Shown here: positions 1 to 64,000 of the stretch, piece after piece | Numbering within the stretch: the stretch's first letter is position 1 | How the letters are laid out: each line of letters starts with the position of its first letter | Assembly (NCBI GenBank): GCA_029941785.1 | Contig: JAPYTK010000005.1 | Span: 1-64,000, forward strand | DNA: 64,000 nucleotides | Origin: Polyangiaceae bacterium | GTDB lineage: Bacteria; Myxococcota_A; Polyangia; Polyangiales; Polyangiaceae | Reading direction: 5' to 3' | The notes under the pieces: model-generated | What the model saw: only the letters and a program-made list of their open reading frames with translations | What the model was told of the DNA's origin: nothing | The model's database searches: none | Position numbers and translations under genes: made by a program

Positions 1-1
1 G

Positions 2-631
2 AGCACGCCGTTGCGGGTGATGATGCCAGCAGAGATCGTGCAGCCTCTCGAGCGTTCACTCGCGGCGATGACCGAGATGCAGCGTTACGATCTGTCGGTC
101 GATGCGGTTCCGATGCGACCTGGCGACGAGACCTTGTTGCGTGGTGATCTTCACGTGAAGGCCTTTCGTACCAAGCACACTGTGCCGTCGCTCGGTTATC
201 AGGTGGTACGGCGCGTCCAGAAGCTCCGGGCAGAGTTTCACCAGCTCCCCGGTGAGGAGATCGCGCGGCGACGACAGGCGGGCGAGGATATGTGCCATGA
301 AGTCGAGACGGGTGAACTCGTCTATGCAACGGACACGCTCATCGAGGCTCTCGATGACGAGCCCTCCGTGTACGACGCGCGCGTGCTCATCATGGAATGC
401 ACCTTTCTGGACGACAAGAAGTCGCGGGCCGACAGTCGGGCTGGATGTCACGTACATCTCGATGAGATCGTCGATCGGGCCAGTCGCTTCAACAACGAGC
501 ACATCGTGTTGATGCACTTCAGTCAGCTGTATCACCCAGACGAGGTGCGGGAGCTTTTGGCGGCCCGTTGCCCGCCATCTCTCCACGAGCGCATTGTGCC
601 TCTGCTCCCTTCACGCAACTGGCCCGGTTGA
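2..631 (+). CDS. RNase Z-like MBL-fold hydrolase, 5' truncated
   Basis: This is the C-terminal part of a metallo-beta-lactamase-fold hydrolase; the reading frame is open to the first base of the window, so the N-terminus with the usual HxHxDH metal motif lies outside. Visible late motifs are TKHTVPSLGY, an ATDT Asp strand, LIMECTFLDD, GCHVHLDE and LMHFSQLYHPDEV. The last resembles the LTHFSxRY motif of RNase Z/ElaC proteins. A tRNA 3'-processing or related phosphodiesterase role is inferred; other RNase Z-like hydrolases of unknown substrate look similar at this end. The stop codon overlaps the next start by one base (TGATG), so it is the first visible gene of a coupled operon running to about 4431. 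Confidence 0.8.
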   Translation, partial: STPLRVMMPAEIVQPLERSLAAMTEMQRYDLSVDAVPMRPGDETLLRGDLHVKAFRTKHTVPSLGYQVVRRVQKLRAEFHQLPGEEIARRRQAGEDMCHEVETGELVYATDTLIEALDDEPSVYDARVLIMECTFLDDKKSRADSRAGCHVHLDEIVDRASRFNNEHIVLMHFSQLYHPDEVRELLAARCPPSLHERIVPLLPSRNWPG

Positions 632-1425
632 TGGCCGACCCCGCTGCACTCAGTCCTCTCCAAGAGCGTCGCGAACGAGTGTTCCTCGTGCTCGCCGGTG
701 TGTTCCTAGGAACGCTCGCCATGCTCAATATCTTGGGGATCACGCGTTTCATCGATTTGTCTTTCACGGCCTTTGGCAGGAAGGTGCCTTTCGCCTTGGC
801 GGTCGGCGTGTTGCCTTATCCCATCACCTTCTTGTGTACTGACTTCATCTCGGAGCTTTATGGCAAGAAGCGGGCGAACGCCGTGGTGATGGTGGGGCTC
901 TTGCTCAACCTTTGGGTGATGTTCATCTTGTGGCTCGGCGGAGCGCTTCCTCCCCATCCCCCGATCGATGCAGCCACGGGTCTGCCCCCGATAGGAACTC
1001 ACGGGCGGGTGTTTTTCGAAATGAAAGAACTCGCCTTTGGTGCAGTGGCCGCTTCGATGGTCGCCTATCTCGCGGCCCAACTCTGCGACGTGCAGTTGTT
1101 CCATTTCTTCAAACGTCTAACCGGAGGCAAACACCTTTGGCTTCGGAATAATGCCTCGACCTTGGTGAGTCAGCTCGTCGATACGGTGGCGGTGATCCTC
1201 ATCACGCACTTTTACGCGGCTGCGCTACCGATTGACCAGGCGAGCGATCTGTGGCCGCAACTCATGACGTTCATCGCTTCCGGTTACGTCTTCAAGATGG
1301 CATGTGCCCTGCTCGACACGGGCCCGTTCTATCTGGGGACGAAGTGGTTGCGTCGCTACCTGGTGCTCGAAGACGCGACAGCGAACGGAGGGATAGACCC
1401 GGACGTTGGCTCCGCTCGTGTATGA
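631..1425 (+). CDS. yhhQ: Queuosine precursor transporter, YhhQ/VUT family
   Basis: A 264-residue polytopic inner-membrane protein matching the VUT_1 (DUF165) family, whose members import queuosine precursors such as preQ0/preQ1. About six hydrophobic segments are visible. Family-type sequence includes VLPYPITFLCTDFISELYGKKRA (positions about 838-905) and the conserved NNASTLVSQLVDT and ASGYVFKM stretches. The ATG at 631 overlaps the previous stop, and the end overlaps the next gene start as ATGA, so translation is probably coupled. A longer in-frame start at 568 would overlap the upstream gene by about 60 bases and is unlikely. Family assignment is firm; the transported substrate is inferred. 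Confidence 0.85.
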   Translation: MADPAALSPLQERRERVFLVLAGVFLGTLAMLNILGITRFIDLSFTAFGRKVPFALAVGVLPYPITFLCTDFISELYGKKRANAVVMVGLLLNLWVMFILWLGGALPPHPPIDAATGLPPIGTHGRVFFEMKELAFGAVAASMVAYLAAQLCDVQLFHFFKRLTGGKHLWLRNNASTLVSQLVDTVAVILITHFYAAALPIDQASDLWPQLMTFIASGYVFKMACALLDTGPFYLGTKWLRRYLVLEDATANGGIDPDVGSARV

Positions 1426-2510
1426 TGGAAGCAATGCGGACGTTTCGTCGCGGTTGTGAACGCGTGCTTCGTGCTGGCATAGGGCCAGTCGTCTTTTTGT
1501 GCGCCATCATGGGGTGCACCTCCTTGGAGACGGAGATCTTGGAGGCACCCGTGCCCGAGGATTCTTGCATCTACGCTCGGGATGGCGTGTGCGACGAGCC
1601 TCGCAATTGCGGCCTCGGAACCGACTCGATCGATTGTGATCAGGCCTGCTCAGAAAATTATCACCCGGGTCTTGCTGCGGCCTGCGCTTACGACGAAGCG
1701 GTCCCGCAGCCGTCTCCCGAGGATCCCGGTAGCCACGGTGCAGGCGGTCCTGGCGGTCATTGGGAAAGTAGCATTCTCGCGCGCAATCCCGACGACGCCT
1801 CCGCCAGTATCCCTCGCTACTACCGGGTCTACGTACCGCCGAGTTACCAGCCGGCCAAGCCGACCCCGCTGCTGTACGTGATGGGCGGTTTTCGCGTCGA
1901 TAATCACTCCTTGGCTGCCTATACCGAGCTAGGTCGCTTGGCCGATCAACAAGGGATCATCGTCGTCTATTTGCAGGCGCACTTTCTCGAGTACGGGGCC
2001 AATGGTTGGGTGTTCCAGTGGTATGTCTTTGCGCAGAATTGGCAACCGGGCGATTGGCCGAGCAACCCCGACGTCGATTTTGTTCGTAAGCTAAGCGCCG
2101 AGTTGAAGGGCAAATACAACATCGACCGAACGCGGATCTACACCTCCGGCCATTCGCGCGGTGGCGCAGAGTCGGTGATCGTGGCTTTTGAAGCGCCCGA
2201 GCTCATCGCCGGCTTTCTATCGGAGTCAGGCTTTACGGGGGTGAACAAGTATCAGGATCGGATCCGCGAACTCAACCCGGCACGAAAAGTCACAGGGGTA
2301 TTGGTGCATGGTGTGGCGGACACCGACGTGTCTGTGGCCGAGAGCGATGGCACGGCCCAGGCCTTGAACGACAGCGGCCACATCTACGCCGAGCATTACC
2401 TCTACTACCGCCTCGAAGGGGTCACCCATCAGTGGCAGCCGCAATACAACGCGCAGGCCTGGGCTTTCTTGAGTTCACGACCTCTTCCTCTGGAGATGGC
2501 GGCGCCGTGA
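1422..2510 (+). CDS. Secreted PHB-depolymerase/feruloyl-esterase-like lipoprotein
   Basis: A 362-residue exported alpha/beta hydrolase. The N-terminus is basic, then a hydrophobic segment ends in IMGC with Cys32 as probable lipidated residue. Next comes a Cys-rich module (CIYARDGVCDEP...GTDSIDC) common in secreted myxobacterial proteins, then the esterase domain. That domain carries YYRVYVPPSY, the nucleophile elbow GHSRG (Ser about 245), VHGVADTDV (likely acid) and GVTHQW (likely His). This order matches the LpqC/poly(3-hydroxybutyrate) depolymerase family, which cleaves ester polymers or feruloyl esters; the substrate here is unknown. The ATG at 1422 overlaps the transporter stop as ATGA; ATGs at 1425 and 1434 are alternatives. 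Confidence 0.8.
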   Translation: MMEAMRTFRRGCERVLRAGIGPVVFLCAIMGCTSLETEILEAPVPEDSCIYARDGVCDEPRNCGLGTDSIDCDQACSENYHPGLAAACAYDEAVPQPSPEDPGSHGAGGPGGHWESSILARNPDDASASIPRYYRVYVPPSYQPAKPTPLLYVMGGFRVDNHSLAAYTELGRLADQQGIIVVYLQAHFLEYGANGWVFQWYVFAQNWQPGDWPSNPDVDFVRKLSAELKGKYNIDRTRIYTSGHSRGGAESVIVAFEAPELIAGFLSESGFTGVNKYQDRIRELNPARKVTGVLVHGVADTDVSVAESDGTAQALNDSGHIYAEHYLYYRLEGVTHQWQPQYNAQAWAFLSSRPLPLEMAAP

Positions 2511-3400
2511 TGATGTTCGAGGACAGCATGCGGTTAGGGTTGTGGGGCATGGTCCTCGCGAGCGTGGTCTCGCTTGGCTGCACCACGGAGACGCGCGGTT
2601 TTGACCCTCCCCCCAAAGACGAGCTGCCTTCAGCCTCTCCGGTCGATCGCGCTGAGATGATCCACGTCGCTGCAGGCCTTTTCCTGATGGGCCACCCGGA
2701 CGCAGATCCGGGCATGTATGGTGCGGCCTGGAAAGAGAACGAGATGCCCGCGCACGATGTCACCTTGTCGGAATTTTGGATCGAGAGAACCGAGGTGACG
2801 GCTGAGGCCTTTGCGCTGTTTCTGTCTTTTGCTGCCGGCGAACGGGATTACGATCCACGGATGCCGATCGTGCGCGACGGCGATCTTGATTATCAGGCCG
2901 CTGAGGGACTGTCCCAACGGCCGATCAACTACGCGACGTATTTCGCAGCGGCGGATTATTGTGCGTGGCGAGGCATGCGTTTGCCTACCGAGGCACAGTG
3001 GGAACGGACGGCCAAGGGCCTCGACGCGAGACGTTGGCCATGGGGAGAAGAGGGGCCGAACTGTACGCGAGCCAATCACTACCGCGGATCGTCGTATTGT
3101 GAATTGGGTCCGGTGGATGTCGGTAGCTACAGCCCGGCTGGGGACAGCCTCGAGGGAGCACAAGACATGGCGGGGAACGTCGCCGAGTGGGTGGCGGATG
3201 TTTATGCCCCCTATACTGCCGATGCCGTGAGTGATCCAATTGGGCCGACGGAAGAGTGGTGGCACGTTGTCCGCGGTGGTGGCTACAACGAATCGGGCGC
3301 GGCCATTCGAACGACCGCCCGTTGGGCGGCGGATCCCGCTCGCGGTTCACCAGGTGTCGGCTTTCGCTGTGCGATCGGGGCCGAAGGAGTGACGCCATGA
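2510..3400 (+). CDS. FGE-sulfatase-fold (SUMF1-like) lipoprotein without active-site cysteines
   Basis: A 296-residue protein with a signal peptide ending at SLGC (Cys24), then a formylglycine-generating-enzyme domain. Family motifs seen are GLFLMG, SEFWIERTEVT, RLPTEAQWERTAKG, MAGNVAEWVADVY, VVRGGGY and a terminal VGFRCA. True sulfatase-activating enzymes have two cysteines just after the RGGS motif; here that region reads RGGGYNESGAAIRTTARW and has none. Oxidation of sulfatase cysteines is therefore unlikely, and it is better viewed as a C-type-lectin/FGE-fold envelope protein of unknown role. The ATG at 2510 overlaps the previous TGA; GTG at 2507 and ATG at 2513 are alternatives. Its end overlaps the next start. 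Confidence 0.82.
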   Translation: MMFEDSMRLGLWGMVLASVVSLGCTTETRGFDPPPKDELPSASPVDRAEMIHVAAGLFLMGHPDADPGMYGAAWKENEMPAHDVTLSEFWIERTEVTAEAFALFLSFAAGERDYDPRMPIVRDGDLDYQAAEGLSQRPINYATYFAAADYCAWRGMRLPTEAQWERTAKGLDARRWPWGEEGPNCTRANHYRGSSYCELGPVDVGSYSPAGDSLEGAQDMAGNVAEWVADVYAPYTADAVSDPIGPTEEWWHVVRGGGYNESGAAIRTTARWAADPARGSPGVGFRCAIGAEGVTP

Positions 3401-4431
3401 GCATCGTGCGAGGACTGCGGATCTTGGCGCTGCTTCCGTGCGCGGTTTTGCTCGGGGCCTGCACGACCATCATTCAAGAGCGCCCTGACGAGAGCGTCGA
3501 GCCGCCGCCGGACCATCGACCGCTACCTGAAGCGAGTGACCCGCTCGAGACGACGGCGCCGACGGTGCTCGCGGAGGGGCTGAACGAACCGCGAGGGATG
3601 CTACGGGTTGGCGAAGAGTTGATCGTGGCGGAAGCTGGCGCCGGCCGTTTGCTTGCGGTGCACACGACGGATGGAATCGTGCGCGTGGTGGCGAGCGAAC
3701 TTGGCGAACCATGGGCCGTTGCCGGAGACGACCAGGCCTACGTCGTGAGCGATGCTTCGGGCGGTCGGGTGCTGCGGGTCAGCGAGGTCGATGCGCCTGT
3801 GGTGTTGGCGGAAGCACAGAGCTTTCCTCGGGACGTGGTCGTTCATTCCGGCTACGCGTACTGGCTCGCGGCCGGGGAGGGATCGGGCGGTGGATGGTCA
3901 GGGGGAGCGCTTCGCCGAACCGCGGTGGCGGGAGGGGGAATCGTCGAAGAGCTCGCCGGCGAGTTGTTCAAGCCGAGTGGGCTCGTGGTGAGCAACGAAC
4001 ATGTCTATTTTGCCGTGGCGACCTCGCCTTCAAAGCTGCAGCGTGTGGTGCTGGCCGGAGGGGTCGCGGAGGAGCTCGGCACGGCGGCCGAGGAGGCCTA
4101 CGACTTGGCCCGTGATGAGGCGTCGGGACAGCTTTTCTGGGCGACGCGCAATCCGAACTGGCCGTATTCAGGCTGGATCAACGAGGCGAGCAGCATGGGC
4201 GGCACCACGACCCGCTTGGTGGCGACGCAGGCCAAGGTGAGTCACGTCGCGCTCGACGGCACCCATGTGTATTGGGCATTTGTCGACGGCGTGCATCGGT
4301 ATCGTCGCGATAAAACCGGCGTGGTGGAGCCCGTCGCGTTGGCGGTGGCGATCGGGGACCTTGTCTTCAGCGACACCTCGCTCTTCTTCAGCGATCGTCT
4401 TTCCGGTCGAATCTACCGACGAGCCAAGTAG
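3397..4431 (+). CDS. Beta-propeller-like lipoprotein
   Basis: A 344-residue predicted lipoprotein with lipobox LGAC (Cys22) and a Pro/Glu-rich linker. The rest is made of repeated short beta-strand units of the type VLAEGLNEPRGM, LVVSNEHVYFAV, VALDGTHVYWAF and LVFSDTSLFFSD. Alternating hydrophobic strands and Gly/Asp turns at about 40-residue spacing suggest a 6-bladed propeller related to NHL/SMP-30-type sensors; no enzyme motif is visible. The ATG at 3397 overlaps the preceding stop as ATGA. As last gene of the operon with an esterase and an FGE-fold lipoprotein, it may belong to one cell-surface complex, but that is inference. Confidence 0.75.
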   Translation: MSIVRGLRILALLPCAVLLGACTTIIQERPDESVEPPPDHRPLPEASDPLETTAPTVLAEGLNEPRGMLRVGEELIVAEAGAGRLLAVHTTDGIVRVVASELGEPWAVAGDDQAYVVSDASGGRVLRVSEVDAPVVLAEAQSFPRDVVVHSGYAYWLAAGEGSGGGWSGGALRRTAVAGGGIVEELAGELFKPSGLVVSNEHVYFAVATSPSKLQRVVLAGGVAEELGTAAEEAYDLARDEASGQLFWATRNPNWPYSGWINEASSMGGTTTRLVATQAKVSHVALDGTHVYWAFVDGVHRYRRDKTGVVEPVALAVAIGDLVFSDTSLFFSDRLSGRIYRRAK

Positions 4432-4469
4432 TTTTCGGGTCTTAGGCGGCGCTCCGACCGCGATTGTCA

Positions 4470-4485
4470 TGGCTGAATTGTTGCC
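4470..4485 (+). promoter_or_regulatory. Candidate sigma-54 promoter (-24/-12)
   Basis: The sequence TGGCTG, five bases, TTGCC keeps the invariant GG and GC of sigma-54 promoters with the required 10-base separation, and matches the TGGCAC-N5-TTGCW consensus at most other positions. The expected transcription start, about 4496, lies about 43 bases before the small lipoprotein gene at 4539. The match is imperfect and no activator site was identified. Confidence 0.4.
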
Positions 4486-4538
4486 ACCATCGTCCAAATG
4501 ATGGGAGTTAGAAGCTGTATCAGCTCCGGAGGATCCCC

Positions 4539-4748
4539 ATGAAGATGTTGAAGTTTGCTCTCATGTTTTGCGTTTTGGCACCCACCGCCGCCTGCACTTA
4601 TGGAACGGCCGTTGCCGTCATGGCCGATCGTTCCCGTGTGGTCATCTTACGCAACGACATTTTTCTGTTCGGTGCGTTGCGCCGTGCTTTTGTTTGCAAG
4701 GCGTCGGATGCCGGCTTGGTCGATTGCCAGCAAGAAGAGTCTCCCTGA
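4539..4748 (+). CDS. Small lipoprotein, unknown function
   Basis: A 69-residue protein with a clear type II signal peptide: MKMLKF, a hydrophobic core, then PTAAC with Cys19. The mature part has about 50 residues with one hydrophobic patch (VVILRNDIFLFGALRRAF) and two further cysteines (FVCKAS and VDCQQ) that could form a disulfide in the periplasm. A GGAGG ribosome-binding site lies eight bases before the ATG, which supports this as a real gene despite its size. No family was recognised. It stands alone between the lipoprotein operon and the GYD gene, about 50 bases downstream of a candidate sigma-54 promoter. Confidence 0.65.
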   Translation: MKMLKFALMFCVLAPTAACTYGTAVAVMADRSRVVILRNDIFLFGALRRAFVCKASDAGLVDCQQEESP

Positions 4749-4821
4749 CGCTGCCGGCGACTTTCAGAGGGCCGACGCGTGTTGACGGCTTCGGAGAGTC
4801 GGGTCACTATGGTGGTTGCTG

Positions 4822-5160
4822 ATGCCGCACTATTTGAGGCTTTGTCGCCTGACCGATAAGGGTTTGAAGAAAACTGGCGAGCCCCGCGAGGTGTTCGCCG
4901 CCATTCAAGCGAATGTCGAGGCGGCGGGCTGTAAGCTGGAGCAAGCCTACGTCACGATGGGCAATTACGACTTCGTGGCGATCATCGAGGCCCCCGACGA
5001 GGGAGCCATGAAAAAATACAAAGAAGTGTGCGACAAGATGGGTCTTTATTCCGCGAAGACCTTGGCGTGTTTTCCTGCCACGACGTTCATCGAATGGGCT
5101 GACGGCGAGTTTAGCCCCTTCTTGAATTACTGGATGCAGCAGCGCGCTCAACGCCGTTAG
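4822..5160 (+). CDS. GYD-domain protein
   Basis: A 112-residue cytoplasmic protein of the GYD family (PF08734), small ferredoxin-like alpha/beta proteins often forming ring oligomers. Typical features are PHYLRLCRLTDKGLK at the start, the YVTMGNYDFVAIIEAPDE segment that names the family, and a C-terminal aromatic tail. GYD proteins have no established catalytic activity. The start is uncertain: ATG at 4822 gives MPHYLRL, and an in-frame TTG at 4816 is possible. The SAM hydrolase gene begins 14 bases after its stop, so the two are probably co-transcribed. Confidence 0.75.
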   Translation: MPHYLRLCRLTDKGLKKTGEPREVFAAIQANVEAAGCKLEQAYVTMGNYDFVAIIEAPDEGAMKKYKEVCDKMGLYSAKTLACFPATTFIEWADGEFSPFLNYWMQQRAQRR

Positions 5161-5174
5161 AAGGGGGGTAAACC

Positions 5175-6047
5175 GTGAGCAACGGTCCTTCGACGTCCAC
5201 TACGGCTTCGGCTGCGACTTTTGCGCCGTGTGGCGTCATCACGCTCACGACGGACTTTGGTCACAAAGGGCCTTTCGTCGCCACGATGAAGGGCGTGATG
5301 CTCTCGCGGTTTCCCGAGGCTCGCATCATCGATCTCACCCACGAGATCGACGTACACTTTCCTGCTGAGGCTGGTTTTTGGCTCAAGCGCGCGTTCAAGT
5401 ATTTTCCTCTTGGGACGGTGCACGTTGCGGTGGTCGATCCGGGTGTGGGCACGCAGCGGGAGATCCTTGCGGTGGTGGCTGGCGGGCATGGTTTCCTGGC
5501 CCCTGATAACGGCTTGCTCGCGCCCCTGATCGAGGCAGATCCTTCGGCGGTGGCTTACCAGCTCGATGCGACGCGACTCGCTGGCTTTGGCATCGATACC
5601 ATCAGCGCGACCTTCCACGGTCGAGATATTTTCGCGCCGCTCGGGGCGGAGATGGCGGCGGGGCGCCTCGCGCCTTCGGCGCTCGGTCCGGTGACGGACA
5701 ACATCGTTCCATCGTGGATCGAGGCGCCTGTTGTGACCCCAGGTCGCGTCGCGGGCCGGATCATTGCCGTTGACCACTTCGGCAATCTCATCAGCAACAT
5801 CGACGCTGAGCTGCTGGACAGTTTCCAGTCGCCGGAGGTCCGGGCAGGCACTCACGCCTTCGAGGTGCGCCGCACCTATGGTGACGTCACTCCCGGGGAT
5901 TACCTGGCGATTATCAACTCCTTCGGCGTTGTCGAGATCGCGCGCTCCGAGCAGAGCGCTGCGGCGGGGTTGGGCATGGGGCGAGGCGCGCCTTTGGTCG
6001 TCAAGGAGAGGAATGCGCCGGACAGTCGTCGCGGCCCGTCCGACTGA
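5175..6047 (+). CDS. S-adenosyl-L-methionine hydrolase (DUF62 family)
   Basis: A 290-residue protein of the SAM hydrolase/chlorinase/fluorinase superfamily. Diagnostic stretches are ITLTTDFGHKGPFVATMKG, VVDPGVGTQREI, LAPDNGLLAPL, FHGRDIFAPLGAEMA and AVDHFGNLISNI. Bacterial members without the halogenase loop hydrolyse SAM to adenosine and methionine; that is the most likely activity, and halogenase function is not indicated. The GTG start at 5175 follows a strong AAGGGGGG ribosome-binding site. The gene converges with the kinase gene, leaving eight bases between stops. Confidence 0.85.
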   Translation: MSNGPSTSTTASAATFAPCGVITLTTDFGHKGPFVATMKGVMLSRFPEARIIDLTHEIDVHFPAEAGFWLKRAFKYFPLGTVHVAVVDPGVGTQREILAVVAGGHGFLAPDNGLLAPLIEADPSAVAYQLDATRLAGFGIDTISATFHGRDIFAPLGAEMAAGRLAPSALGPVTDNIVPSWIEAPVVTPGRVAGRIIAVDHFGNLISNIDAELLDSFQSPEVRAGTHAFEVRRTYGDVTPGDYLAIINSFGVVEIARSEQSAAAGLGMGRGAPLVVKERNAPDSRRGPSD

Positions 6048-6055
6048 GCAGCGGA

Positions 6056-7096
6056 TCACTGCGCGAGAAAGTAACCCATCAGAAAGCCGAGGGCTCCACC
6101 CGTGACACCGGCGATGGTGGCGGTCGCGACGAGTTTTCGCATCGTCGTTCCATCGGCGCCGCCTACTTGTTGGTCGTCGCGCCGGCGCCCACCGGTCTGC
6201 TGGAATCTCTCGGCGCGCAGTTCGCGGGTCGCCGCCTCCATCATCGAGGCGAGCGCATCAGAACCGGGCCGGCGATCACGGTCTCGCCTGAGGCAACAGT
6301 CGATGACGTGGCAGACGCTGCTCGGCAGGTCGGAGCGCCGGAGGGCGACTGGCATCACGTCTTCGGTCAGAATGCTGACCATCAGCGCGTTGTAATTGGG
6401 CGCTTGGTGGGGGAGCATCCCGCAGAGCGCTTCGTAAAGGACGATGCCTAGCGACCAGACGTCGGCCCGGCCATCGAGGTCCTCGCGTCCCGCCGCTTGT
6501 TCGGGGCTCATATAGGCCGGCGAACCCACGACCGTTCCTGTGCGCGTCAGCGACAAGTTGCTCGGGTGGCCAGCGATGATCTTGCTGATCCCAAAATCGA
6601 GGATCTTGGCCACCATGGAACCGGTCGCCGTGCGATGGAGGAAAATGTTGGCGGGCTTGAGGTCCCGGTGCACGATCCCCTTTTGGTGCGCGAGGTCGAG
6701 CGCGCGGGCGATACCGCTGCACATGTCGAAGAGGAGTTCCGCTTCGATGTTCCCTTCTCTCATCAAGCGCATGTGCAGCGACTCGCCATCGAGTAGTTCG
6801 AGCACCAAGAAAGGCGAGCCATCCTCGGCTTGGCCGATGTCCAAGATCTCCACAATGCTGGGGTGGTTCACCCGACCGATCGATTTGGCTTCGTTGAAAA
6901 AGCGCCGCAACAGCACTTTGTCCTTGGTGACTTCGGGCTCGAGGATCTTGAGCGCCACGTCGCGATCGATGAGCTGATTTCTCGCCGCCCACACTTCGCC
7001 GCTCGCACCCCGACCGATGAGGCGGAGCACATGGTAGCGCGAGTGGATGATGTCGCCTTCTTTGAGCGTCACGTCGTTGACTTGCGAGCGTAGCAC
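6056..7096 (-). CDS. Membrane-anchored Ser/Thr protein kinase (Pkn type)
   Basis: A eukaryotic-like kinase of about 346 residues. Visible elements are the glycine loop GRGASGEVW, catalytic Lys in VALKILEPE, the catalytic loop HRDLKPANIF, the DFGIS magnesium loop and the GSPAYMSPEQAAG activation-segment end. After the kinase domain come an Arg/Gln-rich linker and one C-terminal hydrophobic segment (GVTGGALGFLMGYFLA) that probably anchors it with the kinase in the cytoplasm and almost no periplasmic domain. The start is uncertain: GTG 7096 follows GAGAGG closely and GTG 7072 is an alternative; the frame stays open to 7258 but that would run into the divergent cytochrome gene. Confidence 0.85.
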   Translation of the reverse strand: MLRSQVNDVTLKEGDIIHSRYHVLRLIGRGASGEVWAARNQLIDRDVALKILEPEVTKDKVLLRRFFNEAKSIGRVNHPSIVEILDIGQAEDGSPFLVLELLDGESLHMRLMREGNIEAELLFDMCSGIARALDLAHQKGIVHRDLKPANIFLHRTATGSMVAKILDFGISKIIAGHPSNLSLTRTGTVVGSPAYMSPEQAAGREDLDGRADVWSLGIVLYEALCGMLPHQAPNYNALMVSILTEDVMPVALRRSDLPSSVCHVIDCCLRRDRDRRPGSDALASMMEAATRELRAERFQQTGGRRRDDQQVGGADGTTMRKLVATATIAGVTGGALGFLMGYFLAQ

Positions 7097-7158
7097 GCCC
7101 TCTCGCGGGACGGTGAAGCGCTTGCAGACATCGGCCGACGGGCGTAACGGTTTCTCTG

Positions 7159-8268
7159 ATGCCGCTACGGAGACTTCGACTTGCGCTATGTCTTGCGCTC
7201 TTTGCTGCGGGTTGCGGATCGGCCCAGGTGTCCTCTCCACTGCCCCTCGCGGAGCCATTGGGTTCGGGCGCGGGATCTCTCGAGGACGTCAACGCCGGGA
7301 GGCTTCACTACGACAAGTATTGCAAGCTCTGTCACGCGGCCGAAGGCAAGGGCTACGCCGCGGATAACGCCAATGCGCTCAGCAACGCGGAGTTTCTGTC
7401 GACGGCGGATGACGGATTTTTGTACGTAGCGATCGACCGCGGTAGGCCGGGAACGCCGATGGCGGCCTACGGGCGTCCGCGGGGAGGTCCTCTCGCCCCG
7501 AAGACCATCGAGCAGATCATCGCCTATCTGCGCAGCTTGCAGACCAAGCCATCGGTTGACGTCGATAGCCGCCGGGTCGCGGGCGATCCGGTGGCCGGCA
7601 AATCCGTCTACGACGAATCCTGCGCGAGCTGTCATGGACAAAAGGGTGAGGGAACGACGGCGATTTCGTTGAATCATCCGGTGTTCCTTGGCACCGCGAG
7701 CGATGGCTATCTTCGCTACGCCATCGAGCATGGTCGCAGCGGTACAGCGATGCCCCCCTTCGCCGGTGACCTGACTCCGAGCCAAATTGACGATGTCACG
7801 CGCTATCTACGGAGCTTCGCTCGATCCCAGGATGCGCTGTCCGGCGACGCGGTGGCGGTGGGTGAGGTGCCGCCGACGTTCGAGCGTATCGTGATCAACC
7901 CCGAAGGGCCGGCACCCGAGTTTCCACCACTACGGGACGGGCGTTACCTCGCCGCGGAGACGATCAACGACGCTCTCCTCGCCGGCAAGCGGATGGTGTT
8001 GCTCGACGCCCGGCCGACCTCCGATTGGCTGCTCTCTCATATCCCCGGGGCGATTCCCGTGCCCTACTACGCGCCCGATAAGATCGTTGATGCTCTGCCG
8101 CGCGACGGCACCTGGATCATCGCCTACTGTGGTTGTCCGCACGCGGCCTCAGGCCGAGTGATGGACACCTTGCGAGACAGAGGCTTCAAGAACACGGCGG
8201 TGCTCGATGAAGGCGTTTTCCATTGGATGGCGAAAGACTACCCGCTCACGTTTGGAGCGGAGCGCTAG
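7159..8268 (+). CDS. Diheme cytochrome c fused to a rhodanese domain, lipoprotein
   Basis: A 369-residue exported protein. The signal peptide ends at FAAGC (Cys19), so it is probably a lipoprotein. Two c-type cytochrome domains follow, with heme sites CKLCH (from residue 55) and CASCH (from residue 155), each followed by a plausible Met ligand region (TPMAAYG and TAMPPFAG). The C-terminal third is a rhodanese domain with LLDARPTSDWLLSHIPGAI and active-site loop YCGCPHA (Cys324). Rhodaneses move sulfane sulfur, so the fusion suggests periplasmic sulfur or thiol chemistry coupled to electron transfer; that is inference. The gene ends overlapping the convergent phosphotransferase gene by four bases. 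Confidence 0.85.
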   Translation: MPLRRLRLALCLALFAAGCGSAQVSSPLPLAEPLGSGAGSLEDVNAGRLHYDKYCKLCHAAEGKGYAADNANALSNAEFLSTADDGFLYVAIDRGRPGTPMAAYGRPRGGPLAPKTIEQIIAYLRSLQTKPSVDVDSRRVAGDPVAGKSVYDESCASCHGQKGEGTTAISLNHPVFLGTASDGYLRYAIEHGRSGTAMPPFAGDLTPSQIDDVTRYLRSFARSQDALSGDAVAVGEVPPTFERIVINPEGPAPEFPPLRDGRYLAAETINDALLAGKRMVLLDARPTSDWLLSHIPGAIPVPYYAPDKIVDALPRDGTWIIAYCGCPHAASGRVMDTLRDRGFKNTAVLDEGVFHWMAKDYPLTFGAER

Positions 8269-9473
8269 CCTTGCTGGCGGAAAAACCGGATGGTTCGCAA
8301 GGTTGAGTGGATCATCGTGATCACACCGCCGATGGCGATCACAGGGAGTGCCTGCTGCAGCACGCCGGCGAGCGCGAGGACCATGACGAGGAAGAGGAAG
8401 AAGTCCTGTTTGAGGATCGTTTCGAAGAACTGCACCGTCGCACCGAGAACACCTGCGGAGGGGGGCGCGTCAGGACGGCTGAGGGCATAAAAATCGCCCG
8501 ATCCTATTTTCGCGAGCATGAGGTAATTGGCGATGGCGGCGAAGGCGTTGCTCGCGGCGGCGATCCAGCCACCCAAGGCGTAGTACGAGCCGTACGGCTG
8601 GATCGCCTGGGCCCCGAAGCCGAGCGCGGCCCAAAAGACAATGTTGGAGAGATCGTCGCCGACCGTGTCGAGCCATTGGCCCAGCTTGCTTCCTTCGAAG
8701 CGCACGCGCGCGAGCTCACCGTCGCAGCCGTCGAGGATCGAGTTGAGCTGCATCAGCACGGCGCCGATGGCGACGGCCTGATAGCTCCCTTGGGTGGCGA
8801 AAGCGGCAGCGATGACGGCGACGCCGAAGGTCGCGGCGGTCATCATGTTGGGCGAGATCGGAAGGCCGACGACATGACGAGATAGAAACAAGGAGAGGTG
8901 GCGGTTCAGGTGCCGGGACACGATGCCGTCGACGGGTTTGCGGCAGTCTTCGAACAGGGCGCGGGTCGCTTCGCGTTGGCCGCCTGGCGTGCTGGCATCG
9001 ATGAGCCAGTGCGCCGTCGTGTCGAAGGGGGACATGTCGTCACGGTCGGTGAGCGCAGCGAGTGTCAGATCGGTGCCCTCGCTCGGCGTCAGAATCATCA
9101 GGCTTCCCGCGCGATCCGATCCCATCGCGCAAAGCGAGTCGGCCTCGTCGTCGAGCATAGCCCGGTACAGGGAGGGGGGGCCGAGCCACTCGTAGCACGC
9201 GAGTAGGCAGCGCTCGCCCTTCGGGCACGCCGATAGCGGAGACGCGTCGGCAGCGAGGGGCGTGAACTGAAGGTCTGCGGTGACGCGTGGTTCGGCCTTC
9301 ACTTCGTCGAAGTCGGGGCGGGCTTCTTCGGGAAGCGCGACCACGATGCGAGCGACGCCTGCCCGTTGCAGGGTGAGCACGGCCCGCAGGAGCAAGGGCA
9401 GGCCGGCGATTTGCGCCTTCGGATCGACGGGCAGGCTACGCCAGGAACTCAGGATGGCGAGCGGCTTGCTCAT
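8265..9473 (-). CDS. CDP-alcohol phosphotransferase with degenerate nucleotidyltransferase-like N-domain
   Basis: A 402-residue protein. The C-terminal half has the CDP-alcohol phosphotransferase signature, read as DGELAR, eight residues, GQWLDTVGDD, within several membrane helices. The preceding stretch VSRHLNRHLSLFLSRH and PNMMT resembles bifunctional inositol-phosphate cytidylyltransferase/DIPP synthases. The N-terminal 200 residues have the layout of a nucleotidyltransferase domain (AGLPLLLRAVLTLQRAG, RIVVAL) but lack the Gly-rich LAAGxGxR motif; this position reads LSSWRSLPVDPK. It probably makes a phosphodiester lipid or compatible-solute precursor; the substrates are unknown. ATG 9473 starts MSKPLAIL. 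It is the last gene of a three-gene operon with 10276-11001 and 9490-10269. Confidence 0.8.
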   Translation of the reverse strand: MSKPLAILSSWRSLPVDPKAQIAGLPLLLRAVLTLQRAGVARIVVALPEEARPDFDEVKAEPRVTADLQFTPLAADASPLSACPKGERCLLACYEWLGPPSLYRAMLDDEADSLCAMGSDRAGSLMILTPSEGTDLTLAALTDRDDMSPFDTTAHWLIDASTPGGQREATRALFEDCRKPVDGIVSRHLNRHLSLFLSRHVVGLPISPNMMTAATFGVAVIAAAFATQGSYQAVAIGAVLMQLNSILDGCDGELARVRFEGSKLGQWLDTVGDDLSNIVFWAALGFGAQAIQPYGSYYALGGWIAAASNAFAAIANYLMLAKIGSGDFYALSRPDAPPSAGVLGATVQFFETILKQDFFLFLVMVLALAGVLQQALPVIAIGGVITMIHSTLRTIRFFRQQG

Positions 9474-9489
9474 GCGGTCGGGCTCCACC

Positions 9490-10269
9490 TCATGCTGGCC
9501 ACTGCGTCCAATCCTCATCGAGCCGAGACAGACTCTTGAGCCCGAAGCCGAAGAAGCATGCGGCAGCCGCCCAGGCCATCCAGCCGCTGGCGCTTGGCCC
9601 GTAGGGTAGGACGTGGCGCTGAATGTTGAGATCGAATGGGTCGCCTGAGAGGAGCGTCGTGGCCATCCATGCCCACCCGAAGTGGGCCGCGACGGGCAAC
9701 CAGGCATCGCCTCGAGTTTGCCATAGCGAGGCCAACCACAAGCTCGCCCCGGCGGTCAGGGCGAGTCCGGCCGCCGTCGTACCGGCTACGCCGACTATCG
9801 CCGCTGCGCTCGCCACCGTCGCGTAAAGGACGGCCCATCTCGGGGGGATCGCCGCGCGTTTGGCGAACAAGAGGATCAAGCCGTTTAGCCACAGCTCGTC
9901 GCGGTACGCGAGACCGAGCGATTCGACCGTACCGAAAAACATGCTTGGGCCCGGGGTCGACGTTCGGACGCTCGCCTCCCCGATGGCGATGGCGATCACC
10001 GCGACGGCGACAATCGGGGCGGCCCCTTGCAGAGCTCGTTTGGCCATGTGCGCCCACCGTTCGCGGTTGAGCGGTTCGGTGTCCAGGCCAGCCCGGCCGA
10101 CGAGCACACTGACGATGGCGGCTCCGATCACCGCGCCGCTCATGGGATTGTTGAGCCACACTTCGACGATCCGGATGATGGCGCCGCAGACGACCAAGTA
10201 AACTGCGCCCTTGGCGATTGTCGCCAAGCGCTTACGAGGGTCGGTCTCGATGGGGGGGGTCTGCTCCAC
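9490..10269 (-). CDS. Polytopic membrane protein, CPBP-like
   Basis: A 259-residue integral membrane protein with about seven hydrophobic segments. The arrangement AYRDELWLNGLILLFAKR, then helices, then LPVAAHFGWAWM resembles the CPBP (Abi/CAAX-protease-like) fold, where EExxxR and later His motifs form the metal site. Here the first motif is DEL rather than EE and the Arg is displaced, so peptidase activity is doubtful. The GTG at 10269 starts seven bases after the upstream gene's stop and its end lies 16 bases before the phosphotransferase start, so an operon is likely. CPBP membership is tentative. Confidence 0.65.
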   Translation of the reverse strand: MEQTPPIETDPRKRLATIAKGAVYLVVCGAIIRIVEVWLNNPMSGAVIGAAIVSVLVGRAGLDTEPLNRERWAHMAKRALQGAAPIVAVAVIAIAIGEASVRTSTPGPSMFFGTVESLGLAYRDELWLNGLILLFAKRAAIPPRWAVLYATVASAAAIVGVAGTTAAGLALTAGASLWLASLWQTRGDAWLPVAAHFGWAWMATTLLSGDPFDLNIQRHVLPYGPSASGWMAWAAAACFFGFGLKSLSRLDEDWTQWPA

Positions 10270-10275
10270 GCTTCC

Positions 10276-11001
10276 CTACTGCCCGATTTGACCGTCGATG
10301 GCTACGACGTCGCTGGATTTTGCGGCCGTTTGCGACAGCACGATGACGGTGATCCCTGCGGCCGCGACGACCCCGATCCCCGTCCAAAACCACGGCGAAG
10401 TCCAAATGCTCTTCGATTCGGTTGGGACAGGGCCAGGCCGCGAAGCCGGGGGAGGGGGGCTTCGCCGTGGGCCAGCCGCCGCGTCATCATGAAGAGCGCG
10501 CAAGGTCATCACCGTGTCGGTCCAGCCGCGCGTCAACTTGCCTCGAGGACCGGTGCTCAAGGTGGGCTTCAGCGCCAAAGACAAGAAGCGTCCCTGCTGA
10601 ATGTCGAGCACGCGGACGCGCGCGTCCTGTTTGGGCGCAGCTTCGACGACGGCGAGAAGCTTCGCTCGCACGTCCCGTCCAATGGATACCAGCAAGCGCC
10701 GGCGCACGTCTCCGGTCGTCTTTCGCGCGGCCACCATCGCGCTTGCCAAGCTCGATCGACCCGGAGAGGAGCCGCCGATCAGCTCGCGAGCCGTGGCCTC
10801 GTCGTAGCGAGGTCGCAGGGCAGGGTCCCGATACACGGCGCGGGCGAGCGCCATGGCATCCGTCCGAGCCGCGTCGTCGACGCAGAGCACGGCGACGCCG
10901 TGCGTGGTCACGGGGACTGTTTTCGCGATGGCCTTGCCCATGGGTAGGCAGCACCAGGCGAGCAGCCAGATGCACCAAGCTCGCGCCACGGGGTGGCTCA
11001 T
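10276..11001 (-). CDS. Exported protein with C-terminal membrane segment, unknown
   Basis: A 241-residue protein with an N-terminal signal sequence (hydrophobic to about residue 25, then KAIAKTVPV), an alpha/beta region of about 130 residues, a Pro/Arg-rich linker (RRSPPPPASRPGPVP) and one membrane helix (WFWTGIGVVAAAGITVIVL) near the C-terminus. This layout recurs in myxobacterial periplasmic proteins scoring TonB- or sensor-like, but I recognise no family. It is the first gene of the operon leading to the CDP-alcohol phosphotransferase. ATG 11001 is the first in-frame Met after a cluster of basic residues; the acyl-CoA dehydrogenase gene diverges 43 bases away. Confidence 0.6.
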   Translation of the reverse strand: MSHPVARAWCIWLLAWCCLPMGKAIAKTVPVTTHGVAVLCVDDAARTDAMALARAVYRDPALRPRYDEATARELIGGSSPGRSSLASAMVAARKTTGDVRRRLLVSIGRDVRAKLLAVVEAAPKQDARVRVLDIQQGRFLSLALKPTLSTGPRGKLTRGWTDTVMTLRALHDDAAAGPRRSPPPPASRPGPVPTESKSIWTSPWFWTGIGVVAAAGITVIVLSQTAAKSSDVVAIDGQIGQ

Positions 11002-11044
11002 GGCGGCAGCATGCCACGAAACGCGGTAAGCTGCCGGCCGCACC

Positions 11045-12142
11045 ATGGATTTCTCCTTCGATGCCGCCCAATCGGCGCTCCACGACGCGATGCGTACCCT
11101 CGGCTCGCGAGCCCTGGCGGCGCCCCCCGAAGAGCGTCTCGACGTGCTCGCTGCCGGTGGCGCGCTCGGGTTGTCGATTGCGGCAGCGCACGGGGGAGGC
11201 GGGCATGATCTCCTGACGACGGCTCACGCCTACGAGGGACTCGGCTCCTCCCTCGACGACGGGGGCGTCTTGCTGGCTGCCGGGGCGCATCTTTTCGGCG
11301 TCGCGATGACCATCCAAAAGGTGGGCACCGATCGGCAGCGGGCCACCTGGTTGCCCGAGCTTGCGACCGGGCGCTGCCTCGGGACCGTGGCAGCGACGGA
11401 GAGCGGTGCAGGCTCGGACGTGGGGGCGGTCCAGTCTTCGGTCGAGTCAACCGACGACGGAGTGCGGCTCAGCGGTGAGAAAGCCTACGTCACCTCGGCG
11501 CACCGCGCGGGCTTGTTCTTGTTCGTCGGCCGCCACGCCGGTGGTCGCGGCTTGACCGTGGCTCTCGTGCCGAGCGAGCACGCGACCGCCGGGGAACCAT
11601 GGCCTACGGCCGGATTACGCGGAGCTGGACTCGCGCCGGTCGTGTTCGATGCACCCGCGATGTCTGCCGAAAACGTGTTGGGCAAGCCGGGCGCGGGCAT
11701 GGCCGTGTTTCAAACGGCGATGACCTACGAGCGGGCTCTCGTCCTCGCCTTTCGTTTGGGTTCGATGCAGCGTGGACTGGATGAGGCTGTGGCTCACGTT
11801 CGTCGGCGCAAGAGCGGTGGTGTTGCGATGGCTCAGCATCAAGCGGTGCAGCACCGCATTGCGAGAATGAAACGCCGACTCGAGACGGCCCGCTTGCTGG
11901 TCTACCGGGCAGCCTGGCAACTCGACCAGGGTGAGCGAGCCACCGGCGAAGCGGCGCTCGCCAAATGGCATCTCGCCGAGGCCGCGATGCTTTCGGCTCT
12001 CGATGCGCTGCAGCTGCGTGGGGCCTCGGGCTATCTGGATTCGAGCGGGATCCCCGCGGCGATCGACGACGCTATCGGCGGGACGATCCACTCGGGGACC
12101 GAAGACGTTCTCGCCTCGATCGTCGCCCGTACGCTCGCCTAG
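11045..12142 (+). CDS. Acyl-CoA dehydrogenase-family flavoprotein, atypical active site
   Basis: A 365-residue protein with the three-part acyl-CoA dehydrogenase fold. FAD-binding segments are seen in TVAATESGAGSDVGAV and GEKAYVTSAHRAG, and the C-terminal helical domain carries the HQAVQHRIARM stretch. In short- and medium-chain enzymes the base is Glu in a YEGT motif; the matching place here reads TIHSGTEDVLASIVAR, with Ser in place of Glu. Either another residue acts as base, as in isovaleryl-CoA dehydrogenase, or the protein handles a carrier-bound or non-standard substrate. No ETF or enoyl-CoA genes are adjacent. Its end overlaps the convergent membrane gene by four bases. Confidence 0.78.
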   Translation: MDFSFDAAQSALHDAMRTLGSRALAAPPEERLDVLAAGGALGLSIAAAHGGGGHDLLTTAHAYEGLGSSLDDGGVLLAAGAHLFGVAMTIQKVGTDRQRATWLPELATGRCLGTVAATESGAGSDVGAVQSSVESTDDGVRLSGEKAYVTSAHRAGLFLFVGRHAGGRGLTVALVPSEHATAGEPWPTAGLRGAGLAPVVFDAPAMSAENVLGKPGAGMAVFQTAMTYERALVLAFRLGSMQRGLDEAVAHVRRRKSGGVAMAQHQAVQHRIARMKRRLETARLLVYRAAWQLDQGERATGEAALAKWHLAEAAMLSALDALQLRGASGYLDSSGIPAAIDDAIGGTIHSGTEDVLASIVARTLA

Positions 12143-13515
12143 CGATCCATGTTCCGGAAGGCACGTTCGGGACTCACCCTCTTGGCGGGCCGCTTTTTCT
12201 CGGGCGTGGCGCTGGCCGCGGGTTTGCCCTTGGGTCGGTTCTTCTCGGCCTTCTTCGCGCTCCCGAGATCGCGGAAGCGCTGTTGCACGGTCGCGTCGGG
12301 GTTGGTGAAGCTGAAGAGTTTCTTCGCTTCGAAGCCGTAGGATTTGGTCCGTCCAAACCGCGGGTTCATGTCGTGAAGCCAGTACACTTCGCCTTTGACG
12401 ATGGCGTCATTCGGATTCCCGGTTCGCTTGGGCAAGCGGTAGATGTACTGCTTCATCGGCTTCCGGAAGGACGTGTTCGCGGGCAGGTGCATGCGGTTGT
12501 AATAGTCGCTCCAGATTTGGCTGTAGCCGTAGCTTCGGGCGTGGAGCAAATCGTAGTCGGGCTTGCGCAGCTTCTCGCCGGGCAGGGCGTCGGGTGACAG
12601 GGGATCGACGTGCCGACCGTCCACGGTCACCGCGTCGACGAGCAGGGTGCCGTCATCCATCACCGGGTTGGGCGAGAACATGAACCAGCCTTGCAGGTAA
12701 CGCATCTTGTGGGCAAGGAGGCGCACCTCCGTGGGGTGCGGCAAGCGCAGACCGCGGTAGGCCCACAGCTCCGACAGGGCTTGGTTGATCGCGCCCATCC
12801 AGAAGGCGACGATGATGATCTCGCGCAGGCCGACGAAGAGGCGCTGTCGCTTGACGCGCGGGGCCGACGGGGTGGTCAGCACCATGAGGACCAATGGCTT
12901 GAAGAATTGGTATCCGAACACGAGGAGCAACACGAGCCCTAGGTAGGTGATTCCGTCCCCGCGACTCAGCCAAACGGTGACGTCTTTTCCACCGCCCCAT
13001 GGGATCAACCCCAGGTTCAGATCGACTTTCATCTCGAGCTTCTTGGCCGTCCATTTGACCATGGGCGCGCCGTACACGTAGAGGAAGGTGCCGAAGAAGA
13101 AGCCCACGAAGTCGACGATCATGCGGCTGTCACGCCAGCGGCGGTGGCGGAAGTAGTCGTGCAGCCAGTCGCGCATGTAATACTCATCCATCGGCTCGGC
13201 GCCTTGGGCGGTCATGTCGCGGGCTGCGGTGCTTGTCGCCGCGGCCGTCGCCGTCGTCGCGGTCGTCTTCATTCCAAAGAAGCGCGCCGAGGGGGCCGCG
13301 AGCCCTCCACCGATCGTCGCGAGCAGCTGACCGATACCAGGAATGCGCAGAGGCACCGCGTACAGCGGGCCGATCGGCAGGGCGGAGAGGATGTCGATGG
13401 CGGCGGCGCGACCGTGCACCCGGCTGGTGTCGCCAGGCCGAACCGTCTCCAGTCCGCGGGCTGCCGGATCTTCGACGAAGTGGAGCAGTTCGAATTGGTT
13501 CCATCGCTTGAGCAC
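12139..13515 (-). CDS. Membrane protein with truncated DCC (DUF393)-like N-terminus
   Basis: The reading frame begins right after an in-frame TAG that ends the upstream HTTM gene. From GTG 13515 it is 458 residues. Residues 1-85 (LKRWNQFELLHFV, HGRAAAIDILSALP, PLRIPGIGQLLA) match the body of a DCC thiol-disulfide-oxidoreductase-like domain but miss its first strand and DxxCxxC motif. Then come an Ala/Thr linker, about three membrane helices, and a long soluble C-terminus with a Lys/Arg/Pro-rich tail. Several upstream codons without a start are domain-like (GALWICRV). It may be a nonsense-split half of a larger HTTM-DCC protein. It follows the HTTM gene by 21 bases and must be co-transcribed with it. 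Confidence 0.7.
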   Translation of the reverse strand: MLKRWNQFELLHFVEDPAARGLETVRPGDTSRVHGRAAAIDILSALPIGPLYAVPLRIPGIGQLLATIGGGLAAPSARFFGMKTTATTATAAATSTAARDMTAQGAEPMDEYYMRDWLHDYFRHRRWRDSRMIVDFVGFFFGTFLYVYGAPMVKWTAKKLEMKVDLNLGLIPWGGGKDVTVWLSRGDGITYLGLVLLLVFGYQFFKPLVLMVLTTPSAPRVKRQRLFVGLREIIIVAFWMGAINQALSELWAYRGLRLPHPTEVRLLAHKMRYLQGWFMFSPNPVMDDGTLLVDAVTVDGRHVDPLSPDALPGEKLRKPDYDLLHARSYGYSQIWSDYYNRMHLPANTSFRKPMKQYIYRLPKRTGNPNDAIVKGEVYWLHDMNPRFGRTKSYGFEAKKLFSFTNPDATVQQRFRDLGSAKKAEKNRPKGKPAASATPEKKRPAKRVSPERAFRNMDR

Positions 13516-13536
13516 GCGACAAATCCACAGCGCGCC

Positions 13537-14595
13537 CTACGAGCCGGGGTCGAAGAACACCTTACGCGCCCGATGCTCACGCTTCATTGTGCGGATGGCG
13601 ACCTCCCAGTCTTCGCGGCTGAGCAGCAGGACCGAGAACACGCACAGCGCCCACGCGAAGGGTCCGAGCACGAAGGTCGAACCAAAGCCGAGGTGCAGCA
13701 GGGTAATGAACACGATGGCCGTGCGCTTCGCCCAAACCCGTGCGATAGGCGACATCAGTGCGATCGGCATGCCGATCTCCATGCCGATCGTCGCCTTGGT
13801 CATGATGATGAGCATCCACGTCGGGAGGTGCTCGCGCACGGCGGCGACCAAGGGGTTGACCATCCGATCGACCCACAGCACGTAGTGCACCGCGGTGCCG
13901 TTGTGCCAGGCCGGGCCCGTCTTGTGCCGGTAGTTGTAACCGTAGATCGCGCACAGCTGCAGCAGCAGCACCAAGCCCAGGATGGTCACGTGCGGGTCGA
14001 GCCGCCAGGCCTCCTCCGGCTCATGGCGATCGTTGAGATCATCGGCGCCCCCTTCGCGTCGGCGACGCCAGGAGCTGAGCATCGCGTCCACGCTGAAGCG
14101 ATCGCCGAGGGGCAGCAGCGCGGTCCAAAGCAACAGCAGGTTGTGCACCACGTAGCCGCCGTTTTCGATCAGCAGCACGCGGCCGTTCATGCTCGCGACG
14201 AAGATCGCCGCCAGCACTTGCGCGATGCGCGTCTTGTAGCCGACGAGCACGCACAGGTAGATCGCGAGCCCGACCGCCCACAGCACCCACAGCTCTTGGC
14301 GGGTGGAGAAGGCGTTGAAGATCGACCAGCCCGATGACTGCGGTCGCCACAGGTTGACGTGGGTCGGCAGGACGCCCTCGTTGGAGAACATCCTCCACCA
14401 GTCGCCGGTGCGGCGGAACAGATCGAAGATGAGGAAGAATCCGAGCAGGATCCGGGTCAGCCCGAGGGTGCGGCGATCGAAGGTGAAGTAGTTGTCGCGC
14501 AGATCTTCCCACCAGGTCGTCTCGACCCGTTCGGTGGGCTCTGTGGTTTCCCCGTCTCGGGGAGCCTCCGGCGTCTTCTCTGTTTCGTCGACCAT
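13537..14595 (-). CDS. HTTM-domain membrane protein (vitamin K gamma-carboxylase-like)
   Basis: A 352-residue integral membrane protein of the HTTM family, the transmembrane module shared with vitamin K-dependent gamma-carboxylases. It starts with an acidic, charged leader, then FDRRTLGLTRILLGFFLIFDLF and further helices including ENGGYVVHNLLLLWTALLPLGDRFSVDA, a highly typical HTTM block, and LQLCAIYGYNYRHKTGPAWHNGTAVHYVL. The soluble carboxylase lumenal domain is absent. The last residues, VFFDPGS, look like the opening strand of a DCC domain that continues in frame beyond the TAG. Bacterial HTTM functions are poorly known. ATG 14595 is clear. Confidence 0.85.
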   Translation of the reverse strand: MVDETEKTPEAPRDGETTEPTERVETTWWEDLRDNYFTFDRRTLGLTRILLGFFLIFDLFRRTGDWWRMFSNEGVLPTHVNLWRPQSSGWSIFNAFSTRQELWVLWAVGLAIYLCVLVGYKTRIAQVLAAIFVASMNGRVLLIENGGYVVHNLLLLWTALLPLGDRFSVDAMLSSWRRRREGGADDLNDRHEPEEAWRLDPHVTILGLVLLLQLCAIYGYNYRHKTGPAWHNGTAVHYVLWVDRMVNPLVAAVREHLPTWMLIIMTKATIGMEIGMPIALMSPIARVWAKRTAIVFITLLHLGFGSTFVLGPFAWALCVFSVLLLSREDWEVAIRTMKREHRARKVFFDPGS

Positions 14596-14687
14596 CGCTC
14601 TTTGGCCGCGTTTTAGCAGGTTGCTGCGCGATGCTCCATCCTCGCCGCTGACCCGTGGTTCAGTTGACTCGCGGGTCAGCGCCTGAC

Positions 14688-15122
14688 CTATCGAAGAATC
14701 GTGAGGATCTCGTTCAGCTCGGCGCTGAGGCTTTTCAAGAAGGCTTTTCCGGCTTCATTTCGGCTGCCGCCTTGGGTGACCGTGTACAGGCCCAGCCCTC
14801 CTTGGCCCATGCCGACGAGACCCGTCCCGACCTGCGCCGCGAAGCCGATGAGCCCGATCCCCAGCTGTCCGAAGGCGATGAGCCCCCCGGAGACCTGGCC
14901 AGTGGCGAAGAGCACGCCGCCCCCGATCCAGGTGAGCGCGATGAGGCCAACGCCGGCGCCGATTACGATGACCCCGGTGCCTCCTAGCGCGATCCAGGCG
15001 GGATCGGGCTGGGAGGCGTTGATGAGCGGCATGCCCAGCACGACGGCGGTTTCGTCGGCCGTGATGTAAAACAAGATCGACACCACGAGGACGATCAAGG
15101 TTAGAATGACGAAGCGAGTCAC
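14688..15122 (-). CDS. Small Gly-rich membrane protein
   Basis: A 144-residue protein with an N-terminal membrane helix (FVILTLIVLVVSILFYI), two or three further weakly hydrophobic Gly-rich segments (IALGGTGVIVIGAGVGLIAL, GGGVLFATGQVSGGLIAFG) and a short amphipathic C-terminus. The Gly pattern suggests tightly packed helices or a DUF-type repeat as in LemA-unrelated Gly-zipper proteins. No family is recognised. It lies 92 bases upstream of the HTTM gene in the same direction and could be the first gene of that operon. It diverges from the 15151 gene with 28 bases between starts, too short for two full independent promoters without overlap. Confidence 0.6.
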   Translation of the reverse strand: MTRFVILTLIVLVVSILFYITADETAVVLGMPLINASQPDPAWIALGGTGVIVIGAGVGLIALTWIGGGVLFATGQVSGGLIAFGQLGIGLIGFAAQVGTGLVGMGQGGLGLYTVTQGGSRNEAGKAFLKSLSAELNEILTILR

Positions 15123-15150
15123 TGGGGCCTGATTCTAGCAGTCGAAGCGA

Positions 15151-16140
15151 ATGTCCGACTCTAAAACTTTCGTGGCCTGCGTCGATCCGGATGACCCAAC
15201 ACGTTGGATGGAGCTCGTCGCCGTAGGCAACAGTCATCGAATCGAGTACTTGCGGCGCGACTACGTGCAGCCGCCTGGTGCGCGCGCGGACGGGGTGAAG
15301 CGCGCTTGGGCTCGGTGGCTCAAGTGGGTCGGGCGTGGACTGTACGGGAGCCCGATTTTGTGGCTGTTCCATGTGCTGCTCCCGGCTCCCATGGATGGCA
15401 GGTTGCTCGTGCTGTTCGTGTGCATCGCGGTGTTGTTCTATGCGTCGATCAACGTGTACGTGGTGTTGGCGGTGATCGCCTGGCGCGCGCAGAAGATGGG
15501 CCGCCCGCGATTGCGGCCACCTCACGAAGATCGTGAGCCTGGACTCTCTCGGGCCACTGAGAGTGTGGCGGAGGAGGCCCCTCCGCCCGCGGTCGGCAGC
15601 TTGGTGCGCGCGCGAGGCAAAGTGGCGCCGCTGTCGATTCGGAGCTTGGCGGAGGGCGCTGTGATCCGTGACGTGTGGCTGACGGACGGCAAGCTCGGCC
15701 GCTTGACGAACGCGGTGGCTTTCGCCGTCTGCGCGGAGGGGCAGCTGCCGGTCGTGCTCAGCTTTCATAGCGCTCCCAGCGTGTATGCGCCTGTTGCGGC
15801 GCGAGAGTTGACGAACGTTCTGCCGCAATTGACCGAGCGCGCCCGGAAGCTGTGGTCGATTATCGTGTCGGAGCCGACGGCGAGGGAAGCTGACGTTCTG
15901 GCGATCCAGCCAGGTGACGAGGTGGAGGTGATAGGTGTGGTTGGCGAGTTGATCGATGACGTGCGCCAGTTTTCCGTTGACGGTCAGGACCTCTCCCTCA
16001 CGGTCGAGGAGGGCGGCGCGCCCGGTTCGCCCTACCGTCATGACAGCCGTCGCGCGGGCGTGGTGATGGTCAGTAGCGTTGCGCAGCCCGTCGATGTCGT
16101 GTTGCGGAGCGAGCTCGCGTCGCGAAAGCTCAGCGTGTGA
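15151..16140 (+). CDS. Membrane protein, unknown function
   Basis: A 329-residue protein: about 65 residues of soluble sequence, two membrane helices (GSPILWLFHVLLPAP; LLVLFVCIAVLFYASINVYVVLAVIAW), then a roughly 200-residue cytoplasmic or periplasmic domain rich in beta strand (VVLSFHSAPSVYAP, GDEVEVIGVVGELIDDV). The second half resembles the GIDE/E3-like membrane domain arrangement in alternating strands, but no signature is certain. The ATG at 15151 follows no strong ribosome-binding site. It overlaps the convergent argB stop by 11 bases. Function cannot be assigned. Confidence 0.6.
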   Translation: MSDSKTFVACVDPDDPTRWMELVAVGNSHRIEYLRRDYVQPPGARADGVKRAWARWLKWVGRGLYGSPILWLFHVLLPAPMDGRLLVLFVCIAVLFYASINVYVVLAVIAWRAQKMGRPRLRPPHEDREPGLSRATESVAEEAPPPAVGSLVRARGKVAPLSIRSLAEGAVIRDVWLTDGKLGRLTNAVAFAVCAEGQLPVVLSFHSAPSVYAPVAARELTNVLPQLTERARKLWSIIVSEPTAREADVLAIQPGDEVEVIGVVGELIDDVRQFSVDGQDLSLTVEEGGAPGSPYRHDSRRAGVVMVSSVAQPVDVVLRSELASRKLSV

Positions 16141-16942
16141 GCACGGTGCCGATGTGGCCCGGCGTCTCGACTTCGCGTTCAAGGTCGCCAGGAGCCAGTT
16201 TGCCGACGATGTGGATTTGACCGATCCCTTGCTTCAGTGCCTCGAAGGCCTCGTCCAGCTTGGGGATCATGCCGCCCGTGACGACGCCCTCCTCGATGAG
16301 CGCGCGGGCCGCGTCGTGATCGAGCGATCCAATGCGCGAGGCGGGATCGGTCGGATCGCGGAGCACGCCGACGATGTCGCTGACGAGCACCAGCGCGCGG
16401 GCGCCACACGCGATGGCGAGCTGCGTCGCGACGACGTCGGCGTTGATGTTGTAGATGGTTCCGTTCGCGTCTGCCCCGATGCATGCGATGACGGGAATGT
16501 GTTTCGCCTCGAGCAGGCGTTCGATCAAGTCGAGGTTGATCTGTTTCACGTCACCGACGAGACCGAGATCGAGCGGCTCGTCGCCCGCGCCATGGATCAC
16601 GCGGGGAGGACGACGGACCGCCTCGATGAGCAAGGCGCTCGAGCCGTTCAGCCCGATCGGTGAGGCGCCGGCGGCGAGCAGGGTCGAGCAGATGTCGATG
16701 TTGAGCTTGCCGCCAACGGCCATTTTGAGCGCCTCGAGCGCCGCCTCGTCGGTGACGCGCCGTCCGGCGATCCGTCTCGGTTCATCCCCGAGCGCGCGCT
16801 GCAGTTCGCTGGTCTGCGCACCGCCGCCGTGTACGACGAGCACCGCTTGGCCACCGTCACATAAGCTCTTCAAGTCGGGCGCGAGTTGGTCCGCCTCCGC
16901 GATGGCGCCGCCGCCCAGCTTGACGACGATGGGTGGGGTCAT
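16130..16942 (-). CDS. argB: Acetylglutamate kinase
   Basis: A 270-residue amino-acid-kinase-family protein that phosphorylates N-acetylglutamate in the second step of arginine synthesis. Signature stretches are VVKLGGGAIAE at the N-terminus (ATP phosphate-binding Lys and Gly), LVVHGGGAQTSELQ, GRRVTDEAALEAL, ACIGADANGTIYNINADVVA (substrate and Mg site) and VVTGGMIPKLDEA near the end. It overlaps the argC stop by four bases (ATGA), so the two are translated together. LysZ-type kinases of the LysW pathway are close relatives, but no LysW-like gene is present, so arginine synthesis is favoured. Confidence 0.88.
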   Translation of the reverse strand: MTPPIVVKLGGGAIAEADQLAPDLKSLCDGGQAVLVVHGGGAQTSELQRALGDEPRRIAGRRVTDEAALEALKMAVGGKLNIDICSTLLAAGASPIGLNGSSALLIEAVRRPPRVIHGAGDEPLDLGLVGDVKQINLDLIERLLEAKHIPVIACIGADANGTIYNINADVVATQLAIACGARALVLVSDIVGVLRDPTDPASRIGSLDHDAARALIEEGVVTGGMIPKLDEAFEALKQGIGQIHIVGKLAPGDLEREVETPGHIGTVLTR

Positions 16943-17988
16943 GGAAAGCCGCCCGCGTCACGCAAGCTGAGGGTTTCGTCGAGCCCGAGCACAATGTTCA
17001 TCGACTGCACGGCTTGTCCGGCGCCGCCCTTGATGAGGTTGTCGATCGCGCTGAAGCACATCACGGTGCGCTCGTCTCCGCAGGCGGGGCCGTACTGATA
17101 GCCGACCTCGATGTAGTTCGAGCCGCTGACGGCGGCGACCTCCGGCAGTCGTTTTGCGGGAACGCGCACGAAGGGTTCGTCCTGGTAGGTCTCCTGGTAG
17201 GCGTCGGCGATCTGTTCTTCCGTCACCGAGGCGGGGACGGTGACGAAGGTCGAGGCGAAGATCCCTCGCGTCAGCGGCGCGCTCACCGGCGCGAAGTGGA
17301 GCGCGAAGTCCTTGGCTCCGGCGTGGCCGAGCGTCTCGACGATTTCGGGCACGTGCTGGTGGCTGAGCGGTTTGTAGGTCTTGAGGTTTTGCGCGCGGAT
17401 CGGGTGATGCGTCCCGAGCTTGGGCGCCGCGCCGCTGCCGCTCGAGCCGGTCACGGCGATGGTGCGAACGGAGCCCGAGAGCAGGCCGGCTTTGGCGAGG
17501 GGCAACATGCCCAGCTCCGTGGCGGTGGCGAAGCAGCCTGGCGAGGCGATCAGATCGCCGTTTGCGATGCGCTCGCGGTTGAGCTCGGGCAGCCCGTACA
17601 CGGCGCGGTCGAGCAGCTCGGGGCAGGGGTGTTCGATCCCGTAGTAGTGTTCGTAGGCCTTCACGTCGTCGAGGCGGAAATCTCCCGACAGATCCACGAT
17701 TTTTGCGCCCGTTCCGATCAAGCGCGGAACAAACTTCGCGCTGACCGTGTGCGGCAAGCCTAGCAGGACCACGTCGGCATCCTTCGCGGCCTCTTCGGGA
17801 GGAATGTTCTCGAAAACCCGGTCGCTCAGGCCCTCGAGGTTCGGGTGTGCGGCGCTCAAGGGCTCGCCCACGTAGTCGATTGACGCAACGCGTATGAGCT
17901 CGACCTCGGGGTGGATCAAGAGACGCCGAATGATCTCGCCTGCACCGTAACCACTGCCGCCGATGACGGCCGCCTTGAAGCGTTTCAT
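16939..17988 (-). CDS. argC: N-acetyl-gamma-glutamyl-phosphate reductase
   Basis: A 349-residue protein with a Rossmann start (VIGGSGYGAGEIIRRLL), the SGDFRLDD segment, the catalytic-Cys motif SPGCFATATEL and a conserved HFAPVSAPLTRGI region. It reduces N-acetylglutamyl phosphate to the semialdehyde using NADPH, the step after argB. Length is normal for type 1 ArgC. The gene order argC-argB with ATGA overlap supports the assignment. Other arginine genes are not in the window. The ATG at 17988 gives MKRFKAAVIGG, the usual short lead before the nucleotide-binding loop. Confidence 0.9.
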   Translation of the reverse strand: MKRFKAAVIGGSGYGAGEIIRRLLIHPEVELIRVASIDYVGEPLSAAHPNLEGLSDRVFENIPPEEAAKDADVVLLGLPHTVSAKFVPRLIGTGAKIVDLSGDFRLDDVKAYEHYYGIEHPCPELLDRAVYGLPELNRERIANGDLIASPGCFATATELGMLPLAKAGLLSGSVRTIAVTGSSGSGAAPKLGTHHPIRAQNLKTYKPLSHQHVPEIVETLGHAGAKDFALHFAPVSAPLTRGIFASTFVTVPASVTEEQIADAYQETYQDEPFVRVPAKRLPEVAAVSGSNYIEVGYQYGPACGDERTVMCFSAIDNLIKGGAGQAVQSMNIVLGLDETLSLRDAGGFP

Positions 17989-18079
17989 GACTCGCTTTTA
18001 GCTTCGCGGCGTAAACAAGACCAGCGCAGTGTGCGGGCAAGTGCTATTCTACAGCCTCGTTGCGCAGGAGGTTACCCCT

Positions 18080-19120
18080 ATGCTCAGGCCGTTCGTTCGA
18101 TCACCTATCCTCTTTGGTTTGCTCGCCAGCCTCGTGTTGATCAGCTGCGCGCTCGATCGGGACGGCCAGCAGTATTTCGACACCGGCCCGACCGCGACGT
18201 CGACGACGGGGTCGAGCGGTGGCGCGACTTTGACCGTGGGAACGACAGCGACATCGAGCGTGTCAGCGACGTCGACCGTGACGTCGACCACGACGGTGAC
18301 GTCGACGGGTGTGGGCGGCGCGGGTGGTATGGCGGCGACCGGTGTGGGCGGCGCGGGTGGTATGGCGGCGACCGGTGTGGGCGGCGGCGGCGGCATGAAG
18401 CTGCCGGTTTGCGGCGACGGCGTCATCGATGCGGGCGAGGAGTGTGACGACGACAACACGGGGAAGGACGACGGCTGCGACGACAAGTGCAAGATCGAGC
18501 CGGACTGGTACTGTCGCGGCGAACCCTCCGATTGCGTCGAGCCGATCGAACACCACATCGACCCGACGAACATCGACCTCGTCCAAGTTTACGACGGAAC
18601 GCTCGGATCGATGCATTGCTTCGGCGTCCCCGTTAGCACTCCGAACAAGGTTGGTGGTCCCGTCTGGCTCACGACGTGGCTCCAAAGCACGCGAATCGCC
18701 GATCTGGTCATCAAGGTGAAGCATCCGGTGAATGACACGACCTTGACCGTGTTGAGCCGCCCCGGTTGGATGGAACCCAACGACACGGCGAGCGACGACA
18801 TGGGAATCGGATTCGATTGCAACATGACCAATAAGAAGAATGGGGTACTCATGTTCGTTGATGATGCGACCTATCCGGCAGAGGACATGGGCGATCCTCA
18901 GATGAACAGCCCACTGGGAGATGGTGAAAATGTCTGCGAACACGGGCTAAAAGTATGCCGTTACAAGCCCAGTCCGGGAGCGGGGCCGGGCATGAACTTT
19001 GGCGACTTCAAGGGTCTCGATCCGAACGGCCCCTGGCAAGTATGTTTTGCGGATGCCGACCAAAATGAGAACAACGCAAAGTTGCACAAGTTCACGCTGT
19101 GGGTTGTTGCCTGGCCGTAA
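18080..19120 (+). CDS. DUF4215/P-domain-like secreted lipoprotein
   Basis: A 346-residue predicted lipoprotein with signal ending LISC (Cys21). A Thr/Ser-rich linker contains two perfect 11-residue units GVGGAGGMAAT. A Myxococcus Cys-rich repeat follows (CGDGVIDAGEECDDDNTGKDDGCDDKC). The C-terminal 180 residues resemble a proprotein-convertase P/Homo B domain, a beta-sandwich found on secreted proteases and adhesins, with motifs such as LVIKVKHPVNDTTLTVLSRPG, DATY, and LDPNGPWQVCFADADQNENNAKLHKFTLWV. No protease is attached. The ATG at 18080 has an AGGAGG site ten bases upstream. Confidence 0.8.
   Translation: MLRPFVRSPILFGLLASLVLISCALDRDGQQYFDTGPTATSTTGSSGGATLTVGTTATSSVSATSTVTSTTTVTSTGVGGAGGMAATGVGGAGGMAATGVGGGGGMKLPVCGDGVIDAGEECDDDNTGKDDGCDDKCKIEPDWYCRGEPSDCVEPIEHHIDPTNIDLVQVYDGTLGSMHCFGVPVSTPNKVGGPVWLTTWLQSTRIADLVIKVKHPVNDTTLTVLSRPGWMEPNDTASDDMGIGFDCNMTNKKNGVLMFVDDATYPAEDMGDPQMNSPLGDGENVCEHGLKVCRYKPSPGAGPGMNFGDFKGLDPNGPWQVCFADADQNENNAKLHKFTLWVVAWP
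18308..18373 (+). repeat. Two perfect 33-bp tandem repeats in a lipoprotein linker
   Basis: Bases 18308-18340 and 18341-18373 are identical 33-bp units, each coding GVGGAGGMAAT, and a degenerate partial third copy starts at 18374. The unit is a multiple of three, so copy-number change keeps the frame and only alters linker length. Confidence 0.9.
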
Positions 19121-19222
19121 GAGAGCGGCTGGCTGTGAGAAGGCGTTCCTTGCCGGCTCTGGCCCGTCGGGCCCGTCGCCTCTGAGGCGTGAACCCTGCG
19201 TGGAAGGTGCTAGGCTGCGCCC

Positions 19223-20278
19223 GTGAGCTTCTTTCTTCGGCTGCCGGTCATCGGTTCGGCTCTGTTCTTCGCATTGCTCGCGGCGTGCTCGAGTGATCAT
19301 TCCTCGCTCGCTAAGACGGCCTCTGTGAGTACCGTGGGGGCTGGCGGCGCCGCGGTCACGTCGGTGAGCACGGTGACGACCACAGGCACGGGCGGGATCA
19401 TGGTGACGCCAGAGCCCAAGGGGCCGACGAAGCTCACGGTGGTCAATGGCCTCGTCGATGGCGGTGCGGGGCGCCTCTGTTTTGTGGCCTATCCCCCTCG
19501 AGCGGCCGAACCGGCCCAGCCGTGGCCCGAGGCGATCGGAGGCTTGCCGTTCGGGGGCGTGGTGTCCACGGATGCGGTCGATGAGTTGATGCCCAAAGAC
19601 AGCGCCATCGAGGTGATCCTCCTCACCGGCGCGATCGGACTCAGTGACGGGCTGAGCTGCGCCGACCTGGTGGCCACGCCTCTTCCCGGTCTCGACGTCC
19701 GCACCTTGGCGGTGTTGCCGAAGAACATCGTCGACGAAAAGAAGAGCATGCTGCTCGTGCTCGCCGGCTGTGTTGGCGGCGAGGATCACACCTCGGAGCT
19801 CGACATGGCCATCTGCGGCGCGGGGTACGCTCCGGACCAACCGACGGTCAGCATCTTCGCCGGCTTCATGTCCCGGATCGGCGCGCTCAACAAACTCCCG
19901 ATGCAGTTCGTCCACGCTTCGATGGGGCTCGGGACGGCGTCGCTCCGCTTGTCCCCGGGTTTCGACGGCGCGGTTGGGTTTCATGTCGCCAACCCTTGGA
20001 ACGTCGGAGGGATCGCGCCGTTTCCTCCCTACGAGAAGTTCTCCGTCGTCGAGCTGGGCACTCTCGATGAGGCCAAGCTGTCGGTGTACGGCCAAGGCGC
20101 TGCCGGACCTCTGTCCGAGGATGGCTTCGAGGCGATCTTTGGGGCCTCCGAGCTGGCCCTCTCGAGCCTCAGCGACGGCGAGGGAGTTGCATTCATCGCG
20201 CTCGGCGCATCGCCGACCGTTCCCCCGGGTAGCTGGTACGAACCCTTCCGGTGGGTCGCGGTGCCCAGCGATCCTTGA
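19223..20278 (+). CDS. Secreted lipoprotein, DUF4397-like
   Basis: A 351-residue predicted lipoprotein, lipobox LLAAC (Cys22), with a Thr/Val/Gly-rich linker (VSTVGAGGAAVTSVSTVTTTGTGG) like that of the preceding gene. The remainder has paired segments such as LTVVNGLVDGGAGRLCFVAYPP and MQFVHASMGLGTASLRLSP separated by about 150 residues. These resemble the DUF4397-type beta domain that reads VRVVHASPDAPAVDV and may be two copies. No catalytic motif is visible. The GTG at 19223 is the only well-placed start; no strong ribosome-binding site is seen. Shared linker style suggests both lipoproteins are surface-exposed, but this is inferred. Confidence 0.7.
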   Translation: MSFFLRLPVIGSALFFALLAACSSDHSSLAKTASVSTVGAGGAAVTSVSTVTTTGTGGIMVTPEPKGPTKLTVVNGLVDGGAGRLCFVAYPPRAAEPAQPWPEAIGGLPFGGVVSTDAVDELMPKDSAIEVILLTGAIGLSDGLSCADLVATPLPGLDVRTLAVLPKNIVDEKKSMLLVLAGCVGGEDHTSELDMAICGAGYAPDQPTVSIFAGFMSRIGALNKLPMQFVHASMGLGTASLRLSPGFDGAVGFHVANPWNVGGIAPFPPYEKFSVVELGTLDEAKLSVYGQGAAGPLSEDGFEAIFGASELALSSLSDGEGVAFIALGASPTVPPGSWYEPFRWVAVPSDP

Positions 20279-20295
20279 CCTCTACGTCTTGAGCT

Positions 20296-21204
20296 CTACG
20301 TTTTGAGTTGGCCGCGGAACTGGGCGAAAAGCTGTTCCCATTGGGTGAGCAAGTCCGGATCGTCGTCGAATTGGTCATGCCACTGAGCGTCGAGGGCGGC
20401 GCGGACGTTGTCGTTGGCGAGGCCGTACTCGATGAGAATCTCTGGAATGCGATCCGGGGTGTTCGCGCACGCGGCGCACAGGGCGGCGTAACGAGCAACG
20501 CTCATCTCGGGGATGTACTTTGCATCGACGTGCACCGGGGGAAGACCGCGAGGATCGGCGCGTGGCGGAGGGGGAGGCGGACGGCGCGGGGCGGGAGGCG
20601 GCGCCGCCTCCGGCTCGGGCTCGAGCATGAGAGGGGGCGGTTCGGGCTCGTCGCTGTAGTGGGCTTGCGGGGGCTCCGAGGCGTAGCGCCCGGCGCTCGG
20701 GACATGGCGATCGCTCGCTGCGTTTGCGCTCAATGCCGAGACGGCCTGGGGTGCTGCCGCGCTCGTGGTGGATGTGGTCGGAGGAGCGGCTGCGTACGCT
20801 TGGGGGACGAAGCGCTCGTGCTTTTTCTGCATTTCGGCATGCTCGCTGGTTCCGGGCGCCGGATCACCCAGACTCGGCATGGGCGGCAGATCTCGAATCC
20901 ATTCTGGTTTATCCGGCGCCGCTTGCTGAGCGGCCAAGGCAGCGGCACCAGCCGCGGCGCTATCGCCTTGCGCCGTTTGAGCGAGATGTTGCATCCCTTC
21001 GAAGGCTGCCTGGACCTTGGCCCAGTCGGCGGGATTGGAGGCTTCTAGCGCCTGCCCTACGGCCAGCAAGATGTGATGACACCGGCGGAGGTCGTCGCGC
21101 TCGGGTTGGCTCCTCAGGCCAGCACGTCGGGCAAAACCATCGAGCTGCTCGTCGGGGGTTTGAAGCAGCTCACGAAAAATCATGGAGACACGTTCGGGCG
21201 TCAT
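20296..21204 (-). CDS. Pro/Ala-rich hypothetical protein
   Basis: A 302-residue protein with no signal or membrane segment. Residues 1-75 form a helical domain (RVSMIFRELLQTPDEQLDGFARRAGL). A long Ala/Pro-rich middle follows, with SEPPQAHYSDEPEPPPLM and a PRRPPPPPPR run. The C-terminal 80 residues are helical and acidic (RYAALCAACANTPDRIPEILIEYGL, ALDAQWHDQFDDDPDLLTQWEQLF), of the type found in myxobacterial proteins next to contractile or FHA-type systems, but no family is certain. The gene follows the TPR-like protein by 19 bases in the same operon. Confidence 0.6.
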   Translation of the reverse strand: MTPERVSMIFRELLQTPDEQLDGFARRAGLRSQPERDDLRRCHHILLAVGQALEASNPADWAKVQAAFEGMQHLAQTAQGDSAAAGAAALAAQQAAPDKPEWIRDLPPMPSLGDPAPGTSEHAEMQKKHERFVPQAYAAAPPTTSTTSAAAPQAVSALSANAASDRHVPSAGRYASEPPQAHYSDEPEPPPLMLEPEPEAAPPPAPRRPPPPPPRADPRGLPPVHVDAKYIPEMSVARYAALCAACANTPDRIPEILIEYGLANDNVRAALDAQWHDQFDDDPDLLTQWEQLFAQFRGQLKT

Positions 21205-21223
21205 GGTTGTCCTGTGTTGGCCC

Positions 21224-22120
21224 TCAATGCCGCGTGCGCAGATCGGCGAGGGTCATCTTGGCGTCGTTCACGAAGGGGCTCTTGGGAAAGCGTCGAATGA
21301 AGCTTCGTAGCGTGGTCTTGGCGTCGTTGTATGCGGCGATGTCTACCAGACATTCGGCGAGCAGGAACATCGCGTCGTCTTGAACTTCGGCGTCCGACGA
21401 GGCTTCGCTCAGTTTTGAGAGGATCTCGACGGCATCCCGTTGTCGGTTGAGCCGTCGGTATGCCTTCGCTAGCAACAGCTGTGTCGAGGGGGAGTGAGCA
21501 CCGGTGTTTTGGTAGCGAAGCGAGGCCTCGAGCGAGTTCACGGCTTCTTGCCACCGGCCGGTCCCTTTTGCCTCCATCCCGTCGTGGTAAGCGCGGGCCG
21601 AGAGCTGTGCCCTCACTCGTTGCACGGCGTCCCGAAAAAACGCGCGCTCCGATCGCGTGAGCGGTTCTTGCATCACCCGATCGTAGGCCTCGACGAGCTG
21701 CTTGGATTTCCCGCTGCGTATCAATTCGTAAAACGCCAGCGCTTCTGCCTCGCCGCGGACTCGCTGTTCGGCCGCCTTCTTGTTGGCGGCCAGCTGCGAT
21801 TCGAGATTGACTACGTGGGTGTTCGCACGTCGCGTGGCTTGCTCGACCGACTCGACCCGGGCATCCCAGGCGAATTTGACGACGACGAGCACGACGAAAA
21901 CGAACAAGACGTTGGCAGCCGCGCTGTTCCAGATGGCGCGGCGCTCGAAGCTCTGCTGGCGTTTCCCGACGCTCTTGATGTCGGCCGCGAGAGCGTTTGT
22001 GAGATTGTTGGTCTTGATGATCAAACCGCGCGATTCGATAATCTCGCGTTTGACGTCTCGCAGCTCCTCGCCAAGCTCATCCATGGGTTTCAACTCATGG
22101 GTAACGCGCGTCCGGCTCAT
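21224..22120 (-). CDS. Membrane-anchored TPR-repeat protein
   Basis: A 298-residue protein with a cytoplasmic helical N-terminus, one membrane helix (AAANVLFVFVVLVVVKFAW), a coiled-coil segment (VESVEQATRRANTHVVNLESQLAANKKAAEQRV) and C-terminal tetratricopeptide-like helical pairs. The last resembles YbgF/CpoB (STQLLLAKAYRRLNRQRDAVEIL, DDAMFLLAECLVDIAAYNDAKTTLRSFIRRFPKSPFVNDAKMTLADL). It probably scaffolds periplasmic partners. ATG 22120 is preferred; TTG at 22126 is the alternative. The partner gene 20296-21204 begins 19 bases downstream. Divergent from efp with 53 bases between. Confidence 0.7.
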   Translation of the reverse strand: MSRTRVTHELKPMDELGEELRDVKREIIESRGLIIKTNNLTNALAADIKSVGKRQQSFERRAIWNSAAANVLFVFVVLVVVKFAWDARVESVEQATRRANTHVVNLESQLAANKKAAEQRVRGEAEALAFYELIRSGKSKQLVEAYDRVMQEPLTRSERAFFRDAVQRVRAQLSARAYHDGMEAKGTGRWQEAVNSLEASLRYQNTGAHSPSTQLLLAKAYRRLNRQRDAVEILSKLSEASSDAEVQDDAMFLLAECLVDIAAYNDAKTTLRSFIRRFPKSPFVNDAKMTLADLRTRH

Positions 22121-22173
22121 AGGCAAGAGTCGTCCTGCGGCGCTCGGAACTTCGTGCTACACGGGCGGCAGCC

Positions 22174-22734
22174 ATGGACACGAGCGATATCCGAAAAAAC
22201 CTCAAGATCATGATCGACGGCAACCCTTACGCCGTGGTCGATTTTCAGTTCGTGAAGCCCGGGAAAGGCCAGGCCTTTACCCGCTGTAAGCTCAAGAACA
22301 TGAATACTGGCGCCTCTTTGGAGAAGACCTTCAAGAGCGGCGAGAAGCTCGAGCCAGCTGAAATTGACCAGCGCGAAATGCAATACATCTACCCAGATGG
22401 CGACAATTTCGTCTTCATGGATGCCAACACGGGCGATCAGCTCCTCGTGCCCAGCGCGGTCATCGAAGAAGAAAAGAAGTGGCTCGCCGATGGAATGAAC
22501 TGCGACATCACGCTTCTCAAGGAAAATCCCATCGGAATCGAGCTTCCTGCCCACGTCGAGCTCGAGATCACGAAGAGCGATCCTGGGGTGAAGGGCGATA
22601 CCGCGAGCGGCGCGACGAAACCGGCGACGATGTCCACGGGCGCTGTCGTGCAGGTGCCGCTGTTCATCGAAGAGGGCGAGTGGATCAAGATCGACACGCG
22701 AAACGGCTCGTACATCGAGCGTGTCAAAAAGTAG
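22174..22734 (+). CDS. efp: Elongation factor P
   Basis: A 186-residue translation elongation factor that relieves ribosome stalling at polyproline motifs. The three-domain EF-P layout is visible: KOW-like start IRKNLKIMIDGNPYAVVDFQ, the loop residue in KPGKGQAFTRCKLKN, and the C-terminal QVPLFIEEGEWIKIDTRNGSYIERV signature. The tip residue appears to be a Lys (PGKGQ), the class modified by EpmA/EpmB or left unmodified, rather than the Arg of rhamnosylated EF-P; no modification gene is in the window. The ATG at 22174 gives MDTSDIRKN. Confidence 0.92.
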   Translation: MDTSDIRKNLKIMIDGNPYAVVDFQFVKPGKGQAFTRCKLKNMNTGASLEKTFKSGEKLEPAEIDQREMQYIYPDGDNFVFMDANTGDQLLVPSAVIEEEKKWLADGMNCDITLLKENPIGIELPAHVELEITKSDPGVKGDTASGATKPATMSTGAVVQVPLFIEEGEWIKIDTRNGSYIERVKK

Positions 22735-22773
22735 TGTTTCGGGGCGGAACATGGCGCCGGTCAACGCTTCACC

Positions 22774-22977
22774 ATGAGCAGCGCTGAAGAGCTGGTCGAG
22801 GGGCGGGACTACTACCTCGAGGGTGAGAAGATGGTGCTCACGACACGCTATTTGCTCAAGCGTGGCCATTGCTGCAACTCGGGTTGTCGACACTGCCCGT
22901 ATGGCGACGAATCGGACCTGAAGGTCGATCTGCGCATCGATGGTCTCGACAGTCTACTCGGTGAGAGCGACGACTGA
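22774..22977 (+). CDS. Small DUF5522-like Cys-rich protein
   Basis: A 67-residue protein of the DUF5522 type, recognised by LVEGRDYYLEGEKMVLTTRYLLKRGHCCNSGCRHCPYG. The four clustered cysteines with one His (CC, C, HC) could bind a metal or iron-sulfur cluster. The family is widespread in bacteria, often alone or with oxidoreductase genes, and has no known function. The ATG at 22774 lies 39 bases after efp and may be co-transcribed with it. The next gene begins just after its stop. Confidence 0.8.
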   Translation: MSSAEELVEGRDYYLEGEKMVLTTRYLLKRGHCCNSGCRHCPYGDESDLKVDLRIDGLDSLLGESDD

Positions 22978-22987
22978 GCCCCCGTTC

Positions 22988-23839
22988 GTGCGATCGGTGA
23001 CCCCAGAGGTGCCCATCATCTGCACTAGGCAACCGTGTCTGAACGCGCCCCACTTCTTGGCGTCGGACCGACTGCTTTACGGCCGCCGGGAGCAGGTGCA
23101 GCAACATCCCTTCGTCGGACTGTATCTGCCGTTCTTGCTGTTCGTTGTTTGTGTGTACGCGCTATTGACCCCGGGACTGGGCCCGAACGGACCGAGCTTG
23201 GCGAACGTCGCGGTCATCAATCTGTTCGGCGTACTCACCACGTTGCTTCTCGCCTGGCACGACACGGGACAGGCGTGGGGCATGGTCGCCTCGTTTGCCT
23301 TCATGGGCGGGGTGCGGATGGACAACACCGAGCGCCTGCTGATCCGCGCCGGTCTTCAGATCTTGCTCGTGTGGCACGTCCTGTGGGGGATCAAACAGAT
23401 GTTTGGTCCGGTCGATTGGGATCCGACGAAGCGGCGAATGCCGTGGGTCGAGGTGATCCACGGATTCCTGCCCGAAGTTATCCCCTTGGCCCATCAGGCC
23501 TACGAGGTGTGGAGCATCATCGTCGTGCTCAGCGTTCCGGTTGGGATCTACGGTTTCGTGCGCATCTACCGCCGCACAGGTCGATCCTTACCCGTGCGGA
23601 GCGTGGCGCCATGGGTGGCGATGTACATGTGGTACCTGCTGGTGTGGACTCACCCTGGGCTCTGTCTGCTGTTGCAGATCTTTCACGCGGTGCAGTACCT
23701 GGCCTTCCCGATGCGGGTGGAGATGAACCAATTTGTCGAGCGCCATCCCGAAAAACAGGACCGGAAGATTCGCAACCCGGAGGTGAGGCGCGCACTCTTC
23801 GCTCATCTCACACCGGGGACCGCGAAAGGGCCGACCTAA
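22988..23839 (+). CDS. Polytopic membrane protein with conserved histidines
   Basis: About 283 residues from GTG 22988; the start is uncertain, and GTGs at 22940, 22997 and 23009 and a TTG near 23057 are also in frame. Seven or so membrane segments are visible. Short polar motifs within them recall di-His membrane enzymes: AWHDTGQAWGMV, VWHVLWGIKQM, EVIPLAHQAYEVW and LLQIFHAVQYLAFPMRVEMN. The pairing of HDxGQ and HxxQYL is reminiscent of the Brp/Blh-type or other histidine membrane oxygenases, but the match is weak and I cannot name a family. It lies 10 bases after the DUF5522-like gene. Confidence 0.6.
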   Translation: MRSVTPEVPIICTRQPCLNAPHFLASDRLLYGRREQVQQHPFVGLYLPFLLFVVCVYALLTPGLGPNGPSLANVAVINLFGVLTTLLLAWHDTGQAWGMVASFAFMGGVRMDNTERLLIRAGLQILLVWHVLWGIKQMFGPVDWDPTKRRMPWVEVIHGFLPEVIPLAHQAYEVWSIIVVLSVPVGIYGFVRIYRRTGRSLPVRSVAPWVAMYMWYLLVWTHPGLCLLLQIFHAVQYLAFPMRVEMNQFVERHPEKQDRKIRNPEVRRALFAHLTPGTAKGPT

Positions 23840-23848
23840 GGCCACGTT

Positions 23849-24736
23849 TCAGGCGGCTGTGGCTCTCGGGCGTCGTTGCCACCGTCGAACCAATCGGCGT
23901 CCCAGCCAATAGACGAGGCCGACGGGAGGGATCCAGGGAAGCAGAGCCACGAGGGCGAGCAGGATGCTGTGGCCGAGCTTGAGCATGCCTGCGAATGACT
24001 TCGCCAGCGTGTTGTGGAGCTGCTCGCCGAGGCTGGGCTTGGTCGCCGCACGGTAGACGCGACGGGTGGTCAGTGTCAGCGCGACCCGGCTCATGGAGAC
24101 CTGGCCATCGAGATTCTTGAGGGTCGCATCGTAGCGCTCGATCGTTTCCCGAATGCGCGCAAGTTCCCGCTCGACTTCGAGCAGGCCCTTGACGTTCTGC
24201 GCACGGGTGGAGGCGAGCTCGAGCAAACGTCCCTCGAGCTTGCGTGCGTTGCCGAGGCGCGCCCTGATGTCGACGTGCTGATCGGTGACGTCGCGAGCTT
24301 TGAGGGACTCGGTACTCACTTTGCCCATGCCCCGTGAGCCTCGCAAGAAGGCGTCGAGGTGGTCGGAGGGCACACGGATGATGAGATTGGCGTGGGACAC
24401 CGTCTCGTCGTGGTGACGGATCTGGGCGCTCTCGATGTACCCGCCCAAGGTGCGGAGCTGGGCGTCGATGAGACGTCTCGTCTTCGCGTAATCCTTCACT
24501 TGTAGCGTGAGCTCAGCGGTGCGGATGAGCTTGCGTGTGACCGGCCCATTGTCGCTCCTCGCCTTGTCGTCTTCGGCCTTCAGCTGTGTCGTTACGGCAC
24601 CGGCGTTCGCTTCGGCGCTCGCCGCCCCAGCGGGAACCTCGGCTTGCTCGCTCGGGCCGCGGTCTGCAAAACAGGCGGCGGTGCCGAGACTGAGAACGAG
24701 GAAGAGCGGGAAGAGCTTGGGGCGATGTTTCATCAT
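23849..24736 (-). CDS. DUF4349-domain lipoprotein
   Basis: A 295-residue predicted lipoprotein, lipobox TAAC (Cys22), with an Ala-rich linker and the DUF4349 domain. The domain shows RKLIRTAELTLQVKDY, GGYIESAQI, LIIRVPSDHLDAFL, a long coiled-coil-like stretch (LLEVERELARIRETIERYDATLKNL) and a C-terminal membrane helix (ILLALVALLPWIPPVGLVYWL). DUF4349 proteins are envelope proteins of unknown role, probably sensing or structuring. ATG 24736, with ATG 24733 next to it, follows AAGGGGC. The gene ends nine bases from the convergent membrane gene. Confidence 0.85.
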   Translation of the reverse strand: MMKHRPKLFPLFLVLSLGTAACFADRGPSEQAEVPAGAASAEANAGAVTTQLKAEDDKARSDNGPVTRKLIRTAELTLQVKDYAKTRRLIDAQLRTLGGYIESAQIRHHDETVSHANLIIRVPSDHLDAFLRGSRGMGKVSTESLKARDVTDQHVDIRARLGNARKLEGRLLELASTRAQNVKGLLEVERELARIRETIERYDATLKNLDGQVSMSRVALTLTTRRVYRAATKPSLGEQLHNTLAKSFAGMLKLGHSILLALVALLPWIPPVGLVYWLGRRLVRRWQRRPRATAA

Positions 24737-24856
24737 GCCCCTTTGGACGCGCCAGCGCCTCACTCTTTCATCATGGTTCCATCACGGGCGCAGCGACGTC
24801 GTCACCGCGGTGTCATTTGCGGTCAGCGGGCCTCGCGATCCCGGGCCTTGCTGGGT

Positions 24857-25738
24857 CTACTTCGCGCGTTTGCCGCGTTCGTCGTATTGGTAAAAGCCGC
24901 GGCCAGCCTTTCGGCCCAACCACCCTGCCGCCACGTAGTTCCGCAGTATCGTCGCTGGGCGGTACTTCGGATCGCCGATCTCCGTGTGCAAGACCTCGGC
25001 GATCGCGAGCACCGTGTCCAATCCGATGAGGTCGCTCAGCTCGAGCGGGCCCATGGGGTGGTTCAAGCCGAGTTTGCAGCCTGTGTCGATGTCTTCGGCC
25101 GAGCCGACGCCCTCTTGCAAGGTGTGACAGGCCTCGTTGAGAAGGGGGATGAGCACCCGGTTGACCAAGAAGCCTGGGTGGTCCTGGCTCGTGATCGTTG
25201 TCTTTCCCATCTTCTCGGCCAACGTCTTGACCGTGAGGTAGGTTTCCTCGTCGGTCTGGGTTCCGCGCACGATTTCACAGAGCTTCATCAGCGGCACCGG
25301 GTTCATGAAGTGCATGCCGCACACCAGGGACGGGCGACTCGTCGCTGCGGCGAGCTTGGTGATCGAAATCGACGAGGTGTTGGAGGCGAGCAGCGCGCCG
25401 GGCTTCATCGCTTCGTCGGCGCCGCGGAAGATCTTGACCTTCAGATCGAAGTTCTCCGTCGCGGATTCCACCACGATGTCGGCGTCAGCAAAACCACTGA
25501 CGTCGGCGATCGCGGTGATGCGGTGTAGCGCATCGTCTGCGTCAACGCGTTCGAGGCGACCCTTGTCGACTTGCCTATCGAGCAATTTGGCGATCTTGGT
25601 CTTGCCCTGCTCGGCCCGATCCATGTCCGCGTCGCTCAGGAGCACCTCGTAGCCGCTCTGGGCGGCGATTTGAGCGATCCCGCCGCCCATCTGGCCCGCA
25701 CCGATGACGCCGAACTTCTTCACTTCTTCGAGCTTCAT
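24857..25738 (-). CDS. 3-hydroxybutyryl-CoA dehydrogenase
   Basis: A 293-residue two-domain 3-hydroxyacyl-CoA dehydrogenase. The Rossmann start is FGVIGAGQMGGGIAQIAA, the substrate-site stretch is LASNTSSISITKLAAATSRP, the catalytic-His region is VCGMHFMNPVPLMKLCEIV, and the C-terminal dimerisation domain has HPGFLVNRVLIPLLNEA. It oxidises (S)-3-hydroxyacyl-CoA with NAD, or reduces acetoacetyl-CoA. Length and motifs fit the stand-alone Hbd/PaaH form rather than the FadB fusion. No thiolase or crotonase lies beside it. A 118-base gap separates it from the DUF4349 gene; no terminator was found there. Confidence 0.9.
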   Translation of the reverse strand: MKLEEVKKFGVIGAGQMGGGIAQIAAQSGYEVLLSDADMDRAEQGKTKIAKLLDRQVDKGRLERVDADDALHRITAIADVSGFADADIVVESATENFDLKVKIFRGADEAMKPGALLASNTSSISITKLAAATSRPSLVCGMHFMNPVPLMKLCEIVRGTQTDEETYLTVKTLAEKMGKTTITSQDHPGFLVNRVLIPLLNEACHTLQEGVGSAEDIDTGCKLGLNHPMGPLELSDLIGLDTVLAIAEVLHTEIGDPKYRPATILRNYVAAGWLGRKAGRGFYQYDERGKRAK

Positions 25739-25812
25739 GGTGCCGGGCTTAGCCGAGACGCTGGCTGCTGCCTAGCCGGGCCGTTGGTGAAGCGTGATTC
25801 CAGATTCGTTGC

Positions 25813-26115
25813 TCAGCGTTGTACTGCGGGATCTTCGTCCGCTGGCGCGGTGGCGAGGAGCTCGGTAAGCTCACCCGATTTCTCGAGCTTGGCCAGCTGG
25901 TCGTAGCCACCGATCGACGCGCCGTTGATGAAGAGCTGGGGCACGGTCTGCTGTCCTGTGGCGTCGATCAGCCAGTTTCGCAGATCGGCTCGCCCGCCGA
26001 CCGCGATCTCCTCGAATGACGCGCCCTTCTTTTTGAGCAGCCGCTTGGCGACGACGCAGTAGCCACACACTTTGGTCGTATAGATGGCTACATGGGCAGC
26101 GACGGGGGGACTCAT
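25813..26115 (-). CDS. Dithiol glutaredoxin (Grx3-like)
   Basis: A 100-residue thioredoxin-fold protein with active site CGYC in YTTKVCGYCVVAKRLLKKKG, cis-Pro in the TVPQLFING segment and the GGYDQLAKLEKSGEL helix. Reduced by glutathione, it would reduce disulfides or glutathionylated proteins in the cytoplasm. The C-terminus carries a short acidic extension. ATG 26115 (MSPPVAAH) is preferred to a GTG at 26151. The ClpB-like gene diverges 112 bases away. Confidence 0.88.
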   Translation of the reverse strand: MSPPVAAHVAIYTTKVCGYCVVAKRLLKKKGASFEEIAVGGRADLRNWLIDATGQQTVPQLFINGASIGGYDQLAKLEKSGELTELLATAPADEDPAVQR

Positions 26116-26226
26116 CACGCGGAATATGCGCGGATTGGAGCCGGGGCACAAGCTCTGCCGTAGCGCGCGATAGCCTGCGCGGATGTACCGCTACGAACTT
26201 GGGTGGGCCCCTGCTAGCCTTGGCCC

Positions 26227-28827
26227 ATGGCAAGCGAACGGGACGGGGTGATTCGGCTAGACAAGTTCGACGGTGACGGGAAGCAGCTCGTGGCCGGTGC
26301 GCAACAACTCGCCGACGAGAAGCAACATGCGGAGATCTTACCCATCCATGTTCTCACCCGTGGTCTCGAGCAGAATGCGGGTATGGCGGCTGTCTTCAAG
26401 CATGCCGGTGCCGAACCCAGCCAAGTTGCGGAATTGTGCGACAACGTGCTCAAGCGTTTGCCCAAGGCGAGCGGGATGGCCTACGTCAGTCCGCAACTGC
26501 TCGACCTGATCGAGCGCGCCGAGCGTGATGCCAAGCGCGACCGCGCCGATATCGTCACGGTTGGAAACATCTTGAACGCCCTGGCTCAGAGCCGGCGCGG
26601 AGGTCCGGTCTCTGACGTGTTGTCCCACTTCGGAATCGCGCCCGGAGGATTTCGCGATCACCTCAAGGCTCTGGACAGCGCGCCGAAGGGGCTGAGTTCT
26701 GCGGGAGGCGGCGTTCATGGGGCTTTCACGCGCAATTTGGTCGCGGAGGCCCGGGCCGACCAATTCGATCCGGTGATCGGTCGTGATCTCGAGATCCGCA
26801 GGCTGATGCAGATCCTCGCGCGTCGCTTCAAGAACCACCCGCTGGTCGTCGGCGAGCCTGGCGTTGGCAAGACGTCCATCCTCCGCGGCTTTGCGGTGAG
26901 GTTGGCGAAAGGAGACGTCCCGTCCAACTTGGCGGGAGCGCGCTTGCTCGAGCTCAACACTGGCGCGCTCGTCGCCGGGGCGAAACTGCGCGGAGAGATC
27001 GAACTGCGGCTCAAGAGCGTCATCGACAAGCTGGAGAGCATGACAGATGCCCCGAACATCCTCGTCGTCGAGGAGCTACACTCCTTGTTCGGACGTGGCG
27101 TCGCCGGATCGGGGATCGGCGAACTTCTCAAGCCATTGCTCACACGAAGCGAGATTCGGTTCATCGCGACGACAACCCCGGAAGGGATTCAGAAGATCAC
27201 CGAGCGGGATGCGGAAGTCTTGCGTCGCTTTGCCGGCTTCGAGGTCGAGGCGCCGACCGCCGAGCAGACTCAGGAAATTCTGCGCGGTATAGCTTGTCGT
27301 TACGAACGCCATCATCGCGTCGGGATCACCGAGGGCGCGGTCAGAGCGGCGGTGTCCCTCGGCAAGCGTTACCTGGGTGATCGACAGCTACCGGAGTCGG
27401 CGGTGGACCTGATCGACGAGACGGCGGCACGCAAGCGAGTGGCGACCGATGGCATGCCGCCGGACGTCGACGCGGCTTTGCGGCGTCTCGAATCGCTGGA
27501 GGCCCAGATCGCGGGGATCGCCGGCGATGATGACAAACTCGGTGTGCAGGTGCGTGCGGAACTCGAGGCCGAGGCGGAGCAGCTGCGGCCCCGCGTGACG
27601 GAGATGCGCTCGAAGTTCGAATCACGTCGGGGGGTCGTGGCGGCTGTGGCGACTCTTCGCAAGGAGCTGGCTGCGGCAGAAAAAGCGAAGGCTGAGGCAC
27701 AAGCTCTAAAGAACTTTGCCGAAATTGGGGAACTCGAGCACGTGACCATTCCGGATCTGGTCAAGCGCCTCCAAGCCGCTGAGCGAGCAGCCTCGAGCGC
27801 TGGCGTAGAAGAGACCGCCGACGTGCTCAGGGACGAAGACGTCGCGCAGACCGTCAATGATTGGACCGGCATTCCCGTCGCGAAGATGCTCGAAGGCGAA
27901 GCGGAGAAACTGCTCAAGATGGAGGAGCGCCTCGGTCAAAGCGTCATCGGTCAAGACGAGGCGGTCGCTGCCATTGCCCGCGCGGTGCGCCGTAGCCGCG
28001 TCGGATTGCGCGATCCGGGCAAGCCGATTGGTTCGTTCTTGTTTCTTGGACCGAGCGGCGTCGGCAAGACCTACCTGGCCAAGTGTTTGGCGGGTTTCCT
28101 GTTTGACGATGAGCAGGCCATCACGCGTTTTGACATGAGCGAGTTCATGGAGAAGCACATGGCTCAGCGCCTCATCGGTGCCCCTCCTGGTTATGCCGAC
28201 AGCGAGGCAGGAGGCCATCTCACGGAGGCCGCGCGTCGTCGTCCCTACAGCGTGCTGCTCTTCGACGAGGTCGAAAAGGCTCACGCGGATGTGTTCAATT
28301 TGCTCTTGCAGGTGCTCGACGATGGTCGCTTGACCGATGGCCGCGGCAGGTTGGCGAACTTCTCGAACACCGTGGTGATCATGACCTCCAACATCGGCTC
28401 GGGGCGGATCCTCGACGCGGATCCAAAGCTCTTCGAGTCCGAGGATGGTCGCGAGGCGATCAGTGACGTGTTGCTGAACGAACTCGGCGATTTCTTTCGG
28501 CCCGAATTTCTCAACCGTATCGACGACAGCGTCGTGTTCAAGCCCCTGACCAAGGAGGACCTGCTGGGGATCGTCGGTCTGCAACTGCGCAAGCTCGGCA
28601 AGATGTTGGCGGAGCGGGAGATGACGCTCGACGTGACGGAAGCTGCGCGAAAACGAATCGTCGACTTGGGATACGAGCCGGCGCTCGGGGCGCGCCCCGT
28701 GAGCCGGGTCATTCTCCGCGAGATCCAAAACCCGCTCGCGCAGTCGATTCTCGAGGGCGGCGATCTCTCATCGGGAACGATCAAGATCGATCTTTCTGGC
28801 GAGGAATTTACCTTCGAGAAAGCTTGA
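26227..28827 (+). CDS. Divergent ClpB-like double AAA+ chaperone
   Basis: An 866-residue Hsp100-family protein: N-domain, NBD1, a coiled-coil middle domain (about 470-560) and NBD2. NBD1 Walker A is GEPGVGKT (209), NBD2 Walker A GPSGVGKT (608), NBD2 Walker B LLFDEVEKAH. Odd features: the NBD1 Walker B reads LVVEELH, Glu282 replacing Asp; NBD1 pore loop is GAKLRG (Leu254 for the usual Tyr); NBD2 pore reads GYAD (655) rather than GYVG. ClpP-binding IGF/L loop is not evident, so a disaggregase, not a protease partner, is favoured. These changes suggest altered substrate grip. Divergent from a glutaredoxin gene. Confidence 0.85.
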   Translation: MASERDGVIRLDKFDGDGKQLVAGAQQLADEKQHAEILPIHVLTRGLEQNAGMAAVFKHAGAEPSQVAELCDNVLKRLPKASGMAYVSPQLLDLIERAERDAKRDRADIVTVGNILNALAQSRRGGPVSDVLSHFGIAPGGFRDHLKALDSAPKGLSSAGGGVHGAFTRNLVAEARADQFDPVIGRDLEIRRLMQILARRFKNHPLVVGEPGVGKTSILRGFAVRLAKGDVPSNLAGARLLELNTGALVAGAKLRGEIELRLKSVIDKLESMTDAPNILVVEELHSLFGRGVAGSGIGELLKPLLTRSEIRFIATTTPEGIQKITERDAEVLRRFAGFEVEAPTAEQTQEILRGIACRYERHHRVGITEGAVRAAVSLGKRYLGDRQLPESAVDLIDETAARKRVATDGMPPDVDAALRRLESLEAQIAGIAGDDDKLGVQVRAELEAEAEQLRPRVTEMRSKFESRRGVVAAVATLRKELAAAEKAKAEAQALKNFAEIGELEHVTIPDLVKRLQAAERAASSAGVEETADVLRDEDVAQTVNDWTGIPVAKMLEGEAEKLLKMEERLGQSVIGQDEAVAAIARAVRRSRVGLRDPGKPIGSFLFLGPSGVGKTYLAKCLAGFLFDDEQAITRFDMSEFMEKHMAQRLIGAPPGYADSEAGGHLTEAARRRPYSVLLFDEVEKAHADVFNLLLQVLDDGRLTDGRGRLANFSNTVVIMTSNIGSGRILDADPKLFESEDGREAISDVLLNELGDFFRPEFLNRIDDSVVFKPLTKEDLLGIVGLQLRKLGKMLAEREMTLDVTEAARKRIVDLGYEPALGARPVSRVILREIQNPLAQSILEGGDLSSGTIKIDLSGEEFTFEKA

Positions 28828-28861
28828 GCCAAGCGCGCGCGGCTGCGTGTCGTTTTCATGC

Positions 28862-28876
28862 TCTCGTGGCACGAGA
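28862..28876. promoter_or_regulatory. 15-bp perfect dyad, possible operator or sigma-54 overlap
   Basis: TCTCGTG, one base, CACGAGA is a perfect 7+1+7 inverted repeat between the clp gene and a lipoprotein gene. The one-base centre argues for a protein-binding site rather than an RNA hairpin, although five pairs around TGGCA could fold. The right half also belongs to TGGCACGAGAACAGCT, which keeps the sigma-54 GG/GC spacing weakly. Confidence 0.35.
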
Positions 28877-28933
28877 ACAGCTGCTTTTTGCCACGGCGTG
28901 AGACACAAGATGGGCTGGTGGCGATGAACCAGC

Positions 28934-30163
28934 ATGAAGCATCCAATGGCCGTTCCCGGTCTCGGTCTCGTCGCTTGTGTATTCGCCCTGCTCGCGTGCG
29001 GGGGTGACGGACCACCCGAGCCCGAGGCCGATTCACTCGGGATCTTGGTTCACGATTGCCCTGTGGCCGAGTCTGCGCCCGAAAGCGACTCCAGGGCGTG
29101 GGAGGCGACGCTGGGTTGGCGTGACGGTCAGCTCGTGTTGTTCGCAGCGGCTGACGGCGAGGTGTGGGCCCAGGGCCCGTCGTTTAGCGACGAGGTGGTC
29201 GACATGGCGCTCGATGCTGCGGGGGCGCGGCTTTGGATCGTGACCGAGGATGACAGCGGGGAAGGTAGCGAACTGTGGAGCGTCCGTGTGCGGCAGCCTG
29301 TCGGCGAGACGAGTCGCCCGCTAGATGGACAATGGGTGGGCGACGTGTTTGGGGCACCCCGCTCGAGGGCATGGATCGATGGTCGCGGACGGGTCTTGCC
29401 CATCGACGGGGGGGTCGTGTTCTTCGAAGAAGGTTATGGCGAGCGCTGGAGGTTCTTCTCGGGCGACGGAGGGTTTGCTCGCAGCGTTGCGGCGTGGCGA
29501 CCGGCTTCCGTTTGGTTCCGTCAAGAGGTGATCGGCACGACCGTGTATGCCTTGACCCACGGCAGCTTGCCGGGTTTGCACAAGATGCGCGGCCGGATCG
29601 AGCCGCCAACCCTCTTCGATCCCGTGGTCGAGGTTCTGGGGGTCCGTCCTGGCAGTTGGCCTTCCTCGGCCCGTCTCAAACCCGGAGCGCACGGCGGCAT
29701 GTATTTGGCGGATATCGAGAGTGAGCGCGTCGTGGTGGCTCGTCTCGGTGGTGAGGGCGACCTTCGACGTGCGGCCTTGCCCGTGGCGGCGGCCCGGATC
29801 GAGCAACTCGCCGTGATGGCCGGACCCAGCTCAGAGGCTGGGCTTCCCTGGGACCGTTTGGCGCTCTTGTTGAGCGAACCCCCATCAGTTGTCGTGATCG
29901 AGGTCAGGCCCGGCACAGAGCCCAGTGTGCTCGAGCACCGGTGGGCTCATGCCCCACTGGCGAGCGATCCCGTTGTTCAGGACCGCTTCTTCGGCCGTTT
30001 CTTGATCGCGGGTGGCGACCGACTGTTGGCTGCCACCCGCGCAGGCGTCCAATCCTTCTCGCTCCGGCACGCGGCTGCGACGCTGCGGTTGACCCGCCAG
30101 ATCGACTTTGAGGGCTCAGCACTTCGCGGTCCGGTCGTCGCTGCCGATGGCCGTGACGGTTGA
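28934..30163 (+). CDS. Beta-propeller-like lipoprotein
   Basis: A 409-residue predicted lipoprotein; lipobox LLAC (Cys22) followed by GGDGPPEPEAD. The remainder has repeating beta-strand segments such as GQLVLFAAADGEVWAQGP, GGVVFFEEGYGERWRFFSG, GGMYLADIESERVVVARLGG and DRLLAATRAGVQSFSLRH, suggesting a propeller of six or seven blades. No catalytic or metal motif is visible. The ATG at 28934 follows GAACCAGC, a poor ribosome-binding site. It is followed after 118 bases by the amidohydrolase lipoprotein gene on the same strand. Confidence 0.7.
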   Translation: MKHPMAVPGLGLVACVFALLACGGDGPPEPEADSLGILVHDCPVAESAPESDSRAWEATLGWRDGQLVLFAAADGEVWAQGPSFSDEVVDMALDAAGARLWIVTEDDSGEGSELWSVRVRQPVGETSRPLDGQWVGDVFGAPRSRAWIDGRGRVLPIDGGVVFFEEGYGERWRFFSGDGGFARSVAAWRPASVWFRQEVIGTTVYALTHGSLPGLHKMRGRIEPPTLFDPVVEVLGVRPGSWPSSARLKPGAHGGMYLADIESERVVVARLGGEGDLRRAALPVAAARIEQLAVMAGPSSEAGLPWDRLALLLSEPPSVVVIEVRPGTEPSVLEHRWAHAPLASDPVVQDRFFGRFLIAGGDRLLAATRAGVQSFSLRHAAATLRLTRQIDFEGSALRGPVVAADGRDG

Positions 30164-30281
30164 GTGACGCTCGAGGTGGCTCCGCGCGCCGTTGGCGCTG
30201 TGGTTCCCGTATTGGAGCCTGCAGAAATCGTTGTGGAAATTCGAGACGGACTTTCGCCGGTCGGCGCGCTACTATGAGGTT

Positions 30282-31907
30282 GTGCAGCGTGGTCGCTTTC
30301 TCTGGTGGGTTGGGGGATTGTTCGTGTTGTTCGTGTTGTTCGGTTGCGGCACGACCGCCGACGACAAGGCTACGAGTTCAGCCGGTGGTGCCACGTCGAG
30401 CGCGAGTGGCGGCAGCGGCGGCATGGGCGGAGCGACCTCGACAACGGGAACGGGGGGCACCATCGGCCCTTCAGGGCCTGACGCGGTCATCGTGACTTCG
30501 GGAGCGACCGACAAGATCCTCCTGCGAGGGACCGTGCTGACGCCCGGAGCCGCCATCGTTGGCGAGGTGCTGGTCGACGGCGAGTTCATCGTGTGCGTCG
30601 CCCCGTCCTGTGCAAGTGAGCCTGCCGCAGCAACGGCGACGGTGGTCGAGACGAACGGCATCATCATGCCGGGCATGATCGACGCGCACAATCATGTGCT
30701 CTTCAACGTTTTCGACGAGAGCGACTGGTCCCCTTCGAAGGCCTACGGCAATCACAATCAATGGACGAACGAGCCGCGCTACGACGCGGTCGTGGACGCC
30801 AAACAATACCTGAACGGCGAATCGGGTTCGCCGATCAATCTCAATTGCGAGCTCAACAAATACGGTGAACTCAAGGCTCTGGTTGCGGGCACGACGGCCA
30901 TGGTGGGTTCGGCCAATCCAGGCAACAAGATTTGTTACCGAACCTTGACCCGGACCATCGACCAAACGGCCAACGGTCTATGTGGAACTGTGCCGCCACA
31001 GAGCTGCACCGACAACGTGCAGGCCAACACGCTCTTCCCCAACTCGACGTCCGCGGACAAGGTGTGCAGCAATTTCGTTACCGGCAAGACGCGGGCGTAC
31101 CTGATTCATCTCGGTGAAGGCGTCGACGCGTCGGCTTTGGCTGAGTTTGACAAGCTCAACACGGTGACGGATCCCGATGGATGTTTGTATTCCGACCGAA
31201 CGGTCGTCGTTCACGGCACGGCGTTCGGGGCTACCGAGTTCGACATCATGGCGCAGCACGGGATGGGCCTCGTTTGGTCGCCGCGCTCGAACGTCTTCTT
31301 GTACGGAAGCGGGACCGACCTGAGCCAAACGACGGATGTGCCCGCGGTGCGTACACGGGGGATCGAAGTGGCGCTGGCGCCGGATTGGTCTCTCGGGGGT
31401 AGCAAGAACTTGCTCGAAGAGCTCCGCTTTGCCGACCGCGTCGACGATGAAATGTGGGGCGACAGCATGGACGCGGCCACATTGGTCGGCATGGTGACCG
31501 ACGCGCCAGCTCGTTTGTTGGCGGTCAACGACGTGATCGGCACGCTCGAGGTCGGCAAACGCGCGGACATCGTCGTGCTTGGGGGTGACGTCACCTTGCC
31601 GTACCGTTCGGTCGTGGCTGCCACGCCCCGGGAGATTCGTCTCGCGATGATCGATGGGGTGGCGCTGTACGGTGACGATCAGCTTCAGCCACTCCATAGC
31701 GGCACGTGCGAGGCTGTCGATATTTGCGGTCGCGCGAAGTTCCTGTGCGTTGCAGTCGCCGCCGGAGCGGCCAAGGACAAGCTGAGTCAATCCTACGACG
31801 AGATCGTCAGCACTCTGCAAACGGCCCTGAGCGAGTACGACGGCCTTGGGCTTTCCCAGTGGAGTTTCGCACCTTTAGCTCCGCTGGTTGAGTGTGGAGG
31901 TCCGTAG
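30282..31907 (+). CDS. Exported amidohydrolase-family lipoprotein
   Basis: About 541 residues. The lipobox LFGC is followed by a Ser/Gly/Thr linker. The TIM-barrel amidohydrolase domain shows the metal motif DAHNHV, then HLGEG, VVVHGTAFG and APDWSLGGSKNL, which carries the late Asp ligand. The C-terminal ADIVVLGGD closes the composite beta-sandwich. Members deaminate or hydrolyse cyclic amides and dichloro- or amino-triazines; the substrate here is unknown, and extracytoplasmic location is unusual but not unique. The start is uncertain: GTG 30282 gives VQRGRFLWWV; the frame is open to an ATG at 30192 that lacks a signal peptide start. Confidence 0.8.
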   Translation: MQRGRFLWWVGGLFVLFVLFGCGTTADDKATSSAGGATSSASGGSGGMGGATSTTGTGGTIGPSGPDAVIVTSGATDKILLRGTVLTPGAAIVGEVLVDGEFIVCVAPSCASEPAAATATVVETNGIIMPGMIDAHNHVLFNVFDESDWSPSKAYGNHNQWTNEPRYDAVVDAKQYLNGESGSPINLNCELNKYGELKALVAGTTAMVGSANPGNKICYRTLTRTIDQTANGLCGTVPPQSCTDNVQANTLFPNSTSADKVCSNFVTGKTRAYLIHLGEGVDASALAEFDKLNTVTDPDGCLYSDRTVVVHGTAFGATEFDIMAQHGMGLVWSPRSNVFLYGSGTDLSQTTDVPAVRTRGIEVALAPDWSLGGSKNLLEELRFADRVDDEMWGDSMDAATLVGMVTDAPARLLAVNDVIGTLEVGKRADIVVLGGDVTLPYRSVVAATPREIRLAMIDGVALYGDDQLQPLHSGTCEAVDICGRAKFLCVAVAAGAAKDKLSQSYDEIVSTLQTALSEYDGLGLSQWSFAPLAPLVECGGP

Positions 31908-31977
31908 CCTACCGGACGTCCTGTCTATCGGTTCAGTATAGGGATCCACTCGCGGCTCGGCGGCGTGTAAACAAGTC

Positions 31978-32005
31978 TTGCCAAGCCCAATCAGAAACGT
32001 ATACT
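31978..32005 (+). promoter_or_regulatory. Strong sigma-70-type promoter for rplU-rpmA
   Basis: TTGCCA at 31978-31983 and TATACT at 32000-32005 are separated by 16 bases. Each hexamer differs little from TTGACA and TATAAT. The expected transcription start near 32012 leaves a leader of about 75 bases before rplU. This is the cleanest housekeeping promoter in the window, as expected for a ribosomal-protein operon. Confidence 0.65.
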
Positions 32006-32015
32006 GCCGCTCCCT

Positions 32016-32032
32016 TGGCGCAGACAGCGCCA
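32016..32032 (+). ncRNA. Possible rplU leader hairpin
   Basis: TGGCGC (32016-32021), loop AGACA, GCGCCA (32027-32032) form a six-pair stem close to the predicted transcript 5' end. It could stabilise the mRNA or take part in L21 autoregulation, but no conserved leader structure is recognised, so this is weak. Confidence 0.3.
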
Positions 32033-32087
32033 CCGGCCGTTCGCAATTCGCGTTGCTCGCCGGACACAAGAAGCAAAGGTTACAAGC

Positions 32088-32399
32088 ATGTACGCAGTCA
32101 TCAAGACCGGCGGTAAGCAATACCGGGTCACCGAGGGCGATGCCCTTCAGGTCGAGAAACTCGCGGGCGCCGCAGGCGACCCCATACAATTCGACGACGT
32201 GCTCCTCGTTGGCGGAGGCGATGTGGTCAAGGTTGGCAAGCCTCTCGTGGGCGGCGCAGCCGTGAAGGCCGAGATCATCTCGCAAGACCGCGGTGACAAG
32301 ATCATCGTCTTCAAGATGCGACGTCGTAAGAACTATCGGCGCAAGCAGGGTCACCGACAAGCGTACACACGCGTCAAGATCATCGGGATCAAGTCCTGA
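32088..32399 (+). CDS. rplU: 50S ribosomal protein L21
   Basis: A 103-residue protein with the L21 signature [14 protein letters not shown] at the start and [24 protein letters not shown] near the end; it binds 23S rRNA in the large subunit. ATG 32088 is preceded by AAAGG at suitable distance. It leads the rplU-rpmA operon; no gene for the GTPase ObgE follows, although that is common elsewhere. Confidence 0.97.
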
Positions 32400-32416
32400 G
32401 AAGGTTGGATTAGAAG

Positions 32417-32674
32417 ATGGCACATAAAAAAGGTGGCGGTTCTTCACGCAACGGGCGCGACTCCAAAGCAAAGCGCCGTGGCGTCAAAATCTACGGCGGC
32501 CAAGAGGTCCTCGCCGGCAACATTCTCGTCCGCCAGGTCGGAGAGACGATCGCAGCGGGTCAAAACGTAGGCCGAGGTCGGGACTTCACCCTGTTCGCCT
32601 TGGTCGACGGTACCGTGAAGTACCACTTCAAGACCCGCTCCAAAAAGCAGGTCTCGATCGTTCCGGCCAGTTAG
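32417..32674 (+). CDS. rpmA: 50S ribosomal protein L27
   Basis: An 85-residue protein with the L27 start [16 protein letters not shown], whose N-terminal arm reaches the peptidyl-transferase centre, and the body [17 protein letters not shown]. It lacks the Firmicutes-type N-terminal extension that needs cleavage. It starts 17 bases after rplU and is followed by a hairpin and a convergent kinase gene. Confidence 0.97.
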
Positions 32675-32701
32675 TACGCGCGGGCTTGCTCGTACCTATG
32701 C

Positions 32702-32718
32702 CCTCGCGATCCGCGAGG
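32702..32718. terminator. Candidate bidirectional hairpin between convergent genes
   Basis: CCTCGCG, three bases, CGCGAGG makes a perfect seven-pair GC-rich stem in the 49-base gap between rpmA and the convergent kinase. There is no run of T, so it would be a weak intrinsic terminator or a barrier to RNase; a shorter stem GTACG/CGTAC lies just before it (32674-32695). Confidence 0.4.
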
Positions 32719-32723
32719 CTGAG

Positions 32724-34037
32724 CTAGAAGCCCGGGCCATCGACGCCGCCGTGTGGATCTTTCGCCACTGTTTTCGGCTTCTTGGAAGAGTCGTCCGCGC
32801 TCGATTTGCGCGCATTCTTCTTTCGTAGCTCTTCTTTTCGCTCGACTTCGTCGGCACGCTCTTCGGCGGCGTGGGCGGCGGCCTCGGCGCGCGCGGTGCG
32901 TTCTGCCCCTGAGGCGCGCTCATATTGGCTACGGGCTCTCTCGATCAGGGTCGAGGCGGCGACGTTGACGCGAGCGATCTCGGCGACCGGCTCAGGGTCA
33001 GCGTTCATCAGCGAGCTTCCCGCCGCAACGAGACCCAAGAGCGCCAAGACTGATCCTCCAATCATGGATCGGGACACTCGTCGCCGGCCGGGGGCGTTGG
33101 TGGCTTGCTGCCAACTCTGCTGTGTTTGCGTGTCGGTGGGGGGAACGGAGAGCAGCCGCTCTGGGACCGAGAAGGGGGTGGTCGTCAGCGTGGCGTAAAT
33201 ATGCTCGAGCCGATCGGCGAGGTCGTTCGCGGATTGAATCCGGCCTTCGCGGCCCTTCTGAAGCAAGGTGTCGACCAAGGCGGCGAGAGCCGGCGGGCAA
33301 TCGGGCCGTAACTCGGCGAGCGATCGGTGTGGTTCGCTAATGATGGCGAGCATCAGCGCGTTGTAGTTTGCCGCGTCAAAGGGAAGCGCGCCGTACAACG
33401 CCTCGTACATCATGACGCCGAGTGCCCAAAGGTCAGCCCGTTCGTCGACATCGCTTTCGCCCCGCGCTTGCTCGGGGCTCATGTAGGCGGGCGACCCGAG
33501 AACGGTCCCCGCGCTGGTGCGCACGAAGTCTTGTTTTTTCGCGGTGATTTCCTTCGAGATGCCAAAGTCGAGGATCTTCGGATTCAGCTCTCCGCCCTTG
33601 TCCATGGCGAAGAAGATGTTGCCCGGCTTGAGATCCCGATGGATCAAGCCTCGCTTGTGCGCTTCGGCAAGCCCGCGAGCGACCAAGGCAATCCACCGGC
33701 ACACGTCGGCGGGCCGCATGACCCCCTGTCGCGTGAGCCGCTCGTCGAAGCCCTCGCCTTCGAGCAACTCCATGACCAGATAGGGCGAACCATCTTCGGC
33801 CCGACCCATGTCGTAGACGTCGACGATCGCCGAGTGTCGGATCTGTCCGCAGGCACGAGCCTCGAGCAAGAAGCGGTTGCCAGCCTCTTCATTCTGCAAG
33901 AACTCGCGGCGCAGGAACTTGATGGCGAAGTCGCGGTCGGTCAGCTCGTTCCGTGCTGCCCATACCTCACCCATCGTGCCGGCGCCGAGAGAGCGCTGCA
34001 GCCGGTATTTACCGGAGATGAGTAGACCTGGTGTCAC
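32724..34037 (-). CDS. Transmembrane Ser/Thr protein kinase (Pkn type)
   Basis: A 437-residue kinase. GAGTMGEVW loop, FAIKFL Lys, HRDLKPGNIF catalytic loop and DFGIS are intact; GSPAYMSPEQARGE ends the activation segment. A single membrane helix (SMIGGSVLALLGLVAAGSSLM) follows at about residue 330, then a highly charged, coiled-coil-rich C-terminus (RSQYERASGAERTARAEAAAHAAEERADEVERKEELRKK) that would be periplasmic. The tail could bind a partner or sense. GTG 34037 is the start. It converges with rpmA and is behind a candidate promoter near 34145. Confidence 0.88.
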   Translation of the reverse strand: MTPGLLISGKYRLQRSLGAGTMGEVWAARNELTDRDFAIKFLRREFLQNEEAGNRFLLEARACGQIRHSAIVDVYDMGRAEDGSPYLVMELLEGEGFDERLTRQGVMRPADVCRWIALVARGLAEAHKRGLIHRDLKPGNIFFAMDKGGELNPKILDFGISKEITAKKQDFVRTSAGTVLGSPAYMSPEQARGESDVDERADLWALGVMMYEALYGALPFDAANYNALMLAIISEPHRSLAELRPDCPPALAALVDTLLQKGREGRIQSANDLADRLEHIYATLTTTPFSVPERLLSVPPTDTQTQQSWQQATNAPGRRRVSRSMIGGSVLALLGLVAAGSSLMNADPEPVAEIARVNVAASTLIERARSQYERASGAERTARAEAAAHAAEERADEVERKEELRKKNARKSSADDSSKKPKTVAKDPHGGVDGPGF

Positions 34038-34109
34038 AATACGAAGGGTACAGGATCCGTCCCAATGACGCCCAACAATCCACGCGGCCCATGCGCCACC
34101 TCGATCGTT

Positions 34110-34150
34110 AGCTCCCCCGAAAAGGAGACCCCCGAAAGCCGGCGATTATA
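34110..34150 (-). promoter_or_regulatory. Candidate kinase promoter with nearby direct repeats
   Basis: On the minus strand TATAAT (34145-34150) is a perfect -10 hexamer; no good -35 was found at 17 bases. Just downstream lie two copies of TTTCGGGGG (34129-34137 and 34113-34121), 16 bases apart, which could be an operator near the transcript start. The gene start is 34037, giving a leader of about 100 bases. The rest of the 260-base gap up to 34297 holds nothing else recognisable. Confidence 0.35.
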
Positions 34151-34297
34151 GGCAAATCGCGGTGAATGGCTACTGGTAACCGCGTTCCCCCCCACTATTT
34201 CTTCGGTTGGGGGCCGGGCTTGTTCGGATGCCGGACGTCGTTTTCCACGTGCACAGTGCGGTGGAGGCGTTGCTCGCTGCTGACCGCCGCTCTGCAC

Positions 34298-36820
34298 TCA
34301 AAACGGTGGCGGCGCGTCGTCATTTGCGGGGTCGGCTTTTCTTGATCCCGAGGACCTTCCCGTGGCCGTGGCGGTGGCCATCGCATCGACCTCGCGCGGT
34401 TCTTTGGGCTTCACGGGGTGGGCAGGCTCGCCGCCGCCCGCGCCGTCTCGGGCTGCTCCGGATGGCGACGCGCCGCCTGATCCGGACGGGCTGCGAATCG
34501 TTGCGGCCCCTCCTGTGTCTCCCGCACCACCTGCGCCACCTGCACCGTTGTCGGGTGGTTCGGCGTGCTCGGTTGGCTCCGTGCCCTTGAGGAATAGTTC
34601 GCTGATGGCGTCTTCTTGGTCGGCATACGCGAGTTTTCCCGTGGCTGGATCGATCGTTGCGCGCAACAGGCCAGGCGGCACCTTGGATGGGCCGGGGGCA
34701 AAGCGCAACTGGGCTTCCTTCATCAGGCGCACAAACGCGGGCAGCGCGGCCGTAGCGCCCGACTCTCTACGTCCGAGCGACTTGTTGTCATCGAAACCTG
34801 TCCACACCACGCAGGTGACTCGGTTGGAGTAGCCAGCGAACCACGCGTCGCGAGCCTCGTTCGATGTGCCGGTCTTGCCAGCCACCCGCGGTCCGAGAAT
34901 TCGGGCTCGGCGCCCCGTGCCGTATTGGACGACAGAGCGGAGCAAGCTCGTCATCAAGTAGGCTTCTGCGGGTTCCATCACCCGTCGAGGAGGTGCGCGT
35001 CGTGGCCACGGGATCTCCTTACCACCGGGCCCCGTCACGCGCCGGATCAATCGAGGTGCGACGTACTGGCCGCCTGCCGCCACGGTCGCGTAACTCGCGG
35101 CGAGTTCTCTTGGCGAACTCTCGTAGGCCCCCAAGGCCAAGGCATCGGTGGCACCGAGCTTGGATCGGATCCCCATGGATTGTGCCCAGGCGACGACTGA
35201 CTCGGGCCCGACTTGTCGCAAGGCCCACACGGCTGCCGCATTGTTGCTCTTGGCCACTGCGTCGCGCAATCGCAACGGTTTGACCGAGTCGGGATCGGCT
35301 TCGACCGCCTCCTTGTTGACGATGGTGGCAGCGGTGAGCCGCCGTGTGTGGATGCCGTAGCTGTAGACGAAGGTCTTGAAGGTGGAGCCTGTTTGTCGAC
35401 GTGCCGAACGCGTGCGGTCGAGGTGCCCTCGCAGCGCCTCGTAGCTACCCACCAAGGCGAGGATGTCGCGCTGCTCGTTGTCGATGGCCACCAATGCGCT
35501 CTGGGGGCCGAGTTCGAGCCGGAACCGGTGGGGCACTCCATCGGGCGAGACGTCCCGCTGCTGAACCGCGCTGACTCGCAGGACCCGACCTTTTTGCGCG
35601 AAGCGGCTTGGCGGCAATCCTCGTGGATTGTACCGGCGCGTGATCTCGACCCGGCCGCTGGCTCGGCCGACCTGCACGAGTAGCTCTGCGCGCGCGTCAT
35701 CTGAGCCTGTGACGACGGCGTGGTACATCCGATGACCGCTTGCGCTCGGCGTTCCCTCAAACGGCGTGAGCCTCCCCTTCTTGCGGCGCTTGAGCGGTGG
35801 CGTCAGACCGTGCCGCTTGGCGTAGGCGTCGAGATTGGCCCGCACCGCTTTTCTGGCGGCTGCTTGCAAGGTGGGGTCGATCGTCGTCTCGATCGTGTAG
35901 CCGCCGCGGTTGGCGTTCGACCCGACTTCTTGGCGCAAGGCCCGCCTCACCTCCGAGACGACCTCCGGCGCGAGTTCGGATAGCGATTCGGTCGCCGTGG
36001 CGAGGATCAGCGGTGAGGCTTTGGCTCGGGCGACATCGTTGGCCGACATGAAACCCTTCAGCGCCACTTGATCCAAGATCCTGTTGCGCCGCCGCAAACA
36101 ACGCTCGAAATTGACCCGTGGCGAAAAGATTCCCGGCCCCTTGGGAAGACTCGCCAGCGTCGCGCTCTCGGCCAAGTCGAGCGAGCCCACGGTCTTTCCA
36201 AAGTAGTAGCGACTGGCCTCCTCGATTCCGTAGCGGCCATGCCCCAGGTAAATGTGATTGAGGTAAAGCTCAAGGATTTCGTCCTTGCTCAGCTCCTGTT
36301 CAATGCGACGGGCGAGCAGCAACTCCCGGGCTTTGCGTTCGAAGGTGCGCTCGTGAGACAAGAGCACGTTCTTGACGACCTGTTGGGTTATCGTACTACC
36401 ACCTTGCCTTGCGCTGCCCGACCGAAGGTTGACCCACAGCGCGCGCAGCATGCCCAAGTAGTCGAGGCCTTCATGTTGATAAAAACTCGCATCCTCCGCG
36501 GCCAACATGGCGACCTTGACGACCTTGGGGATGGCCTCGATCGGGACCACGGTTCTGCGTTCGACGAAGACCTCGGCGAGCAGGCTTCCGTCTCGTGCCT
36601 CAATGCGGGTAACTTGTGGCGGATCGTAGTGTTTTAGCTCCTTCGTGGACGGCAATCCCGCCTCGTAGCTCCGCAAGATCAGCCACAATGTGATCGCGCC
36701 GAGGACGCCGAGCAGAACGGCGAGACGGCCCGCTCGCTTGATCCAAACCATGATGACGCTTCCGAGGGATCGGCTCGTTCCGGAAGGTTCACTGCTTCGC
36801 TCGTCGTGATCGTCGGGCAT
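34298..36820 (-). CDS. Class A penicillin-binding protein (PBP1A type)
   Basis: An 840-residue bifunctional peptidoglycan synthase. One N-terminal membrane helix, then a glycosyltransferase 51 domain with EDASFYQHEGLD (about 109), GGSTITQQ and IYLGHGRYGIEEAS, then a transpeptidase domain with GSTFKTF (SxxK), KSNNAA (SxN) and GKTGTSNEARDAWFAGY (KTGT). The last 110 residues are a low-complexity Gly/Ala/Pro tail (NGAGGAGGAGDTGG) that is not part of the core fold. It polymerises lipid II and cross-links stems in the periplasm. It lies between two kinases; a regulatory link is plausible but unproved. ATG 36820. Confidence 0.9.
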   Translation of the reverse strand: MPDDHDERSSEPSGTSRSLGSVIMVWIKRAGRLAVLLGVLGAITLWLILRSYEAGLPSTKELKHYDPPQVTRIEARDGSLLAEVFVERRTVVPIEAIPKVVKVAMLAAEDASFYQHEGLDYLGMLRALWVNLRSGSARQGGSTITQQVVKNVLLSHERTFERKARELLLARRIEQELSKDEILELYLNHIYLGHGRYGIEEASRYYFGKTVGSLDLAESATLASLPKGPGIFSPRVNFERCLRRRNRILDQVALKGFMSANDVARAKASPLILATATESLSELAPEVVSEVRRALRQEVGSNANRGGYTIETTIDPTLQAAARKAVRANLDAYAKRHGLTPPLKRRKKGRLTPFEGTPSASGHRMYHAVVTGSDDARAELLVQVGRASGRVEITRRYNPRGLPPSRFAQKGRVLRVSAVQQRDVSPDGVPHRFRLELGPQSALVAIDNEQRDILALVGSYEALRGHLDRTRSARRQTGSTFKTFVYSYGIHTRRLTAATIVNKEAVEADPDSVKPLRLRDAVAKSNNAAAVWALRQVGPESVVAWAQSMGIRSKLGATDALALGAYESSPRELAASYATVAAGGQYVAPRLIRRVTGPGGKEIPWPRRAPPRRVMEPAEAYLMTSLLRSVVQYGTGRRARILGPRVAGKTGTSNEARDAWFAGYSNRVTCVVWTGFDDNKSLGRRESGATAALPAFVRLMKEAQLRFAPGPSKVPPGLLRATIDPATGKLAYADQEDAISELFLKGTEPTEHAEPPDNGAGGAGGAGDTGGAATIRSPSGSGGASPSGAARDGAGGGEPAHPVKPKEPREVDAMATATATGRSSGSRKADPANDDAPPPF

Positions 36821-36879
36821 GCCTGAATATCAAAACGCGGAACGGGCGCTCGGCCTTCCCGCGCGAGGAAACCTGATCC

Positions 36880-37977
36880 TTAGATCACCCGCATGATGAG
36901 CACCGCGAGCAGTGCGCCTGCGAGCATGCACAGGATTCCGATGAGGACTATGACGCCGACGTTGGATTGCGATTGCAACCGTGCACTCGCGGCACCCGAC
37001 TGTTGAGCGCCTGGAGCATTGGCAGCCGTCGTCGCTTTGCTTGGCGTCGGAATGGGGGGCATGACCACTCCGGCGGTGGCAAGAGTACGGGACATGTCGT
37101 CGGTCGGCGCGTAAGGGCGCAAGGCCGCGGCGAACTCGGCTGCCGAGGCGTAGCGCTGGCCGGGATCCTTCTCGAGCGCCTTGGCGATGACCGTACCTAA
37201 GCCGGCGGGGAAGCGTTTGTCCGGGATTCGCTCGTCGAGCGGGATGGGTGCTTGCATGACGTGCAGTTGGACGAACTCCATCGACGAACGCGCATTGAAC
37301 GGCAGTTTGCCCGTGAGCGCCTCGTACAGAATGGTGGCCAAGGAGTAGATGTCGCTGCGCGCGTCGAGTTCCTTGCCTTGGGCCTGCTCGGGCGACATGA
37401 ACTCGGGCGTGCCGAAGACCATGCCTTCTTGCGTGAGCATCACCGAGCCGGGGCGAAGCTCTCGCTCTGTGACCTTGGCCAAGCCGAAGTCGAGCACTTT
37501 TGCGTAATCGGTGAGGCCGGCGCTATTGGTCAGGAAGATATTCTCAGGCTTGAGGTCGCGGTGCACGATGCCGAGTTCGTGAGCCTCTTGGAGTGCTCCG
37601 CACACTTGCACCAACACGGGAATCGCTCGCGCGATAGGCAGCGGTCCGCCCCGTCGGACCGTTTGGTGGAGGTTCTTCCCCTCGAGGTATTCCATGACGA
37701 TGTAAAGCTCGCCTTCCTCGAGCTCGCCATACATCATGACCTTGACCGTGTTCGGGTGACTCAGGTGGCTCATCGCGCGGGCTTCCCGCCGGAAACGCGA
37801 CACCAGGTCTTTTCGGTCCTTGAGTTTCGTATGGAGGATCTTCACCGCTACCATACGGTTCATCTCGGGCTGGGCGGCCTTGTAAACAGCGCCCATTCCC
37901 CCCGTACCGATCTTCTTGAGAATCTTGAACTGTCCATCCAAGATCTCACGCCCTATGAATTTGTCTTGTGGCGGCAT
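36880..37977 (-). CDS. Transmembrane Ser/Thr protein kinase (Pkn type)
   Basis: A 365-residue kinase starting at ATG 37977 (MPPQDKFIG). All core motifs are present: GTGGMGAVY, VAVKIL, HRDLKPENIF, DFGLA and GTPEFMSPEQAQGK. A Pro/Ala/Gln-rich linker precedes one C-terminal helix (VGVIVLIGILCMLAGALLAVLIM) that nearly ends the protein, so there is no periplasmic sensor. It probably phosphorylates soluble or membrane partners. It diverges from the YfiH-type gene with a 24-bp inverted repeat between the starts, and from the downstream phosphatase gene on the other strand. Confidence 0.88.
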   Translation of the reverse strand: MPPQDKFIGREILDGQFKILKKIGTGGMGAVYKAAQPEMNRMVAVKILHTKLKDRKDLVSRFRREARAMSHLSHPNTVKVMMYGELEEGELYIVMEYLEGKNLHQTVRRGGPLPIARAIPVLVQVCGALQEAHELGIVHRDLKPENIFLTNSAGLTDYAKVLDFGLAKVTERELRPGSVMLTQEGMVFGTPEFMSPEQAQGKELDARSDIYSLATILYEALTGKLPFNARSSMEFVQLHVMQAPIPLDERIPDKRFPAGLGTVIAKALEKDPGQRYASAAEFAAALRPYAPTDDMSRTLATAGVVMPPIPTPSKATTAANAPGAQQSGAASARLQSQSNVGVIVLIGILCMLAGALLAVLIMRVI

Positions 37978-37996
37978 GACTCGTTCGCGGCGACCG

Positions 37997-38020
37997 TACC
38001 ATGCGCATCGTCGCATGGTA
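37997..38020. promoter_or_regulatory. 9+9 bp perfect inverted repeat, candidate operator
   Basis: TACCATGCG, six bases, CGCATGGTA is a perfect inverted repeat located between the divergent kinase start (37977) and the YfiH-type gene (38052). Its right arm overlaps an extended -10 element (see next). A dimeric regulator bound here could control both genes. Confidence 0.55.
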
Positions 38021-38024
38021 TACA
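38016..38024 (+). promoter_or_regulatory. Extended -10 element for the YfiH-type gene
   Basis: TG, one base, TATACA matches the extended -10 form TGnTATAAT with one mismatch; no -35 is needed. The start would be near 38031, about 21 bases before ATG 38052, which has AGGAG in its leader. The element overlaps the inverted repeat at 37997-38020. Confidence 0.45.
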
Positions 38025-38051
38025 GCCGCCGTGGATTCTTCTCAGGAGCCG

Positions 38052-38807
38052 ATGGCCCTGTACAGCTCGAAGCTGACGAGCGCGGGGTTCAACCATGCGT
38101 TTTTCACGCGTTATGGCGGGATCAGCGAGCCTCCTTTCGATTCACTCAATTTCTCCTTGGCGACGGGTGACGCACCCGCTGCAGTACAGGAAAACATGCG
38201 GCGTGCGGGGGGGGTGCTCGGCGTCCCTGCGGAGAAGATCTACTTATTGAATCAGGTCCACGGCGTGCAGGCCCAACAAGTGCACGGTGACGACCCTCGT
38301 GAAGAGATGCTTCGGCGCGACGGCGACATCGTGTTTTCGGCGGATAGCTCACTGGCTTGTGGCACTCGGACAGCCGATTGTGGCCCGTTGCTGTTCGCGG
38401 ATCCTCGATCGGGGCTGGTTGCTGCGGCCCACGCGGGCTGGCGGGGGACGGTCGCCGGAGTGGTCGCTGCGACGGTGGAGGCGGTGGCGCGACTTGGGGT
38501 CCGCCCCGAGGAACTCATCGTTGCTATTGGTCCGATGATCGAGCGGTGCTGTTTCGAGGTGGGGGAGGAAGTGGCTCAGACGATCGCGGCAGCGGGAGCG
38601 GCGGGAGCGAGCGTTATCGATCGCAGCCAGGCCAAACCGCATGTCGACTTGAGGGCAGTGCTCGTCGCCCAATTGAGGACTTTGGAGGTGACCAATATTG
38701 TTCACGTTGCTGGATGCACTCAGTGCCGGCCGGATATTTTTCACTCCTATCGGCGAGACGGGAAGGTTGGGGGGAGAATGTTGTCCGCCATTGTGCCGCG
38801 GGCTTGA
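38052..38807 (+). CDS. pgeF: YfiH/PgeF-family purine nucleoside phosphorylase-polyphenol oxidase fold protein
   Basis: About 251 residues. Motifs NQVHGVQ (metal His), TADCGPLLFAD and AAHAGWRGTV identify the YfiH laccase-domain family; members act on purine nucleosides or, in E. coli PgeF, remove L-Ser misincorporated in peptidoglycan stem precursors. Placed beside a PBP gene, the peptidoglycan-editing role is attractive but unproved. Start 38052 (MALYSSKL) is chosen for AGGAG six bases upstream; GTG 38031 and ATG 38001 are in frame. The end includes the family motif CTQCRPDIFHSYRRDG. Confidence 0.85.
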   Translation: MALYSSKLTSAGFNHAFFTRYGGISEPPFDSLNFSLATGDAPAAVQENMRRAGGVLGVPAEKIYLLNQVHGVQAQQVHGDDPREEMLRRDGDIVFSADSSLACGTRTADCGPLLFADPRSGLVAAAHAGWRGTVAGVVAATVEAVARLGVRPEELIVAIGPMIERCCFEVGEEVAQTIAAAGAAGASVIDRSQAKPHVDLRAVLVAQLRTLEVTNIVHVAGCTQCRPDIFHSYRRDGKVGGRMLSAIVPRA

Positions 38808-38857
38808 TGTGAGTGGGTCGGAGAAGGTCATGGCTTGAGGGCCGTCGGCCGTATAGG

Positions 38858-40588
38858 ATGGTTGTCTTGATGGTCGCCTCGGAGGAGATTCAGTTTTTCG
38901 CAGCCACTGACGTCGGCAGGAAGCGAGAGCACAACGAAGACAATTTCCTCGTCGACAGTGAGCTGCGGCTCTTTGTCGTGGCGGATGGAATGGGTGGGCA
39001 TGCGGCCGGTGAAGTGGCGAGCGCCATGGCCGTGCGCACGATGCACCAGGTCGTCAACGAACAGCGTGACGAATTGACAGAAGCGCTAGAGGATTCTTCT
39101 GGCGCGAGCACGGTGCTGGAAATTCTCAAACGCGGCGTGCAGACGGCTTCTCGAAAGGTCTTTGCGGCTGCGCAGCGGGATACGAGCAAGCGTGGAATGG
39201 GCACCACGATGAGCGTGCTGTTGCTCGCTTCTCAGCACGGCTACATCGCGCACGTTGGCGATAGTCGTGTGTACCTCTTGCGCAAGTTGAGCATGCAGCA
39301 GCTGACCGACGATCACACCGTCGCGAACGAACTCTTGCGTCTCGGAATGATCACTGAGGCGGATCTCGACCGGGTCCCCAAGAAGAACTCAATCACTCGG
39401 GCCGTGGGGGTGTACGAGCACGTCGAGGTCGATACTCTCACGGTTGACGTGCTGCCGGGCGACCAATTCGTTTTGGCTTCGGATGGCTTGACGGGCTATC
39501 TCGACGAGACGGACACGAGCTTGTTCGACTTCACGGGCGAGCAGGACGGCGAGAAAGCGGTGAGCGAGCTTATCGCTTTCGCGAACGATTGTGGTGGCAA
39601 GGACAACGTGACCGCCGTGCTGGTTCGCGTGGGCGGAGAGGTCGAAAATCAGCGGGCGATGCGGATCGCGATGACTCACATTGCCATGCAAAATACATCC
39701 CTGTTCACCAAGCTCAGCGAACGTGAGCGACTGCACGTCCTACAGATCGCGACCTGCACTCATTTCGCGGCCGGCGAGGTCGTTGTGAGGAAAGGGGACA
39801 TTGGCAATGACATGTTCGTCACCGTCGATGGCAAGCTGCGCGCCTCGATCGATGGTACCGAACTTCGCATTTTTCAGCCTGGCGATCATTTTGGCGAGAT
39901 GGCGCTATTGGGGGAGCAGCCGCGTGCAGCGACGGTGACCGCGGTTGACGCCAGTGACGTGCTCGTGATTCGTCGAGATCGTTTCTTCGAACTCATCCGT
40001 GGCGACGCGCACCTTGCGGTCAAACTGTTGTGGCAGTTTCTCGCCGTGCTCTCTCAACGACTCGCCCAAACGTCGCACGATCTGCGCGATGCGCGAGCGG
40101 ATGGGCCCGGACCTGGCACGACGGCACCACCGACGACAGATGATCCCTTCTCCGCACCTGGTCGCGAGGCATTGGAGACGATCCGCTATGCGGCCCTGCA
40201 GAGCGAGATTGACAAACCGGTCTCGCCGACCGTCGAGTCGAGTGCAGGAGCTGCGCCTTCGTCAGCTCCGACTGGCGGTGCGGCACCGCCGATTGGTAAG
40301 CGTCGAGCCGAGGCATCGTCGAGTCGCCGAAGTGCGAGCCGCAAGACCGTTCCGGCAAACGAGCGACGAGCAGCTCTGGCGAAGTCTTCTGAGACCGTTC
40401 CCATTCGAAAGAACCGCGAGCGCCGGACACGTGAGACCGGGAAGCGGACCGGTGCCGTCGAGCAGGATGACCTGAAGGCGACTCGTCGTCGGGTCTCAAA
40501 CGAAGAGCTACCGGACGAACTCGATGAGCTGCGGGCGAACTACAAGAAGCGCCTGGAAGAATCGCGAAGTAAGCGCAAAGATTCATGA
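38858..40588 (+). CDS. PP2C phosphatase fused to a cyclic-nucleotide-binding domain
   Basis: A 576-residue protein. The PP2C part has KREHNEDNF, VADGMGGHAAGE, GMGTTMSV, HVGDSRVYLL and GGKDNVTAVLV, with all metal Asp residues. A CAP-type cyclic-nucleotide-binding domain follows with FAAGEVVVRKGD, FQPGDHFGEMALLG and EQPRAATVTA, the phosphate-binding cassette. The last 150 residues are a basic, Ser/Arg-rich tail. It should remove phosphate from Ser/Thr, perhaps gated by cAMP or cGMP. It lies 50 bases after the YfiH-type gene and close to a Pkn kinase. ATG 38858 or 38870 may be used. Confidence 0.9.
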   Translation: MVVLMVASEEIQFFAATDVGRKREHNEDNFLVDSELRLFVVADGMGGHAAGEVASAMAVRTMHQVVNEQRDELTEALEDSSGASTVLEILKRGVQTASRKVFAAAQRDTSKRGMGTTMSVLLLASQHGYIAHVGDSRVYLLRKLSMQQLTDDHTVANELLRLGMITEADLDRVPKKNSITRAVGVYEHVEVDTLTVDVLPGDQFVLASDGLTGYLDETDTSLFDFTGEQDGEKAVSELIAFANDCGGKDNVTAVLVRVGGEVENQRAMRIAMTHIAMQNTSLFTKLSERERLHVLQIATCTHFAAGEVVVRKGDIGNDMFVTVDGKLRASIDGTELRIFQPGDHFGEMALLGEQPRAATVTAVDASDVLVIRRDRFFELIRGDAHLAVKLLWQFLAVLSQRLAQTSHDLRDARADGPGPGTTAPPTTDDPFSAPGREALETIRYAALQSEIDKPVSPTVESSAGAAPSSAPTGGAAPPIGKRRAEASSSRRSASRKTVPANERRAALAKSSETVPIRKNRERRTRETGKRTGAVEQDDLKATRRRVSNEELPDELDELRANYKKRLEESRSKRKDS

Positions 40589-40592
40589 TTCA

Positions 40593-40615
40593 CACCAGCT
40601 CCTCTTGTGCTGGTG
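40593..40615 (+). terminator. Candidate hairpin terminator after the phosphatase gene
   Basis: CACCAGC (40593-40599), nine-base loop, GCTGGTG (40609-40615) forms a perfect seven-pair stem four bases after the phosphatase stop; longer pairing is possible with a bulge. There is no T run, so efficiency is uncertain. Confidence 0.4.
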
Positions 40616-40665
40616 AACGTCTGATTGCGGCTTCGCACCCGATGCACTAGCTTGCCACCAGCCGA

Positions 40666-42165
40666 ATGCGACGCGTTTTCAGCAGCTTCATTTCTTTGGC
40701 GTTCCTTTTCGGGAGTACCAATGCCGCCGCGCAAGCGCAGGCACCAAAGCCCCGTGTCATGGTGGAGCCCGGTGAGGTCACCGACGTGATCGACGCCTTC
40801 GATGGCTCCGATCCTTTCGACGTGACGATTACTCTGGGTTTCAGCTATTTGGCGAAGCGTGCTCGAATCTTGAGAGAATCCTCCATCTACGCGCCGGGCC
40901 TGACGACCGGAGGGTACACCGCACGTCGCTTGAGCGTGGGGCAGTTCGTCGAGACGACATCGAAGCTTGAGCCGCGTGTCGATCTCGGTCTGTTTCGCGA
41001 TTTGGCTCTCTACACGCGCGTGCCCGTGATTCTCGATAACGCGCGTCGCATCGACGAGCCCGACGGTGGCAGCAACGCGGCCGCGCTCGCCGGCGCACCA
41101 GGTCAACCCGCGCTCTTCGGATTGCCTTTCGAGTCTCCGGATCGCAGTGGACTCGAGTACCTTGCCGTCGGGTTTGAACTCGGGGTGTTCAACCAAGCGC
41201 GCGACCAGACCAAGCCGACGTGGATGTTTGGCGCGGAGACGCGCATCAGCATTGGCGAGCCGATGCACGCCTGCAATGCCAAGGCCAATCCGCAGTGCGC
41301 CCATCCGGGCGATATCAACCGCGACGGAAAATTTAGCGAGGATGTCACGAGTAGCACCGGATTGGCGTTGGAGAGCAACGCCATCGGCGAGCGCGATGCG
41401 GGCGTGACGCGAGGGACGATTGGCCTCGAGGTTCACTCCTTGATGTCGAAGCGCATCAAGTACATCGAGCCTTACGGTGGATTCTCCGCGCTGGTCGAGT
41501 TTCAGCAGAACGACAGCGATTACGGCGCGACCGACTTTCAGGGTGCGCTCGTGAACCACCCTCCCCTCGTCGGCAAAGTGACTTTGGGGATGATGATCAT
41601 TCCTTGGGAGAATCGCGAACGATTTGGGCGGCTCACTTTGGATTTCCGTTTCGATGGTTCCTACCACTCCGAAGGCCGCGACTACTCCGAGCTCTTCGAT
41701 GCGCTCGGTTCGAGTTCCGAAGCGACGCTTCGCGCACCCAAGTGGGCCCGTTTCACGGGTAACCCGGACTGCGACGTGAATGGCAGCGCCGATTGTCCGC
41801 GCTCGATCGTCGACCTTGGTTCCGAGAAAACGTACTTTACCGGTTTGAGCGTCACCGAGGCTTTTGGAAGCTATCGCGCCGCGGGAGCCGCGACGTGGCG
41901 GGCGAGCGAGCACTTCAAGCTCAACGCGGGGGTCGCACTCAACTTCGACCAAGCACACGGCATCTCGCATGATCAGCCCTGCAACCCGAACTTCAAAGAC
42001 GATCTGGGTAACAGCGGACCGTGTCATTCGGGAACGCTGACGCGAACCGCGACCGGCATACCCAACCCGGGTTACCGGCCGACGATCAACGCGGTCGGGC
42101 GACGTTTTTACGTCGACGAGAGCATGACCTTTGAGGTCTTCGCTCGTGGCGCGGTGATGTTCTAG
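40666..42165 (+). CDS. Outer-membrane beta-barrel-like protein, unknown
   Basis: A 499-residue exported protein with a signal peptide ending NAAAQAQA and no lipobox. Alternating hydrophobic strands (FDVTITLGFSYLAKRA, VDLGLFRDLALYTRVPV, IKYIEPYGGFSALVEF, RLTLDFRFDGSYHSE) and a C-terminal Phe (FEVFARGAVMF) are typical of outer-membrane barrels. A Cys-rich loop (HACNAKANPQCAHPGDINRDGKF) with an Asp-rich DINRDG stretch could bind Ca2+. No family name is certain. TAGTG overlap with the next gene suggests coupled translation. Confidence 0.65.
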   Translation: MRRVFSSFISLAFLFGSTNAAAQAQAPKPRVMVEPGEVTDVIDAFDGSDPFDVTITLGFSYLAKRARILRESSIYAPGLTTGGYTARRLSVGQFVETTSKLEPRVDLGLFRDLALYTRVPVILDNARRIDEPDGGSNAAALAGAPGQPALFGLPFESPDRSGLEYLAVGFELGVFNQARDQTKPTWMFGAETRISIGEPMHACNAKANPQCAHPGDINRDGKFSEDVTSSTGLALESNAIGERDAGVTRGTIGLEVHSLMSKRIKYIEPYGGFSALVEFQQNDSDYGATDFQGALVNHPPLVGKVTLGMMIIPWENRERFGRLTLDFRFDGSYHSEGRDYSELFDALGSSSEATLRAPKWARFTGNPDCDVNGSADCPRSIVDLGSEKTYFTGLSVTEAFGSYRAAGAATWRASEHFKLNAGVALNFDQAHGISHDQPCNPNFKDDLGNSGPCHSGTLTRTATGIPNPGYRPTINAVGRRFYVDESMTFEVFARGAVMF

Positions 42166-43562
42166 TGTTTTGCCTGTGGCGGCCGGCGCGGTTTTGGGCG
42201 CTGGCCGTGTGCGGCGTGTTCGCGCATCAAGGTGAGGCCTTGGCGGCGGACGGGAAGCGGGGCGAGGCGAGGCCGGCTGTCGCATCGGGTCAAGCATCAC
42301 GCGTTTCGGCGTCCCCGACGGCGAGTCGGCGCCGCCTTGGCATAACGGCTACCCGAGTGACGGCAAACGATGCGCGGCTGCGTCGGTGGGCAAGGCAGGT
42401 CGACACGGTGTTGTCCGAAACAGCCGAGGACCTAGGCTTGGTCGTGGAGCTGGCGCCGGCGATGGGTGGCGAGGGCCAAGCGTCTTTGCGTCGACGCGCC
42501 CTCGACGAAGAACGATGGCTTCTCGTGCCGTCATTCGTTCGCGTCAAGAACGGAAGCAAGGAGAGCGTCGAGCTTCGCTTGCGGGTGGTCGTTCCCGGCG
42601 AGCATTACGTCCGTGTGCGCAGCGAGCGATTCAAGTTCCCTGATTTGCAGGTTCGCGCGGTGGTGGCTTTGCGTGACTTGCTTCGTCCGCGCCGTCAGAC
42701 CGGGTTGCTCCGCCCGTCTCCCAGGCGCGCCGGGCTGCAGCCTCGGTCGACTGGGAAGAGCGCGGGTCGGTCGGTTCTCGCGACGACTGCCACTTTGTAC
42801 GGTGGTTTCATCGGCTATTCGCTCCAGCGCGTCAGCGGGTCGGAGGACCCGCGGCTCCTTTATCCCTTGATGGCGGTGGGCTCTGGCCTCGGCTTGGGTG
42901 TGGCGACACTCGTGACGGACGAATGGGACGTTGGCGTGGGATCGGCTTGGTACCTATCTGGAGGCGCCTGGTGGCCGGCGATAGCCGGTCACTTGATCTA
43001 CCAGGGGCGGTTCGGGCACCAGGGATCGTCCAACGGAGCGGAGGCGTGGCGTTTTGGCCTCATCGCTTCGGTTAGCGGTGTGGGTTTGTCGAGCATGGGT
43101 TTGCTCGCTCGACCCATGACAGAGGGGGCTGCTCTCATGGCGAACTCGGCAGGCGGCTTGGGCTTAGTCACTGGCGGGCTCATCGACCTTGGCCTGCGCG
43201 GAGACGTGAGCGAGGTGCCGCTCGCTGGAATGGGTTACGGGGCGATGGCAGGTTGGCTGTTGGGTTCGACGGCCGCCATCCATATTCGCCCGTCGACTGG
43301 CCGGATGACGGTGCTCGATCTCGGGATTGCGCTTGGTGGTTTGGTGGGCGCATCGGTGGCGAGTCCGCTCATTTTTGACGATCCGAATCCCACCAAGACG
43401 CGCGGATGGGTTGGGGCATGCGGCGGCGGTATGGTGCTCGGCGGCGCCACCGCGTGGCTTCTCACACGTGAATCGAAATCGGAATCCGAAGTCCTCGCCT
43501 ACTTGCCGGCACCGGCGTGGATGACCACCGGTCCGGGTCTGCAGTGGAGCGGTGCCTGGTAA
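42165..43562 (+). CDS. Membrane protein, unknown function
   Basis: A 465-residue protein with an N-terminal signal-like segment, a basic region (TASRRRLGITATRVTANDARLRRW) with an alpha/beta domain to about 190, and a C-terminal half with six to eight hydrophobic Gly-rich segments (TATLYGGFIGYSLQ, GLGLGVATLVTD, WLLGSTAAIHI, ASPLIF). These Gly-rich segments look like a beta-barrel or packed helices. It starts GTG 42165 overlapping the barrel gene's stop as TAGTG, and its end overlaps the RluA gene by 11 bases. The pair 40666/42165 probably works together in the envelope. Confidence 0.55.
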   Translation: MFCLWRPARFWALAVCGVFAHQGEALAADGKRGEARPAVASGQASRVSASPTASRRRLGITATRVTANDARLRRWARQVDTVLSETAEDLGLVVELAPAMGGEGQASLRRRALDEERWLLVPSFVRVKNGSKESVELRLRVVVPGEHYVRVRSERFKFPDLQVRAVVALRDLLRPRRQTGLLRPSPRRAGLQPRSTGKSAGRSVLATTATLYGGFIGYSLQRVSGSEDPRLLYPLMAVGSGLGLGVATLVTDEWDVGVGSAWYLSGGAWWPAIAGHLIYQGRFGHQGSSNGAEAWRFGLIASVSGVGLSSMGLLARPMTEGAALMANSAGGLGLVTGGLIDLGLRGDVSEVPLAGMGYGAMAGWLLGSTAAIHIRPSTGRMTVLDLGIALGGLVGASVASPLIFDDPNPTKTRGWVGACGGGMVLGGATAWLLTRESKSESEVLAYLPAPAWMTTGPGLQWSGAW

Positions 43563-44526
43563 GTCATTGTTGAGGTTGCGCGTCGACGAGCTTCACGCCG
43601 GCCGACGTTTGGATCAGGCATTGGTCGGCTTGATACCGGCTCTCTCACGGGCGCGCGCGCAGAAGCTGATCGCTAGCAAGAAGGTGTGTCGTGTTGATTC
43701 GTCGGGGCGTCGACGTCCGGTGGCCAAGGGCGAACTCGTTCAATGTGGCGATGTGCTGGAACTGGAGTCTGCAGACATCGAGCAGCCGCGCGCCACGGCG
43801 GACCATGATCTCTCGCTGCGTGTGGTGCTTCTGAGTGACGACGTAGTGATCGTCGACAAGCCGGCCGGGATGCCGAGCGCTCCGCGGGATGGCGCAGAGC
43901 TTGGTTGTGTGGCCAACGGTCTGGTCGCCGCGTTCCCTGAGATGGCACAGATCGGCTACGGGCCGCTCGAACCCGGTCTTTGTCACAGGCTCGACAACGA
44001 CACGTCTGGCCTCATCTTGGCGGCTCGGCACGCTGACGCCTTCGATGAGCTCGCGCACGCGATTCGCTCGGGTCGCGTCGACAAGACCTACGAGCTCATC
44101 TGTGCCGACGGGCCTGAATTGATGGACGACGGTGAAATCACGTGGCCCATCGCTCCACATGCGACCAATCCACGCAAGATGGTCACCTGTCCCGGTGTTC
44201 AGGATCCGGCGAGTCGTGGTCGGCCTCGCCCAGCGACCACGCGTTATACCGTTCTGCAGCGCGATCACGGGCGAGCGCACGTCAGAGCTTCCGCCGCGAG
44301 CGCAGGACGTCACCAATTGCGCATTCATTTCGCATCCTTGGGATGCCCGCTCCTCGGGGACATGCTGTACGGCGGCGAGCGAGTCGATGGTGCCCAGGGC
44401 CACGTTCTCCATGCCACGAGCATTCGATGGTCGGGCGGTCAAGTACCCTCATTTTCGGCCCTATCGTCAGCTTCTTTCAATTTACTGGCGTTATGTACAG
44501 TATGTGGTAGTCCTACATCGCCCTAG
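43552..44526 (+). CDS. RluA-family pseudouridine synthase
   Basis: A 324-residue enzyme that isomerises uridine to pseudouridine in rRNA or tRNA. An S4-like RNA-binding domain (RRLDQALVGLIPALSRARAQKLI) precedes the catalytic domain with the signature HRLDNDTSGLILAARH containing the catalytic Asp, and GRHQLRIHFASLGCPLLGDMLYGG. After about residue 300 the sequence (SFSALSSASFNLLAL) is not family-like and runs into the PilZ promoter region. The GTG at 43552 overlaps the previous gene by 11 bases; the target base is unknown. Confidence 0.85.
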   Translation: MPGKSLLRLRVDELHAGRRLDQALVGLIPALSRARAQKLIASKKVCRVDSSGRRRPVAKGELVQCGDVLELESADIEQPRATADHDLSLRVVLLSDDVVIVDKPAGMPSAPRDGAELGCVANGLVAAFPEMAQIGYGPLEPGLCHRLDNDTSGLILAARHADAFDELAHAIRSGRVDKTYELICADGPELMDDGEITWPIAPHATNPRKMVTCPGVQDPASRGRPRPATTRYTVLQRDHGRAHVRASAASAGRHQLRIHFASLGCPLLGDMLYGGERVDGAQGHVLHATSIRWSGGQVPSFSALSSASFNLLALCTVCGSPTSP

Positions 44527-44557
44527 AGGGTGGTATGTGAGCAGGGAGGGTCCCATC

Positions 44558-44959
44558 ATGGATGCCAAAGACCAAGCGACTGATCTCTACGCGGAGCGTG
44601 CCCGCAAGATCTTCCGATGTCCGATTGACGAGCCGAAGGAACTTCGGGCTCGTTTGTCCCATGGTGGCGGCAAATATCCCGGAAAAACGCTCAATCTGAG
44701 CCACGCTGGGATGATGATCGTCTTTGACAAGCCCAATCGGCCCGTGGCGGTCGGGGCGCGCGTCGATGTCTCGCTTCACACGCCGGCCGGGCTCGCCCGT
44801 TTGGCCGGGGTGGTTCGCCACTGCACGCGCAGAGTGTGCGGCGTCGAATTCATTGCGAGCGAGTCGACGGCGGGTTTCGATCCGCCCCTGCGTCTGCAGC
44901 AGAGCATTTTCGCCGCCCAGAAAAGCTACCTCGAAAAGCGCCGTCGCACCGGCCGCTGA
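44558..44959 (+). CDS. PilZ-domain protein
   Basis: A 133-residue protein matching PilZ (c-di-GMP-binding) proteins: RKIFRCPIDEPKELRARLSHGG gives the RxxxR-type region, although the two Arg are spaced atypically, and TLNLSHAGMMIVF gives the D/NxSxxG motif. Late stretch AGVVRHCTRRVCGVEFI closes the barrel. Whether c-di-GMP binds depends on the Arg pair. ATG 44558 has GGAGGG eight bases before. The upstream 60 bases are AT-richer than average and probably hold its promoter. Confidence 0.75.
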   Translation: MDAKDQATDLYAERARKIFRCPIDEPKELRARLSHGGGKYPGKTLNLSHAGMMIVFDKPNRPVAVGARVDVSLHTPAGLARLAGVVRHCTRRVCGVEFIASESTAGFDPPLRLQQSIFAAQKSYLEKRRRTGR

Positions 44960-45133
44960 ATCGACGCACCGGCCGTCGAGCCGAGGTTCCCTAAGCCCCA
45001 AAACTGGCGACGTGCGGCGACGGCGACGCCGATGGGCCAAGGTTCTGGACCGTGATCCAAAGCACGCTTTGGGCGCGGGAAGCGCACCGAGTGGAGTTGG
45101 CCCAGGAGGCGGGTTGCAGATAAGCTTCGCCTC

Positions 45134-45553
45134 GTGATTCGGCGTGTCATTTGTCTACTTGCTTTGCTCTTGATGTGGGCGGCTCCTGCCACCGCTCAGG
45201 CCAAGTCACGTGGTGTAAAGTGGACGAAGGTCGACGTGCCCACGGGACAATACTCTCGCCGCGTTTCTCACCGGCTTCGGCGGCTGCTCGAGAAGGCGAC
45301 CAAGCGGGCAAAGTGGGGAAAGGGTGATCCGCTGAAACTAACGGCGCGGGTGACGAAGCTCACGTGGGAAAAGAGCGAAGAGGTCTTGCGCGTGACGGTG
45401 ACGGTGGTGGCGCGTATCGAGGGTGGCAAAGGGGCTCGGTCACATATCCGTGTCGGGGGACGGCTTCGGGAGCGCACAAAGCTCGAGCGGCAAGCCCTGA
45501 AGATTGTGGCGGATGGTCTGGTGACTCGCTTGTCTTCACTGAGTCGTCATTAG
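45134..45553 (+). CDS. Small exported basic protein
   Basis: A 139-residue protein with a signal peptide (RRVICLLALLLMWAAPATAQA, cleavage after AQA) and a mature domain of about 115 residues rich in Lys/Arg (SRRVSHRLRRLLEKATKRAKWGKGDPLKL, LTWEKSEEVLRVTVTVVARIEGGKGARSH). It resembles the DUF4410/ABC-component-like periplasmic proteins in strand order but no family is certain. GTG 45134 has no good ribosome-binding site. Its end overlaps the convergent TrpD-like gene by 18 bases. Upstream gap 44960-45133 has only a small hairpin. Confidence 0.6.
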   Translation: MIRRVICLLALLLMWAAPATAQAKSRGVKWTKVDVPTGQYSRRVSHRLRRLLEKATKRAKWGKGDPLKLTARVTKLTWEKSEEVLRVTVTVVARIEGGKGARSHIRVGGRLRERTKLERQALKIVADGLVTRLSSLSRH

Positions 45554-46984
45554 CTGCGCGCCTGCGCTGGCGGCCAGGAATCGCTGCATACGATCCCAAG
45601 CGTCTCCGTTATCGATCACTCTGTAGGCAGCGCGGAGTGACGATTCGAGGGACGGCGTTTGAGCGAGGATGTGGTGCTTTGTCGCTGCGCTCAGCGCGAT
45701 GCTGTCGCGGACGGGCCCATGCTCGCCACGGAGTCCGCGACAAGCCAAGGCTGCCGCTTCTTCGGCGTGCAGTGGTGGACGGGCTTTCGGCCATCGTCTG
45801 ATCCCGAGGGCAGCGGGGTCGATTTTCAGGGACGACGGCTCCCATGTGTTCCCCAACCGTCTCCGAACATGACACTGATTCATCGCGTGTGCATCGTCAC
45901 GGTGACGCGAGCGTAAGCTCGGATCGGTACTTCCTTCACGGCCTTTCAATACGATCTCGGTGTCAAGTCTGTGGTCGCGCATCAGGGCGAGCATCTTGGC
46001 GCCGTATCCCGGGTGGAAATAGCCACAGATCATGTGATTGTGCCCGCTCGCGCGAAGGACCAAGTGAAGTTTTTCGGTCGTCGCGAAGACGGGCCGCTTC
46101 TTGATGTGGGTGCGAAGGGCGATCAAGGAGCTTGCTCCGGGCCTGAGCTGTTCCCGATCGACGAACGCGAACCCGATCGCCGAGTCGAGCAAGGTCGTAC
46201 GGGCAAGGTCTTCGTCGAGGTCGTGCTGTTGGCCCAGGGCACGGATCATCTGCTCTTCCGTGATCCCGTCCTTGGGGGGCATGCGGTGAACGCCGTGTAG
46301 CAGCGTGGGTGTGCCGAGCGCGGCGCTGACGGCGGCGGCAAAAAGAGCCGGCCGAAAGCTGCGAACGGAACCATTGTAGGGTTGGCCCACGTGCATCAGT
46401 GAGGATAGCTCGATGGTGGCGCATGGCGGTGATGTAGCGTGCAGGTAGGCCAACGACTCGTCGTGCGTCTCGATGTTCATTCGTTGTCCAATGAGCATGG
46501 CTGCCGCGAGGGCTGGGTGTGCATGGCCTGAGAGGACAATTTCGAGGGCCGCTCGCGTCTCCACCGTTCCGAGATGCTCGCCGCGTACAATCCGCCGCAC
46601 GGCCGCGGCAAGAGCGTCGCCGTCGCTGCATGAACGATCGGCCGTGGGCTCGATCAGGGCCACGATGGCATCGGGAAGGTCATCGAGCAACTGAGAGCGA
46701 ACACCGTCGAACGCTCGGCGTTCGCCTTCGGTCCACGCACCCGGACCCTCAAAACGCCGGCGAAGGGTCATGGCCGTAAAGAACGCGCCCATCTGCGCCA
46801 GCGAGACGCGCTGCGCTGATGCCAGTTCCTCGCGGAGGCTTTGCATGACCAGCTCCAGCGCCCGTTCGGGCTGCAGCTCATCGTCCGGCGATAGCCCGAG
46901 TGGGCGACTCTGCTCCGGTCCGGTGCATACCCGCGCCTGTACGCGCAAGAAGTACTCGTTGGGGCCGTCGTGTTCCCAGGACAT
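45536..46984 (-). CDS. TrpD-like glycosyltransferase-family protein
   Basis: A 482-residue protein. Residues about 100-400 have the nucleoside phosphorylase/anthranilate phosphoribosyltransferase fold: RRIVRGEHLGTVETRAALEIVLSGHAHPALAAAMLIGQRMNIETHDE, then VGQPYNGSVRSFRPALFAAAVSAALGTPTLLHG. The PRPP loop GTGGD of true TrpD is replaced by GQPYNGS. TrpD2/YbiB-type DNA-binding proteins and other TrpD paralogues of unknown function are comparable. The last 130 residues (HRDDAHAMNQCHVRRRLG, SALSAATKHHILAQ) are not recognised. ATG 46984. No trp genes are nearby. Confidence 0.7.
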   Translation of the reverse strand: MSWEHDGPNEYFLRVQARVCTGPEQSRPLGLSPDDELQPERALELVMQSLREELASAQRVSLAQMGAFFTAMTLRRRFEGPGAWTEGERRAFDGVRSQLLDDLPDAIVALIEPTADRSCSDGDALAAAVRRIVRGEHLGTVETRAALEIVLSGHAHPALAAAMLIGQRMNIETHDESLAYLHATSPPCATIELSSLMHVGQPYNGSVRSFRPALFAAAVSAALGTPTLLHGVHRMPPKDGITEEQMIRALGQQHDLDEDLARTTLLDSAIGFAFVDREQLRPGASSLIALRTHIKKRPVFATTEKLHLVLRASGHNHMICGYFHPGYGAKMLALMRDHRLDTEIVLKGREGSTDPSLRSRHRDDAHAMNQCHVRRRLGNTWEPSSLKIDPAALGIRRWPKARPPLHAEEAAALACRGLRGEHGPVRDSIALSAATKHHILAQTPSLESSLRAAYRVIDNGDAWDRMQRFLAASAGAQLMTTQ

Positions 46985-47065
46985 ACCTCATCTGCAACCA
47001 AAGTCACTCGCGGCGCAAGAGGATGATGAGCCGTCCGGGTCGGGGCCGGGAGTCACCACCACAAT

Positions 47066-48331
47066 TCAGTTGCCCGCCGTGAGCTGTTCGTCCAGCCACC
47101 CGATGCGGTCCTGCCCCCATGCACTCCAATGACCGATGGAGAAACTCGGCACCCCCCATAAGCCCAAATCATCCAAGGCTTCACGGTTAGCCTCGACTTT
47201 CGCCTTCCAATGGCTGTCGCCGAGTCGATCCCGGGCCTCATTCCACCGAAGTCCGGCTCGCGTGGCCATCTGCTCCATGTCCGTGTCGGACGCGAGGTCC
47301 AGACCCTCGCTCCAACTTCCACGCGTCGCGGACCGTATGAAGTCCAGCCCGAATCCTCGTTCCTCCGCATGATGGAAGAGGGCCATGGCGCGGCCGATCC
47401 CTGGTCCGAGTGGGTCGCAGATGCGGCCGAAGGGGATTCCGAGTCGGAGCGCTTCGCGCTTGCAGTCGCGAACGATGTACAGTCGCTTGGCGAACGGAAC
47501 CGCGAGCCCTCTCATCACCATGGGCAGAACGGGTCGGATAGTGAGGTTGAGATCATGTTTCCTACAAAGCGAAGCGATGGGTTCGATCGCGAGGTAGGAG
47601 TACGGGCTACGAAACGAAAAGAAGAACTCGAGGTGGTCAGGTTTTTCGATCGGGGGCGGGTTGTGGCGTCGCCTCAGGATTTGAGACGCCAGAGGTCCGC
47701 CGCTCAGTTTCCGTTCGAGATGAGCCAAGCGCTCGATTCCCCAATACCACTCGCCAACATGACGGAGCATGCCGCTCTGATAATGGCCTCTTCGCTGAAG
47801 AAGTCGTAGGTGCCGAGCGCTTTGACGCTTCGCCATCGCCTCGTCTGCGGCGCCGTGCTCCTTCTCGATGGCCATGAGGGTCTGTTCGGCGCCGCCGAAC
47901 AGTGATTCGCAGACCTTCTCCGCGATCCGGATCTGCGTGAGCGCCTCGCGATCGACCGCGAGGATCCGATGAGCGAGCTGCGCGTGATCCGATCTCGGGG
48001 TTTTGGCATCGGGGGGGAACGCGAACTGGTACTGGAGCGCGAGCCCGGTTGCATCGCGGACCGCGTATGCTCTCAACGGGTCGCTCGGCAGACCCTCGCC
48101 GCCGAAGGGGGGACCGAGCAAGATGAATTGCAGCTTTAGATCGTAGCGCTCGCAAAGAGCAGGCAGAACTTGGGCCAGCAGGTAGCTGTAGGGATCGTCG
48201 ACACGAAAATACACCTCCAGGTGTTTTTCGCCGGGGCCCAGTGTCCGGTGCCATCGAGTCTGCAGCGCGCGCGCATGTTCCCCCAGGAGCGCGTCGAGCG
48301 CGGACGCACGCAACCTTGTTTTTAGCGCCAT
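47066..48331 (-). CDS. Tandem HCCA-isomerase/DsbA-fold protein
   Basis: A 421-residue protein with two copies of the 2-hydroxychromene-2-carboxylate isomerase (GST-kappa) fold. Copy one begins LEVYFRVDDPYSYLLAQVLP at about 40; copy two begins LEFFFSFRSPYSYLAIEPI at about 237 and ends WGVPSFSIG, WGQDRIGWLDEQL. Single-domain members isomerise glutathione-linked aromatic intermediates; only copy two keeps the clear Ser-Pro-Tyr motif. The ATG at 48331 is forced because a TGA precedes it; the best ribosome-binding site belongs to a mini-ORF overlapping it (next). Confidence 0.78.
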   Translation of the reverse strand: MALKTRLRASALDALLGEHARALQTRWHRTLGPGEKHLEVYFRVDDPYSYLLAQVLPALCERYDLKLQFILLGPPFGGEGLPSDPLRAYAVRDATGLALQYQFAFPPDAKTPRSDHAQLAHRILAVDREALTQIRIAEKVCESLFGGAEQTLMAIEKEHGAADEAMAKRQSARHLRLLQRRGHYQSGMLRHVGEWYWGIERLAHLERKLSGGPLASQILRRRHNPPPIEKPDHLEFFFSFRSPYSYLAIEPIASLCRKHDLNLTIRPVLPMVMRGLAVPFAKRLYIVRDCKREALRLGIPFGRICDPLGPGIGRAMALFHHAEERGFGLDFIRSATRGSWSEGLDLASDTDMEQMATRAGLRWNEARDRLGDSHWKAKVEANREALDDLGLWGVPSFSIGHWSAWGQDRIGWLDEQLTAGN

Positions 48332-48354
48332 GTTGCGCTCATGGTATCACCTCC
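48322..48354 (-). promoter_or_regulatory. Ideal Shine-Dalgarno with overlapping 6-codon mini-ORF
   Basis: On the minus strand GGAGGTGAT (48346-48354) is fully complementary to the 16S 3' end. Seven bases after GGAGG lies ATG 48342, opening a six-codon frame MSATWR that stops at 48322. The start of the tandem HCCA gene (48331) lies inside it in another frame. Translation of the mini-ORF may hand ribosomes to the main gene. Confidence 0.4.
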
Positions 48355-48359
48355 GGACG

Positions 48360-49433
48360 ATGTTAATGCCTCCGCCGGCGCGCGATGCCGCAAAGTGGGC
48401 TTCGGTGCTCGGGATCAGCACCGAGGCTGTCGAGTTGTACCAAGCGAGCGAGGTCATCGACTTGCACATCGATTCCTACATCTGGTCTCGTATCTTCTCG
48501 TACGACTTACACGCGCGGCACGGTCGGGGCCTGTTCGGCGCTCGGTTTTACAGCCAAGTCGACTTTCCCCGTGTGCTCGAAGCCGAACTGAGCGGGGCGA
48601 CCTGGATCATCACGACCAACCCGTGGCGTAGCGCTGCGGGTCGTGCCCGCGCCTTCAGCCGTAACCTCCAGCGCATTCGTGCGATCTTCGATGCCGCTCC
48701 GGAGCGGTTTCGCATCGTTCGCAACCTCTCGGAGTATCGCCTCGCGAGAGAAGCGGGTCAGCACGCCGCGTTCTTGGGCGTCCAGGGGGGGAACGCCCTC
48801 GACGAGAACCTCGAAGCCCTCGACCGATTGATCGACGATTGGATCTTGCGGATCACCCTCGTCCACCTCACATCATCGAGGCTCGGTACCACGAGTTCTC
48901 CGATCCGTTTGGGGAAGGACGCGGGCTTGAGTGATTTTGGACGCGATTACGTGCGTCGACTCAATGAGAAACGGGTCTTGGTGGATCTGGCGCACATCAG
49001 CAAGAAGGGGTTCGCCGACGCGGTGCAGGTCCACGACTCGAGCCAGCCGCTCATCGTTACCCATACAGGGATCAGCGGGGTTTTCGAGCACTGGCGGAAT
49101 CTCGACGATGACCAACTTCGTGCTATCGCCGACACGGGGGGCACCATTGGCGTCATGTACCAGTCCAGTTTCTTGGGTGACGCTTCTTGGGGAGGGAAGG
49201 CCGAGGCCATCGTCGATCATTTGGCGCATATCGTGAAGACGGTTGGCGAGGACCACGCTTCTCTTGGGAGCGATTGGGACGGTGCGATCGTCCCCCCCCG
49301 GGACATGGCGACTGTGCTCGAGTTACCGAGGCTGGTGCAGTTGATGCTGGATCGTGGCTGGTCGAGTGACCGCGTCCAGAAGATCCTCGGGGACAACTTT
49401 CTCAGGGTGGTAGGGGATTTGCGCGGCGCCTGA
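48360..49433 (+). CDS. M19 membrane dipeptidase family protein
   Basis: About 357 residues from ATG 48360 (MLMPPPARDA), although the start is uncertain because the frame is open further. Renal-dipeptidase motifs are the HxD pair in VIDLHIDSY, VDLAHISKKGF, VTHTGI and LGSDWDG, the last carrying a metal Asp. No signal peptide is seen, so it may act in the cytoplasm; substrates are probably D,L- or L-dipeptides or dehydro-amino acids. It diverges from the tandem HCCA gene with about 30 bases between, and its end overlaps the SGNH gene by 32 bases. Confidence 0.85.
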   Translation: MLMPPPARDAAKWASVLGISTEAVELYQASEVIDLHIDSYIWSRIFSYDLHARHGRGLFGARFYSQVDFPRVLEAELSGATWIITTNPWRSAAGRARAFSRNLQRIRAIFDAAPERFRIVRNLSEYRLAREAGQHAAFLGVQGGNALDENLEALDRLIDDWILRITLVHLTSSRLGTTSSPIRLGKDAGLSDFGRDYVRRLNEKRVLVDLAHISKKGFADAVQVHDSSQPLIVTHTGISGVFEHWRNLDDDQLRAIADTGGTIGVMYQSSFLGDASWGGKAEAIVDHLAHIVKTVGEDHASLGSDWDGAIVPPRDMATVLELPRLVQLMLDRGWSSDRVQKILGDNFLRVVGDLRGA

Positions 49434-50490
49434 CGACACCGCATGCGAGCACGAACATCCACCATCCCTTGCCTGAGCCTTTCGTGCCGAGGGAGCAGCT
49501 GCAGCCTTCGTTGCTGATCGCCGTTGGGCTGCTTCCGCTACTCGTCGCGCCCACCTTTCCGCCGCCGGCGCTATGACTCGATACTGTGGTCATGGCTCCT
49601 CCACCCGACGCGGTTGCAGTCGCCCCACCCGTGGCCCCGCTGCTACTCGCTGCGCTTCCGCCGCCTGCGCCTGAGCCGCCCAACACGGTGTCCGCTGCTG
49701 CGGCTTGAAGGGCATCCCGATCGACAGCGGGGAGTCCAGCAGGCGCCCAGGTGATCCCGACGGGGGATTGATTGGTGAGCGCGGCGTACATCGTGCAGGC
49801 GGTCAGGTACGTTCCGTGCGCTGAGGGGTGACTGCCATCACCGGCGTAGAGGCGGGTAAACAACGTGTCTCCCTCGGTGGGCTCTGCACCACCGCCCTTG
49901 ACCTGCTCGTAGATTCGTTTCCACGCCAGACCCACCGGCACGATGTCGGCCGAATGTCCCGCGCTGACAATCGCCTGCTGGTACCCCTCATAACCTGTCT
50001 TCAGGTTTTTCTGCATCGTCAGAAAGTCGGGGTTTAGCTGCATGTTGCCCGCGTCGCCGTCCCGCCTACCCCAGGTCAGAAAGAGCATCGTCTTGGCCCC
50101 GATCGCGTCGATGTTCGTGGCGAGCGTGACCGCGCCGGCACGGGATGCGAGGTAGTCCCCGTTGCCGGGAGGGAAGCTTGGTATTTGACTTTGATCTTGC
50201 AGCACGACGGCGTCCCAGGCGTGTTGCGCCGAGCCCCCATGCAAGTAGGTATCGAGTTGGCTGTTGTTGGTTGCGTCGACCGCGTGTTGGGAGAGCCGGT
50301 ATCCTCCCTTCGTGTATCGCGCGATGAACACATCATTCCAAGCTGGCATCCCCTCTGCCACGAGCTTGCCATACACGACGTCGAGTTGGTTTGCGCTGGT
50401 GTAGCTGTTCCCGACGAACAACACGCCGTGGTCTAGCGCTAAAGCGGAACACGGGAAGGATCCGAGGATCGTCGCGATCGCCCACAGCAT
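49402..50490 (-). CDS. SGNH-hydrolase-like protein with MYXO-CTERM tail
   Basis: From ATG 50490, 362 residues: a signal sequence (MLWAIATILGSFPCSALAL), then a DUF4886-like SGNH domain with VLFVGNSYTSANQLD (Ser), VVLQDQSQIP, LTWG and GDGSHPSAHGTYL (His). A Ser/Gly/Thr spacer precedes NEGCSCSLG, a hydrophobic stretch and VVRRRAN, matching a MYXO-CTERM tail that sends proteins to the outer membrane. It probably hydrolyses an ester or acts on glycans. The N-terminus may extend to ATG 50574, but AGGACG before 50490 supports the shorter form. Confidence 0.75.
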   Translation of the reverse strand: MLWAIATILGSFPCSALALDHGVLFVGNSYTSANQLDVVYGKLVAEGMPAWNDVFIARYTKGGYRLSQHAVDATNNSQLDTYLHGGSAQHAWDAVVLQDQSQIPSFPPGNGDYLASRAGAVTLATNIDAIGAKTMLFLTWGRRDGDAGNMQLNPDFLTMQKNLKTGYEGYQQAIVSAGHSADIVPVGLAWKRIYEQVKGGGAEPTEGDTLFTRLYAGDGSHPSAHGTYLTACTMYAALTNQSPVGITWAPAGLPAVDRDALQAAAADTVLGGSGAGGGSAASSSGATGGATATASGGGAMTTVSSHSAGGGKVGATSSGSSPTAISNEGCSCSLGTKGSGKGWWMFVLACGVVRRRANPLPP

Positions 50491-50578
50491 CGCTCGTCCT
50501 GCGGTTCTCGGTTTCGATTTTTTACTTGCCCTTCGACAGTCGTCGCGTGCCTGCACCCCTGGAGTATAGTTCATCGAG

Positions 50579-51517
50579 ATGCCCCCCGCGGATCACAAGT
50601 GCCTCGCCGACGCCTTCGCTGCAGATCGGCGAGGGCTGGGCCTACCGAACCCGGTCGTCGACGAACTCGAGACGGTCTACCTCCCTATCGCTCGTTGGAT
50701 CCACAGCCTTGCTCGAGTGGCCGAGCGGCCAGTCATCTTGGGCGTCAACGGGGCGCAAGGCGTTGGCAAGACGACCTTCTGTGCGCTGCTCGGTGGCTTG
50801 TTGAAGCGAGGTTTTGATTGTGCGGCAGCGACCCTATCCCTCGACGATTTGTATCTCAGCCGCGACGAACGCTCGAAGTTCGCCGAGGCCGTCCATCCCT
50901 TGTGCGCCGTGCGGGGCGTACCCGGTACGCACGACGTCGAGCTAGGTTTGACGGTGTTCGATGCGCTTACGGGGGCTGCCCCCGAGACCGAAACGCTGTT
51001 GCCCCGTTTCGACAAGATGACAGACGACCGGGCATCGATCGATGGTTTCGCGCGATGGATGGGGCGGCCGGACGTCGTCCTGTTCGAGGGGTGGTGTGTG
51101 GGGGCGCGGGCCGGGCCGTCGTGGGAAGAGCCCTTCAACGCTCGCGAGGCGCGTGACGATCCGCAGGGCGTGTGGAGTCGCTGGAGCGCGGAAAAGCTCG
51201 CCACGGATTATCCGGCTCTGTTCTCGCGGATCGACGCATTGTTGATGATCCAGATGCCGTCGATGGATTTCGTTTTGGAAAGCCGCTGTCGACAAGAGCG
51301 AGAGCTTCGGGCCCGGGCGCAAGTCGAGCCTGCGCGAACGAAGGAACGACGTTTGATGTCCCGTGAAGATCTCGGTGAGTTCGTCGCCCTGTTCGAGCGT
51401 CTGACGGTGTTCATGTCCACCGATCTTCCCCCCCGAGCGGACGTGCTGATCGGCTGCTCGGAGGACCATGTTTATCGGTTGCTTCGCTCGCCGACTCTCG
51501 CCGAACCATTGCTCTGA
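50579..51517 (+). CDS. D-glycerate 3-kinase-like P-loop kinase
   Basis: A 312-residue P-loop kinase. GAQGVGKTTF is the Walker A loop, TLSLDDLYLS the DDFYLT-type motif of uridine-kinase/phosphoribulokinase relatives, and RGVPGTHDVELG the GTHD motif typical of plant-type glycerate 3-kinases (GLYK). It probably phosphorylates D-glycerate or a similar polyol acid with ATP. Upstream TATAGT (50565-50570) is only nine bases from the ATG, hinting at a leaderless message, with no -35. Divergent from the SGNH gene. Confidence 0.8.
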   Translation: MPPADHKCLADAFAADRRGLGLPNPVVDELETVYLPIARWIHSLARVAERPVILGVNGAQGVGKTTFCALLGGLLKRGFDCAAATLSLDDLYLSRDERSKFAEAVHPLCAVRGVPGTHDVELGLTVFDALTGAAPETETLLPRFDKMTDDRASIDGFARWMGRPDVVLFEGWCVGARAGPSWEEPFNAREARDDPQGVWSRWSAEKLATDYPALFSRIDALLMIQMPSMDFVLESRCRQERELRARAQVEPARTKERRLMSREDLGEFVALFERLTVFMSTDLPPRADVLIGCSEDHVYRLLRSPTLAEPLL

Positions 51518-51528
51518 ATGGTCGTGAT

Positions 51529-52023
51529 TCAAGCTCGCGGATGGGCCGTGCTGAGCTGGACTAGGGGAGCAGCCGTGAGTCGGAACAGCCGCCAGGCGTC
51601 CATGCCCTGGGCTCCAATCGATTCGAAAAACGCGAGACTAGGCTCGTTCCAGTCCAACACCGCCCACTCCAGACGGGCGCAACCACGATCGATGGCGAGG
51701 CGACTCAAGTCGCTCATGAGGGCCAAGCCCACACCTCGTCGGCGATGTTCGGGGTGAACGAAGAGGTCCTCGAGATAGATCCCCGGTTTGCCCTGCCAGG
51801 TCGAGTAGTTCGGAAAGAAGAGGGCGAAGCCGAGGGACTGCTCGTCTTGTTCGGCCAGCAAACACTCAAAAGGTGGACGAGGCTGTGCGAGTTGCTCGCC
51901 TAAGGTTGCGACGGTGACTTCGACGGCGTCTGGCTGCCGTTCATAAGCTGCCAGGTCGCAGATTAAGCGATGCAGGGTTGCCGCGTCGGCTTCTGTAGCG
52001 AAGCGAATCGTGAGTTCGTTCAT
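51529..52023 (-). CDS. GNAT acetyltransferase (SSAT-like)
   Basis: A 164-residue GNAT enzyme. YLEDLFVHPEHRRRGVGLALM is the acetyl-CoA loop (motif A), and RLEWAVLDWNEPSLAFFESIGA matches the diamine/thialysine acetyltransferase branch (SSAT1/2). It transfers acetyl to a small amine or amino acid. It overlaps the molybdopterin gene stop by four bases (ATGA), so it is translated with it; a metabolic link is not evident. Confidence 0.85.
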   Translation of the reverse strand: MNELTIRFATEADAATLHRLICDLAAYERQPDAVEVTVATLGEQLAQPRPPFECLLAEQDEQSLGFALFFPNYSTWQGKPGIYLEDLFVHPEHRRRGVGLALMSDLSRLAIDRGCARLEWAVLDWNEPSLAFFESIGAQGMDAWRLFRLTAAPLVQLSTAHPRA

Positions 52024-54179
52024 GTCGGAGATCTACGACGGGCCCTCGCGTGAACGTGCACCGGTACTCCGTTCAGAGCCGCGGTGCCGGTAAGCTGATC
52101 GTAGAGGCGCTCATCGGTGACGTCGTTGATGCTGACGCCCGCATGTTTGGAGGCCACCGACAGCTTGGTCCCCACCCGGTCGTGACCGAATCCGTGCGGC
52201 AGGCTGACGACGCCAGGCATGACGTGCTCGGTCACGTGAAGCGGCGCCTCAACCTGACCGGTTCGAGACTCGATGACCACTCGGGTGCCGTGCTCGAGTC
52301 CCCGAGCCGCGGCGTCATCCGGGTGCATCAACAGGGTGCAGCGGTCGCGTCCTTTGACCATGGTGAGGCTGTTGTGGAGCCACGAATTGTTATTGCGCAG
52401 CTGGCGGCGCCCGATGAGAAGCAAGCCGTTGTCACGGGCGCGGTCGAGTTCGGCCACCAGCCGCTTCATGTCGACCGTGATTCGGGGTGGCGTGAGTAAA
52501 ATACGACGCTTCTCGTTGTAGAGCCGATCCGGCAGACATGGAGTGAGTGCTCCCAAGTCGATACCCGAGGGGTGTTCGCGAAGTTTCGCGAGGCTCAGGC
52601 CTCCGCGACCGGTACCGTAGGCGCCTGCCCGCAGGGCCAAGTCGAGTGTTCGCTCCACGCCCATGGCGACGGCGGCGCGGCCGGCCAGCCGAGATCCGAG
52701 CGCGACAAGTCCACGGTCCCGCGTGGCGACGATGCGGTCACTGAGAGCCATGAGGATCTGGAAATCGCTCTTGCTTGCAGCTGGAGCTTCGAACAGCGGT
52801 GGCGTGTACTTTGCGGTGTTCCGGATCGCGAAGACGTGAAAGGCAAGATCGTAATGGCTCCGCTCGAGCGTCGAGGTGGGAGGCAGGATGTAGTGCGCAT
52901 GTCGCGAGGTCTCGTTCCGATACAAGTCTACGCTCACCATCAGGTCGAGATTCTCGAGGGCGGTGTCGAGACGCCTGCCGTTTGGTACGGAAAGAACGGG
53001 GTTTCCTGCGAGGCTGATGAGTCCGCGGATCTGGTTCTCGCCGGGCGTTTCGATCTCCTCCGCGAGGGTGATCGCAGGGTACTCGCCACCGAACTCGGGC
53101 AGACCGCTGACTCGGCTATGGCCCTTCGCAAAGTGACCTTTTTGTCCGATGAGGCCTCCGAGAGCGACCAGATCGATGGCCGGTTTGGTGAACATCATCC
53201 CACCCACCTGATCGACGCAGCCGAGCAGCACATCGAGAGCGTAGATGAGCCAGCCATTGAGTCCGCCGAAGCGCTGGGTGCACACTCCGACGCGACCGTA
53301 AACGCAGGGCCGGTCGGCCGCGGCGAGCTCGCGAGCGATTCGGCGGATGGTCGCCGTTTCGATACCCGTTGCCGCGGCGACCGCCTCAGGGGTGAAAGGC
53401 TCGACCAGCGATCGTAGTTCGTCGAAACCGTCGGTAAAGGCCCGCAGCCGACCCGGCTTCGCCAGCTTTTCGGCGTAAAGGACATGGATGAGGGCCGCGA
53501 GCAACAAGCCGTCGCTGCCAGGGCGAATGAAGAGGTGTTCGTCGGCGGCCGCGGCCGTCTCCGTTCGTCTCGGATCGATGACGACATACTTGCCACCACG
53601 TCGCTGTAGTTCGCGCAGCCGACGTTTCATTCCCGGTGCGCTCATGATGCTCCCGTTGGAGACGAGCGGGTTCGCCCCGAGGATCAGGAGATGAGAGCAG
53701 TGATCGATGTCAGGTACAGGCATCAACAGCTGGTGGCCGAACATCTCGAGTGCGGCGAGCATGTGCGGCAATTGGTCGACGCTCGTCGCGCTGAAGCGAT
53801 TTCGAGTGCCCAAGGTCTGGAACAGGGTGACCCCTGCGAGCATCGCGCCGGTGTTGTGGACGGTCGGGTTGCCCGCATACACGGCCATGGCGTCCGTGCC
53901 GTGGCGTTTCTGGATTTGGGCGATACGCTCCGCGATGTCGTCGAGCGCTTCGTCCCAGCTGACGTCCTGCCATCGGTCCCCAACTCGTTTTTGGGGCGTG
54001 CGGAGACGATCGGGATCCTCGTGTAAGTCCTTGAGCGCCACGGCCTTCGGGCAGATGTACCCTCGGCTCAAGGGATCGTCCTCGTCGCCACGAATCGACG
54101 ACACGCGATGGCCGTCGTGCTCGATGAGCAGGCCGCACATGGCCTCGCATAGATTGCAGGTTCGGTGATGGAGCGCCAC
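52020..54179 (-). CDS. Molybdopterin-dependent oxidoreductase (FDH/nitrate-reductase-like)
   Basis: A 719-residue enzyme. The N-terminus binds a 4Fe-4S cluster (C8xxC11xxxC15, C43 in GYICPKA), followed by bis-MGD-binding segments GAMLAGVTLFQTLGT, LLILGANPLVSN, GMKRRLRELQRRGGKYVVIDPR, a central domain, and the C-terminal MopB domain with VVSLPHGFGHDR and SINDVTDERLYDQLTG. It has no twin-Arg signal, so it is probably cytoplasmic. The ligand position after the PTVHN stretch holds no Cys or Ser typical of FdhF or NapA; substrate unknown. GTG 54179. No chaperone gene of the FdhD kind adjoins. Confidence 0.85.
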   Translation of the reverse strand: MALHHRTCNLCEAMCGLLIEHDGHRVSSIRGDEDDPLSRGYICPKAVALKDLHEDPDRLRTPQKRVGDRWQDVSWDEALDDIAERIAQIQKRHGTDAMAVYAGNPTVHNTGAMLAGVTLFQTLGTRNRFSATSVDQLPHMLAALEMFGHQLLMPVPDIDHCSHLLILGANPLVSNGSIMSAPGMKRRLRELQRRGGKYVVIDPRRTETAAAADEHLFIRPGSDGLLLAALIHVLYAEKLAKPGRLRAFTDGFDELRSLVEPFTPEAVAAATGIETATIRRIARELAAADRPCVYGRVGVCTQRFGGLNGWLIYALDVLLGCVDQVGGMMFTKPAIDLVALGGLIGQKGHFAKGHSRVSGLPEFGGEYPAITLAEEIETPGENQIRGLISLAGNPVLSVPNGRRLDTALENLDLMVSVDLYRNETSRHAHYILPPTSTLERSHYDLAFHVFAIRNTAKYTPPLFEAPAASKSDFQILMALSDRIVATRDRGLVALGSRLAGRAAVAMGVERTLDLALRAGAYGTGRGGLSLAKLREHPSGIDLGALTPCLPDRLYNEKRRILLTPPRITVDMKRLVAELDRARDNGLLLIGRRQLRNNNSWLHNSLTMVKGRDRCTLLMHPDDAAARGLEHGTRVVIESRTGQVEAPLHVTEHVMPGVVSLPHGFGHDRVGTKLSVASKHAGVSINDVTDERLYDQLTGTAALNGVPVHVHARARRRSPT

Positions 54180-54339
54180 GCGCTGCAGACACTACGATCC
54201 GGATGGGGTGCTGTACACCTCTCCGATCGTCTTGCGCGCCCCCAGCAACGATGACAAGAGTGTGGTCAGAGTCATCGCGCGGTCCGCCGCCCTCCGTAGT
54301 AAACGGCAGCCCCTTGCCCTCGGCTCTCCCATCTGACCC

Positions 54340-55296
54340 ATGGAACGCCTCGACATCGACGAGTACGACGACGTTTATCGTTTGGAGTGCGCCGGTAACG
54401 TTGCATTTATCTCCCTCCACGCGGTGTTGTCGGGACGCTGTTTTGGCGGCACCCGTTTCGCCAGTTATCCGACCGAGCGTGAGGCGCTCGACGATGCCCT
54501 CGCGCTCTCGAGGGCGATGAGCCGCAAGGTTGTGATGAGTGGCGTCAAGGGGGGGGGAGGAAAAACGGTCATCATGGATTGTGATGGCGAGCGCCCCGAG
54601 ACTATCCGGCAGGTGGGCGCGTTCATCGAGACGCTCGGGGGCCGTTACCACACCGGAGGTGATCTCGGTTTTGGATCCGAGGATATCGCGGTCCTTCGAG
54701 CGGCCACGCAATACGTGGCCGCTGGCGATCTCGAGGGGCCAACCGCCGATACCGTCGTGGCGTGCATGAAGGTTGCGGGTGAAGTCGAGCGCGTTGCGAT
54801 CCAAGGCATGGGTGGGATCGGAGCGGCCGTGGCCCGCGCCTTGATCGAAGAGGGGGTGCATGTGACGGCCTGCGATGTGCGCGCGGTATCGTGGCTGGAC
54901 GGTGTCGAAGTTGTCGAGGTCGATGAAATTTACGATGTCCCCTGTGATGTGTTCGTGCCGTGCGCCATCGGTGGCGTGTTGAACGAGGATACGATTCCAC
55001 GCCTTCGGTGCCGCTTGGTGTGTGGTGGTGCCAACAACCCATTCATGACCGTCGACGATCCCGAGCACCTTCGGGCGCGGGGCATCGATGTCGTTCCTGA
55101 CATCGTCGCAAACTGCGGCGCGACGATTGTTGGGGCCTCCCAGGTTCTAGGCGAGGCGGAGTTCATTGCCGAGCGGATGGCTGCTGTTCCCGAGTTGGCC
55201 CGTACGATCCTCGATCGCGCCCGCAAGATGAAACGATCGGCCCATGCGGTCGCCATCGAAATGGCCGACGCCAAGATCGCCGCCGCGCGCTCCTGA
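54340..55296 (+). CDS. Leu/Val-dehydrogenase-like enzyme
   Basis: A 318-residue member of the Glu/Leu/Phe/Val dehydrogenase family. Substrate and catalytic residues are kept: GGTRF, SGVKGGGGKTVIM with the Lys pair around it, YHTGGDLGFGSEDI with the catalytic Asp region, IQGMGGIGAAVARAL for NAD and GGANNPF. It is about 40 residues shorter than typical LeuDH. It probably deaminates a branched-chain or related amino acid to its oxo acid and ammonia, or has lost activity. ATG 54340. It diverges from the molybdopterin gene, with 160 featureless bases between. Confidence 0.82.
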   Translation: MERLDIDEYDDVYRLECAGNVAFISLHAVLSGRCFGGTRFASYPTEREALDDALALSRAMSRKVVMSGVKGGGGKTVIMDCDGERPETIRQVGAFIETLGGRYHTGGDLGFGSEDIAVLRAATQYVAAGDLEGPTADTVVACMKVAGEVERVAIQGMGGIGAAVARALIEEGVHVTACDVRAVSWLDGVEVVEVDEIYDVPCDVFVPCAIGGVLNEDTIPRLRCRLVCGGANNPFMTVDDPEHLRARGIDVVPDIVANCGATIVGASQVLGEAEFIAERMAAVPELARTILDRARKMKRSAHAVAIEMADAKIAAARS

Positions 55297-55359
55297 CGAT
55301 TGGCAATTTCCGAGCGTGGGCGACGATTTTGACCGCATTGGAAGCCGGCACCCTGAACC

Positions 55360-55388
55360 TTGACCGACGTTTCGCGCCCAACTAGCTT
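55360..55388 (+). promoter_or_regulatory. Possible promoter for the repeat lipoprotein
   Basis: TTGACC (55360-55365), 17 bases, TAGCTT (55383-55388). The -35 is good and the -10 weak. The start would be near 55395, some 70 bases before ATG 55464. Confidence 0.3.
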
Positions 55389-55463
55389 CTGCCCGCTCCC
55401 GGTAGGCGGTTTGGCTGCGGCGTGAGCGCTTCTTACTTAAGTTCTCTTACCATCGAGGTTCCG

Positions 55464-57812
55464 ATGTTCCATCCTCGTTTCGCACGATTGAGTTCGTGGT
55501 GCGGAGGCGCGCTCGTCTGCGCGGCTTCCCTGTTCGCGGCTTGTTCTTCCAACCCTTCGAAGCCCGCTCCTCCGTCTGACGATGGCGGCGGTGGGATCGG
55601 AGGGAGCGACCCGACTCCCGATCCTTGGTCGGAGAGGCGGGATTGGACGCCGACCGAGCTCGTCGATTGTCCGGTGCAGGTTGCTGCGGATGATGCCTTG
55701 GGTGTGCTCCTGTCGAAACTCTCGCTCGATTTCAACGTGGGCATTTCGCAGTCCTACTATTCGCTCTTTGGTTTCGACGAAGCAAAGGACCCATCGCGGC
55801 TTCCGTATTTTCATGCCCTGCAAGAGGACATCACCCGCATTCCTTGTACCGCGGGCAACTTCGCTCTGCGCGCGGATGAAGCGATCTCCTCGAGTCATCC
55901 CCTCGCGACGCAGATCGCCGACGCGGCGGCGGGCCTAGGCTTCACGGTGCAAGCCGGAGGGCCCTGGCCAGTGCTCGATGCGGATACCCCATTGTTCTCG
56001 ACTATCGAACAGCTATTCGAGCAGAGCGCAATGAGTTGGGACGCGGAGGCGAGCAAGCTGGCCCTGTCTCCCTTGCCGCTGACCTTGCGGGTCGCGGTCG
56101 CCAAATGGCTCGTGGCGGCAGCTGAGGCGGCGCGCATCCGGGATGAGGCGATCGCGGGCATGCTGCAAGGGGCGAGCATGGATCTCGCCTACGACCGCGC
56201 GCGCTACACGCAAATCACAGGACCGCAGGCGGGCCTCGATCCGGACGATCCGAACGACCTGTCCCTGCTTGCCCCCGATCCCCTGCTAGCCGGCAAACTG
56301 TACACTGGCGCCGTGCGGTTGGCACAAGCGCTGGATGAGACGGATCTCCCCGCTCTGCTCAGCGAACTTCCCGGCGGGCCGCTTGAGGTATTTCTTCCCA
56401 CGCCGCTAGGGGCGATCCTCATTCGGGGGATACAGGACGATGTCTACGATCCAAGTCAAGACGCCCGGCTGACCGAACCGCTGTTGATCGTCTTGGATCT
56501 CGGCGGCGCCGACACGTATCGGATCCCCGCCGGAGCGAATACCTCGGCGTCACATAGCGTGGCCCTCCACGTCGATCTCGGGGGCAATGATCTGTACGCC
56601 TACGTCGAGAAACCGCACGCCAAAGACTTGCCGGGACTCCTGCCCGCTGACGACGGAGGGCGCTTCGCCGGCAATGACGATTATGGCCCGATCTCTTTCA
56701 GTCCTCACGCGCGCCAAGGTGCGGGGGTGATGGGTTATGGGTTTCTGATCGATCATGGTGGCAGTGACGACACCTACCGATCGCTACGCTTCAGCCAGGG
56801 ATTTGGGAGCCTCGGCGTCGGCGTGCTGTCGGATGATGGCGGGACGGATAGCTACACCTGTGAGTCGGGTTGCCAGGCTGCGGCGGTCGCCGGGATCGCG
56901 ATCCTCAACGACGGCGGAGGAAACGATCGCTATCGGTCCTTTCAAGCATCTCAGTCTTTCGCTGGCGTGTCCGGATTTAGTTATCTGTACGATCGGGGGG
57001 GCGACGATGAGTATGAACTCGTGCCCCGCGAGCCGTTCATGTTTTCCTGGTTTGGTGGATACCCGAACAACTTGAGCAAGGGCCAGGCCGCGGCGACGGG
57101 TTGGAGGCGTGATGGGCTCACACTTGGCGGCGGGGTGGCCGTGCTGCGAGACTACGCTGGGCACGACAGTTATCGCGCGGCCGTGATGGCCCAGGGAAAT
57201 GGCTATTGGTTTGGTTTCGGTGTGCTCGCGGACGGTCAAGGGGACGATCAGTATGATCTCGTCGCTTACGGCCAAGGGGGCACTCAGCATTTTGCTTTGG
57301 CTGCGTTTCTCGAGGGCGGCGGAGACGACAAGTACAACGCTCGAATCAAGGATGAGATCGAAACCCCCCGCAACGCACTGGGCGGTGCGCACGATTTCTC
57401 GGTCTCCTTTTTCGTCGAGGCTGGTGGCAACGACGTGTACTACGCCCCTGACATCGCGATTGGCGCGAGCAAATGTCACGGTCTTGGCGTATTCGTCGAG
57501 CGAAGTGGTGACGACGCCTACCACGTGTCCAAAGACGGAGCGATCGGCTGGGCGACCGACTTCGATTGGCAGGTAGGCGATTGCGGGGACGCGACCGATT
57601 GGCCTTCCTATGGGTTCTTCGTCGATTTGGACGGAAGCGACACCTACGACAAACCGGATGCCGCGGCCTATGGCGACGGCAAGACCTGGCTGACCGATGA
57701 TCCGACGGACGACACGGCCTTGGAACTATCGGGAGGAATCGATACCGAGCACGGGGTGAGCTTTGCGCGTGCCTATGGCGAACGTTGGCGCGCTGCCCAG
57801 GCGTCTCCCTGA
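55464..57812 (+). CDS. Lipoprotein with twelve D-x-G-G-x-D-x-Y repeats
   Basis: A 782-residue predicted lipoprotein; lipobox FAAC, then a Pro/Gly linker. Residues about 40-330 are mainly helical and not recognised. Residues about 345-730 carry twelve copies of a core DxGGxDxY: for example DLGGADTY, DLGGNDLY, DDGGTDSY, DRGGDDEY, EGGGDDKY, EAGGNDVY and DLDGSDTY, spaced 25 to 45 residues with GFG/GVG strands between. The Asp-rich turns resemble RTX Ca2+ loops but the spacing differs. A Ca-binding beta-solenoid is a reasonable guess. ATG 55464 has GAGG upstream. No partner gene is evident. Confidence 0.7.
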   Translation: MFHPRFARLSSWCGGALVCAASLFAACSSNPSKPAPPSDDGGGGIGGSDPTPDPWSERRDWTPTELVDCPVQVAADDALGVLLSKLSLDFNVGISQSYYSLFGFDEAKDPSRLPYFHALQEDITRIPCTAGNFALRADEAISSSHPLATQIADAAAGLGFTVQAGGPWPVLDADTPLFSTIEQLFEQSAMSWDAEASKLALSPLPLTLRVAVAKWLVAAAEAARIRDEAIAGMLQGASMDLAYDRARYTQITGPQAGLDPDDPNDLSLLAPDPLLAGKLYTGAVRLAQALDETDLPALLSELPGGPLEVFLPTPLGAILIRGIQDDVYDPSQDARLTEPLLIVLDLGGADTYRIPAGANTSASHSVALHVDLGGNDLYAYVEKPHAKDLPGLLPADDGGRFAGNDDYGPISFSPHARQGAGVMGYGFLIDHGGSDDTYRSLRFSQGFGSLGVGVLSDDGGTDSYTCESGCQAAAVAGIAILNDGGGNDRYRSFQASQSFAGVSGFSYLYDRGGDDEYELVPREPFMFSWFGGYPNNLSKGQAAATGWRRDGLTLGGGVAVLRDYAGHDSYRAAVMAQGNGYWFGFGVLADGQGDDQYDLVAYGQGGTQHFALAAFLEGGGDDKYNARIKDEIETPRNALGGAHDFSVSFFVEAGGNDVYYAPDIAIGASKCHGLGVFVERSGDDAYHVSKDGAIGWATDFDWQVGDCGDATDWPSYGFFVDLDGSDTYDKPDAAAYGDGKTWLTDDPTDDTALELSGGIDTEHGVSFARAYGERWRAAQASP

Positions 57813-57846
57813 TCACTGAACAGTCTGCAAGATCGCCGCCGGGCTA

Positions 57847-58833
57847 TCACTTTAGCTCGAGGACCTTGCCCATGCGGTTGATCTCCGCAACGAACTTCTG
57901 TCCCTTCTTGTAGCGCTTGGCTTTGCCTGCTGGATCACTGGCTTTGCTGAGGTCCACATCGTAGCTGTGGCTCGTGCCCTCGGCTGTCTTGACGGTGACG
58001 ACCAATACGCTCGTGCGCTTTCCCACCCGTTTCTTCTTCGAAGCTTGGAATTCCAGATCGGCAGGCTCGGCGCCGTCTTTGGCATCGCTTCGCATCTGTT
58101 TGCCTTGGATCCAGCGGATGACCTCATAGCTGACCCAGTGGTCTTTGACCTTCTTGTCGACCATGTTGGGCCGCTTTTCATACACGTCCTCGAACATACC
58201 GTTGCCGAGATCCTTCTTACCGACCTTGACCTTCTTGGTGCCGTCCTGCACCCGCTTGAGGCGTTTCTTTTTCTTCTTCTTGATGATCTTCGCGTCGCTT
58301 GGAACCTGATCGGCCCAGGCTTCCTTCTTCTCGATCGTCCGCTTCTCGACTTGGAGGGTCTTCGTCCAGGTCGATCCGGTCACCGTGACCTTGGCGTCGG
58401 TCGTCCGCATGAAGAAGAACCACACCAGGCCTCCGATCACGGCCAGTACAGCGAGGACGACGAGCAGTCCCCCCTTGCCTCCCGACTCGCTCGGCGCGGT
58501 CCCGGCCGGTCCAGGTGCTGCTTCGGAATCGGCGGGCGCATCCATGATCACCCGTTGCTCGCGGCTCTTGCTGCCGTCTGGGCCGGCACCACAAGTCTGG
58601 CACTCGACCTTGCCAGCCTTGTTGTCCACGCCGCAGTATTGGCAATTCCAGTCGGCTCCGAGACGTGCTTGGCGGACGAGCTCAGGATCCTCGACGACGG
58701 CGGCGTCGTCATCCGTATAAAACTCGATATCGTCTTCGCGCGGTTGCCCACAAGTCGGGCACTCCGCATCAGGCCCATCGATGCGTTTGTGCTTGCAGCT
58801 CGGACAGTCCCAGTACCCCATTCGGATCGCCAT
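57847..58833 (-). CDS. Double zinc-ribbon membrane protein
   Basis: A 328-residue protein with two N-terminal zinc ribbons (CPSCKHKR...CPTCGQ and CQYCGVDNKAGKVECQTCGAG), a linker with EAAPGPAGTAPSES, one membrane helix (GGLLVVLAVLAVIGGLVWFFF) and a C-terminal beta-rich domain containing a Lys-rich stretch (IIKKKKKKRLKRVQDG). The ribbons resemble RanBP2 or double-ribbon modules of bacterial membrane proteins that bind proteins or nucleic acid. ATG 58833 is chosen; MGYW at 58821 is another option. No family is established for the whole. Confidence 0.68.
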   Translation of the reverse strand: MAIRMGYWDCPSCKHKRIDGPDAECPTCGQPREDDIEFYTDDDAAVVEDPELVRQARLGADWNCQYCGVDNKAGKVECQTCGAGPDGSKSREQRVIMDAPADSEAAPGPAGTAPSESGGKGGLLVVLAVLAVIGGLVWFFFMRTTDAKVTVTGSTWTKTLQVEKRTIEKKEAWADQVPSDAKIIKKKKKKRLKRVQDGTKKVKVGKKDLGNGMFEDVYEKRPNMVDKKVKDHWVSYEVIRWIQGKQMRSDAKDGAEPADLEFQASKKKRVGKRTSVLVVTVKTAEGTSHSYDVDLSKASDPAGKAKRYKKGQKFVAEINRMGKVLELK

Positions 58834-58922
58834 AGCCGCCCACATTAGCAGAAGTGCCTCGTCGGGACACCGGTGTTGAAGGCCTGCGTGCTCGCGACCC
58901 CGCGATCGATTACTATCGGGCC

Positions 58923-60491
58923 ATGAACATTTGTCGGGGGATCTCTGTTTCGTCGATCGTATTGAGTGCGCTGGTCTCTTCGCCGACGTGGGCGGCGGAC
59001 GTGCCGGCGGATCCGAGCGACTACAAAGCGAAATTCGACAGCCTGCAGCCTGGTGACGTCCTGGTGCTCGGGGCAGGGGATTATACCGAGGGTCTGCGCA
59101 TCGAAGATGTGGCGGGGCAGTCAGGTGCGCCGATCACGATCCGCGGACCGAGCACGGGATCGCCCGCTCGTTTTGTGGGGCGTTCGTGCTGCAACACCAT
59201 CGATCTGCGCAACGCGGCCTACGTGACCATCGAGAACATCGTATTCGACGGCAACGGAGAGGCGGTTGACGCCATCAAGGCCGGCGGCGGCGCGAGTGAT
59301 TGGACCCACCACATCACCATCGAGGGCTGCCGATTTGAGAACCACGACGCGGGGCAGACCAGTCAACAGGTCGTGGCCATCAGCACCAAGATCGTCTCTT
59401 GGGACTGGCTCGTTCGGGGCAACGTCATCGATGGTGCGGGCACCGGGGCCTACTTTGGCAATTCAGATGGCAGCGGGGCTTTCATTGGCGGTGTCATCGA
59501 GGGAAATCTGTTTGCGGACACGCTCGGTTACAACATGCAGGTCAAACACCAGAATGCGCGCGAGTCCGTCCCTGGCGTTCCGACCGAAAAGCGCGTCACG
59601 GTCATTCGGCACAACGTCTTCATCAAGAAGGACAACCCGAGCCCTAGTGGCGGTCGACCCAATTTATTGGTGAGCGGATTTCCCGACAGCGGTCCGGGAA
59701 GCGATGACCACGTGGAGATCTACGGCAACTTCTTTTATCACAACGACGAAGACTCACTCTTTCAGGCCAGCGGGCGCGTTCATCTTCACGACAACATTTT
59801 CGTGGATAGCAGCGGATCGGCCGTTCGATTCGTCAATCACCAAGGCAAAACTGTCATCGATGCTCTCGTGTATAGCAACACGATTTACGATACCGGGCGG
59901 GGGGTCAATTTCGCGGACGCGCCCAGCGGCACGAGCGTGGTCATGGGCAATGCCATCTTCTCGGATCAGCCCCTCAGTGGCGTGAGCGGAGAGAGCGACA
60001 ACATCACCGACTCGGTGGGGGCAGCGCAGACCTACGTGAACAACCCGAGCACGGTCCTGGGCGAGATGGATTTCTATCCGCTTGGGCCCTCGCTCGTTGG
60101 TACGGCCTTCGAGACGAGCGCTATCAGCGGCGATCTGGATTACGACCGCGATTTCAACGGCGATGCCAAGGACTTTTCCTACCGAGGCGCGTACCACGGC
60201 TCGGGCAGCAATCCCGGGTGGGCGCTGGATGCCACGCTCAAGTCCTTGCCGGATGGTTCGACTTCGTCTTCGAGCGGGCCGAGCGGCTCGGGGGCTGGCG
60301 GGAGCGGAACGGGTAGCGCGACGGGCGGCGCATCGACGGGCGCAGCGGGTGGTGCTGCGGGATCTGACGACGAGGCAGGCTGTGATTGTGGTTTGGCGCC
60401 GGGCCGCGGAGGTCCGGGACATTCCCATTGGCTGGGCCTCTTACTCGCGAGCGTCGTGGGCTTCAGGCGTCGCTACGGCGACGCGCACTGA
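58923..60491 (+). CDS. Parallel beta-helix protein with MYXO-CTERM tail
   Basis: A 522-residue exported protein. Signal MNICRGISVSSIVLSALVSS, cleavage likely after WAA. The right-handed beta-helix of a pectate-lyase type is seen in repeats such as ITIEGCRFENHDAGQ, VRGNVIDGAGTGAYF, VIEGNLFADT, IRHNVFIKKD, IYGNFFYHND and LHDNIFVDSSGSAVRFV. A Ser/Gly linker (GAGGSGTGSATGGASTGAAGG) ends in AGCDCGL, a hydrophobic stretch and FRRRYGD, the MYXO-CTERM form. It may bind or cut polysaccharide on the cell surface; no catalytic Asp set is identified. ATG 58923. Confidence 0.8.
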   Translation: MNICRGISVSSIVLSALVSSPTWAADVPADPSDYKAKFDSLQPGDVLVLGAGDYTEGLRIEDVAGQSGAPITIRGPSTGSPARFVGRSCCNTIDLRNAAYVTIENIVFDGNGEAVDAIKAGGGASDWTHHITIEGCRFENHDAGQTSQQVVAISTKIVSWDWLVRGNVIDGAGTGAYFGNSDGSGAFIGGVIEGNLFADTLGYNMQVKHQNARESVPGVPTEKRVTVIRHNVFIKKDNPSPSGGRPNLLVSGFPDSGPGSDDHVEIYGNFFYHNDEDSLFQASGRVHLHDNIFVDSSGSAVRFVNHQGKTVIDALVYSNTIYDTGRGVNFADAPSGTSVVMGNAIFSDQPLSGVSGESDNITDSVGAAQTYVNNPSTVLGEMDFYPLGPSLVGTAFETSAISGDLDYDRDFNGDAKDFSYRGAYHGSGSNPGWALDATLKSLPDGSTSSSSGPSGSGAGGSGTGSATGGASTGAAGGAAGSDDEAGCDCGLAPGRGGPGHSHWLGLLLASVVGFRRRYGDAH

Positions 60492-60652
60492 ACGTAGATC
60501 CACAGATAGCGGTTGTTGCCCGTGCCAATGTTCTGGCCGAAGCCGTTCTGCGCTTCCATGGGGCATATATTGTTGACCGTGATGTTGGTGGCCGATTCGT
60601 TGCAGCCGTCGCCGCCGTTCCACCAGCTCCCGCTTTGCCGCATTCGCCGCAT
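60473..60652 (-). pseudogene. Short gene fragment with protein-like 3' end
   Basis: From 60473 to about 60640 the minus strand reads a protein-like stretch, including SWWNGGDGCNE, NNICPMEAQNGFGQNIGTG and NNRYLWIYVQCASP, ending at TAG 60473. The third codon positions are strongly GC in this stretch but not further upstream, so it looks like the 3' end of a gene that lost its 5' part, or a 59-residue protein from ATG 60652. There is no signal peptide or ribosome-binding site. It overlaps the end of the beta-helix gene by 19 bases. The rest of the gap to 60771 is empty. Function is unknown. Confidence 0.4.
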
Positions 60653-60771
60653 GAAAGCGCGCGCGAGGCGAGTCGTAGAGTCATCATTAACGCCAGCGTA
60701 CCTTAAGGTCGTTCGCGGCGACTACTGCTCGCCCAACCGAGCATCCGTGGATCAACCGAGCGCAACGGCGG

Positions 60772-62556
60772 TCAGCCCGACGGCCGGCGATCGAGCAGGA
60801 ACATCCAACGGTCGCCGCGCTCATCCCGATCGTGGACGCGCAACTCGACTTCGTCGCCAAGTCGGCAGATCACGCCGCCCCGTCGCTCGTCCGCCCGCAA
60901 CCAGCTAACCCCGTCCTTGCTCACGCTGACCTTCGTGCGGAGTCGGCGCTCCACATAACGGGCGTAGACCTTCACCTCTACCGGTGGGTCATCGAGCAGG
61001 ATGTGGGCGCGCGTGGCTTGCAGACCCATGACCGTGCCTCGGCGCACGGGGCGTTGTTTCCGGGGTCGTTTGCTGTCTTGTCCGAAGAGGCGGTCGAGCA
61101 CCAGCCGGTTCGCTTCTTTGGTAATTTGCTTCTGCAGGGCACGGGACTCGTTTCCGCACCGGACGACTCGCGCTCGGAGCTCGTCGTCGTCGACAGGCCT
61201 CCCGTCGATGATTGGGACCTCGCTCCGTCGATTCTCCAGTCGGTCGATCGCCTCTTTGTGGACGTACACTCCGACGATCTCGCGCATCGGCGCCGAGAAG
61301 CGCGCGTAGACCTCGGCGCCGACGCCGAAGTGGCGGTCTGCCTGGTTTGAGAAGGTCGAACGGTAGTTCAGCATCACGGCTTGTCGATGCACGGCTTGCG
61401 CGATCCGGCCTTCGCGGCCCTCGGTCGGCAGTTCGCGTAAAAACGTCGCTAGGCTGCCCGTCTTCCGTGTCCAGCGCCACCTTTCGGGGTCAAGCCGCTG
61501 AGTCTTGCACAATCGCGCGAGCAGGGATTCGAAGGCGCCGTAGCGCTTCGCGTCTGGCGCAGGGTGTACCCGAAAGATCGCCTGCATGTCCGGGCCGAGA
61601 CGGTGCTTCTTAAGGAATTTTGCGCCCTCGATGTTGCATAGCAAAGAGAGCTGTTCGTTGTACCGTTCGACATCGCTGCGCGGTCCGCCCCGCACCACGA
61701 AGTGCATACCTTCGCGTCCGATTTTGAACTCCATCTCGCTCCGTCGGTAATGGATGACATCCCGGCCCTGCGCGTCAGCTATGCGAAGTTCGCCGACGCG
61801 CCGCAGCGCCTTCAAGCTATCGGCTACCCCCTTGGGGAGCGGTCCTTTTCCGGTGGCGAGGAACAACTCGACGTCATCGAAGGTGAGCTGAGCGCGACTG
61901 CGAATGCGTGCCCGTTCGATCCGCGTCCGGGTCACCCGACCCTGTTTGTCGAGGCGGAAGCTGAACACCAACGCGCGACGGTCTGCCCGTGGGCCAAGCG
62001 AGGTGATCCCTTCGCTCAGCTCTCGAGGGAGCATCGGCACGGCCATGCCCGGTAAGTAAAAACTCGACCCGCGGCGGAGCGCTTCATCGAACAATGCGGA
62101 GCCCACAGGCACCGGGTGGCTCGCGTCGGCGATGGCGTAGTGAACTACGAAGCCGCCCGCCTTCGTGCCTTCGATGAAGAGGGCTTGATCGAGATCGCGC
62201 GTTCCCGGTCCATCGATCGTCACAAAGGGCAGGCTCCGGCGATCCGCGAGTGTTTGGTCGCGGATCCCGGGCCGGCGGAGCATGCGCTCGACTTCTGCCA
62301 TCACCGCATCGGAATGGATGGGGTTGAGGCCGTGCTCCCTGCAGATCGCGTAGAGCCCGGCGCGAGGTGAACGAGGTCGTGCGAGCACGCTCTTCACCGT
62401 CGCGCCGCGGGGCGTGCGGTGCACTTCGACGATGCTGCCGGCCGGCACCTTGCGGCCGCGCGAAGATACCGCCAGGGGTTCGTCGTCGGAGAACAGATCT
62501 CGGACGACGGTCCCTCGGCGGCGGTTAAGCAGCTCTCCCACGAATCGTGATCGCAT
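60772..62556 (-). CDS. RNase II/R-family exonuclease with an altered active-site Asp
   Basis: A 594-residue RNB-domain protein. An N-terminal OB-like domain is followed by the catalytic domain: PFVTIDGPGTRDLDQAL is the metal site, with three Asp as in RNase II/R but Gln where the fourth Asp (E. coli RNase II Asp210) sits. HYAIADASHPV, RRGSSFYLPG and MLPRELSEGITSL are conserved. A C-terminal S1-like part (RRGTVMGLQATRAHI) follows. It should degrade RNA 3' to 5'; activity with the Gln needs testing. ATG 62556. Standard cold-shock domains are not obvious. Confidence 0.82.
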   Translation of the reverse strand: MRSRFVGELLNRRRGTVVRDLFSDDEPLAVSSRGRKVPAGSIVEVHRTPRGATVKSVLARPRSPRAGLYAICREHGLNPIHSDAVMAEVERMLRRPGIRDQTLADRRSLPFVTIDGPGTRDLDQALFIEGTKAGGFVVHYAIADASHPVPVGSALFDEALRRGSSFYLPGMAVPMLPRELSEGITSLGPRADRRALVFSFRLDKQGRVTRTRIERARIRSRAQLTFDDVELFLATGKGPLPKGVADSLKALRRVGELRIADAQGRDVIHYRRSEMEFKIGREGMHFVVRGGPRSDVERYNEQLSLLCNIEGAKFLKKHRLGPDMQAIFRVHPAPDAKRYGAFESLLARLCKTQRLDPERWRWTRKTGSLATFLRELPTEGREGRIAQAVHRQAVMLNYRSTFSNQADRHFGVGAEVYARFSAPMREIVGVYVHKEAIDRLENRRSEVPIIDGRPVDDDELRARVVRCGNESRALQKQITKEANRLVLDRLFGQDSKRPRKQRPVRRGTVMGLQATRAHILLDDPPVEVKVYARYVERRLRTKVSVSKDGVSWLRADERRGGVICRLGDEVELRVHDRDERGDRWMFLLDRRPSG

Positions 62557-62613
62557 GGCGCCTTTTTACACCACGCGAGCCCCGTCGCGGATACCCGTCG
62601 AAAAAAACGGACC

Positions 62614-63018
62614 TTATTCGCTTGCGGGACAGGCCTTGGCGGCGAGGACCAAGCTGGCCTCACTCAAGCTGCCGTCTTCGGCTGGTGTCAGCGTTTGCTC
62701 GGCCCACACTTCACCCTCCGTACATTTGCCGTCGCCATCTTCATCGTGCAAAGCGACCAGCACGATGTCCAAGCCCTCGCCTGCCGAGAATGACTCGGTG
62801 AACGCGCCTGTACCTTCTAGGTCGACCTGTTTGACGCGTTCGCGCGCGGCTTCTTCGTTTGCCGTGTCGATCTCGAAAATCTCGAGTGAAATAGGGCCCG
62901 AAATCGTTTGAGGGCTGCTGACTTCTCCCGTGACCTCGTAGTCGACACCGGAACATCCCGCGAGGGCCGTGAGACCGACGAAGAGGAAAGAGAAGCTTAT
63001 TTTATTAACAGAGTTCAT
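62614..63018 (-). CDS. Small lipoprotein with EF-hand-like loop
   Basis: A 134-residue predicted lipoprotein: lipobox ALAGC (Cys22), then a beta-rich domain. The loop HDEDGDGKCTEGE is an EF-hand-type DxDxDG Ca2+-binding loop, and VWAEQTLTPAEDGSLSEASLV ends the protein. Two cysteines beyond the lipidated one may pair. The ATG at 63018 has GGGAG seven bases upstream. It lies 45 bases downstream of a near-perfect sigma-54 promoter (next). No family name is certain. Confidence 0.7.
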   Translation of the reverse strand: MNSVNKISFSFLFVGLTALAGCSGVDYEVTGEVSSPQTISGPISLEIFEIDTANEEAARERVKQVDLEGTGAFTESFSAGEGLDIVLVALHDEDGDGKCTEGEVWAEQTLTPAEDGSLSEASLVLAAKACPASE

Positions 63019-63062
63019 TTCATATCTCCCATAAGTGTCCCCAATTGGACGCTCCGTTACAC

Positions 63063-63078
63063 AGCAAGGGGCGTGCCA
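63063..63078 (-). promoter_or_regulatory. Near-perfect sigma-54 promoter (-24/-12)
   Basis: On the minus strand TGGCAC, five bases, TTGCT matches the sigma-54 consensus TGGCAC-N5-TTGCW at every fixed position. The start would be near 63052, about 34 bases before the lipoprotein ATG at 63018. Such promoters need an activator bound upstream. Confidence 0.75.
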
Positions 63079-63132
63079 GCGGAGATGTCGCGAGAATTCA
63101 TGAGAAAATCGCGGGGGATCGGGAGCGGTCGT

Positions 63133-63152
63133 GACTCTGAGTCGACAGCTGT
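63133..63152. promoter_or_regulatory. Dyads upstream of the sigma-54 promoter
   Basis: GACTC, one base, GAGTC (63133-63143) and ACAGCTGT (63145-63152) lie 55 to 75 bases upstream of the -24 element. Enhancer sites for sigma-54 activators commonly sit at such distance or farther, so these may be binding sites. Confidence 0.35.
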
Positions 63153-63197
63153 GACCGAGAAGCACACCTCAGTCGCGTCAGCGAAATCTCGAGCGGC

Positions 63198-64000
63198 TCA
63201 CTCGTTCACGACGGCCATGTACATTTTCTGAATTTGATCGTGGCCGGTGGGGTTGGGGTGTGTACACGTCAAATCGAACCACTGTTCTTGGTTCGGCCCT
63301 CGATAACAAGGCGCGCTCGGGTTGTCGGCGTTGAAACCGTGACCGCAGAATTCTTCCAGCATGAAGATCATGTCGATCTGATAGTCGACGGCGATCTTGA
63401 GAAATTGCTCATTTGCCCAGATGACCATGTCGGCGAGTTTGTCGGGGGCGGGCACGGGCTTGTCGAAACCTGCGAGCGCCGAGACGTCGCATGATTCGAC
63501 TTCGCCGGTGCCGTCCGTAAACTCGTACATGTTGGCGAAGACGATGAAGACTCCGTTCGGGAAACGACCTGGCTCCATCAGCCACGCGACGGCGTCTCGT
63601 TGAAGCTGAACGAAGGCCTTCGTGGTGTCCCACAGTTGCATGTCGGTTTGTCCGTCGATGGCGTCCTTGGTCAGATTGCCGATGTCATTGCCCCCCATCG
63701 TGATGACGATCAGGGTGCGTTTGTTGAATTGGGCCGAGGCGAAGCAGTCGGGGATCTGGGTTGGTGACAGATCGTCGGTGCGCGCCCCCCATTTGGCGCA
63801 GCTTGCGAAATCGCCGGACTCTTTGACGAAGGCCTTCCCGTCGAGCGGGTTCACGCTCTGCCAGAGCAAGTTGGGCTTGTCTAGGTTGAAGGTGTTGGCC
63901 AAACCGTCGGCGAGCTTGGCCCGGTAAAAGTCGGTGCTCACGGTCGGTGGCGTTCCCACGGCAACGGAGTCGCCGAGAAAGACGACGCGCTCCACGCCTG
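63198..64000 (-). CDS. SGNH/GDSL esterase, 5' truncated by window end
   Basis: At least 265 residues of an SGNH hydrolase; the N-terminus and probable signal lie beyond the window. Block I is VVFLGDSVAVGTPPT (nucleophile Ser), block III is TMGGNDIG, and the catalytic block V is THPNPTGHDQI. Two Cys pairs may be disulfides, as in secreted forms. It may hydrolyse lipids or acetylated sugars. The GTG at 63995 is inside the gene: upstream codons are open. Confidence 0.82.
   Translation of the reverse strand, partial: GVERVVFLGDSVAVGTPPTVSTDFYRAKLADGLANTFNLDKPNLLWQSVNPLDGKAFVKESGDFASCAKWGARTDDLSPTQIPDCFASAQFNKRTLIVITMGGNDIGNLTKDAIDGQTDMQLWDTTKAFVQLQRDAVAWLMEPGRFPNGVFIVFANMYEFTDGTGEVESCDVSALAGFDKPVPAPDKLADMVIWANEQFLKIAVDYQIDMIFMLEEFCGHGFNADNPSAPCYRGPNQEQWFDLTCTHPNPTGHDQIQKMYMAVVNE

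What the first reader, a model, noticed from the sequence alone, without database searches (positions are those of the whole stretch)
13505..13560. In-frame TAG splits an HTTM-DCC membrane protein
The HTTM gene ends VFFDPGS-TAG and the same frame continues GALWICRVLKRW into the next gene, whose first 85 residues look like a DCC domain lacking its opening strand. VFFDPGS is just that opening strand (DCC domains start V/F-F/Y-D-x-x-C). So one domain is divided by a stop. Options are a real nonsense mutation, stop-codon readthrough or suppression, a sequencing error, or a re-initiating gene pair. The cysteines of DxxCxxC appear absent either way, so the domain may be structural.
Basis: partly seen in the sequence, partly recalled or inferred. 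Interest (0 to 1): 0.6.

Follow-up and report, generated by a model that had tools for sequence, protein, structure and literature searches.

The report
Premature stop in gamma-carboxylase-like membrane gene
A gene for a bacterial membrane protein distantly related to vitamin K-dependent carboxylase carries one premature stop signal that all 29 distinct relatives examined lack, so it is most likely an ordinary recent nonsense mutation or an assembly error rather than a special way of reading the genetic code.

Summary
On the minus strand, TAG at 13539-13537 ends a 352-codon HTTM ORF, and the same frame stays open for 465 more codons. Twenty-nine distinct relatives, including the same-genus one and isolate Sorangium genomes, encode the whole thing as one uninterrupted ORF, with Pro, Gly or Ala where the window has TAG. 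Pfam finds DCC1-like domains starting at exactly this strand in paralogues that keep the cysteines. The window's own lineage lost the CxxC before the stop arose. AlphaFold2 puts the TAG at the start of the first DCC helix, right after strand 1.

Recoding is not supported: none of the 40 tRNAs plus tRNA-Sec has a CUA anticodon, there is no PylS, RF1 is intact, no RNA structure follows the stop, and TAG terminates this same gene. In about 88,000 aligned codons sampled from this draft genome, this is the only credible interior stop.

The downstream half keeps 45 of 46 otherwise invariant residues, so the stop is very young or is a consensus error. The truncated product would still contain the HTTM core with the lysine aligned to GGCX Lys218. 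Verdict: an ordinary interrupted gene; raw reads would decide between mutation and error.

The parts
12139..14595 (-). Ancestrally single gene (HTTM, cysteine-less DCC-like domain, membrane insertion, C-terminal domain), interrupted once by TAG; 818 codons counting the TAG position
   Evidence: 29 distinct relatives are single ORFs across it; order HTTM-argB-argC shared with relative G007:C2
13537..14595 (-). 352-aa upstream ORF ending VFFDPGS; HTTM core at residues 28-337 with Lys225 aligned to GGCX Lys218
   Evidence: (PF05090 24.2 bits, cut-off 27.7)
13537..13539 (-). Premature in-frame TAG (codon 353); relatives have Pro, Gly or Ala there
13306..13569 (-). Cysteine-less DCC-like domain, roughly residues 343-430: strand 344-348 upstream of the stop, helix 353-365 and the rest at and after it
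   Evidence: alignment with Cys-bearing paralogues that hit PF04134; AlphaFold2 secondary structure
13513..13515 (-). GTG that an ORF finder uses as start of the downstream ORF; in relatives the aligned position is an ordinary Val, Leu, Ile or Trp codon inside the first DCC helix
12871..13200 (-). Membrane insertion, roughly residues 466-575, present in the window gene and in relatives of genera g1 and g6, absent from the Sorangium-type relatives
   Evidence: alignment; helices
12286..12870 (-). Conserved C-terminal domain (QGWFMFSPNPVMDDGT...), roughly residues 576-770
12139..12141 (-). The gene's normal stop, also TAG, overlapping the TAG stop of the convergent acyl-CoA dehydrogenase-like gene (12140-12142, + strand)

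Best explanation
This is one ancestral HTTM-DCC membrane-protein gene broken by a single premature stop in this draft genome: either a recent nonsense mutation in the sampled population (about 0.5) or a base error in the draft consensus (about 0.3). If it is real, ribosomes end at RF1-read UAG after 352 residues. The cell then makes a carboxylase-like HTTM membrane core without its DCC remnant and C-terminal domain, and the rest is made hardly or not at all. The single-gene ancestry and the absence of known UAG-reading machinery are shown; the youth of the stop and the fate of the product are inferred.
For: All 29 distinct relatives are uninterrupted, including the same-genus copy in G001. The TAG column holds Pro, Gly or Ala in them, so no relative shares the stop. 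No CUA anticodon among 40 tRNAs plus tRNA-Sec(UCA); no PylS above cut-off; RF1 intact at 503.9 bits. Only credible interior stop in about 88,100 aligned codons from 269 matches (checked). The gene's own terminator is TAG. The downstream half keeps 45 of 46 invariant residues and has GC3 0.84 against 0.88 upstream, as expected if the interruption is very recent or not real. Belinky et al. [quoted passage not shown]
Against: Near-perfect conservation downstream is also what a still-translated gene would show. No codon seen in a relative at this position is one substitution from TAG, so a single error or mutation needs an unseen intermediate codon in this lineage. The downstream half has a rather long branch (C/N 2.05 against 1.22 for the whole tree) and one lost invariant Asp (D to N at residue 366), a weak hint of older relaxation.
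Confidence: 0.82

Rival explanations
1. Split but working gene pair: the HTTM part ends at TAG and ribosomes restart at the GTG eight codons on, giving a separate C-terminal protein that pairs with the HTTM part.
For: A GTG lies 7 codons after the stop and the downstream frame is intact and conserved. A relative without any DCC exists (536-aa L012 ORF), so the DCC part can be dispensable.
Against: The split falls between strand 1 and helix 1 of one small domain, so the second product would lack the first strand and the start of the helix. No recognisable Shine-Dalgarno at the right distance (sequence, by eye). The aligned position in relatives is an ordinary Val, Leu, Ile or Trp codon, so the GTG shows no sign of being an acquired start. 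No relative is split.
Confidence: 0.09
2. UAG is read through or suppressed at this site, so some full-length protein is made.
For: Downstream half remains conserved. In-frame stops with purifying selection around them have been reported in bacteria (PMC7918605).
Against: No CUA tRNA, no PylS, RF1 present. Folding after the stop is no stronger than shuffles, z = -0.04. No other credible interior TAG in the sampled genome. The stop is not conserved in any relative. TAG terminates this same gene.
Confidence: 0.07
3. Genome-wide reassignment of TAG to an amino acid.
For: None beyond the single interrupted frame.
Against: One interior TAG in about 88,100 aligned codons; RF1 intact; no cognate tRNA found.
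Confidence: 0.01

Closest known systems
HTTM-DCC proteins of Polyangiaceae/Sorangium (PF05090 + PF04134 architecture)
   Same: Same domain order, 49-56% identity to the closer relatives over the alignment, and order HTTM-argB-argC shared with G007.
   Different: The window copy is the only one with an in-frame stop; its DCC lacks the CxxC, as in its close relatives.
Vitamin K-dependent gamma-carboxylase (GGCX)
   Same: Best fold match (Foldseek E 3.7e-06, probability 1.00) and weak sequence match; invariant Lys225 aligns with GGCX Lys218.
   Different: About 15% identity, whole-model TM-score 0.26-0.27, so only part of the protein is matched; no carboxylase activity tested.
In-frame premature stops in bacterial genes (Belinky et al. 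2021, PMC7918605)
   Same: Single TAG within an otherwise conserved frame.
   Different: Those authors kept stops shared by two or more species; this one is in a single genome.

Membership tests
HTTM (PF05090) | Match to the HTTM profile above the curated cut-off | tested here: inconclusive
   Window 24.2 bits, cut-off 27.7, E 2.9e-05; orthologue L105 passes with 31.8 bits; fold matches GGCX.
DCC1-like oxidoreductase (PF04134) | Profile match including the DxxCxxC motif | tested here: not met
   No hit in the window protein and no Cys at these positions; Cys-bearing paralogues pass with 45.7-60 bits from profile position 1. So a DCC-like remnant, not a DCC oxidoreductase.
GGCX-type carboxylase | Catalytic-base lysine (GGCX Lys218) retained | tested here: met
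   Lys225 invariant in 24 sequences, aligned to K218 of GGCX; the alignment is weak, E 0.011. That Lys218 is the catalytic base is from general knowledge.
GGCX-type carboxylase | Vitamin K-dependent glutamate carboxylation activity | not testable with these tools
   No assay.
Pyrrolysine UAG decoding | PylS and tRNA-Pyl(CUA) | tested here: not met
   PylS best 20.6 bits against cut-off 178; no CUA tRNA.
Selenocysteine at UAG | tRNA-Sec with anticodon CUA | tested here: not met
   tRNA-Sec has anticodon UCA.
Programmed stop-codon readthrough | Stop conserved among relatives | tested here: not met
   0 of 29 distinct relatives has it.
Re-initiating (coupled) gene pair | Relatives show two genes with a complete second start | tested here: not met
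   All relatives are one ORF.
Nonsense-interrupted gene | Intact orthologues, at least one in the same gene order, and one in-frame stop here | tested here: met
Nonsense-interrupted gene | Stop present in raw reads or in a second genome of the species | not testable with these tools
   No reads held; no second genome of the species turned up.

The most novel reading that the evidence does not exclude
The TAG is real and tolerated, and the lineage uses it as a leaky switch or re-initiation point that yields both an HTTM-only carboxylase-like core and a small amount of full-length or separate C-terminal protein.
Probability: 0.06. Interest if true: 0.45.

Novelty: new member of a known kind. Interest (0 to 1): 0.13.

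Why it matters
Mainly for annotation: the two ORFs should be recorded as one interrupted gene, not as an HTTM gene plus a new family. The wider family is more interesting than the stop: GGCX-like membrane proteins of Polyangiaceae with DCC domains, several of which have lost their cysteines.

Tried and rejected
Suppressor tRNA, PylS, UAG-Sec and loss of RF1 were searched in the whole genome and not found. A stimulatory RNA structure after the stop: none. Genome-wide in-frame stops: a first pass listed 168 apparent cases, nearly all from shadow frames; after keeping only the best match per place, the others lay at alignment ends, in poorly aligned stretches or upstream of true starts, e.g. the ClpB-like ORF at 26227. 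Scan of genome contigs with the downstream half found no relative, with the upstream half ten. Accelerated evolution of the C half was considered as a sign of old decay and left as inconclusive. A literature search on nonsense mutations in metagenome-assembled genomes found nothing.

Full report
What was checked. The minus strand reads GAC CCC GGC TCG TAG GGC GCG CTG TGG with the TAG at 13539-13537. It ends a 352-aa ORF (14595-13537), and the same frame is open for 465 further codons to a second TAG at 12141-12139.

One gene, not two. A search of relatives with the joined 818-codon frame found full-length homologues that are each one open frame. Translating 39 loci (29 distinct after removing ten that appear twice) showed that every one crosses the join in a single ORF with at least 150 aa on each side. 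The closest include MAGs of the same family (54-56% identity), the same-genus genome G001 (49%) and several Sorangium cellulosum isolate genomes. At the TAG column relatives have Pro, Gly or Ala, encoded for instance by CCG, GCC, GCG, GGC or GGT. The order HTTM-argB-argC is shared with G007:C2, which supports orthology.

The domain. Pfam does not see a DCC domain in the window protein, nor in the three close orthologues scanned. Paralogues that keep the cysteines (VIYDADCGVC, YYDSSCGVC) match PF04134 with 45.7-60 bits from profile position 1, exactly at the aligned strand. The window lineage and its Sorangium relatives have lost both cysteines (FDPRSPGA and the like), so the cysteine loss predates the stop. 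AlphaFold2 on the joined protein (24-sequence alignment, mean pLDDT 77.3, pTM 0.78) gives strand 344-348 and helix 353-365, with the TAG at the first helical residue.

The rest of the protein. The upstream part is a GGCX-like HTTM core: GGCX structures are the top fold matches, and invariant Lys225 lines up with GGCX Lys218. That Lys218 is the catalytic base is from general knowledge, not tested here. The truncated 352-aa product would hold this core whole. Carboxylation or any other activity is inference only.

Recoding. The genome has 40 tRNA matches plus one tRNA-Sec; ARAGORN gives no CUA anticodon, and tRNA-Sec reads UGA. PylS is absent and RF1 is intact. RNA folding after the stop is average, z = -0.04. 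The gene's own terminator is TAG. The genome is 98.84% complete, so a missing suppressor gene is unlikely but not excluded.

How unusual is such a stop here? Comparing 1.24 Mb of this genome with 1.2 Mb of relative G007 gave 269 non-overlapping matches, about 88,100 codons. This TAG is the only interior stop with good alignment on both sides. Among the other candidates, those in the ClpB-like match lie upstream of its ATG and those in L135 were judged from the alignment to lie upstream of a gene start; the remainder were dismissed from their poor local alignment without individual follow-up. An isolated event of this kind fits either a spontaneous nonsense mutation or a residual consensus error in a 415-contig draft; the tools here cannot tell which.

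Age of the stop. The downstream half keeps 45 of 46 columns invariant among 26 closer relatives, against 69 of 70 upstream, and its GC3 is 0.84 against 0.88. So it was under full constraint until very recently, or still is. Two weak opposite hints: the only lost invariant residue downstream (D to N at 366) is 13 residues after the stop, and the C-half branch is 2.05 times the N-half branch against 1.22 for the tree, though several intact relatives have ratios of 1.5 or more.

Conclusion. Ordinary interrupted gene: recent nonsense mutation (about 0.5) or consensus error (about 0.3), with a working split pair (0.09) and readthrough (0.07) as minor rivals. The split between mutation and error is a judgement, not a measurement. 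Published work finds in-frame stops in bacterial genes common but short-lived (PMC7918605).

Noticed in passing
L020 (G000:C133:4281-8318), L018, L030, L022: Tandem HTTM-DCC paralogues: one copy keeps the DCC cysteines (e.g. YDDSCGIC), its neighbour has lost both. Repeated Cys-plus and Cys-minus pairing might mean an enzyme and pseudo-enzyme partnership.
   Followed up: partly
window 12871-13200 (-): About 110-residue membrane insertion between DCC remnant and C-terminal domain, found in the window gene and in genera g1 and g6, absent from Sorangium-type orthologues.
   Followed up: partly
L012 (G028:C7), ORF 595-2202: Homologue with the HTTM part joined directly to the C-terminal domain and no DCC at all, a natural case of the DCC being dispensable.
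   Followed up: no
window 12139-12142: Convergent genes share the palindrome CTAG so that both end in overlapping TAG stops.
   Followed up: no
window residue 366, codon at 13498-13500 (-): The otherwise invariant Asp of the LKRxD motif, 13 residues after the stop, is Asn here.
   Followed up: no
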